Shown piece by piece: positions 1 through 36,353 of a DNA stretch of 36,353 nt. The notes below the pieces were generated by a model that made no database searches, was not told the origin of the DNA, and worked only from the letters and a program-made list of their open reading frames with translations. The stretch is taken from positions 1-36,353 of the forward strand of contig JADLDL010000300.1 of the NCBI GenBank assembly GCA_020846655.1, in the 5' to 3' direction. The translations under genes were made by a program, and so were the position numbers. Position 1 is the stretch's first letter; the number at the start of each line of letters is the position of its first letter. The DNA is from Saprospiraceae bacterium (GTDB taxonomy: Bacteria; Bacteroidota; Bacteroidia; Chitinophagales; Saprospiraceae).

Positions 1-1073
1 ACGGGCACAAACACAGCGGCGATCCGGTCGACCCATTGTTGTACCGGGGCCTTGGAGCCCTGGGCATCCTGCACCATGCGGATAATTTGGGCCAGCAGGG
101 TGTCGCCGCCCACTTGTTGGGCGAGCAGTTGGAGGCTGCCTTTTTGGTTGATGGTGCCGGCCAGCAGTCGGTCGCCGGGGAGTTTGGCGACCGGCACCGG
201 TTCGCCGCTCAGCATACTTTCGTCGACATACGAACTGCCGCTGTGCACCACGCCGTCTACCGGCACTTTATCGCCGGGTTTGACGAGCAGCAAATCGCCG
301 GGCAACACCTGGTCCAGCGGCGTATCGAGTGTTTGTCCATCGGGCAAAAGGCGGGTCACGCTGCGGGGTTGCAGGCCGATTAATTTTTTGATCGCGGAGG
401 AGGTGCTGGCCTTGGCGCGCTCTTCGAGTAGTTTGCCCAGCAGAATAAACGCCACCACGATGCCGGCCGCCTCGAAATAGACGTGGGCATGCAGGCCGCG
501 CCGGTGCCAGAATTCCGGAAAAAGGGTATTGAATACACTGAACAAATACGCAATGCCGGTGCTCAGGGCCACCAGGGTATCCATATTGGCCGAACCGTGG
601 CGGGCCTGCTTCCAGGCATTGACAAAAAACGAACGCCCAAGCCACAAGACCAAAGGGGTGGACAGGGCCCACAATACGTATTCGATGTTGGGGGTGTTCA
701 TGAAAAACATGCCGAGCACACCCAGGGGGAGGGCTAGCGCAAGAGCCACCAAGGTGCGGCGGCGCAAGTGTGCGTAGCGCTGCTGCTGCCGTTGTTCGAG
801 GGCTTCTTTTTCATCGGTGGTATCGGTCAGCACCAGGTCGTAGCCCATGCTTTGCAGGGCTTTTTTCAGCCCTTCGGGGCCGATACGCTGCGGGGCATAC
901 TCGACCTGCACGGTCTCTGCCGCGAAGTTGACGACGGCAGATTGAACCCCCTCCTGGCCTTTCAGGATGGATTCGACGCTGACCGCACAAGCGGCGCAAG
1001 TCATTTCGGTGACGGCAAATTGCCGGCGAACGGTCGGCAAGGCAAGCGGCAGGGCACTGGTATCATCCATCAT
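1..1073 (-). CDS. copA: Copper-translocating P-type ATPase, N-terminal part (runs off the window)
   Basis: Translating the minus strand from the ATG at 1073 (a second ATG follows directly at 1070) gives about 357 residues with no stop before the window edge. Residues 20-85 form an HMA metal-binding domain with the motif MTCAAC (Cys26, Cys29). Hydrophobic segments follow, then the actuator domain with [12 protein letters not shown], the SGE form of the usual TGE loop. The phosphorylation site DKTGT and the ATP-binding domain would lie outside the window. The family exports Cu(I) (or Ag) across the inner membrane. The gene lies 80 bases downstream of an AraC/HMA regulator on the same strand, which suggests a metal-responsive pair. 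Copper rather than zinc or cadmium is inferred from the CxxC HMA domain; the CPC transmembrane motif that would settle it is not visible. Confidence 0.9.
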
Positions 1074-1153
1074 CTCAGGTCGTTTTTTAATAGCACAAAG
1101 GTCTGTCGGGGAGGCCGCTTCAGCGCTGTAATATTTGGGAAAAGAATTGCACT

Positions 1154-1723
1154 TTATTGGATATTCAATTCATCCAGCGCTTGCCGGCGGCCGGCGTGGT
1201 TGGTTTTAAATGCGCTGGGGGTGAGGCCGGTTATTTTTTTAAACTGGTTGCTCAGGTAGGCCGGGCTGCTGTACCCGAGCCGGTAAGCGATTTCGGCCAG
1301 CGACAACTCGTTGTACGCGAGCCATTCCTTTACTTTTTCAATTTTCTGCAGGATGAAATATTTTTCCAGGGAAAGGCCTTCGACCTCGGAAAAAAGTTTG
1401 GACACCGCCGAGTAGTCGCGCGGAATGGCTTGGGTGATATATTTCACCAGGCTGAACTCCTCCGGCAATTCGCCCGACTGTACTTTTTCGATCAACAAGG
1501 TCTTTACCTTTTCCAGCAACTGGCCGCGCTGGTCGTCGAGGAGTTCAAACCCAACAGCCTCCAGGTCTGCCCGGAGCGAGGTTACCTGGTCAGTGCTCAA
1601 TACGCCGGGCAAGCTTACCTCCCCCAGGCTTATCTGGAGCGCAGCGAGGCCGTTCTTTTCCAAAACCTGCGCTACCGAGAGGATGCAGCGTCGGCAAACC
1701 ATGTTTTTAATGTACAGGATCAT
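1154..1723 (-). CDS. AraC-family regulator with an HMA-like N-terminal domain
   Basis: This protein has 189 residues from the ATG at 1723. The open frame runs further upstream, but that extension reads through a heptamer repeat array and a foldback repeat and starts with GTG, so I reject it. Residues 1-66 ([10 protein letters not shown], then RRC) have the length and beta-alpha-beta pattern of an HMA domain, with CxxC at Cys10 and Cys13. Residues about 85-189 are an AraC helix-turn-helix pair, including [21 protein letters not shown]. The gene is directly upstream of copA on the same strand. Inference: the N-terminal domain senses Cu(I) through the two cysteines and the HTH domain controls copA. 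Related HTH proteins sit beside cation pumps in other Bacteroidota. DNA-binding family is certain; the metal-sensing role is moderately likely. Confidence 0.82.
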
Positions 1724-1814
1724 GGGTGTGTTTCGTGGTGCGTGTTTCGGGGTGCGGGGTGCGTGTTTCGTGTTTCGGGGTGCGGGGTGCGGGGTGCGTG
1801 TTTCGTGTTTTGAA
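1724..1814. repeat. Degenerate heptamer tandem array
   Basis: Thirteen consecutive 7-base units can be read in phase, drawn mainly from four words: gtgcggg, gtgcgtg, tttcggg and tttcgtg (consensus KTKCGKG). The array begins right at the start codon of the AraC/HMA gene, so it occupies its 5' leader or promoter region. In the antisense frame it produces spurious low-complexity peptide. Confidence 0.8.
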
Positions 1815-1882
1815 AAGAAGTATACCATATTGTTGTACAGAATGTTTTGTATTTTTTTGCGCCCGTAGTCCTCCCCCCTGCC

Positions 1883-1973
1883 CCCCTCCAAAGGGGGATA
1901 TTTTGGCTGGCTACGCCATCCAAAACCGCTTTTTATGGAGCGGAGCGACATGAAACCTCCCCCTTTGGAGGGG
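1883..1973. repeat. 15-bp G/C inverted repeat
   Basis: The word cccctccaaaggggg (1883-1897) recurs as its exact reverse complement at 1959-1973, 61 bases apart. A related G-rich word, ccctccccaggggggag, ends the window near 36337-36353, which suggests a dispersed family. From memory, similar words are common between Bacteroidota genes. There is no coding potential of its own. Confidence 0.7.
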
Positions 1974-1989
1974 ATGTCGGGCGCCACTC

Positions 1990-2262
1990 AGTTGCACCCC
2001 TAAAACCCGGCAGTAAAGTTGTACCCTGGAATTGGACTGTGCAGGGGCAGCGCCCCGGAAGATTTGTAGTAAAAGTAAGCAATACGAGGCATGGAGGTGC
2101 AGCGCACCGCAATAGGTTTCGGTGCGCTGCACCTCCACGTCAATTATTGGTACCTAATGCTACAAATCTTTCGCGGCGCTGCCGCTCGCTACGTAATTAA
2201 AAATCAAGTTGTCACACCAAGATAGAGGTACAACTTTATTGCCGGGTTTTAGGTGTGCAACT
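1990..2262. mobile_element. MITE-like element with 36-bp terminal inverted repeats and nested palindromes
   Basis: The outer arms 1990-2025 and 2227-2262 are reverse complements over 36 bases with two mismatches (arm begins agttgcacccctaaaacc). Inside, 2046-2069 pairs with 2160-2183 over 24 bases with about two mismatches. The centre is a perfect 18-bp stem, 2092-2109 with 2120-2137, closing a 10-base loop. The element is about 273 bases long and has no open frame that looks real. Size, terminal inverted repeats and lack of coding capacity fit a non-autonomous element (MITE), but no clear target-site duplication is visible. It could instead be a REP-type palindrome or encode a highly folded RNA. 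Confidence 0.65.
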
Positions 2263-2481
2263 TAGAGTCGCTCGGCAAGGGGGACAGAGGGAGGACTGAG
2301 GGCGCAAAACCCGCGTAATTTCATTTACTACCTAATATCAGGCAGGCTTTCAAGTGGTATTCCGGACAAAGTCCGGCCTATACGAGAGCGAAGTCTGAAG
2401 ATTTCGCTCAGCAAGGACTTCGCCCAGCAAGTCACAAGGGTGGCACACGCCGGCAACATCGCCACTGTGTACCACCCTTCG
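2263..2481. other. Gene-free spacer with small hairpins
   Basis: No convincing gene. Two small hairpins are visible: ccggac/gtccgg with a 3-base loop at 2363-2377, and gagcgaa/ttcgctc just downstream. A 63-residue minus-strand frame here reads partly through the octamer array and is rejected. Confidence 0.5.
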
Positions 2482-2657
2482 AACCCTCTAACCGTCCAAC
2501 CATCTAACCATCTAACCATCTAACCGTCTAACCGTCCAACCATCTAACCGTCCAACCATCTAACCGTCCAACCTTCGAACCATCTAACCGTCTAACCATC
2601 TAACCGTCCAACCTTCCAACCTTCCAACCATCTAACCTTCTAACCCTCCAACCCTTA
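2482..2657. repeat. Octamer tandem array, 22 copies
   Basis: Twenty-two uninterrupted 8-base units fit the pattern AACCNTCY (aaccatct, aaccgtcc, aaccgtct, aaccttcc and similar), all in phase. AACC, T at position 6 and usually C at position 7 are constant; positions 5 and 8 vary. The last unit (aaccctta) contains the complement of the TAA stop codon of the alpha-2-macroglobulin gene, so the array starts exactly where that reading frame ends. It is not a CRISPR array: units are too short and there are no spacers. Confidence 0.92.
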
Positions 2658-5600
2658 CTCCACCTTGACCCGGATGCCTTGCGAGTGGCTGGTAAATTCC
2701 GGCGCATACATGCATTGCAAGGTGGTGATGCCGTTGGAAAAATCGCCCCGGTGGCTCACCACCAGTGGATATTCGAAGACAAAAGTGCCGCGCGGCAGGT
2801 AGTCGATGAAGAAGTGCGTAGCCAGGTCTTTGGTGCTTTCGTAGTAGCCCAGGCCGTCTTGCCAGCGGTAGCCGCTCAGTACGTTGAGGGGCTCCAGGCC
2901 GCTGGCCCGCATGTCCTTGAGGTGCACGTATTCCATTTGCCGGTCGACCCGGATTTCGATGCGCACCTTGATTTTGTCGCCGGGGTGCAGCACGCTGCCT
3001 TCGCCGATGGGGACCAGTTTAGGGCCGGTGGCCGAGTTTTCCTCCCGGTACAGTTGTTTTACGATGGTCAGCGGCGTTTTCCGGAAGGATTTGATCTTGT
3101 CCAGGTCCTCAAAATACTGCCAGTAGGCGGCGCCCCACACCAGGTTGCTGTTGGGGTTCTCGACTTTGATCGTACTCCAGTTGGACTTCACGTCTTTGCC
3201 TGCCCAGGATTCCTTGAAATAGCCCGTACCCGGTTCATATTCAGCGGGCTTGAGGGTTTTGCCGCCCAGGCTGACCTGCACGGGTTTGGTGTTGTTCAGC
3301 CAGTTGTCGCCGTGCAGCAGGAGGGCATACACCGCTTCGGCGGTGGCTTTGGTGCTTTCCCAGCGGTTGGTTTGTTTGTTTTTCAGCAGCCAGACGCGCA
3401 GTTCCTCTACGGCACGAGGGTCTTTGCCGGCTTCGTCAAACACTTCGACCATCAGGGCCTGGGTTTCGATGGGCAGTTGGTACCAGTACATACCCCAGTC
3501 GAAGGGCCAGTACATGCCCAGTTCCTCGGTCACGAGGGCGCGTTCGCGCAGGCTGGCCACGATTTTGGTGGAGGTGGCGGCGCGGCCGCTGCGGTGCAAG
3601 GCGAGCGCCAGGAGGCCTTCCTGGTACAGGCCTTTGCCCAACCAGTACTTTTCGGCTTGTCCGAGGTAATAGTTGACCACCTGATCGCTGGCATCCAGCC
3701 CGGCAAAGGAGCGGGCGTAGAGGTATTGGATCACGAGGCCATCGAGGTGATCGTCGTCCCACTTGGCCTTGCCTTTTTCCACGGCTTTTTCCAGTTCGCG
3801 GTAGTGTTCACGCACTTTTTCGTCGCAAAACGCGAGAGCCGAGTTCCACATTTCCGCTGTGCGGGGGTCGTTTTGGGTAGACAAGGCGCCGAGTTTGTCG
3901 AGGTGCCCGAAGCCGGTCACGATGTACTGGGTGATGTACCAGTCTTCGCGGCCGCCCGGAAACCAGGGCCAGCCGCCGTTGGGCGCCTGCCGTTCGCTGA
4001 GGGTAGCCAACACGCGCTCCTGCTCGTCGCCCATGCGGTTGAGGTCGAAGAGGAGGGCGATGTTTTGCTTTTGCTGCTCTTCGCTTTGGGCATCCAATAC
4101 CCAGGGCGTTTCTTCGAGCAGGGCCGTTTTGAGTTCCTGGTTTTTGGACAAATTGCTTTTCATAGCGTTTGTCCCTTTCCATTTGTCGTAGATCCGGCGC
4201 AGGTTGGGCATTTTTTGCGTGACGCTGGAGGCCAGCGCGTTGGCGTAAAAACGGCTGAATATCTGCTCAGTGCATTCGTGCGGAAACTCCATCAGGTAGG
4301 GCAAGGCCTGCACGGCGTACCAGGCGGGGTTGCTCGTAAATTCGAGGGTGTAGCGTTCGCTGCGCAGGGTACCCGAACTGCTGTTTTTGAGGTTTTCAAA
4401 AACCACGGTTTTGCTTTGGTTCCCACGCACGGTGATGGGCAGCGTTTCGGTGACCAGCATACGGTTGCTCAGTACGGGCAGGGTATTTTCTTCACCGTCG
4501 GTAAAGGTTTTGCCTTCGGCAAATACTTGCCAGGTAAGGCCATTCAGGCCGCCGTCGGGAACCCGCAAGCGCCAGGAAACGGGCGCCGACTGGCCGGCTG
4601 GCACCGAAAACGACACCACTTGTTGCTCGCGACCGAGGCCGAAAGCACCCTCGGCGGCGACCATGCTGCCGGCGTCGAAAAGTTTGAGGGTGGCGGTGCC
4701 GCTGATCGGGGCTTGAGAAAGGTTGCTGACTTTGGCCGTGAACTCCAGGGCATCGCCCTCGCGCAGGAAACGCGGCGGGTTGGTGATGATCATCAGGTCT
4801 TTTTGCGTGACCACCGATTTTTCCGACACGGCCCATTCCAGTTCTTTGGTGTGGGCAAAGGTCAGCAGTTTCCAGCGGGTCAGCGCTTCGTTCATCGTGA
4901 ATTTCAACACCACGTTGCCTTCGGCGTCGGTGCGCAGTTCCGGGAAGAAAAAGACCGTTTCGCTCAGGTTGCGGCGCGGGGCGGGTGGCGGTGGTGGCGG
5001 TGGCGGCGCTCCACCGGCCACGGTGTATTCGCTGGGTGGATTAACAGACACCCCTGCTGCCTTGCCGGCTATGGCCGAGGGGACGTCCATTTCCGCAGCC
5101 GGGGCGGCCGGAGCGGTACTCATCTCCATTTTTTCTTCCATCATCATCCCGTCGGCGCGGTAGTTTGCCACCGTAGAACGCATCAGCATGCCAGGCTGGC
5201 GTCCGCCATACAACGGGAAGTTGAACCAGTTCAACTGGTCGAACCGGCGCTCGCCCGGCTGCGGCAGGCCTTCGGTAGGGCGAAAGCGGTTTTCACCGTT
5301 TAAAAAGGTAAAACTGCTGCTGCTGAAATTGGCGCCTTCATAGGCAAACGGGAAACGGATTCCGCCCCAATTGTGCGGCAGAAACTGATCCAGTGAAGCG
5401 TCGTAGAGGGCAGCCACCATCTCGGCAGCCACCTTGTCCTTCTTCGGGCCGCTGATCCGGATGCGCCACTCTTCTTTTTGTCCGGGCAACAATTTGTCGC
5501 GGAAACTTTCGTAGCGGATCGTCAGGTCTTTGTTGCTCCAGGGCACTGCCACCGGTATAATGACGCTGTAAAACCGGTTGTTTTTTATCGAAAACGCGTC

Positions 5601-8600
5601 GATGAAAAATCCGCCGCGATCGCTCTCGGCAACTGGAAAATCGGCTGTTTGCGCGCCGTTGCTCAGCGAAAGCCAGCGGGGGGGCTGCATTTTTCCGCCC
5701 CGGGTATCCACCAACAGGAACGACAGGCGTTCGGCCTTGCCGCCCAGCCAGACGCGGGCAGTTTCGCCGGGAGCGAGGGTGTTTTTCTCCAGCGTAGCGG
5801 TGGGCTCCACAAAGCGGGTTGCCGGGTTTTTGGTGTCCAAAACCCGCACAAAACGTTTGATTTCAATGGCTTCGCCAAAAGCATCTTTTGTTTGCAGGAC
5901 GACGCGGTAGTAGCCCGGCGTCATGCGGCCGGCCGACAGATCGGCTTGTTTGGCGGTAGCCGTGTTAAAATTGATGAGCCGGGCGGGCTCGGCGCCGCTC
6001 CATTTTTCCGGGTTATCCTCGTCGTTCCAGGCGTAATTGGGAAAATCGCGGTGAAAATCCACCTCCAGGATCGTCTGGATGTCGGTTTTTCCCCAGTAGC
6101 GTTCGACAAAGGTTTGCTTCGGGTCGTTCAGGCGCATCACGCTGATGGTGCCCGCAGCGGCCTGAAACTGGCCGGCGGTGTTGGTGGTGGTGATGGTCAC
6201 CTGACTGAGGCTGTCCAAGGGCTCTTCAGCGCGGAGTTCGAAGTCCACATTCAGGGCAATGTACCCGGCGGACAGGCTGGTTTCGCTGCTACGCGTTTCG
6301 CCGGTGATATCGGTGACGTCGGCAATGACCTGATAATCGAACAGCGGCTGGTCTTTTTTAGGGATGCTGCGGTCGGGCAGCGCAGTGAACGTGATTTCGA
6401 AACTACCGTCGGCTCCTGTTTTGGCTTCGCCGTTGGCAATTTCCATCCGTTCGGTAGGGCCCGGGAAGCGTTTGCTCCACCAGTTCCACCAGGGGAAACG
6501 CGCTTGCCGCACCACGCGGTAGCGCAATTGCGCGCCGTCGACGGCACTGCCGGCGTAGTTTTTGGCTTCGCCGCGCACCTTTACCGTTTCATTGACGCGG
6601 TAGGCGCCCTCGATGGGTTTGAACGTCACCTCGAAACGCGGGCGTTTGTATTCCTCCACATTGAACCAGGCACTGCCTTCCATACCTTCGGCTTCGATGC
6701 GCATCGGGCCGGCGAGGCCGGTAGCCGGGGCGGTGAAGGCGCCGTTGAAGGTGCCAAATTCGTTGGTTTTCAATTTCAACTGGGCCTTTTCCTGGCCGTT
6801 GGTGTCGAAAAACTTGACCAGCGCGACCGTGTTCGGAACAATCTTGGGAAAATCTTTTGCGTCGCGCTGGAGCACGATGCCTTTGAAATACACGGTTTGG
6901 CCGGGGCGGTACAGGGCTCGGTCGGTGAAAAACTGGGCCTCGCGCTGCCGGTAGGGTTGTTCGTTGCGGTAGTTGCTGAAGCGTTCGCCCAGCCAGAGCG
7001 AATCCGGACCGCTGCTGAGTCGCAGGCTAAACCCTATGTTTTCTGGCAAATTGGGTTGCAGCAGGCCATCGCGGTCGCTTTGGGCCTGGCGGCTCAGTTG
7101 GCGGGCGTTTTCGCGGGCATTTCGGTCCCAACGGTACTCAAAAAAATCGGCCTGCACGCCGGCCAGGGGCGCGCCTGTTTGGCGGTGTGCCACGGCAAAA
7201 TGCGTCTGGCCATTGTTCCGAAACTGCACGCCAGCCAGGTTGGAGCAAGTGAAGGGCACAAAACTGGTGTAGGCATTGTCATCCGAGAATTTTTCGGTGC
7301 TCGACACCAGGGCGTAGTAGCGGCCGGGGGGCAGGGCGTCGAGTTTGATTTCGGTGCGGTGCTGGTGAAAATCACCGGGGTTGCTGATGCTCCAGCTGCG
7401 CTGTTGCAAGGCGGGGCGGCCGTTAAGATAGGGCAGGCGTTGCTCCCATTCGACCGTGTTGAACGCATCCGGGTCGTTGGGCACCGACACTACTTTTACC
7501 CAAACTTTATCTATGTTTTTATAGGAAACAGCCAGCAGGACGGGCTTTTCCGGCAGGCTGACCAGTTCGGCTTCGAGGTTGAGCGAGGTACGGCGGATGT
7601 CGGCCAGCAAGGCCTGGCATTGTCCGGCGCCAAAGGTGTTGGGGTGCCGCCGGATGGCGTCTTCACATTCCGTGACGGCGCGGCGCAGGAGGCTGCCGTC
7701 GGTAGGCGTCGTGGCGGTGGCGCGGTTGTCGGCATCGACCAGGGCTTGCGCCAGGGCATACACGATTTCAGCGTCGACGGGGTGGTTGTAATGGGCCTTG
7801 TGGAGGTATTCGAGGGCGCGTTCGTACAGGTTGTGTTTGTCTTCCAACACGGCATTGTTCCGGACAAACTGGAGGCGCAGCAAGTCGTTGGACACCTGTG
7901 CGGCTTCGCCGGCCGGGCCGCTCAGCAGTTGCTGGAACAGGCGGAGGCCCAGCCATTTGCCCGAACTGGAATCGCGGGTGGCGAAAGTGGTTTTGACAAA
8001 CTCGGCAGCCGGGTCGAAAGCGGCGGGCTGATCGAGGTAAAATTTGTAGGCGGGCTCGGTGAGGTAGCTGCGTTCGTTGGCAAAATAGCCCAGTGCGCGG
8101 TGCGCCAGCAGATCAAAGAGGCTGGGGCGCAAGGCTTCGTTGGCCAGGGTATCGCCTTTGCCGGGCGTCAGAATGGCTCGGAACGATTCGACGGAAAATC
8201 TGCGCAAGGCATCCGCTTTGGCTACCGAGCGGATGTATTCGTCCAGGGCTTTTTGTTCGAGTTGGGCAGCCGACCAGGTCAGGATGTCGCCGCCTTCGCC
8301 GTCGGGGACGGGCGTGCGCTCCTGAATGCGCCAGCCTTGGTTCTGTAGGTACGTGGCGTATAGTTCGCCCAGCAGGCTATGCAGGATGGATTGTTCGGGT
8401 TCGCCAGCGGTTTTGGCTTCGCCTTCAAAGATCTGCACGGCTTTGACGAAGCCGTCTTCTTCGAGTTGGGTGGTGTATTTGCCCCGAAACAGCAGCGTTT
8501 TGATCAACTGCGGGGTGTTTTGTTCTTTTTTAGCCCGGGCGGAGAGCAGTTCCGTGCGTTCGAGTGCGCTTTTGAACAGGCCCTGGCGTTCGAGGCTGTC

Positions 8601-8777
8601 TATTGCGGTCCATTCGGCGGCGTAATCGCCCGGCGGGGCGGCAGCGGGTATCGGCATTTCTTTTTTAATGACGGGTGGAGTGAATACAGCGGGGGAGCTG
8701 CTTTTTTGCGCTGTTTTGCAAAAGGACAAAAGTAGGACGCCCAGGAGCAAGAGGTACCCAAATCGTGTGTTGATCAT
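2655..8777 (-). CDS. Alpha-2-macroglobulin family lipoprotein with thioester motif
   Basis: This protein has 2040 residues from the ATG at 8777; a longer frame from a TTG at 8822 adds nothing conserved. The N-terminus is a lipoprotein signal ending LLLSFC (Cys20). Around residue 619, DRALYRPGQTVYFKG marks an MG2 domain, with further MG domains after it. A poly-proline hinge lies near residue 1257. The A2M domain (VFFFPELRTDAEG, then LTRWKLLTFAHTKE) covers about 1275-1310. The motif CTEQ at Cys1502 is the thioester site, followed by an alpha-alpha barrel region and receptor-binding-like C-terminus. Bacterial members are thought to trap proteases in the periplasm or at the cell surface. The usual partner pbpC is not next to it. 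An octamer array begins at its stop codon. The frame on the opposite strand is a high-GC shadow. Confidence 0.93.
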   Translation of the reverse strand: MINTRFGYLLLLGVLLLSFCKTAQKSSSPAVFTPPVIKKEMPIPAAAPPGDYAAEWTAIDSLERQGLFKSALERTELLSARAKKEQNTPQLIKTLLFRGKYTTQLEEDGFVKAVQIFEGEAKTAGEPEQSILHSLLGELYATYLQNQGWRIQERTPVPDGEGGDILTWSAAQLEQKALDEYIRSVAKADALRRFSVESFRAILTPGKGDTLANEALRPSLFDLLAHRALGYFANERSYLTEPAYKFYLDQPAAFDPAAEFVKTTFATRDSSSGKWLGLRLFQQLLSGPAGEAAQVSNDLLRLQFVRNNAVLEDKHNLYERALEYLHKAHYNHPVDAEIVYALAQALVDADNRATATTPTDGSLLRRAVTECEDAIRRHPNTFGAGQCQALLADIRRTSLNLEAELVSLPEKPVLLAVSYKNIDKVWVKVVSVPNDPDAFNTVEWEQRLPYLNGRPALQQRSWSISNPGDFHQHRTEIKLDALPPGRYYALVSSTEKFSDDNAYTSFVPFTCSNLAGVQFRNNGQTHFAVAHRQTGAPLAGVQADFFEYRWDRNARENARQLSRQAQSDRDGLLQPNLPENIGFSLRLSSGPDSLWLGERFSNYRNEQPYRQREAQFFTDRALYRPGQTVYFKGIVLQRDAKDFPKIVPNTVALVKFFDTNGQEKAQLKLKTNEFGTFNGAFTAPATGLAGPMRIEAEGMEGSAWFNVEEYKRPRFEVTFKPIEGAYRVNETVKVRGEAKNYAGSAVDGAQLRYRVVRQARFPWWNWWSKRFPGPTERMEIANGEAKTGADGSFEITFTALPDRSIPKKDQPLFDYQVIADVTDITGETRSSETSLSAGYIALNVDFELRAEEPLDSLSQVTITTTNTAGQFQAAAGTISVMRLNDPKQTFVERYWGKTDIQTILEVDFHRDFPNYAWNDEDNPEKWSGAEPARLINFNTATAKQADLSAGRMTPGYYRVVLQTKDAFGEAIEIKRFVRVLDTKNPATRFVEPTATLEKNTLAPGETARVWLGGKAERLSFLLVDTRGGKMQPPRWLSLSNGAQTADFPVAESDRGGFFIDAFSIKNNRFYSVIIPVAVPWSNKDLTIRYESFRDKLLPGQKEEWRIRISGPKKDKVAAEMVAALYDASLDQFLPHNWGGIRFPFAYEGANFSSSSFTFLNGENRFRPTEGLPQPGERRFDQLNWFNFPLYGGRQPGMLMRSTVANYRADGMMMEEKMEMSTAPAAPAAEMDVPSAIAGKAAGVSVNPPSEYTVAGGAPPPPPPPPAPRRNLSETVFFFPELRTDAEGNVVLKFTMNEALTRWKLLTFAHTKELEWAVSEKSVVTQKDLMIITNPPRFLREGDALEFTAKVSNLSQAPISGTATLKLFDAGSMVAAEGAFGLGREQQVVSFSVPAGQSAPVSWRLRVPDGGLNGLTWQVFAEGKTFTDGEENTLPVLSNRMLVTETLPITVRGNQSKTVVFENLKNSSSGTLRSERYTLEFTSNPAWYAVQALPYLMEFPHECTEQIFSRFYANALASSVTQKMPNLRRIYDKWKGTNAMKSNLSKNQELKTALLEETPWVLDAQSEEQQKQNIALLFDLNRMGDEQERVLATLSERQAPNGGWPWFPGGREDWYITQYIVTGFGHLDKLGALSTQNDPRTAEMWNSALAFCDEKVREHYRELEKAVEKGKAKWDDDHLDGLVIQYLYARSFAGLDASDQVVNYYLGQAEKYWLGKGLYQEGLLALALHRSGRAATSTKIVASLRERALVTEELGMYWPFDWGMYWYQLPIETQALMVEVFDEAGKDPRAVEELRVWLLKNKQTNRWESTKATAEAVYALLLHGDNWLNNTKPVQVSLGGKTLKPAEYEPGTGYFKESWAGKDVKSNWSTIKVENPNSNLVWGAAYWQYFEDLDKIKSFRKTPLTIVKQLYREENSATGPKLVPIGEGSVLHPGDKIKVRIEIRVDRQMEYVHLKDMRASGLEPLNVLSGYRWQDGLGYYESTKDLATHFFIDYLPRGTFVFEYPLVVSHRGDFSNGITTLQCMYAPEFTSHSQGIRVKVE

Positions 8778-8828
8778 AGTGAATTGGTAAATATGGTTCG
8801 TTTGAATGGCTGGGGCAAACAATGGAAT

Positions 8829-9575
8829 TTAACGGTGGCGGCGGGGCAAAAATGTATGCCGAAGGCGTTGGAGCAGGCTAGGCCGGGGCATGGTAATTTC
8901 ACCCAGGAGCATTATCGTGGTGTCTTGTTCAAGTTGGAGGCTTGTCGAAATCAGGGCCAGGTCTTCGTGGCGCACCCGCTCCGGCAGGGGTATTTCGGTG
9001 CTGTGGTAGCCGGTGTAAGAGATGTTCAACACAGGTGTTTGCTGGTGTAGGGTGTTTAGCGGAACCGTCAAGTTGAACACACCTTCGATGTTGGTACAGG
9101 CGCCCAGAGTAGTGCCACGCAGGTTCACGGTTGCGCCGGGCAGCGGTTCGCCGGTTTCCCGGTCGGTGATCCGGCCGGATATCATGCGCAGCGAGTCTTG
9201 CCGAGGGCTGTTAGACGTGGCAGGAATGCTGGAGGTCGCAACTTGTTCGATGGTTTCATTGTGCTGGCCGGGCGGCAGCGGCGGTTGTTGGGTAGCCAAA
9301 AACGCGGCAAAGCCGGCGGCCAAGGCACCGAACACGCCGTTGCGGGGCGGGGCGGTAGCGGGGTGCAGGGGGCGGTCCAACTGATCGGGCCGGAACCGGC
9401 CGCAGATGCGCTGGTCGTGCGCAGCCAGATAGGCCAGCAATTGCGCATCGGTGTAGTGGCTAAAATCGGTGATGATGCGTTGACAACTGTCGCAGTGGCG
9501 GCGGGTAGCGTCGAGCGCTTGCATATCCGACCAGGACTGGTTGCAGGGCTTGGGTATTTGCAAACGAACGGTCAT
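8829..9575 (-). CDS. Membrane protein with Cys-rich N-terminus and carboxypeptidase-regulatory-like domain
   Basis: This protein has 248 residues from the ATG at 9575; the open frame also allows a TTG two codons earlier. The N-terminus (IPKPCNQSWSDM, then CDSCQRIITDFSHYTD) matches a motif I recall from many Bacteroidota membrane proteins, probably a small metal-binding or structural Cys module. A hydrophobic segment (NGVFGALAAGFAAFLATQ) around residues 80-100 is the only likely transmembrane helix. Residues about 130-215 form a CarboxypepD_reg-like beta domain (ISGRITDRETGEPLPGATV). It lies 51 bases upstream of the alpha-2-macroglobulin gene on the same strand, so the two may be co-transcribed. 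Function unknown; an envelope role is inferred. Confidence 0.78.
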   Translation of the reverse strand: MTVRLQIPKPCNQSWSDMQALDATRRHCDSCQRIITDFSHYTDAQLLAYLAAHDQRICGRFRPDQLDRPLHPATAPPRNGVFGALAAGFAAFLATQQPPLPPGQHNETIEQVATSSIPATSNSPRQDSLRMISGRITDRETGEPLPGATVNLRGTTLGACTNIEGVFNLTVPLNTLHQQTPVLNISYTGYHSTEIPLPERVRHEDLALISTSLQLEQDTTIMLLGEITMPRPSLLQRLRHTFLPRRHR

Positions 9576-9652
9576 GGGCAACGGGGTGGATCGTGAAAAA
9601 CGAATAGATGCAAGTTAACCCTAAAATACATGCAGTATCGCGATTTTATTTG

Positions 9653-9690
9653 CAAAAATGACCGGATTGCACGCCAGGCAACCCGGTCAT
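9653..9690 (-). terminator. Intrinsic terminator after the superoxide dismutase gene
   Basis: On the minus strand an 8-bp stem (atgaccgg with ccggtcat, 9658-9665 and 9683-9690) closes a 17-base loop and is followed by a run of five T. It lies about 30 bases past the sod stop, separating that gene from the downstream CarboxypepD_reg gene. Confidence 0.6.
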
Positions 9691-9718
9691 CCGGCAGGCT
9701 TTTGGGCACTACCCGTAC

Positions 9719-10486
9719 TCAAAACATGGCTTTATCGAAGCGCAGTGCCACTTCTTTCCAATTCACCACGTTGAAAAAGGCGGTGATATAGTCGGGGCGT
9801 TTGTTTTGGTGTTTCAGGTAGTAGGCGTGTTCCCACACGTCGAGGCCCAGTATGGGCGTGCCGGTTTTGGCGGCGATCTGTAGCATCAGGGGGTTGTCCT
9901 GGTTGGGCGTGGTACAGATAAACAGGCCTTTGTCTTTGCCGACGCAGAGCCAGGTCCAGCCGGAGCCGAACACACCTTTGGCGGCGTTGGAAAATTCTTC
10001 CTTGAATTTGTCAAAAGAGCCGAAGGTGGTGTTGATCGAGGTGGCCAATTGGCCCTCGGGCATGCCACCGGCGCCGGGGGCCATGATTTGCCAGAAAAAC
10101 GTGTGGTTCCAGTGGCCGCCGGCGTTGTTGCGGATCACTTTGTCGGTATCGGCGGTCGTGATCCGGGCCACGATGTCGTCGAGTTCGTATTCGTTGTATA
10201 CGGTGCCTTCCACGGCCTTGTTGAGGTTGTTGACATAGGCTTGGTGGTGCGTGCCGTGGTGGATTTCCATCGTCATTTTATCGATGTGCGGCTCCAGGGC
10301 TGCTGCCGCATAGGGCAGGGGCGCCAGGGCAAATGGGGTGGTTCGGCGGAGTTTGGGGGGCGGGATGGTCGGCAGGCCTGCGCTTTTGCCGGCTTTTCCG
10401 CCGCCTTTGCAAGCCTGAATCAATGGGGCGAGGGCAACACCTACCGACAGCAGGAGTCCGGTTTTCAAAAATGTTCGTTTTTCCAT
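9719..10486 (-). CDS. sodA: Exported Mn-type superoxide dismutase
   Basis: This 255-residue protein converts superoxide to oxygen and hydrogen peroxide. The catalytic part (residues about 52-255) aligns by eye with E. coli SodA. Metal ligands are visible in MEIHHGTHHQAYVNN (His76), GGHWNHTFFW and DVWEHAYY. GGH and PNQDNPLM favour Mn over Fe. Unlike cytoplasmic SodA it has an N-terminal extension, MEKRTFLKTG plus a hydrophobic stretch ending LIQAC (Cys26), which reads as a lipoprotein or Tat-like signal, so the enzyme probably works outside the cytoplasm. A terminator lies just downstream. The ArsR-type gene upstream points the same way, 117 bases away. Confidence 0.94.
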   Translation of the reverse strand: MEKRTFLKTGLLLSVGVALAPLIQACKGGGKAGKSAGLPTIPPPKLRRTTPFALAPLPYAAAALEPHIDKMTMEIHHGTHHQAYVNNLNKAVEGTVYNEYELDDIVARITTADTDKVIRNNAGGHWNHTFFWQIMAPGAGGMPEGQLATSINTTFGSFDKFKEEFSNAAKGVFGSGWTWLCVGKDKGLFICTTPNQDNPLMLQIAAKTGTPILGLDVWEHAYYLKHQNKRPDYITAFFNVVNWKEVALRFDKAMF

Positions 10487-10603
10487 TTTTATTAAAACAT
10501 TAAGTGATGTAGACTTGGAAGAAGGGCAGGTTCTCCAAAAATCCTATCCTGGCAGGCAGGAGGCCCTGAAATCAGAAGCATGGGGAGGAGGCAACAGGCA
10601 GCG

Positions 10604-10897
10604 TTACACCACGCGCTGCATTACATCAAACACCTGGAAGAACTCCACTTTGGCCAGGGCATAAAAGGAATTTTTGCCATCGCGGCGCACCGAGAGCACG
10701 TCTTTGTCTTTTAAAATCCGCAGGTGGTGCGAGGCGACGGCTTGTTCGATGCCCAGGGCTTCGTAGATTTCGGTAACCGTCATGGCTTTGCGGTGGTACA
10801 ACATTTCGATAATCAGCAACCGAAGCGGGTGCGCCATGGCACGGAGGGTTTCCGTCGCATCTTCCAGAAATTTCATGTTGTGGGTCTCTTTCATCAT
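10604..10897 (-). CDS. ArsR-family winged-helix repressor
   Basis: This 97-residue protein has the ArsR winged-helix fold: AMAHPLRLLIIEML (helices 1-2), VTEIYEALGIEQAVASHHLRILKD (recognition helix) and a beta wing, VLSVRRDGKNSFYAL. No CxC metal-binding pair is seen at the usual ArsR/SmtB position, so the signal is not obviously a metal. The start at 10897 has two adjacent ATGs; the ATG at 10876 (MKFLEDATETL) is an equally good alternative. The gene precedes sodA on the same strand, which makes sodA or its own promoter the likely target (inference). Confidence 0.85.
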   Translation of the reverse strand: MMKETHNMKFLEDATETLRAMAHPLRLLIIEMLYHRKAMTVTEIYEALGIEQAVASHHLRILKDKDVLSVRRDGKNSFYALAKVEFFQVFDVMQRVV

Positions 10898-11085
10898 GGC
10901 GCAAAAATGGCAATAGTGGACAGGGGAAAGCCAAAAGGCTTAAGTTCGCTCTAACGTATGGAGATATTTACATATTACAACAACAGCAAACAGAAAATGT
11001 GCGAAACATGACCCATTAATTCAAACAATTTTGGGCTAAACACTATTAAACAGCGGGAAACCGGTGGCTGACCGTTTTTTACCCC

Positions 11086-11093
11086 TACTTTTG
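11086..11093 (+). promoter_or_regulatory. Bacteroidota-type -7 box upstream of rluD
   Basis: The sequence tacttttg matches TAnnTTTG and lies 33 bases before the rluD start codon. No good TTTG -33 box is visible at the expected distance. Confidence 0.5.
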
Positions 11094-11125
11094 CAGCCAC
11101 CCCGCAGTCACCTTATTGTACCGGA

Positions 11126-12277
11126 ATGAACCAGGAGCTACGAAACATAGAGCAAATCAATGCTTCCGAAATACCGGAAGACGTATCCAGCAGCACCCCT
11201 GCCGAGGTATCCGACCCACAGACGGACGAGCAGGACGAGCAAAGCGCCAACGACGAGTTCTATGAGCGGCAGGAGTTTGTAGCCGACCCGAAGCAATCGC
11301 AGATACGACTCGACAAATTCCTCATGGACCGGCTGAGCAATCGCTCGCGCAACAAGGTACAAAACGCCATTCGCGCCGGTTCTGTAAAAGTCAACGACTT
11401 GGATGTAAAACCCAATTACAAAGTGAAGCCCGGCAACCACATTACCATTATCCTGCCCCGGGCCACCGAAGGCGCCTACCAAATCGCCCCGCAGAATATC
11501 CCGCTGGATATTGTTTACGAAGACGAAGATGTCATGATCGTCAACAAACCCTACAATATGGCGGTTCACCCCGGTGTAGGTATCCCGCAGGGCACCCTGG
11601 TAAATGCCGTAGCCTGGCACCTGCGCGAACAAGCCGAAAGCCTGCCGGTGAAAGACGGCAACGACGGCGACCGCGCCGGTATCGTGCACCGCATCGACAA
11701 AGACACTACCGGGCTTATGGTCGTCGCCAAAAAAGAATTTGCCATGGTGCACCTGGCCAACCAGTTCTTCCAGCATACCATCGAACGCCGGTACTGGGCT
11801 CTGGTGTGGGGCGACCCGCGCCACGATTCCGGCACCGTCGTCGGGCATATCGGCCGAAACCCCAACGACCGCAAGTTGTTTATGGTGTTTCCCGAAGGCG
11901 AAGAGGGCAAATATGCCGTGACCCACTGGCGCGTGCTCGAACGGTTTTACTACGCCACCCTCATCGAATGTCAGTTGGAAACCGGCCGCACCCACCAAAT
12001 CCGCGTACACATGAAATCCATCGGACACACCCTGTTCGGCGATCCGCGGTACGGGGGCAACCAAATCCTGAAAGGCACGCTGTATTCCCAGTACAAGCAA
12101 TTTGTAGAAGGTTTGCTGACCATTTTACCCCGGCAAGCCCTGCATGCCAAAGTATTGGGCTTCACGCACCCCCGGACCGGCGAACACGTCCGCTTCGAGT
12201 CTGAGCTGCCCAAAGACATGCAAACGGTTATCGACAAGTGGCGCGAATACGTGCAGTCGCGCAAAGAAATGTTGTGA
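11126..12277 (+). CDS. rluD: 23S rRNA pseudouridine synthase, RluD family
   Basis: This 383-residue protein isomerises specific uridines of 23S rRNA to pseudouridine. After an acidic N-terminal tail of about 55 residues comes an S4 RNA-binding domain (IRLDKFLMDRLSNRSRNKVQ, about 60-105). The catalytic domain carries the RluA-family motif HRIDKDTTGLMV with the catalytic Asp, followed by GRTHQIRVHM and GDPRYGG. Length and motif order suit RluD or a close paralogue. The next gene starts one base after its stop, so they are translationally linked. Confidence 0.92.
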   Translation: MNQELRNIEQINASEIPEDVSSSTPAEVSDPQTDEQDEQSANDEFYERQEFVADPKQSQIRLDKFLMDRLSNRSRNKVQNAIRAGSVKVNDLDVKPNYKVKPGNHITIILPRATEGAYQIAPQNIPLDIVYEDEDVMIVNKPYNMAVHPGVGIPQGTLVNAVAWHLREQAESLPVKDGNDGDRAGIVHRIDKDTTGLMVVAKKEFAMVHLANQFFQHTIERRYWALVWGDPRHDSGTVVGHIGRNPNDRKLFMVFPEGEEGKYAVTHWRVLERFYYATLIECQLETGRTHQIRVHMKSIGHTLFGDPRYGGNQILKGTLYSQYKQFVEGLLTILPRQALHAKVLGFTHPRTGEHVRFESELPKDMQTVIDKWREYVQSRKEML

Positions 12278-12278
12278 A

Positions 12279-13223
12279 ATGGATCAGTCCCATCCCGTCA
12301 TTAAAAATCATGTGCTGGACGAACTCCTTCGCCCCCGGCGGATCGTGTTTATCGTCAACCCGAAAGCCGGCACCAACCTCCAGCGCCACATCGAAAAAAG
12401 CGTCGACAAGCACCTCGACCACAAGCGCTTCATCTATGGCATCTGGCACACCGAAAAAGCCGGCCACGCCGCCGAACTGGCCCGCAAAGCCGTGGAAGAA
12501 GACTACGATATCGTGGTGGCGGTAGGCGGCGACGGCTCCATCAATGAAGTGGCCTCGGCCCTGCTCCACACCGAGGTGGTCATGGGTATCATCCCCGCCG
12601 GCTCCGGCAACGGCCTGGCGATGCACCTCGGCTATGGCCGCGACATCGACCAGGCCATGCGCAAAATCAATACCGCCAAAGTTCAAACCATCGACTGCGG
12701 CATGATGAACGGCCTGCCCTTCATCAACCTCGCCGGCATCGGCTTCGACGGCCTGGTGGCCAAACTGATGCGCGGCAGCAACTGGCGCGGCTTTTTGCCC
12801 TATTTCCTGAAATCCGTGGAAGCCGGCCTCAAATACACCGCCCGCACCTGCACCATCGAAACCGAAGACCAGGTGATCACCGAAAAATGCTTTGTGGTGA
12901 CGGTAGCCAACGGCCCCATGTACGGCTACAATTTCCAGATCGCGCCGGATGCACGGCTCGACGACGGGCTGTTCTCCGTTGTGCTGTTCAAAGACGTGCC
13001 GCGCTGGCAGTATTTTGCCGCCGTACCCTCCAGCCTCAACGGAAAAATTTATGACGCCGGCTTCGTGCGCCATTTCTCGGCCCGCCGGGTCAAAATTTCC
13101 TGCGAAGGCATCAATTACGTACACATCGACGGCGAAGGCATGGAAATGCCCGGCGACCTCCTGATTGAAATGGTGCCCCAATGTTTAAAAGTCCTCGTAC
13201 CCAATCTCGATAGCAATGTCTAA
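12279..13223 (+). CDS. Diacylglycerol/lipid kinase (YegS/BmrU/DgkB family)
   Basis: This protein has 314 residues from the ATG at 12279, one base after the rluD stop; the same frame is open further upstream but only as a shadow of rluD. Motifs are VNPKAG near the N-terminus, the nucleotide-binding GGDGSINEVA, and PAGSGNGLAMHL, all diagnostic of the DAGK catalytic domain. The C-terminal beta domain includes DDGLFSVVLF and YVHIDGEGME. The family phosphorylates diacylglycerol or related lipids with ATP at the membrane. It overlaps the SUI1-like gene by 8 bases. Confidence 0.9.
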   Translation: MDQSHPVIKNHVLDELLRPRRIVFIVNPKAGTNLQRHIEKSVDKHLDHKRFIYGIWHTEKAGHAAELARKAVEEDYDIVVAVGGDGSINEVASALLHTEVVMGIIPAGSGNGLAMHLGYGRDIDQAMRKINTAKVQTIDCGMMNGLPFINLAGIGFDGLVAKLMRGSNWRGFLPYFLKSVEAGLKYTARTCTIETEDQVITEKCFVVTVANGPMYGYNFQIAPDARLDDGLFSVVLFKDVPRWQYFAAVPSSLNGKIYDAGFVRHFSARRVKISCEGINYVHIDGEGMEMPGDLLIEMVPQCLKVLVPNLDSNV

Positions 13224-13560
13224 AAACAAACGCCACGAATTCGGCGGCTTCGTGTTTTCGACCGATCCCGATTTTTCACCGCAGGAAGACTCCGAGCCCG
13301 ATATGAACTTACCCAACGACAAACAAACCCTGCGCATCTGGCTGGAACGCGGCAAAGGCGGCAAGGAAGCCACCGTCGTCAAAGGCTACCTCGGCTCACC
13401 CGACCGCCTCAACGAACTGGCCAAACTGCTCAAAAGCAAATGCGCCGCCGGCGGCAATGCCAAAGATGGCGTCATCATCATTCAGGGCGATCACCGCGAC
13501 AAAGTGCTGGCCATGCTGCTCGAACAAGGGTATAAAAACACCAAAAAAGCAGGAGGCTAG
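13216..13560 (+). CDS. yciH: SUI1/eIF1-like translation factor (YciH)
   Basis: This 114-residue protein matches the SUI1 fold: RIWLERGKGGKEATVVKGY, then ELAKLLKSKCAAGGNAKDG and VIIIQGDHRDKV, as in bacterial YciH and eukaryotic eIF1. The first 35 residues are polar and variable. Its start codon lies inside the 3' end of the lipid kinase gene (8-base overlap), a sign of translational coupling. Bacterial YciH is thought to bind the small ribosomal subunit and influence start selection; its role here is not testable from sequence. Confidence 0.9.
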   Translation: MSKNKRHEFGGFVFSTDPDFSPQEDSEPDMNLPNDKQTLRIWLERGKGGKEATVVKGYLGSPDRLNELAKLLKSKCAAGGNAKDGVIIIQGDHRDKVLAMLLEQGYKNTKKAGG

Positions 13561-13636
13561 GACCTTCCTAATGTACTTTGGGTAATCAAGAGCCCTCAAC
13601 CAGGCTCCAAACCGGTTAACCTATTTCATTTTCAAT

Positions 13637-14986
13637 ATGAAAATTAGCCTGCTCCCCTGCGTTTTTGCCCTGGCGCTCCTGGGCGCCCTCCTGGCTTGCC
13701 ATCCGGCAAAACAGTCGACGTCCAGCACCCCCGGGCGCCCCGACACCGGCACCCGGCCCAGCACCGGCAAACCCCGGTACGAGCCCATGGATACGGTGCG
13801 TTGGGCCCCGGCGCCCGGCGCCAAGCCGCCCATCGGAACGCCGCCCGGCTCGGGCCAGCAGCCCGGAAACACCACCGGCCAAAGCTACCGGCTGGCCCTT
13901 TTGCTGCCTTTTTTGACCAACCAAATCGAGGACGAAAGCGGAGTAGTGCCCGAAAAGAGCCGCCTGGCCCTCCAGTTTTACGCCGGCGCCGACCTGGCCC
14001 TCCAGCGCTTGTCGACCGAAGAAGGCCTCGACCTCAGCGTGGACGTATTCGACACCCAGGTGAACGACGCCGATTTCCAGCGCCTGCTCAGCAATCCCCG
14101 GCTCGACAAAGCCCAGGTGCTTATCGGTCCCATCCGGACCAGCCACGTGCGGCTCCTGGCCGAGCGCATCAAAAAAACGCGCCAAATCCTGATCTCACCG
14201 GAAAGCCCGGAAATGGACCTGACCAGCGCCAATCCCGGGTTTATCCAAACCAACCCCTCCCTGCGGGCCCATTGCCACGCCATCGCCCGCTTTGTCCTGA
14301 AACGCCACCGCCCCGACGAGGTGGTCCTGATTTGCAAAGAAAAAGAAGCCGGCCGCCTGCCCTTTTTCCAGCAAAGTATCCCGGCGGGCAGCACCCGCTT
14401 CGCCGAACTTATCGTGCCGGATGCCATCGCCAATTTTGACAACATCGACCTGAAACCCTACCTGAAAGCCGGCCGGAACCCCGTGTTCATCCTGCCCACC
14501 TGGTCGAGCCAGGACTTTGTAATGGCGTTTCTGCGCAAATTGCGCAACAGCCGCGGCAGCACTTCCGTAGAGGTATTCGGCATGCCGCAGTGGAAAAATT
14601 TCGAAAACATTGAGCCGGAATATTTTGCCGACCTGAAGGTGCACATCACAGCTGCCTCCTACGTCGATTACCACAGCCCCGAGGCCCGGGCTTTCCAGCA
14701 GGCGTTTTATGACAAATACGGCACCTTGCCCGACGATGATGCCTGCAATGGCTACGACGTGGTGTGGTTTGCCGGTAAAATGCTGAAAAAATACGGACTT
14801 AGTTTTCCGGAACGGCTTTCTGCCGAACCCCTGGCCGGCCTGCATGGCGCGCTGCAATTTGCCAAAGTATCGGGCGCGCTGCAAGCCGTTTCCGGCGACC
14901 AGTTTGCACAGGCCTATGATTATCAGGAAAATATATTTGTCCATATTTTGGCTTTTCAAAAATACCAGTTCCTGCCCGTCGAATGA
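13637..14986 (+). CDS. Lipoprotein with a type 1 periplasmic-binding fold (LppC-like)
   Basis: This protein has 449 residues. A lipoprotein signal ends GALLAC (Cys about 21). A Pro/Gly/Thr-rich linker of about 55 residues follows, then a periplasmic-binding type 1 domain: YRLALLLPFLTNQ, FYAGADLALQRL, VLIGPIRTSHVRLLAE, TRQILISPESPEM and NGYDVVWFAGKML. The overall plan resembles branched-chain amino-acid binding proteins and the LppC/LpoA activators of penicillin-binding proteins. No transporter genes are adjacent, which argues against a simple ABC uptake role. Ligand unknown. Confidence 0.78.
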   Translation: MKISLLPCVFALALLGALLACHPAKQSTSSTPGRPDTGTRPSTGKPRYEPMDTVRWAPAPGAKPPIGTPPGSGQQPGNTTGQSYRLALLLPFLTNQIEDESGVVPEKSRLALQFYAGADLALQRLSTEEGLDLSVDVFDTQVNDADFQRLLSNPRLDKAQVLIGPIRTSHVRLLAERIKKTRQILISPESPEMDLTSANPGFIQTNPSLRAHCHAIARFVLKRHRPDEVVLICKEKEAGRLPFFQQSIPAGSTRFAELIVPDAIANFDNIDLKPYLKAGRNPVFILPTWSSQDFVMAFLRKLRNSRGSTSVEVFGMPQWKNFENIEPEYFADLKVHITAASYVDYHSPEARAFQQAFYDKYGTLPDDDACNGYDVVWFAGKMLKKYGLSFPERLSAEPLAGLHGALQFAKVSGALQAVSGDQFAQAYDYQENIFVHILAFQKYQFLPVE

Positions 14987-15013
14987 GCGGGCGCCGGCGC
15001 AAACAAGACCATT

Positions 15014-15751
15014 ATGAACCTGGAACGGGAAAATAGAATCCGGGCAGTGATTCGCCAGAGCCAGCCGGACCTGACCGTCGTGCTGGAAAACATCTTCGAT
15101 CCGCTCAATATCAGCGCGGTGTTGCGCTCCTGCGACGCCGTCGGGGTGCGGGAGGTGTTTGTGGTGTACACCGAAAAATACCTGACCAAGCGCGGGCTGA
15201 AAGTGGGGAAAAAGACCTCCGGCGGCGCCTTCAAGTGGATGGATGTGTATGTGTTTGAAGACCTGGACGAGTGCATCCGGCGCGTGCGTGAACGCTACGG
15301 GCGGGTATTGGCCACGTGCTTGGGCGAATCCAGCGAATCCCTGTATGCCCTCGACCTAACCCAGCCCACGGCCCTGCTGTTTGGCAACGAAGACGAAGGC
15401 ATCAGCGAAGAAGCCCTGGCCCTGGCCGACGGCAATTTTTTGATCCCGCAGGTCGGCTTTACCGAAAGCCTCAACGTGTCGGTAGCCTGTGCCGTGTCCC
15501 TGTTTGAAGCGCGGCGGCAACGCGCCGAAAAGGGGTTTTACGACCGGCAGCCGCTGCTGGACGCCGAGCAGCAGGAGCAACTGTATGCCCGCTGGGAAAT
15601 CATGCTGAAAGAAAAAGGCTGGCAGCGGCGTTATGCTATTCCGGTCAACAAAGATTCCGCACCTTTGCTGCCGGTGTATGTGGAGCGCGCGGAACACGCG
15701 CCGTTTCCACACAAACTACGCCCCAACCCCCAAACAAAATTTGACCTCTGA
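15014..15751 (+). CDS. trmH: tRNA (guanosine-2'-O-)-methyltransferase, SpoU/TrmH family
   Basis: This 245-residue SPOUT methyltransferase uses S-adenosylmethionine. The three family motifs are present: NISAVLRSCDAVG (motif 1, catalytic Arg), ALLFGNEDEGIS (motif 2) and FTESLNVSVACAVSLFEARR (motif 3). An N-terminal helix and C-terminal tail resemble TrmH, which 2'-O-methylates G18 of tRNAs, more than RlmB. It starts 27 bases after the previous gene and 8 bases before the glycosyltransferase gene, so an operon is likely. Confidence 0.88.
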   Translation: MNLERENRIRAVIRQSQPDLTVVLENIFDPLNISAVLRSCDAVGVREVFVVYTEKYLTKRGLKVGKKTSGGAFKWMDVYVFEDLDECIRRVRERYGRVLATCLGESSESLYALDLTQPTALLFGNEDEGISEEALALADGNFLIPQVGFTESLNVSVACAVSLFEARRQRAEKGFYDRQPLLDAEQQEQLYARWEIMLKEKGWQRRYAIPVNKDSAPLLPVYVERAEHAPFPHKLRPNPQTKFDL

Positions 15752-15759
15752 GTATAGTC

Positions 15760-16692
15760 ATGGATCTTTCTATCATCATCCCGCTCAAAAACGAAGCCGA
15801 AAGCCTGCCGGAACTCGAATCCTGGATCCGGCGCATCGCCGAGCGCCAGGGCTACCAATACGAACTTATTTTTATCGACGACGGCAGTACCGACAAGTCC
15901 TGGTCGGTGATCGAACGCCTGCAAGCCGCCAATCCGGCCATCCGCGCGATCAAATTCCGGCGCAACTACGGCAAGTCGGCAGCCCTGCAGGTGGGGTTCC
16001 AGGCCTCCAAGGGCAAGGTGGTGATTACAATGGATGCCGACCTGCAAGACAGCCCCGACGAAATACCCGAGCTCTACCACCTCATTGCCGGCCAGGATTA
16101 TGACCTGATCAGCGGCTGGAAAAAACTACGCCACGATCCCCTCGAGAAACGCCTGCCCAGCAAATTGTTCAACGCCGTGGCCAGTTCCATGAGCGGCATC
16201 AAACTGCACGACTTCAATTGTGGCCTGAAAGCCTACCGGCGGGAGGTGGTGAAAGCGGTGGAAATTTATGGCGAAATGCACCGCTGGATACCCGTGCTGG
16301 CCAAATGGGCTGGTTTCACCCGCATCGGGGAAAAGGTAGTGGACCACCGGGCCCGCAAATACGGCCATTCCAAATACGGTTGGGAGCGCTACATCAACGG
16401 TTTTCTCGACCTGCTGTCGGTGTATTTTGTAGGCAAATTCGGCAAACGGCCGATGCACTTTTTTGGCACCCTGGGCGTCCTGTCGTTCATGATCGGTTTC
16501 GGTTTTCTGGCCTACCTGAGCTGGGCCAAACTGGTGTACCAGGAGTATGGCATTGCCGACCGGCCTCTGTTCTACTTTGGTATTTTGGCACTGATCATCG
16601 GCACCCAGTTGTTCCTCACTGGGTTTTTGGCTGAAATCGTGAACCGCAATTCGGCCAGCCGCAACGAATACCTGGTGGAAAAAGAACTATGA
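15760..16692 (+). CDS. Family 2 glycosyltransferase, polyprenyl-phosphate type, membrane-anchored
   Basis: This protein has 310 residues. The GT2 domain (1-215) shows SIIIPLKNEAESLPEL, LIFIDDGSTDKSW, FRRNYGKSAALQ and the metal-binding ITMDADLQDSPDE. Two transmembrane helices lie at the C-terminus (about 235-260 and 270-295). This is the layout of DPM1/ArnC/GtrB-like enzymes that transfer a sugar from a nucleotide to a polyprenyl phosphate on the inner membrane. It overlaps the GT4 gene by 4 bases (ATGA). Sugar and acceptor are unknown. Confidence 0.88.
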   Translation: MDLSIIIPLKNEAESLPELESWIRRIAERQGYQYELIFIDDGSTDKSWSVIERLQAANPAIRAIKFRRNYGKSAALQVGFQASKGKVVITMDADLQDSPDEIPELYHLIAGQDYDLISGWKKLRHDPLEKRLPSKLFNAVASSMSGIKLHDFNCGLKAYRREVVKAVEIYGEMHRWIPVLAKWAGFTRIGEKVVDHRARKYGHSKYGWERYINGFLDLLSVYFVGKFGKRPMHFFGTLGVLSFMIGFGFLAYLSWAKLVYQEYGIADRPLFYFGILALIIGTQLFLTGFLAEIVNRNSASRNEYLVEKEL

Positions 16693-17819
16693 AAATTATC
16701 CTGGTCACGCCGGCCCACCCCCTGCGCGGCGGCATTGCAGCCTCTTCCGAACGCCTGGCGAAAGCCTTGCAAGCGGAAGGGCACGAGGTGGTGCTCTATA
16801 GTTTCAGCCTCCAGTATCCGGGATTTTTGTTTCCCGGCAAAACCCAATATACCGACGATCCGGCCCCGGCCGGCCTGCGCATCCGGACCCTGATCAATTC
16901 CATCAACCCCTTCAACTGGGTACTCGTGGGCCGCGAAATAGGCCGCGAACAAGCCGACCGGGTGATCGTGCGGTTCTGGTTGCCGTTTCTGGGCCCCAGC
17001 CTGGGCACTTTGCTTCGGGTAGCCCGTTGGTCGTCGAAACGCCCCTTGCACGTCACCGCCCTCGTCGACAACATCATTCCCCATGAAAAACGCCCGGGCG
17101 ACCGCTGGTTTGCGCGGTATTTTGTGTCGACTTGCCACGATTTTGTGGTGATGTCGCGCTCAGTAGGCGAAGAAATTGCCGGTTTTTTGCCCGCAGCGAC
17201 ACCTGCAGACCGGATTCGTTTTGCGCCCCACCCGATATACGACAGTTATGGCCCGCCGGTAGCCCAACCCGAGGCGCGGCGCTTGTTGAACATTCCCGAA
17301 TGCGTGCCGCTGGTGCTGTTTTTCGGCCTCATCCGGGCCTACAAGGGACTCGATCTGCTGCTGGAGGCGCTGGCGGAATGCCCGGGTGTGCATGCCCTGG
17401 TCGGTGGCGAATGCTACGAAGACTGGCAACTGTACCAAGACCTGATCGATCGGCACCAACTTGCCGAGCGGGTGCACGTGCACGCCGATTTTATTCCGGC
17501 GCAGCAGGTGGCGCATTTTTTCGGTGCAGCCGACCTGGTGGTGCAACCCTACCGCACGGCTACCCAAAGCGGCATTTCCCAGATTGCCTATCATTTTGAC
17601 AAACCCATGGTGGTCACCCGGGTGGGCGGACTGCCGGAAATCGTGACCGACGGCGTGTCGGGTTATGTGGTCGACCCCAGTCCGGCAGCCATTGCGGCCG
17701 CCATTCGCGATTTTTTTGAAAACAAGCGGGCAAAGGACCTGGAAGCCGGCGTACGGCAGGAAAAACAGCGTTTTACCTGGGAAAACCTCTGCGCTGCTTT
17801 GCTCCAAAATGTTAAGTAA
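16689..17819 (+). CDS. Family 4 glycosyltransferase
   Basis: This 376-residue GT-B fold protein starts with MKIILVTPAHPLRGGIA (donor/acceptor loop). The C-terminal GT4 domain has LFFGLIRAYKGLDLLLEAL, LVGGECYEDW, DLVVQPYRTATQSGISQIA and VTRVGGLPEIV. The usual EX7E motif is modified at the first Glu (TQSGISQIA), a variant seen in other GT4 enzymes. It is translationally coupled (ATGA) to the GT2 gene. It probably builds a lipid-linked or envelope glycan with its partner; exact substrate unknown. Confidence 0.87.
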   Translation: MKIILVTPAHPLRGGIAASSERLAKALQAEGHEVVLYSFSLQYPGFLFPGKTQYTDDPAPAGLRIRTLINSINPFNWVLVGREIGREQADRVIVRFWLPFLGPSLGTLLRVARWSSKRPLHVTALVDNIIPHEKRPGDRWFARYFVSTCHDFVVMSRSVGEEIAGFLPAATPADRIRFAPHPIYDSYGPPVAQPEARRLLNIPECVPLVLFFGLIRAYKGLDLLLEALAECPGVHALVGGECYEDWQLYQDLIDRHQLAERVHVHADFIPAQQVAHFFGAADLVVQPYRTATQSGISQIAYHFDKPMVVTRVGGLPEIVTDGVSGYVVDPSPAAIAAAIRDFFENKRAKDLEAGVRQEKQRFTWENLCAALLQNVK

Positions 17820-17840
17820 AAATTAAACCTGCGGCAGGTG

Positions 17841-17873
17841 TTTGGAATACTGCCGCGTTTGCCGCTATCATTG
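17841..17873 (+). promoter_or_regulatory. Predicted promoter of the methionine operon
   Basis: A -33 box TTTG (17841-17844) lies 21 bases before tatcattg (17866-17873), one mismatch from TAnnTTTG. Transcription would begin near 17880, giving a leader of about 220 bases before metY. Confidence 0.5.
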
Positions 17874-17879
17874 CGGCGC

Positions 17880-19429
<1,550 letters not shown>

Positions 19430-19430
19430 A

Positions 19431-19519
19431 GATATTGAGATATTGGATATTGAGATATTCGATATTCGATATTCATTATCTCAATATCCATTATCCAATA
19501 TCTCAATATCCAATATCCC
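19431..19519. repeat. AT-rich nested palindrome of gatatt words
   Basis: Words of 7-8 bases (gatattga, gatattg, gatattc) repeat and then return as their complements. 19431-19449 pairs with 19492-19510 (19 bp, exact), and 19445-19457 pairs with 19477-19489 (13 bp, exact). The block starts two bases after the metY stop and ends just before metX. The word ttcgata recurs in the element at 36.1 kb. Confidence 0.85.
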
Positions 19520-19522
19520 AAC

Positions 19523-20605
19523 ATGTCATTGCCAACGATTCTATCCCTCCCTTCCCCTTTTCCACTGGAAAACGGTCAGCAGTTGCCGGGCCTCGACATT
19601 GCCTACCATACCTATGGCAAGCGGGCGGCCGACGATTCCAACGTGGTTTGGGTTTGTCATGCCCTCACGGCCAACAGCGATGTATTCGACTGGTGGGCCG
19701 GCCTGTTCGGCCCCGGCTGCCTGTTCGATCCCGAGCGCTATTTCATCGTGTGCGCCAACAACCTGGGTTCTTGTTACGGCAGTACCGGGCCACTCAGCCA
19801 AAATCCCGAACAGGGAACGCCCTACTTGCACGATTTTCCACTGGTGACCATTCGCGATATGGTGCGGGCGCACGAAGCGTTGCGCCAACACCTGGGCATT
19901 GCCAAATTTCATCTGCTCATCGGGGGCTCGCAGGGCGGACAACAGGCCCTCGAATGGGCGATTCAGCAGCCGGACTTGGCCGACAACCTGGCCCTGATCG
20001 CCACCAACGCCTGGCACTCGCCCTGGGGCATTGCCTTCAACGAAAGCCAACGCCTGGCCATTGCCACCGACCCGAGTTGGCGCGAATACGCCGAACACGC
20101 CGGCCGCCAAGGCATGAAAACCGCCCGCAGCATTGCCCTGCTCAGTTACCGGAACTACCAAACCTATGGCCGCTCCCAACAAACGCCAGATATTCAACAG
20201 AGCGACAACTTCCCGGCAGCCTCGTACCAGCGGTACCAGGGCGAAAAACTGGCCAAACGGTTCAATGCGTTTTCCTACTGGGCCCTTTCCAAAGCGATGG
20301 ATGCGCACCAGGTGGCCCGCGACCGGGCCTCGGCCGAAGCCGCCCTGGCGGCCGTGCGGGCGCGCACCCTGGCAGTGTCCATTTCCAGCGATTTGTTGTT
20401 TCCGCCGGAAGAACAGGTTTATCTGGCCGAACAGATTCCGGATGCGCAGTACGCGAGCATTGACTCGTTTTATGGGCACGACGGTTTTCTGACCGAAACC
20501 CAGGCCTTAAGCAAGGTGCTGGAGGCCTTTTTGAGGCCGGGAAAGCCGGAAGCGCTGGCTGAGCCGGTTGTCGGGGCGCTGGCTGGCGTAGCGGGAGTTC
20601 TGTAG
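19523..20605 (+). CDS. metX: Homoserine O-acetyltransferase
   Basis: This 360-residue alpha/beta-hydrolase-fold enzyme acetylates homoserine with acetyl-CoA, the step before metY. Signature segments are NVVWVCHALTANSDVFDWW, NLGSCYGSTGP, the nucleophile elbow GGSQGGQQALEW (catalytic Ser), and the C-terminal Asp and His in SSDLLFPPEEQ and GHDGFL. Family members may use succinyl-CoA instead; that cannot be excluded by eye. It sits between metY and hom, separated from metY by an AT palindrome. Confidence 0.93.
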   Translation: MSLPTILSLPSPFPLENGQQLPGLDIAYHTYGKRAADDSNVVWVCHALTANSDVFDWWAGLFGPGCLFDPERYFIVCANNLGSCYGSTGPLSQNPEQGTPYLHDFPLVTIRDMVRAHEALRQHLGIAKFHLLIGGSQGGQQALEWAIQQPDLADNLALIATNAWHSPWGIAFNESQRLAIATDPSWREYAEHAGRQGMKTARSIALLSYRNYQTYGRSQQTPDIQQSDNFPAASYQRYQGEKLAKRFNAFSYWALSKAMDAHQVARDRASAEAALAAVRARTLAVSISSDLLFPPEEQVYLAEQIPDAQYASIDSFYGHDGFLTETQALSKVLEAFLRPGKPEALAEPVVGALAGVAGVL

Positions 20606-20685
20606 AAAAGAGAGCGGGCAACCCGTATTTTTTAACCACCCGGATTGGAACAACACTTTGCAAGCCGGGCGAGCAAACAACAAGT

Positions 20686-21876
20686 ATGAAGGCCAACATC
20701 GGATTATTCGGCTTCGGCGTGGTGGGACAAGGGTTTTACCATATTTTATCTCAAAAAAACGGCAGCGCGCCGGGGCGGATCGCCCGCATTTGCGTGCGCA
20801 GCCGCGACAAACAGCGCTCCCTGCCGGCGCAGCATTTTACGTTTGACCCCGCCGACATCCTGGACGACCCGGATATCACCCACGTGGTGGAATTGACCGA
20901 CCGGCCGGAGGATGCCTTCCGGATTGTCCAACAGGCCTTGCAACGCGGAAAAATGGTCATTTCTGCTAATAAAAAAATGCTCTCCGACCGCCTCGGCGAG
21001 ATTTCCGAACTCCAAGGGCAGTTCCCCGGCGCCTTGCTCTACGAAGCCTCGGCCTGTGGCAGCATCCCGGTTTTCCAAAACCTGGAGCGCTACTACGCCC
21101 ACGACGAGGTGCACCGCATCCAGGGCATTTTCAATGGCTCGACCAACTATATTTTAACCCAAATGACCGAACAAGGCCTATCCTATGCCGCAGCCCTGGC
21201 CCAAGCGCAGGCCCTGGGTTTTGCGGAAACCGAGCCGGCACTCGACGTGGATGCCCACGACCCGGCCTCCAAACTCGCCTTGCTCACGGCCCACGCCCTG
21301 GGCTGCCCGGTGACGCCGGAGGCTATTTTCCGCTTCGGCATCCGTACCATCCAGCCGGCCGACATTGCCTTCGCAGCCCGCCAGGGCCGCAAAATCCGGC
21401 TGCTCGGCCAGGCTACCCTGCTCCCCGACGGCCGCCTGGAAGCCTGGGTGTTGCCTGCTTTTGTGCCCGTCGATAGTCCGTTTTATGCCCTGAACAATGA
21501 GTACAACGGCGTACAAATCGAGTCGAAGTACATGGAAAACCAAGTACTCAGCGGCAAAGGCGCCGGCAGTTTGCCCACTGGGTTTGCCGTGTTGGGCGAC
21601 TTGGCCGCTTCGGTACGCCCGGGCCACACAGGCTACACCCGGATGCAACTCGCCCGCAGCACCCGGCCCGACACAGACACCCTGCTGCACCTGTACCTGC
21701 ACTTTCCGGACGCGGTCAGCCGTGCCTTGTTGCCGGAATTGGTGCCGGAAACGCAGGAAAACACCGTCGCCGGCCTACAGGTCCGGGGCCGGGTGGCCCT
21801 GCACCACCTGATGGCCCGGCGGCAAGCCTTGCTCGACGCCGGGGTGTTTCTCGCGCGTTGGGAGGACAGAAACTAG
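20686..21876 (+). CDS. hom: Homoserine dehydrogenase (no ACT domain)
   Basis: This 396-residue NAD(P)-dependent enzyme reduces aspartate semialdehyde to homoserine. It has the Rossmann motif GLFGFGVVGQG, then VISANKKMLSD, YEASACGSIPV, FNGSTNYILTQM, and a DPASKLALLTAHALG segment holding the catalytic Lys. No C-terminal ACT domain is present, which would remove the usual threonine feedback site. This suits a copy dedicated to methionine, controlled by the leader upstream of metY instead. It lies 80 bases after metX and ends 11 bases before a convergent gene. Confidence 0.92.
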   Translation: MKANIGLFGFGVVGQGFYHILSQKNGSAPGRIARICVRSRDKQRSLPAQHFTFDPADILDDPDITHVVELTDRPEDAFRIVQQALQRGKMVISANKKMLSDRLGEISELQGQFPGALLYEASACGSIPVFQNLERYYAHDEVHRIQGIFNGSTNYILTQMTEQGLSYAAALAQAQALGFAETEPALDVDAHDPASKLALLTAHALGCPVTPEAIFRFGIRTIQPADIAFAARQGRKIRLLGQATLLPDGRLEAWVLPAFVPVDSPFYALNNEYNGVQIESKYMENQVLSGKGAGSLPTGFAVLGDLAASVRPGHTGYTRMQLARSTRPDTDTLLHLYLHFPDAVSRALLPELVPETQENTVAGLQVRGRVALHHLMARRQALLDAGVFLARWEDRN

Positions 21877-21887
21877 CCTGTTTTTCA

Positions 21888-23162
21888 TCAAAAAACCCGT
21901 TCCTTGGCTAAATAACCCGCCTTCATGGGCCACAACGGATCAGCGGCCAGGCGGTAGCGATCGAGTACAGCCTCGAAGCCCTGCAATTGCTGGTAGGCTT
22001 CGGCCCGAACCCGGGCGGGAGCGTTGAAATCATAGTTTTGGAGTGCCGGAAACAAATTGCCCAAGTCCGCCGGCAGATCGGGCAGCCGGTAGATGACCGA
22101 GGCGGCCGGTTCCAGCAACACTTCCCAGTGCAATTGCGGGGTGCCACTGCGCGTAAAAATCAAAGTCAGCAGGTCGAAAGAACCGGTGCAATGCATCGAG
22201 GCTTGGCGTTTGCCGGACAAGCCGAGGGGCAAGGCTTCAAACTGGATAGCGGGCAGGGCGCTTGGCCAGCTGTCAAAAAACCGGTCGCAGGCATAGCCAA
22301 TGCCCTGAACATTGGGGTCGGCGCCCGAAAAGCGAAGGCGGTAGCCGGCATTCCAGGGCAGGTTGGGCGGCTCGTACACATCCAGTTGGTCAAAAAACGG
22401 AGTGGCGCCGCCGGGCGCGCGCACGAGGTCGCCAATTGGCAAAAAACGCCCTTGCGCGGTGTCGATCACCCGGTCGATCTGGTATTGCCAGGGAGCCGCG
22501 AACGGCAAGTTCAGGTGTTGAGGCGGCCCGAGTGGCGGCAGGGCCGAGACATCGATAGCGGCGTCAAACTCGGGATCGCTGATGTTTTCAAACAAGCGGT
22601 ACCGCCAGACGGGGTCGCCGTCGGCCAGCACACGCAACCAGAACTGGCCGCTGTGCGACACCCGGTAAGCGCCTTCAAAATTATTGCTGGGCTGCGGGCG
22701 GGCAAAGGTGAGGCCATCGGGTACTAGGATCGAGTCCAGGGTATTGAGTTGCGATAAAAACAGGTACAGGTCGGTGCTTTGTCGGGCAGCCGGCGGGGCC
22801 AGGCGGATGGATTTTCCGGACTGTAACCGGCTGAAGGTGCGCAGCGCCACCGTGGTGTCGCGCACGCCCGACCCGGGTGCGAGGAGTGTGGTGATGGTGG
22901 CCACGGTGCAGTCGAAACGATCGCCATGTTGGGCGCCGGGTACGGCCAGGTGGGCCGAATCGGCGGCTGGGAGCCAGCGGAAGGCCCGGAGGGCGCCTTG
23001 TTCATCCGACAAAAAAACGGCCACGCGGGCATCCAGTGCGGCCCAGTCGTTTTGAAAAATCAATTCAAAAGCCGGAGGAGCGGGTTCCAGGTTGTCCTTT
23101 TTGTCACAGGAGGAAAGCGACAGGAGTAAAAACAGCAGGAAAAAAGCCAGGTGCTGGTGCAT
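21888..23162 (-). CDS. Unrecognised lipoprotein
   Basis: This protein has 424 residues from the ATG at 23162 (the open frame extends 12 residues upstream without a better start). The N-terminus MHQHLAFFLLFLLL followed by SLSSC is a clear lipoprotein signal with Cys about 19, followed by DKKDN. The rest is rich in Pro, Ala, Leu and Asp, with beta-type alternation and no motif I recognise. Two Cys lie late (YACDRFF, SMHCTGSF). A predicted promoter is visible upstream. It is convergent with hom. A surface or periplasmic location is inferred; function unknown. Confidence 0.75.
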   Translation of the reverse strand: MHQHLAFFLLFLLLSLSSCDKKDNLEPAPPAFELIFQNDWAALDARVAVFLSDEQGALRAFRWLPAADSAHLAVPGAQHGDRFDCTVATITTLLAPGSGVRDTTVALRTFSRLQSGKSIRLAPPAARQSTDLYLFLSQLNTLDSILVPDGLTFARPQPSNNFEGAYRVSHSGQFWLRVLADGDPVWRYRLFENISDPEFDAAIDVSALPPLGPPQHLNLPFAAPWQYQIDRVIDTAQGRFLPIGDLVRAPGGATPFFDQLDVYEPPNLPWNAGYRLRFSGADPNVQGIGYACDRFFDSWPSALPAIQFEALPLGLSGKRQASMHCTGSFDLLTLIFTRSGTPQLHWEVLLEPAASVIYRLPDLPADLGNLFPALQNYDFNAPARVRAEAYQQLQGFEAVLDRYRLAADPLWPMKAGYLAKERVF

Positions 23163-23195
23163 GTAGTGGGCGCGCGGTTTGGGAAAGCGTTCGGG

Positions 23196-23228
23196 CAAAA
23201 TTACCCCTAATCAACCCAAGGGTACAAG
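23196..23228 (-). promoter_or_regulatory. Predicted promoter of the unrecognised lipoprotein gene
   Basis: On the minus strand taattttg (complement of 23196-23203) fits TAnnTTTG. A cttg box (23225-23228) lies 21 bases upstream as a near-match to the -33 TTTG. Confidence 0.45.
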
Positions 23229-23346
23229 CGCCGCTGCGGCACAATTGGACAAAGCAGGGTTAAAATTTTGACGATGGTATGCAAAATTCGCCGTTTTTTC
23301 GCCGTCCGGATTCCAGTCCGGATATGCTACACACAACCAAGCAGTC

Positions 23347-23913
23347 ATGAAATCAGTTGCAGTTTTTTGCGGCGCCAACCCCGGCAACCAACCCTGGTTT
23401 GCCGAAGCGGCCGTTGAATTAGGGAAAACATTGGCCGAACGCGGCATTCGGGTCTTGTTCGGCGGCGGGAGCGTGGGCCTGATGGGTATCCTCGCCGATG
23501 CCGTTCTGGCGCATGGCGGAGCCATCACGGGGGTGATCACCGACCAATTGACCGAACTCGAACTGGGCCACAAGGGCGTGTCGGACATGATCGTGGTCGA
23601 GTCTATGGCCGAGCGCCGGACCCTGCTCATCAAAGGCACCGACGGGGTGATTACCCTCCCGGGGGGCTTCGGGTCGATGGACGAGCATTTCGAGGCGCTT
23701 ACCCTGGCGCAGTTGCACCAATACCGCAAGCCCGTCGGCCTGCTGAATGTGCAGGGCTACTACGATCCCATGCTGCACATGCTGGAACAGATGGTGAAAT
23801 TTGGGTTTTTAAAAGCCAAAAACCGGGACTTGTGTATCGACGCGCAGACCATTCCGGACTTGTTGGATAAAATGACGGCTTACGAGTATCAGGCGGTGGC
23901 CAAATGGGTGTAA
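23347..23913 (+). CDS. LOG-family protein (cytokinin riboside monophosphate phosphoribohydrolase-like)
   Basis: This 188-residue Rossmann-like protein shows VAVFCGANPG at the N-terminus, LFGGGSVGLMG, ERRTLL and LPGGFGSMDEHFE. The last is the PGGxGTxxE catalytic motif with Ser for Thr. Family members hydrolyse nucleoside 5'-monophosphates to base and ribose 5-phosphate. Length matches the TIGR00730 group. It stands alone between divergent and convergent neighbours; the physiological substrate in bacteria is uncertain. Confidence 0.9.
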   Translation: MKSVAVFCGANPGNQPWFAEAAVELGKTLAERGIRVLFGGGSVGLMGILADAVLAHGGAITGVITDQLTELELGHKGVSDMIVVESMAERRTLLIKGTDGVITLPGGFGSMDEHFEALTLAQLHQYRKPVGLLNVQGYYDPMLHMLEQMVKFGFLKAKNRDLCIDAQTIPDLLDKMTAYEYQAVAKWV

Positions 23914-23918
23914 ATTTC

Positions 23919-23976
23919 AGTGCCCTTAGTGTTCTCCGTGGTTCAATGTTGTACCACTTAGAGCACTAAGGGCACT
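23919..23976. repeat. Foldback of agtg words between convergent genes
   Basis: agtgcccttagtg (23919-23931) returns exactly as cactaagggcact (23964-23976), a 13-bp stem with a 32-base loop. The arm reads as 9-base words starting agtg. It lies just past the LOG stop and just before the 3' end of the VOC gene on the other strand. There is no T-run, so termination is only a possibility. Confidence 0.7.
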
Positions 23977-24006
23977 AAGAAACGTAATGCATTGCAGGAC
24001 AACAGT

Positions 24007-24414
24007 TTACTGCTGTGGCATACCGGCCGGGTCCATCCAGGTAACTTCCCAGATATGTCCGTCGAGGTCGTTGAAGGCGCGGTGGTACATAAAGCCAAGG
24101 TCCTCGGCAGGGCGGGCTTCGGAGCCGCCGGCGGCGATAGCCTGCTGCACCATTTCATCCACAGCGTCGCGGGAATCGGTCGAGAGGGCGATCAGCACCT
24201 CGGTGGTTTGGGTGGCGTCGGCAATGGCTTTGGGGGTAAAACCTTTAAAAAACGGCTCCGACAACAGCATGGCAAACGCCAGCTCGTTGATGAGCATACA
24301 GGTCGCTTTTTCATCCGAAAACTGGGGGTTGAACGAAAAACCGAGGGCCGTGAAAAAGGCATTGGTTTGGGCGAGGTTCTTGACCGGAAGGTTGATAAAA
24401 ACTGGCTTGGACAT
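24007..24414 (-). CDS. VOC (glyoxalase/bleomycin resistance) family protein
   Basis: This 135-residue single VOC domain reads VFINLPVKNLAQTNAFFTALGFSFNP at its N-terminus and DLDGHIWEVTWMDP at its C-terminus. Beta-alpha-beta-beta-beta repeats are as expected. Some metal-ligand positions of true glyoxalases are unclear, so enzymatic activity cannot be assigned. A paralogue lies directly upstream on the same strand, 57 bases away; both share FxQxGFSxNPQ and TTEVLxxxS patterns, so this is a tandem duplication. Confidence 0.85.
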   Translation of the reverse strand: MSKPVFINLPVKNLAQTNAFFTALGFSFNPQFSDEKATCMLINELAFAMLLSEPFFKGFTPKAIADATQTTEVLIALSTDSRDAVDEMVQQAIAAGGSEARPAEDLGFMYHRAFNDLDGHIWEVTWMDPAGMPQQ

Positions 24415-24471
24415 GGTTCTATATATTTGATAAACAGGTAGTTTGTAAAAATTAATTTCCCCAAAAAAACA

Positions 24472-24885
24472 CTATCGGGGCGGCAACTTGCTGTGGTCCA
24501 TGTACAACACGTTCCAACGGTGGCCATCGGGGTCGGCAAAGCCGCAGCCGTACATCCAGCCCTGGGATTCGGCCGGCTCGGCATACACGGTCCCGCCCGC
24601 CTGCACGGCTTTGGCAGCCAGCGCATCCACTTCTTCACGGGATGCTGCACTGATCGACAGCAGCACTTCGGTAGTGTGTGGCGCCGGCAATTCATTTTGC
24701 GTAAACCGCTGGAAAACCGGCGCAGCAAACAGCATCACCACCACGTTTTTTTCGCCGACGAGCAGGCTCGCCGATTGTTCACTGTCGCCGTATTGCGGGT
24801 TCAGCGAAAAGCCTAGTTGTATAAAAAATGCCTTTGCCCGCAGCACATCCTGCACCGGCAGGTTGATCCAAATTTCTTTTGTCAT
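24472..24885 (-). CDS. VOC (glyoxalase/bleomycin resistance) family protein, tandem paralogue
   Basis: This protein has 137 residues. WINLPVQDVLRAKAFFIQLG starts the VOC fold and DPDGHRWNVLYMD ends it, parallel to the neighbouring gene. It lies first in the pair and has a TAnnTTTG box upstream, so the two VOC genes are probably one transcript. Substrate unknown. Confidence 0.85.
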   Translation of the reverse strand: MTKEIWINLPVQDVLRAKAFFIQLGFSLNPQYGDSEQSASLLVGEKNVVVMLFAAPVFQRFTQNELPAPHTTEVLLSISAASREEVDALAAKAVQAGGTVYAEPAESQGWMYGCGFADPDGHRWNVLYMDHSKLPPR

Positions 24886-24917
24886 AACTTATTTTGTTTG
24901 TTTTGTTGATGCTGCTG

Positions 24918-24925
24918 CAAAGGTA
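24918..24925 (-). promoter_or_regulatory. -7 box of the VOC gene pair
   Basis: The complement reads tacctttg, matching TAnnTTTG, 33 bases upstream of the VOC start codon. No convincing -33 box is seen. Confidence 0.45.
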
Positions 24926-25003
24926 TGTGGCCGGCTATCGGCCGGACGGGGGGTATTGCGGCAAAAAGGGTGGGCAAATTTGACATTTTTTGTTTTAAAA
25001 AAC

Positions 25004-25035
25004 AAAAAAAATCCTCTCCCGATGTTGTACCGGGA
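25004..25035 (-). terminator. Weak intrinsic terminator after the TonB-dependent receptor gene
   Basis: On the minus strand a 5-bp stem (tcccg/cggga, 25017-25021 and 25031-25035) is followed by eight T. It lies about 47 bases past the receptor stop. A further poly-T/poly-A palindrome follows at about 24986-25010. The short stem makes this tentative. Confidence 0.35.
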
Positions 25036-25081
25036 AAAAACAAATTGCTCAGGCAGCAGGCAGTGATTCCGCCAGAGTGGC

Positions 25082-27349
25082 CTACGGCTGGGCAGGCTTG
25101 GAGATTTTCAAGTTACAGCCCACATAAAATTCCCGCCCCCGGGTAGGGCCCCAGGCAAAAGCGGGATCGAAGCCGCGCGCAAAAGGCTGCTCCCAGCCCA
25201 GGATCGGGCGGGCCTGGCGGACGTCGAACACATTTTCACAGCCCACAAAACAGTCGATGCGTTTCCAGGCGCGCCGGATTTGCAGCCCCAGGAGGGTGTA
25301 GGGGCTCGAATAGCCGGGCCGTTGCAGGGCCTCCGGGTTGCGGCGGGTATCGGGCAAGCGTTGGCGGCCATACCAATGTGTGTTGAGGTCAAATTGCCAG
25401 CGCTCGCCGGGCGTCCGGAAGGTAGCGACGCCCAGCACTTTGTGGCGCGCGTTGAAGGGCAGGAGTACTTTTTTGCCGCCAGTTTGCCGGAACACGTCGA
25501 GGAAGGTATAGGCGGCGCGCAGTTCCAGGCGCCGGTTCCAGGCCGCGCTGCCCTCCAGTTGCAGGCCGTTGCTGATGGAAGTGCCGGTGAAATTGGCCAG
25601 GATCGCCAGGTTCGGGTCGGTATCGTAGTCCGGGAAAAACTGGTTCTGGAACCGGGTATGGTACGCATCGGCGGTAGCCGTGAGGCGCAGGGCGCCGAGG
25701 GTGAAGCGCCGTGTGGCATTGATTCCGGCGTTGAGGGCGCGTTCGGGGCGCAGGGTTTCGGCAAACACCAGATCGCGGGTGCCGGCCAGCAGGGCGGTGT
25801 TTTCGGGAAACAAGTTGACGCTGCGCCAGCCGGTGCCGATGTTGGCCCGCAGGTCAAGTTCGGGCGAGGGATTGAAGCGCAACATCGTGCGCGGGGTGTA
25901 GTGCCACCCGAAAGCCGGGTGCCGGTCGGCCCGCAGGCCGGCGATCCAGACCCAGCGGTCGTCGCGGAAATGAAACACATTTTCGACAAAAGCGCCGGCG
26001 ATGTTTTCTTCGCGGCGGTACTGGCCGGCAAAGGTGCGGCGGAGGGTGTCGGCGGCGGCGAAGGCGATGGTTTCATCCAGCCAGAAATGCCGGAAACTCA
26101 AGCCGGTTTTCAGTTCGTGGGCTTGTTGGGGCCCCCAAAACTGCTCGAACTGGAGGTTGGCGTAGGCGTGGTGCTGGGTGGCGTCGTAGCGGGTCAGGCC
26201 GAACCAGGCCTGTTGGTCTTGTGCAACAAAGGAGGCCAGGAGCGATATTTTGCGGTTTTCGTCGAAGCGCCAGCCGGTTTTGGTCAACAGTTCGGGTTGC
26301 CAGAAGCGCAGGGTTTGACCGTAGGCGCGGGTGCTGCCCTCGTCGGTTTGCGGGTTAAAATCCACTTGTCCGCCGATGCGCCGTTCCTGCACAAGGCGCG
26401 CGGCGAGGAACGCGCTGAGCCCCTTTTCATTTTCTTTGCGGTAGCGCCATTTGTTGTACAAGGAGTAGCGGGTGAGCCGGGGCAGGTCGAGGAAGGTGTC
26501 GCCGTCGCGGTCCCATTTGCCGCCCGGCTGGGAAGTATGCAAGGCGAGGTAATTGGTCCAGCGCGTTTTGTTGGTGGCAATGGCCATATTGAGGTGTTTT
26601 TCACCAAAACTATTGAGCAACACATCGGCCGTGAGCGGCTCGGCTAGGCCGCCTTCGCGGGGAAAAATTGTGATTTGACCGACCATGCCTTCGTAGCCCT
26701 GCAACACCGAATTGGCGCCTTTCACCACCCAAATATTTTCCAGCATGCTGCCAGGGATCGTGCCGGTGCCGTAGGTGTAGGTGAGGCCCTGGATGGTGGG
26801 CAGCCCGTCGACGAGCACCTGGTTGTACACCCCGCTGAGGCCCAGGATGCGCAGTTCTTTGGCGTTGGTGAGGATGTTGGTAGTGGTGGGTTGCACGGTA
26901 GCCTGGGTTTCGAAGCAACCGGCGAGGTCGCAACAGGCGGCTTTGCGGAGTTCGGCGCGGTTGATGATTTCGGTTTTGACGGGCTGGAGCACCGAAATAT
27001 AGGCCCCCGTGGCGTCGTCGCGGACCATGACTTCTTTCAGGGTGACAGTAGCCGAGAGCGGAACGGTCCAGTAACTGTGCAAGTCGTCGATCAGGAAGGT
27101 GTCGCGCAGGGCGCTGTAGATGGCGGCGAGCCGCAGGGGTTTCTGGGTGGTGTCGGCTGGAAACGGCAGGGCAAATTCGCCCTTGTCGTCGGTACGGGCG
27201 CCGGTACCGGTACCCGCCCAGGCGACTACAGCGCCGGGCAAGGCGGTGCCCTGCATATCGGTCACCTGGCCGTAGAGGTATTGGGCGGAAATGGTTTTTG
27301 GGGAAAAGAAGAGCAGTAAGAAAAACGGAGGGAGGTATTTGTACAACAT
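25082..27349 (-). CDS. TonB-dependent outer-membrane receptor with Cys-Cys plug
   Basis: This protein has 755 residues. After a signal peptide (about 1-22, ending SAQ) comes a carboxypeptidase-regulatory-like domain (YLYGQVTDMQGTALPGAVV, about 24-105). The plug (about 119-230) contains LRKAACCDLAGCFET (Cys139, 140 and 145) and LVDGLPTIQG. A 22-strand-type beta barrel fills the rest. A Cys-Cys plug with a following FET motif marks a Bacteroidota receptor subfamily I recall but whose ligand I do not know. The family imports siderophores, metals or glycans using TonB. The gene follows the TIR-TonB gene on the same strand after a 94-base gap holding its own predicted promoter. Confidence 0.92.
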   Translation of the reverse strand: MLYKYLPPFFLLLFFSPKTISAQYLYGQVTDMQGTALPGAVVAWAGTGTGARTDDKGEFALPFPADTTQKPLRLAAIYSALRDTFLIDDLHSYWTVPLSATVTLKEVMVRDDATGAYISVLQPVKTEIINRAELRKAACCDLAGCFETQATVQPTTTNILTNAKELRILGLSGVYNQVLVDGLPTIQGLTYTYGTGTIPGSMLENIWVVKGANSVLQGYEGMVGQITIFPREGGLAEPLTADVLLNSFGEKHLNMAIATNKTRWTNYLALHTSQPGGKWDRDGDTFLDLPRLTRYSLYNKWRYRKENEKGLSAFLAARLVQERRIGGQVDFNPQTDEGSTRAYGQTLRFWQPELLTKTGWRFDENRKISLLASFVAQDQQAWFGLTRYDATQHHAYANLQFEQFWGPQQAHELKTGLSFRHFWLDETIAFAAADTLRRTFAGQYRREENIAGAFVENVFHFRDDRWVWIAGLRADRHPAFGWHYTPRTMLRFNPSPELDLRANIGTGWRSVNLFPENTALLAGTRDLVFAETLRPERALNAGINATRRFTLGALRLTATADAYHTRFQNQFFPDYDTDPNLAILANFTGTSISNGLQLEGSAAWNRRLELRAAYTFLDVFRQTGGKKVLLPFNARHKVLGVATFRTPGERWQFDLNTHWYGRQRLPDTRRNPEALQRPGYSSPYTLLGLQIRRAWKRIDCFVGCENVFDVRQARPILGWEQPFARGFDPAFAWGPTRGREFYVGCNLKISKPAQP

Positions 27350-27370
27350 TGGCGACCTTATTATTTATCG

Positions 27371-27401
27371 CAAAATTACGATGAAGAATAAGGCCGCCAA
27401 G
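27371..27401 (-). promoter_or_regulatory. Predicted promoter of the TonB-dependent receptor gene
   Basis: On the minus strand taattttg (complement of 27371-27378) fits TAnnTTTG, and a cttg near-match to the -33 box lies 19 bases upstream at 27398-27401. It places a start site about 15 bases before the receptor ATG, so the receptor can be expressed separately from the TIR gene. Confidence 0.5.
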
Positions 27402-27443
27402 TGTTTGGAGAAGAAATTTCGGGTGGCAGGTTTGGGTGGGTGG

Positions 27444-29309
27444 CTATTTCACCGTGAACTTGAAGGTGATGGTGCCGGTTTGATCGGCGGCGGCGGATGG
27501 CGCGAAGCGGAATTGCCGGGCCCAGGTTACGGCCATTTTGCGCAGTTCGCTGTCGTTCGTGGTTGAACCGGCTTGGGTGTAGTCGGCTACAGTTACTACC
27601 CCTTCTTCATTTACGGCAATCCGCACGACGATTATGCCCCCTTTCTGGGTGTTATCCACCATAGTAGGCCGGTTCTGGATTTTGCGGCCGCCGAGGCCGC
27701 CGCCGATGGATATACCGACACCATCGCCACCACCGGCTCCACCGCCGGAGCCGGTACTTGTGCCAAAGGGGTTGTCGCCGGGGACGCCCTGGTTTCCGGG
27801 CTTGCCGGTATTTCCCTGGCCGGTTCTGGCTGCACCGCTACCGAAGGAACTTCCAAATGATCCTTTTATCTTATCGCGTCTGGCCTGTTCCTGTTTGGCG
27901 GCCTCCTCCGCTGCCTGGCGTTGGCGGTCTTGTTCGGCCAAACGGTCGGCTTCCTGTTTGCGGACGCGCTCCTGCTCGGCTTGTTGTTTCTTTTTGGCTT
28001 CCTCCTTTGCTTTTCGGATCGCGGCGGTTTCCGGATCAGTGTCTGTTATTTTGGCAAGGGAATCCCGGGCAGGGGCCGCGCCATCTGCAGACAGGTCTTT
28101 GGGGGTGGCGGCTGCGGGTTTGCGGGGAGAAGGAGCGGCCACTTGCCGGGGCTGAGGCTGGAGCGCCGCTACGGGTTGGCTGTCGCGGGCGGTGGAATCC
28201 TGCAGCACAAAGTCTGCTTGCGCGCTGGTATCCTGCGTTTGCGAAAAGCCCGGAATAAAAAACCAAGCCAACAGGCTGGAAACGACCATACCCAGGGGCA
28301 CAAAAACCATGAGTTGGCGTTTTTTCTGGCGCAATTGTTTTATGTTCAATAAGGCGTCTTCCACATAGGGATTGTTGGGGTAATCCTGTAAGAATTGCAG
28401 GTAAGCCGAGGTTTTGTTCTGCCGTTCCACTTTTTTCCAGGCGTTGAGTACGTCCTGTTCGTATTGCCGGGCAGCGGCGGCTTGCTGTTCCTGTTTGGCC
28501 TGGGCTTCCTGTTGCTGGCGGATCCAGGCTTCCTGCACGCGTTGTGCCTCTTGCGCCCGTAGTTCATCCCGTCTTTTCCGATCCCGTTCTTCTGCTTCCC
28601 GCAGCAGGCGTTCCTGCCGCAAGGTGTCCATGTTTTTGCGCGCCACGGAGCTGAAGAGACTATCCCCGTGCTCGTGTAAAAAATCGGCCCAAGCCTGTTC
28701 AGTATTCAGGTCCTGTGCCCGTTGCCAGGAGGCTGCGCGTTCTCTTTCTAGCTGCTCCTGCCGTATTTTTTGCTCTTTCTCGCGTTGTATCCGGGCCTCT
28801 TCTGCGGCTATGGCTTGCAAGCGCTTTTGTTCTATTTGTCTGCGGGATTCCTGGATGTCGCGGGCGGCCGATTTGATGCCTTCCACCACCAGTTTGTACG
28901 GCATATCGGTACTAGGCCATTGGTTGGAGCAAATCGGGAAATCGCCGGAGGGCAAGGCCTGGATTTTGCTGATGGGATGCGCCTCCCAGTCGCAGTCGCG
29001 GGCGATGACTGGCAACAGCCGGCATTTGCCTTGCTCGTGCCGGCGCATGGCAGCGGGCAATTCGTGTTGTTGAATGTAGTGAGAAGCAAAAAAATCGGCG
29101 CTGAGCAGAAGGATCAGCAGCTCCGCTTGTGCCAGTTGGGCTGAAATAGCGCGATCCCAGTCCTCGCCGGGTATAATTTCATGATCGCCCCACAAATCCA
29201 GGATGCCGTTGCTCACCTGAACGGCCAGGTGTCTGCGAAGTTTATCCCGCACGTCGTGGTCTTCACGGGCGTACATGATAAACGTTTTCAGCGGTATTTC
29301 TTTTGCCAT
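27444..29309 (-). CDS. TIR domain - coiled coil - transmembrane - TonB-like C-terminal fusion protein
   Basis: This protein has 621 residues from the ATG at 29309; the frame extends 33 residues upstream, but a -7 box lies inside that part. Residues 8-145 are a bacterial TIR domain: KTFIMYAREDHDVRDKL, ILDLWGDHEIIPGEDWD, and ADFFASHYIQQHEL with Glu83 at the NADase catalytic position. Residues 150-330 are a charged Gln/Glu/Arg coiled coil with two AYxxFLxxYP-type repeats (about 206-220 and 302-320). A single transmembrane helix (332-353) follows a KKRQ positive patch, so the N-terminus is cytoplasmic. A Pro/Ala-rich then coiled periplasmic linker (about 355-480) and a Gly-rich stretch lead to a TonB-like domain (545-621: IVVRIAVNEEGVVTVADYTQ, GSTTND, TGTITFKF). 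The helix lacks the TonB SHLS-type His, so ExbB/ExbD coupling is uncertain. The fusion is unknown to me. Confidence 0.9.
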   Translation of the reverse strand: MAKEIPLKTFIMYAREDHDVRDKLRRHLAVQVSNGILDLWGDHEIIPGEDWDRAISAQLAQAELLILLLSADFFASHYIQQHELPAAMRRHEQGKCRLLPVIARDCDWEAHPISKIQALPSGDFPICSNQWPSTDMPYKLVVEGIKSAARDIQESRRQIEQKRLQAIAAEEARIQREKEQKIRQEQLERERAASWQRAQDLNTEQAWADFLHEHGDSLFSSVARKNMDTLRQERLLREAEERDRKRRDELRAQEAQRVQEAWIRQQQEAQAKQEQQAAAARQYEQDVLNAWKKVERQNKTSAYLQFLQDYPNNPYVEDALLNIKQLRQKKRQLMVFVPLGMVVSSLLAWFFIPGFSQTQDTSAQADFVLQDSTARDSQPVAALQPQPRQVAAPSPRKPAAATPKDLSADGAAPARDSLAKITDTDPETAAIRKAKEEAKKKQQAEQERVRKQEADRLAEQDRQRQAAEEAAKQEQARRDKIKGSFGSSFGSGAARTGQGNTGKPGNQGVPGDNPFGTSTGSGGGAGGGDGVGISIGGGLGGRKIQNRPTMVDNTQKGGIIVVRIAVNEEGVVTVADYTQAGSTTNDSELRKMAVTWARQFRFAPSAAADQTGTITFKFTVK

Positions 29310-29327
29310 GGATGCGTTCGATCTACG

Positions 29328-29335
29328 CAAATGTA
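29328..29335 (-). promoter_or_regulatory. -7 box of the TIR-TonB gene
   Basis: The complement reads tacatttg, matching TAnnTTTG, 18 bases before the chosen ATG at 29309. It supports that start over the longer frame. No clear -33 box is seen. Confidence 0.45.
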
Positions 29336-29399
29336 GGCAATCACGTGGAAACATACCGATTCCGCGCGGGCGCTTGGAAAAGAGGCCGGCTTCTATAGC

Positions 29400-29451
29400 A
29401 TTGGGCATTGAACCTATTCAACTATTAAAATTGAAATGTTCAATGCCCAAT
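29400..29451. repeat. Foldback of cattg words
   Basis: attgggcattgaac (29400-29413) returns exactly as gttcaatgcccaat (29438-29451), a 14-bp stem, with a smaller ttcaa/ttgaa pair inside the loop. It lies between the TIR gene and the 3' end of the haloperoxidase-like gene. Confidence 0.75.
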
Positions 29452-29491
29452 CCCGTAGGCGGCGGCTTCTTCGGGCGACTCTTTAGGCGGT

Positions 29492-30868
29492 TCACTTCGG
29501 TTCCCGATGTGCCGCCGCCGAGCCTCCGGCTGCCCCTTTCCCACCCGGCAGGGCGCCGCCCGCGCCATCGTCTTTTACTTTCCAAACGATGACGGCGGCT
29601 ACTTTTTTGCCCATTTCCAAGGCGACTTCATTGTCGGTCCGAAAATGAATACCGCCCTGAAACCGCGATTCGGCGCCGTCTTTTGCTCTTTTCTGAAAAT
29701 ACACCCGTTCGGCGGGAAAGAAATCCGAATAGAGTTCGGCCATGACGCAGCCGAGCATGGCGTGGCCGGAGGGATAGCCGGGAAACGGCGGGGTGAAAAT
29801 CAGGATCGGCTGGAAAGTGGTGTCGTACTGGTCGGGGCGGGTACCCCAGTAGGCATACTTGGCGTCCCAGCAGGCAGCAAAACCGTCGTACATGCCAACG
29901 GCGCTGATGGCGTACAGGCGCGCGGCGCGGGGTGGATTGAGGTGCAGGTTGTATTCGAATATTTTTTGGTTCAGGAGGTCGTCCCAGTAGGATTGGCTGG
30001 CAAAAAAGAAGGCATTGGCCGTGGCGCGAAAGCCGGGTTGGAAGGCTTTGAGTTCGGCCATGTCTTTGGCAAAATCGGGCGGCGGGCCGGGCCGGAACTG
30101 GCTGCTGCTGTCCAGCGCCACGGTTTTGTTGCGGCCGGCGAGGGGCAGGGAGGGCGTGCCCTGCCACAAGCCGGGCTCTTGCGGGCGTTTGCCGTCCCAA
30201 GCCATTTTGGGCGTATAGTGTTGGGTTTCTTCGATTTCCTGCCGGGCAATCCGCTGGCCCAGTTCGAATCCGGCCCGGGTATCGCTGGGAAAAGCCACGC
30301 CGGCGGCAATGCGCGAGGCCATGACTTGTTCCGCCAGGCGCTGTACCGAATCGGCGAGTGCCGGATAAAAATGGGCAATGATCGTGGCGGCGGCGCCGGC
30401 GGCTACCGAGTGTTCGCAGGGATACGCCGGGCTTTCGGGCTTGGGAATCAGGCATTTGATCCGCTTGTCGACGGCAAACGGGCGCGGGCGGTGGTGGGCA
30501 TACTTGCTGTCCCAGGCGGCGATGGTAGCGTCGTAGATGGCCGTGCCGACCAGGAGGTTGGCCAGGGCGCCGTTGTAACTGGTGTCGTTCATCCACAAGG
30601 TGTTGACCATTTTATACCAGCGGTAGCCGGGCGCGCCGGCGTTCCAATAGTGGATTTGCTGGCGCCCGGCGGCGTCCAGGGCTTGCTGCCGGGCGAGCAC
30701 CTGGGCGACTTCGGCCTTGTAGCCGGCGGGTTTCGGCAGACTATAGGCCTTGCCGGAGGGGATAAACCAGGTTTTCCAGCGGCCGGCGCCGGGCTCCGTT
30801 TGGGCGGGCGCCACCGCAGCCCAGAGCAGGAAAAGGAGCAGCGTGAGGGTACTTTTTTGCATATTCAT
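29492..30868 (-). CDS. Vanadium-haloperoxidase/PAP2-superfamily exported protein
   Basis: This protein has 458 residues from the ATG at 30868 (the frame extends further but a signal peptide, LLLFLLWAAVAPAQ, starts here). It shows the phosphate/vanadate site of the PAP2/vanadium-haloperoxidase superfamily: GTRPDQYDTTFQP, PPFPGYPSGHAMLG and ESRFQGGIHFRTDNEVAL. An N-terminal half repeats part of the pattern (HHRPRPF, YPCEHSVAAGAAA), as in bacterial vanadium-dependent haloperoxidase-like proteins. It could be an acid phosphatase-like enzyme instead of a haloperoxidase; sequence alone does not decide. It is divergent from the LytS-type kinase. Confidence 0.87.
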   Translation of the reverse strand: MNMQKSTLTLLLFLLWAAVAPAQTEPGAGRWKTWFIPSGKAYSLPKPAGYKAEVAQVLARQQALDAAGRQQIHYWNAGAPGYRWYKMVNTLWMNDTSYNGALANLLVGTAIYDATIAAWDSKYAHHRPRPFAVDKRIKCLIPKPESPAYPCEHSVAAGAAATIIAHFYPALADSVQRLAEQVMASRIAAGVAFPSDTRAGFELGQRIARQEIEETQHYTPKMAWDGKRPQEPGLWQGTPSLPLAGRNKTVALDSSSQFRPGPPPDFAKDMAELKAFQPGFRATANAFFFASQSYWDDLLNQKIFEYNLHLNPPRAARLYAISAVGMYDGFAACWDAKYAYWGTRPDQYDTTFQPILIFTPPFPGYPSGHAMLGCVMAELYSDFFPAERVYFQKRAKDGAESRFQGGIHFRTDNEVALEMGKKVAAVIVWKVKDDGAGGALPGGKGAAGGSAAAHREPK

Positions 30869-31014
30869 TGCTTTTTTAGGGCAAGAATATCGGGATTGCG
30901 GCAAGCCCGAAAGCCGCCGTCAACCAACGGCAGAACAGCGGCTACCGACGACGGGATGCCGTCAACGGCCGGAAATTGTCGCGGCCCGGCGTTGGCCCGC
31001 CGCTGCATTTGCGC

Positions 31015-31022
31015 TAGCTTTG
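31015..31022 (+). promoter_or_regulatory. -7 box of the LytS/LytTR operon
   Basis: tagctttg matches TAnnTTTG 68 bases before the kinase start codon, in the 222-base spacer shared with the divergent haloperoxidase-like gene. No good -33 box is seen. Confidence 0.45.
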
Positions 31023-31090
31023 TCGCGGACCGGAAGCGCCACAAGGGCTGCGGCGGGACACTTGCAATATCATTTTGCCTACTTTTCCGA

Positions 31091-32128
31091 ATGAATATTT
31101 CGATTGATAAAAAGCGCGTCCGTTTGTTTGCACAGATTGGCCTGGCCTTTTTGGTGCTGTCGTGGCTGAGCGATTTGACGAGCCACGCCGACACCTTTCC
31201 GGGCCATGCGGCCAACAGCCTGTGGCGCGCGGTGTATATCGTGGCCGCCAATTTTGTCCTGTTCGAGTACACCCTACCCTATCTCTCGCGGAAACGGATT
31301 TTCAGGTCGCTGCTGGCCCTCGGGGCGCTGTTTCTGGTGTTTACGTTTGGTTTTTTTGCCTGGCGGCAAATAGGGATCGAGTTGCACCTCTGGTCGGTGT
31401 ATGACAGCTATGAGCGGCTGCTGGACGGCGTATGCGACCAGTTTAAAGCCAACATTCCCACGGTTTTCTTCTTTGGCATCGTTCGGCACCTCTACGATTT
31501 TACGCAACTGCGGCAATTGGCCCAGCAACTGCGGATTGAAAAACAGGAAGCCGAATTGAATTTCCTGAAATCGCAGACCAACCCGCATTTTTTATTCAAT
31601 ACCCTGAACAATATCTATGCGCTGGCCAAGGACAAATCTGAACAGGCACCGGAATCCATCCTGCGCCTGTCGCAAATCCTGCGCTATATGTTGTATGAAA
31701 CCAGCGGCGCCTATATTCCGATCGAACAGGAGATCAAAGTCATCAGCGATTATATTGCCCTGGAGCAATTGCGCTACGACGATACCTTGCGGGTGAGTTA
31801 TAAAAACGATATAGAAGATATGAAACAAGCCCTGCCGCCGCTGTTGCTGATCCCGCTGGTTGAAAATGCGTTCAAACACGGGGTGTCGGAAACCCGCAAC
31901 CAGCCGTTTGTGGATATTTTTCTATCGGTAAAACAACGGCAACTGCGCCTGGTGGTGAAAAACTCCACCGATGAATCGCCCGATGAACGCCCGGTGAAGG
32001 AAAACATCGGCCTGTCCAATTTGCGGCGCCAACTGGAATTGCTCTATACCGACTATCAACTTTCGGTACAACAGGGCGAATCGGAATTTACCGCCACCCT
32101 GCACATCAACCTGGCCAGCCATGTCTAA
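31091..32128 (+). CDS. LytS/YehU-type sensor histidine kinase
   Basis: This protein has 345 residues. An N-terminal membrane region has about four hydrophobic segments (residues 10-130) and no recognised sensor domain. The kinase core has the LytS-type H-box SQTNPHFLFNTLNNI (phospho-His) and N-box LLIPLVENAFKHGV, then GLSNLRRQLELLY. The same frame is open back into the haloperoxidase antisense, but the ATG at 31091 follows a -7 box and fits the family. It overlaps the response regulator gene by 8 bases. Confidence 0.93.
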   Translation: MNISIDKKRVRLFAQIGLAFLVLSWLSDLTSHADTFPGHAANSLWRAVYIVAANFVLFEYTLPYLSRKRIFRSLLALGALFLVFTFGFFAWRQIGIELHLWSVYDSYERLLDGVCDQFKANIPTVFFFGIVRHLYDFTQLRQLAQQLRIEKQEAELNFLKSQTNPHFLFNTLNNIYALAKDKSEQAPESILRLSQILRYMLYETSGAYIPIEQEIKVISDYIALEQLRYDDTLRVSYKNDIEDMKQALPPLLLIPLVENAFKHGVSETRNQPFVDIFLSVKQRQLRLVVKNSTDESPDERPVKENIGLSNLRRQLELLYTDYQLSVQQGESEFTATLHINLASHV

Positions 32129-32804
32129 ACTCCGCTGCATCATCATCGAAGACGAGCCGCTGGCTGCCAAAGTGCTATCCGGCTATATCCAGCAGGTGCC
32201 GTTTCTGGATTTGCAGGGCATTTTCAAAGACGCCATTTACGCCAGCGATTATTTGCGGCAGCACCCCACCGATCTGATTTTCCTCGACATCCACCTCCCG
32301 AAACTCAAGGGCATGGCGTTTTTAAAAACGCTGCTGGCGCCGCCGGCCGTGATCGTGACCACTGCCTACCACCAGTACGCCGTGGAGGGTTTTGCCCTGA
32401 ACGTGACGGACTACCTGCTGAAACCCTTTGGTTTTGAGCGGTTCCTGGTGGCCGTGAACAAAGTGAAACCGAGCCCGGTGGAAAAACCGGCGCCCGAAGA
32501 GCCAAAGGAATACCTGTTTTTGACCGTCCAGAAAAAGAAAGTGAAAATCCTGTTCGCCGAGATCCTGTACATCGAAAGCCAGCGGGAATACGTCAAAATC
32601 GTGACGACCAAGGGCGAGTACCTGTCCAAAATGGGCACCCAGGACATCGAGGCGCTGCTACCGCCCCAGGCCTTTCAGCGCATTCACCGCTCCTTTATCA
32701 TCGCGACCGGCAAGGTGGACTCGTACACCGCCGAAGTGGTGGAGATCCAAGGCATGCGTATTCCCGTCGGGCGGGCGTACCGGGAGGTGCTGGAGCGGCT
32801 GTAG
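32121..32804 (+). CDS. LytTR-family response regulator
   Basis: This protein has 227 residues. The receiver domain (1-115) has IIIEDEPLAAKVL, the phospho-acceptor Asp56 in LIFLDIHLPKLKG, and the conserved Lys in DYLLKPFGFERF. A Pro/Glu linker follows, then a LytTR DNA-binding domain (about 130-227: VKILFAEILYIESQREYVKI, FQRIHRSFII). It pairs with the preceding kinase (8-base overlap). Targets are unknown; the divergent haloperoxidase-like gene or the downstream ior genes are candidates. Confidence 0.94.
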   Translation: MSKLRCIIIEDEPLAAKVLSGYIQQVPFLDLQGIFKDAIYASDYLRQHPTDLIFLDIHLPKLKGMAFLKTLLAPPAVIVTTAYHQYAVEGFALNVTDYLLKPFGFERFLVAVNKVKPSPVEKPAPEEPKEYLFLTVQKKKVKILFAEILYIESQREYVKIVTTKGEYLSKMGTQDIEALLPPQAFQRIHRSFIIATGKVDSYTAEVVEIQGMRIPVGRAYREVLERL

Positions 32805-32852
32805 GATGCGCGCGCAGGCGGGTATTTGATTTTCGTAACGTATTGTTTGATT

Positions 32853-32888
32853 TTTGCAAGCGCGCCGCCGGGCGGCGGGCTAACTTTG
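32853..32888 (+). promoter_or_regulatory. Predicted promoter of the ior-like operon
   Basis: taactttg (32881-32888) matches TAnnTTTG. A TTTG at 32853-32856 lies 24 bases upstream, slightly longer than the usual 19-21. A GC-rich self-complementary stretch fills the spacer. Confidence 0.4.
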
Positions 32889-32925
32889 AGGTTGGCTTAT
32901 TTTTATTTCAACAACAATCTGCGTC

Positions 32926-33381
32926 ATGGCAATCTTTAACTTGACTATCAACGGCAAAACCCGACAGGTGGACGTTGACCCTACCACCCCCATGCTGTGG
33001 GTGTTGCGCGATCACCTGGACTTGCCCGGCACCAAATACGGCTGCGGCGTGGCGGCCTGCGGCGCCTGCACCATCCACCTGAACGGCAATGCGATGCGCT
33101 CCTGTGTGCTGCCCGTTTCGGCGGCGGAAGGCCAGTCTATCACCACGATCGAAGGCTTGTCTGAGGAGGGCGAGCACCCTGTTCAGCAGGCTTGGTTGGA
33201 ACACGACGTGGCCCAATGCGGCTATTGCCAGGCCGGGCAAATCATGAGCGCCGTCGCTTTGCTCAACAATAACCCCAAGCCCAGCGATACCGATATCGAA
33301 ACCTTTATGGCCGGCAATATTTGTCGCTGCGGCACCTATTCGCGCATCAAAGCCGCCATCAAAACGGCAGCCGGACACTGA
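32926..33381 (+). CDS. iorA: (2Fe-2S) subunit of a xanthine-oxidase-family enzyme (IorA-like)
   Basis: This 151-residue iron-sulfur subunit carries two clusters. A plant-ferredoxin-type domain has the cysteine set [16 protein letters not shown] plus the later Cys in RSCVLP. A C-terminal helical domain has [15 protein letters not shown] and NICRCGTY. This is the small subunit of aldehyde/isoquinoline-type molybdenum hydroxylases. It passes electrons from the molybdenum centre of the next gene product. No FAD subunit gene is next to it, as usual for IorAB. Confidence 0.93.
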
Positions 33382-33427
33382 GCCGCCTGCCCCTTTTTCA
33401 CCTGCCATCCAGAAAAAGAACTTAGAA

Positions 33428-35683
33428 ATGACTATTGTTAAAACAACATACAACAGGCGGTCTTTTTTGAAAGTGACGGCCCTTTCCGGCGGCGGTATGC
33501 TGCTGGGTTTCAATTGGTTTATGAACGTGGTGCCTCCGGGAAAAACGGGCGCTGCGGCCCTTGCGGCGGCTGGCGTGGACCTGAACGGCTTTATCCAGAT
33601 CACCAGCCAGGGCGAGGTCACCATTTTCTCGCCCAACCCCGAATTTGGCCAGAACCTGATGACCTCCCTGCCCATGATTGTGGCCGAAGAACTCGATGTG
33701 GACTGGAAAAACGTGCGCGTGGAGCAAGCCCGGTTCAACACTGAACTTTATACGCGCCAGATGGCCGGCGGCAGTCAATCGATCCGCCAAACCTGGCAAG
33801 CCTTGCGCACCGCCGGCGCGTCGGCCCGGCACATGCTGGTGCAGGCGGCCGCTCAGGCCTGGCAGGTGCCGGCCGCCGAAATTCGCACCGAAAACGGGGT
33901 TTTATCGCACAGCAGCGGCAAAACCGCCGGCTACGGCGAACTGGCTGCCGCCGCCGCCCAAATCCCGGTGCCCAAAGAAATTCAACTCAAAGAAGTCAAG
34001 GATTTTAAAATCGTCAGCACGCCCCGCCAGAACGTGGAGGGCGCTAACATCGTGACGGGCAAACCGATGTTTACGATGGATTACCGCCGGGAAGGCATGC
34101 TCATTGCCATGCTGACGCACCCGCCGGCCTTCGGGATGCAACTAAAATCCTTCGACGCCGCCGAAGCCAAAGCCATGCCCGGCATCCGCGATGTATTTAG
34201 CATCCAGGTGTACCAGGAGGGGTATGAAAAGGAAGTTTTTGACACCTGCACCTTCAATGACCTCGTGGTGGTGGTCGGCAACAGCACTTGGGAAGTGTTG
34301 AATGCCAAAAAGGCCCTGCGCATCGAGTGGGAACCCATCGCCACCCGTACCGAAATACAAAAATTCTGGGGCGGCCAAAAACGGGAAGTCACCATCCCCG
34401 GCGGCCTCGAGAACAGCACCGGGCACCAGCAGAGAATGGAGACCGAAGGCGCCAAGTCGGCAAAAGTGGCCCGCCGGGACGGCGACCCGGAGACGGCGTT
34501 TAAAAACGCTGCCCGGGTCATCGAGCGCAGTTATTCGGCGCCCTTTCTCGCGCACAACTGCATGGAGCCCATGAACTGTTTCGCGCACGTGACCGCCGAC
34601 AAAGCCGAACTGGTCGGCCCGGTCCAGGCGCCGGAGATGGTGGAAAAAACGCTCGCCGCACGACTGGGTTTGCCCCTCGACAAAATTGACATCCAGTTGG
34701 CCCGCATGGGCGGCGGCTTCGGGCGCCGCGCCTATGGCCAGTACATGGTGGAAGCAGCCGTCATTTCGCAACGGCTGAATGCCCCCATCAAACTGATCTA
34801 CACCCGGGAAGACGACATGAGCTACGGCATCTACCGGCCGGCCTACCACGCCACCTACCGCGCTGCCCTGGACGCCGACAAAAACCTCATCGGCTTCCAC
34901 GTGACGGCCGGCGGCATCCCGGAAAGTCCGCTGCACGCCAACCGTTTCCCCGCAGGGGCCATCGACAACTACCTGGCCGAGGAGTGGGCTATCCCCTCTA
35001 ACATCACCATCGGGGCCTTCCGCGCGCCGCGGTCCAACTTCATCGCCGGCGCCGAGCAATCGTTCCTCGACGAACTGGCCGAGGCCATGGGCAAGGACCC
35101 GATCGAATTCCGCCTGGAACTCCTGCAACGCGCCAAAACCAATCCGGTGGGCCAAAACAACGACTACGACCCCGGCCGCTACGCCGGCGTGCTGGAGTTG
35201 GTGCGGGAAAAATCGGGCTGGGCCAAAGGCAAAAAAAGCAAGACCGCGCGCGGCGTGGCGGCCTATTTCTGCCACAACTCGTATGCCGCCCATGTGATCG
35301 ACCTGACGGCCAAAAAAGGCAAAATCACGGTAGAAAAAGTCACCTCGGCGCTGGACTGCGGCATCATCGTCAATCCGCTGGGGGCCAGCAACATGGTGGA
35401 AGGCGCGGTGACGGATGGCATCGGCAATGCGTTTTACGGTGGCCTGCGCTTCAAAGACGGGCAGCCCGAGCAAAACAATTTCAATACGTACCGCATGATC
35501 CGGATGCCGGAAGCGCCGAAAGCGATCGAAGTGCATTTTGTCAAAAATGACATTCCGCCCACCGGCCTGGGCGAGCCGCCGTTTCCGCCGGTGTTTGGCG
35601 CCATCGCCAACGCCTTGTACAAAGCCACCGGCAAACGCTCGTACCACCAGCCGTTCCTGGCCGATGAGCGGGTGGTGGATTAG
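33428..35683 (+). CDS. iorB: Molybdopterin-binding subunit of a xanthine-oxidase-family enzyme (IorB-like), Tat-exported
   Basis: This 751-residue large subunit starts with a Tat signal, NRRSFLKVTALSGGGML. Molybdopterin-site segments include MGGGFGRRAYGQY, FRAPRSNFIAGAEQSFLDEL and the catalytic Glu in GLGEPPFPPVFG near the C-terminus. Family members hydroxylate aromatic heterocycles or aldehydes, with electrons leaving through the (2Fe-2S) subunit. It lies 46 bases after iorA. The Tat signal implies the folded holoenzyme works in the periplasm and the small subunit is carried along. Substrate unknown. Confidence 0.92.
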   Translation: MTIVKTTYNRRSFLKVTALSGGGMLLGFNWFMNVVPPGKTGAAALAAAGVDLNGFIQITSQGEVTIFSPNPEFGQNLMTSLPMIVAEELDVDWKNVRVEQARFNTELYTRQMAGGSQSIRQTWQALRTAGASARHMLVQAAAQAWQVPAAEIRTENGVLSHSSGKTAGYGELAAAAAQIPVPKEIQLKEVKDFKIVSTPRQNVEGANIVTGKPMFTMDYRREGMLIAMLTHPPAFGMQLKSFDAAEAKAMPGIRDVFSIQVYQEGYEKEVFDTCTFNDLVVVVGNSTWEVLNAKKALRIEWEPIATRTEIQKFWGGQKREVTIPGGLENSTGHQQRMETEGAKSAKVARRDGDPETAFKNAARVIERSYSAPFLAHNCMEPMNCFAHVTADKAELVGPVQAPEMVEKTLAARLGLPLDKIDIQLARMGGGFGRRAYGQYMVEAAVISQRLNAPIKLIYTREDDMSYGIYRPAYHATYRAALDADKNLIGFHVTAGGIPESPLHANRFPAGAIDNYLAEEWAIPSNITIGAFRAPRSNFIAGAEQSFLDELAEAMGKDPIEFRLELLQRAKTNPVGQNNDYDPGRYAGVLELVREKSGWAKGKKSKTARGVAAYFCHNSYAAHVIDLTAKKGKITVEKVTSALDCGIIVNPLGASNMVEGAVTDGIGNAFYGGLRFKDGQPEQNNFNTYRMIRMPEAPKAIEVHFVKNDIPPTGLGEPPFPPVFGAIANALYKATGKRSYHQPFLADERVVD

Positions 35684-35699
35684 GTGGGAGAACAGGCGC

Positions 35700-36059
35700 C
35701 GGGCGGGCAAAATAGACGAAACCACCACCTTTGCCGAAGGCGACATCCGCAAGATCCTGCCGCGCTACACCGAAGAAGCCCGCGTGGCCAACAAGGCCTT
35801 GCTGGAGGTGTTGCAGCAGTTGGCGGCCAGCCGGCAGGCTACGCCGGCGCAGATCGCCCTGGCCTGGGTGCTGGCCCAAAAACCCTGCATCGTGCCCATT
35901 CCGGGCACCACCAAACGGCATCGCCTGACTGAAAACAACGGCGCTGCCGCCATTCCACTGAGCGCCGGCGAACGGACAGCCATTGAGGCGGCGGCGGCGC
36001 ACCTCAAGGTGGTGGGGAGCCGGTATACGGAGCAGATGGAGCGGTCGACGGGGTTGTAG
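35700..36059 (+). pseudogene. Aldo/keto reductase, C-terminal remnant
   Basis: Directly after the iorB stop an open frame without a start codon gives about 118 residues that match the last third of an aldo/keto reductase: AGKIDETTTFAEGDIRKILP, RYTEEARVANKALLEVL, TPAQIALAWVLAQKPCIVPI and PGTTKRHRLTENNGAA. The N-terminal part with the catalytic Tyr, Lys and Asp is missing, and the match begins 16 bases past the iorB stop. This is consistent with a deletion that fused the region to iorB. A longer frame through iorB is only a shadow. Confidence 0.8.
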
Positions 36060-36236
36060 GGCATAGCCATCAACTTAAACGTTTGAAGGCGCTTTTTTTA
36101 CTTCGACATTCGATATTCTGCGGTTCGATATTCGATATTCCACCGTAGTTGGCTTAAAAAATATCGAATATCGAACCGCAGAATATCGAATGTCGAAGTA
36201 AGTAAACCTTAAGTTGATGGCTATGGGGTTGTAGGG
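36051..36236. mobile_element. Palindromic element with flanking 11-bp direct repeats
   Basis: The core 36062-36225 (164 bases) begins catagccatcaacttaa (36062-36078), which returns inverted at 36209-36225. Inside is a perfect 42-bp inverted repeat, 36098-36139 with 36160-36201, around a 20-base loop, built partly of ttcgata words. Outside, gggttgtaggg occurs at both ends (36051-36061 and 36226-36236), as a target-site duplication would. The left copy contains the aldo/keto reductase stop codon. There is no coding capacity, so this looks like a non-autonomous (MITE/REP-type) insertion. Confidence 0.7.
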
Positions 36237-36241
36237 GCTGC

Positions 36242-36353
36242 CCTAAATAATCTACCAGCCAGCTGTTCTTTGTTTTTAAGTAACGCTAAAAAAAAGTTTC
36301 ACGTTTTCTACCGCTTGCGAGCCAACCCCACCCCGGCCCTCCCCAGGGGGGAG
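36242..36353. other. Non-coding end of window
   Basis: No gene or clear motif. It ends in a G/C-rich word resembling the inverted repeat at 1883-1973. Confidence 0.4.

Follow-up and report, generated by a model that had tools for sequence, protein, structure and literature searches.

A TIR–transmembrane–TonB fusion protein of a Saprospiraceae bacterium as a candidate envelope sensor

TIR-based defence is known for sensing triggers inside the cell, and TonB-like proteins are linked to nutrient receptors. Thoeris, for example, can be triggered by phage capsids, according to the available part of PMC12578639. EAD, TIR, and FGE domains are described as parts of conflict systems in the accessible portions of PMC7159879 (2020) and PMC8195603 (2021). 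On the transport side, a Ser-x3-His motif in the transmembrane (TM) helix links TonB and TolA to the motors that drive them, Ser16 and His20 of TonB contacting ExbB and the His being essential, as stated in the part of PMC12215075 that was accessible. No description of a TIR-TonB fusion was found in the openly licensed PubMed Central literature, so this absence constitutes no proof; the preliminary description of the present DNA likewise knew of none. TonB is not mentioned in the available main text of PMC7159879, PMC8195603, PMC10907252, PMC7075850, or PMC11237479. The gene described here lies in a window of 36,353 nucleotides, which is the whole stretch of DNA that was analysed.

Domain order and parentage of the protein

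The gene occupies positions 27444..29309 on the minus strand, as a single frame encoding 621 residues; an alternative upstream ATG at 29408 is possible and would give a product of 654 residues. The earlier reading of 27444-29309 is thereby corrected for strand, the plus strand containing stops in frame 1. The architecture claimed at that stage, a TIR domain joined through a TM helix to a TonB-like domain, was confirmed by profile, homology, and fold, and the domains follow one another as TIR, coil, TM helix, long linker, and TonB C-terminal domain.

The identity of the N-terminal domain (28959..29282, minus strand; residues 10-117, with Glu83 kept) as TIR is certain, from both PF13676 and fold. 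Its Pfam score of 54.6 bits exceeds the cut-off of 28 (PF13676, E 1.9e-14), and the earlier assignment of residues 1-150 to TIR thus passed its profile check. The domain also matches the PADLOC ThsB model at 4e-31, and every one of the 12 entries that Foldseek matched (E<=0.001) to an AlphaFold2 model built from three sequences (pLDDT 74.3) contains TIR. Glu83, which we take to be the catalytic Glu of TIR NADases, is aligned with a Glu in 3h16, 9mud, and 7uxr, and the same position holds a Glu in 34 of the 40 TIR domains aligned from the genus. We infer that the TIR domain of the fusion would cleave NAD+.

The TIR domain is followed by a charged, cytoplasmic coil with FLxxYP-type repeats (28320..28862, minus strand; residues about 150-330), recognized from the translation and from the alignment to a paralogue on contig C114 of the same genome, and by a single TM helix assigned by hydropathy (28251..28316, minus strand; residues about 332-353), which contains no His and no [ST]xxxH motif. 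Residues 1-354, TM helix included, align with this TIR-TM paralogue at 31% identity over 374 columns (E 1.3e-41). The paralogue's own tail looked TPR-like, yet it receives no name from Pfam, and the TPR assignment was dropped. Among the TIR proteins of the genus that were scanned, the tails named by Pfam are FGE-sulfatase or TPR, and a TM helix follows the TIR domain, by a simple hydropathy rule, in 14 distinct genes among 45 rows of a non-random sample. TIR proteins of this genus therefore carry changeable tails.

In the present protein, the tail comes from TonB. The stretch that derives from tonB of the same genome (27447..28136, minus strand; residues 392-621) comprises part of the linker and the C-terminal domain (27447..27677, minus strand; residues 545-621). 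Residues 422-621 are 72% identical to residues 126-331 of that TonB over 206 columns (E 2e-79), and the longer alignment, covering residues 392-621, retains 68% identity. The reference protein is encoded in an ExbB-ExbD-TonB operon, on contig C13, its partners being identified by Pfam. The tail is thus more specific than the "TonB-like" domain first proposed, having been copied from this genome's TonB, and the protein keeps a linker of about 190 residues. For residues 545-621, homology and fold upheld the TonB assignment, and the curated profile cut-offs were not reached: TIGR01352 gave 20.9 of 27.1 bits, and no PF03544 match was reported at E<=0.1. By a curated profile, the operon TonB itself scored exactly 24.6 of 24.6 bits. 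The best 22 structural matches of the C-terminal model were all TonB/TolA-type domains. A PDB sequence search gave no match with the C-terminal profile and only weak matches with the whole protein, and a first scan of genome contigs with the full-length sequence turned up no confirmed relative.

Since residues 1-354 match the TIR-TM paralogue and residues 422-621 match the periplasmic part of TonB, each half would lie on its natural side of the membrane. The exchange point falls just after the TM helix, and the predicted topology of the fusion follows from its parent proteins. Judged from these alignments, a TIR receptor has exchanged its periplasmic tail for TonB's linker and C-terminal domain.

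The TM helix bears on motor coupling. Each of the 23 canonical TonBs examined from the genus, out of 37 canonical-length rows, has the [ST]xxxH motif, and none of seven fusions (not all independent) has it, the TM His being absent from all seven. With a TM helix lacking the residues that couple TonB to ExbB, the fusion is expected to extend to the outer membrane unpowered, as a passive reader and not as a driven TonB. This is suggestive, and loss of the motif alone constitutes no proof of uncoupling, because canonical TonBs of some other genera (L030, L031) also lack the His. The fusion gene is not linked to exbB or exbD either, its neighbours being a TonB-dependent receptor gene and, upstream, a gene for a PAP2-family protein.

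Relatives, number of origins, and constraint

A profile of the TonB domain gave 55 matches in 38 of the 42 genomes of the genus, of which 37 are canonical-length frames (307-383 aa). TIR fusions are rare, with three matches in as many genomes: the present gene (genome G000) and genes of G204 (JAEUUU010000112) and G216 (JADZFP010000370), two separate submissions in which the fusion and the resident tonB are convergent genes about 150 bp apart. Two further matches are EAD11-TM-TonB_C frames, one in G221, where an FGE-sulfatase domain follows, and one in G214, ended by the contig; another such protein occurs in G306, from another genus (EAD11 1.2e-12). These loci are L108:144-2621 (minus strand; the same as L140, JALHMA010000317.1), L107:1-1838 (minus strand), and L188:2885-4339 (minus strand), and together they form a parallel case placing TonB_C in the EAD network. 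One match, in G202, has an N-terminus without an assigned domain before the TM helix and is cut by the contig end (L113:3-2120, plus strand); its TM helix precedes a divergent TonB_C and a weak thrombospondin type 3 repeat match.

The other 12 matches comprise small frames and frames of other kinds, several of them beginning with a signal-peptide-like stretch. Small frames with little besides TonB_C, at L114:3876-4745, L115:3895-4494, L116:3906-4310, L117:3737-4324, L119:472-915, and L120:1-444, have signal-peptide-like or lipoprotein-like starts and no obvious reach across the envelope. On contig C155 of G000 (L055:188-4035), a TIR-TM-TPR protein, a secreted-looking TonB_C protein, and an FGE-sulfatase frame lie on the same strand. 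Outside the genus, no TIR-TonB fusion occurred among the long frames listed from samples of the order (198 genomes), the family (298, 120, and 398 genomes), and the class (159 genomes); these samples overlap and the candidates per genome were limited, so rare fusions may be missed.

Two separate origins of the TIR fusions are likely, the second event being favoured by the copied length, the junction, and most tree tests. In a 51-row tree, whose bootstrap had not settled, the G204 and G216 fusions group with their own genomes' TonBs (97/84). The G000 fusion neighbours the TonB of G000 (87/90), inside a separate starred group that has ten members (100/99). A single origin of the three was weakly rejected on the longer domain (AU p 0.036, 37 rows) and was not rejected on 85 columns (AU p 0.114, 38 rows). 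Before these tests, 14 and 13 long-branched or secreted forms, respectively, were dropped, the G202 and G306 fusions among them. The best 37-row tree holds no clade of the G000 fusion with the canonical TonB of G000, a grouping which is nevertheless not rejected (p 0.463). The copied TonB length is about 230 residues in G000 and about 105 clearly alike in G204, where a looser alignment to the own TonB extends to 159 codons, and the TM-flanking regions of the fusions gave no match to one another in BLAST.

Between G204 and G216, the TIR domain has a dN/dS of 0.062, the coil and TM helix 0.20, the linker 0.357, and TonB_C 0.139. Purifying selection thus acts on both end domains, while the linker drifts. 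Compared with the canonical TonB_C of their own genomes, these two fused domains are 84% and 83% identical, with dN/dS of 0.09 and 0.08 at dS 1.0-1.25. Constraint is weaker in G000, where dN/dS between the fused copy and the own TonB is 0.29 over 237 codons and 0.47 over the last 85. Of the 118 canonical pairs with usable dS, just one reaches so high a value over the 85-codon domain, and a paralogue is therefore favoured over another species' tonB. Over about 200 codons, linker included, 55 of 171 canonical pairs are as high as the G000 fused copy, as are 7 of 10 pairs at dS 0.5-1.0; as canonical pairs reach the same values, this stretch cannot separate the two cases, and its use as an argument against an assembly join was dropped.

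The preliminary description had allowed that the frame might be an assembly join of two genes. This is unlikely, given that the frame is in frame and open across the join and that two other assemblies have the architecture. Among 23 canonical TonBs, the one nearest to the G000 fused copy is the genome's own. No relative of the downstream receptor gene was found in 65 loci around TonB-type genes (overlapping loci and two EAD fusions included), and an assembly chimera would therefore need two joins. The genome itself, of 6.4 Mb, is in 398 contigs.

Neighbourhood and promoter-like sites

A TonB-dependent receptor gene (25082..27349, minus strand; PF00593 5.9e-28, PF07715 5.6e-8) lies 94 bp downstream. 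An operon representing a conserved partnership was considered and rejected: the receptor has relatives at 60-80% identity in 18 other genomes of the genus, none of the 19 relative loci examined contains a TIR-TonB gene near the receptor relative within flanks of up to about 1.5 kb (the L213 relative being 31% identical), and a promoter-like site precedes the receptor gene. G000 is rich in conflict-type domains (20 TIR_2 and 18 EAD11 matches), alongside 52 Plug matches, a number that makes chance adjacency of the receptor possible.

Promoter-like sites were assigned from what we take to be the Bacteroidota promoter consensus. A possible -7 element, TACATTTG, lies at 29328..29335 (minus strand), upstream of the start at 29309; motifs of this type occur in the window at about chance frequency (18 found against 14.56 expected). 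The candidate promoter of the receptor gene, TTG-N19-TAATTTTG at 27371..27400 (minus strand), is one of two in the window against 0.37 expected, a count of two being reached in 5 of 100 shuffles. Scans for sigma-70 promoters and terminators stayed at chance level.

Besides the fusion, no known defence gene was found among the window proteins scanned (seven by Pfam, three by PADLOC); the remaining window was inspected by eye. ThsA was absent from the proteins scanned, and none of the seven proteins was an EAD or STAND/MoxR/vWA partner. The window also holds tandem glyoxalase/bleomycin-resistance-type proteins (24007-24414 and 24472-24885, minus strand), 43% identical to each other.

Possible function and comparison with known systems

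The best explanation, to which about even confidence is given, is that the protein is a single-pass inner-membrane TIR receptor, whose tail from the genome's own TonB would act as an unpowered sensor of outer-membrane transporters and control the TIR domain. The TonB domain would dock on TonB-dependent receptors as TonB does, and an unpowered tip on a long tether would be a passive reader of the receptor or TonB-box state. A disturbance at the docking site, as when a phage or bacteriocin hijacks the receptor or occupancy becomes abnormal, would change clustering through the TM helix and switch on the TIR enzyme, which would then cut NAD+ or make a signal from it. The purpose would most likely be envelope-level immunity. 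The envelope-to-cytoplasm direction proposed earlier is supported, and the protein may report phage adsorption or colicin attack. A TIR domain wired to a TonB tip would face outward, towards the uptake gates that phages and colicins exploit. Counted in favour of this explanation is the occurrence of TonB_C behind a TM helix on EAD11 proteins as well, a conflict-system family; counted against it are the rarity of TIR fusions, the lack of a defence gene among the scanned window proteins, the weaker constraint in G000, the receptor unlinked in relatives, and the missing His of the L030 and L031 canonical TonBs.

A more novel but rather unlikely reading would make the fusion an integrated decoy, in which parts of the genome's own TonB tip have repeatedly been attached as bait to immune-type proteins (TIR, EAD11). 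If so, an invader that hijacks or blocks TonB at the outer membrane would strike the bait as well, and TIR would fire. Such a bait would be kept like the real TonB, which would account for the strong G204/G216 constraint and for fused copies clustering with the TonBs of their respective genomes. It is also rather unlikely that the protein has no immune role and is a nutrient or envelope-state signalling receptor, reading loaded transporters and adjusting metabolism or expression via a nucleotide signal. The established tie of TonB-like proteins to nutrient receptors, the same-strand receptor gene, and the scanned window proteins devoid of defence genes fit such a role, but the genome's wealth of TIR and EAD11 domains speaks for conflict, and the receptor, with its own promoter-like site, is unlinked in relatives and may be adjacent by chance.

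The TonB-like domain could also be just a periplasmic dimerisation, peptidoglycan, or small-ligand module making no receptor contact, which is equally doubtful. TonB_C does occur untethered by any TM helix, in small frames of secreted or lipoprotein-like type (C155 of G000, G203, G199, and G238), and ahead of an FGE-sulfatase domain in G221, and other TIR proteins of the genus end in FGE or TPR tails; nevertheless, the constraint of G204 and G216 towards canonical TonB_C, at dS over 1, points to the same contact surface, and the fusion protein keeps its long linker. A product devoid of function, whether a chimera that has decayed or arose by accident or a join made in assembly, is very improbable. 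The sporadic distribution, the fragmented assembly, the relaxed constraint in G000, and the unremarkable linker-inclusive dN/dS would suit it, but the architecture recurs in two other assemblies with tonB adjoining, the 85-codon dN/dS is that of a paralogue, the nearest canonical TonB is the genome's own, the join is open and in frame, and a chimera would require two joins.

The fusion shares the C-terminal fold and sequence, the helical and Gly-rich linker, and the single TM helix with Bacteroidota TonB, from which it differs by its N-terminal TIR domain and coils, by a TM helix without [ST]xxxH, and by the lack of exbB/exbD linkage. With the TIR proteins of the genus it has in common the TIR domain, the coil, the repeat, the TM helix (as in the C114 paralogue), and the Glu; beyond the TM helix, the FGE, TPR, or C114-type tail gives way to that of TonB. 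The EAD/TIR/FGE NTP-dependent conflict systems, in the available parts of PMC7159879 and PMC8195603, are alike in their mix-and-match domains, and the same TonB_C is carried by EAD11 proteins, whereas no STAND, MoxR, or vWA partner was found among the window proteins scanned. The TIR domain resembles Thoeris ThsB by its match to the PADLOC model, but the fusion is predicted to span the membrane and to carry a periplasmic domain. The outward-looking topology resembles, by analogy only, that of Toll-like and IL-1 receptors, which, in the accessible part of PMC7075850, likewise combine a cytoplasmic TIR domain, one TM helix, and a sensor outside; in the fusion, the domain order would be reversed and the sensor taken from a transport motor.
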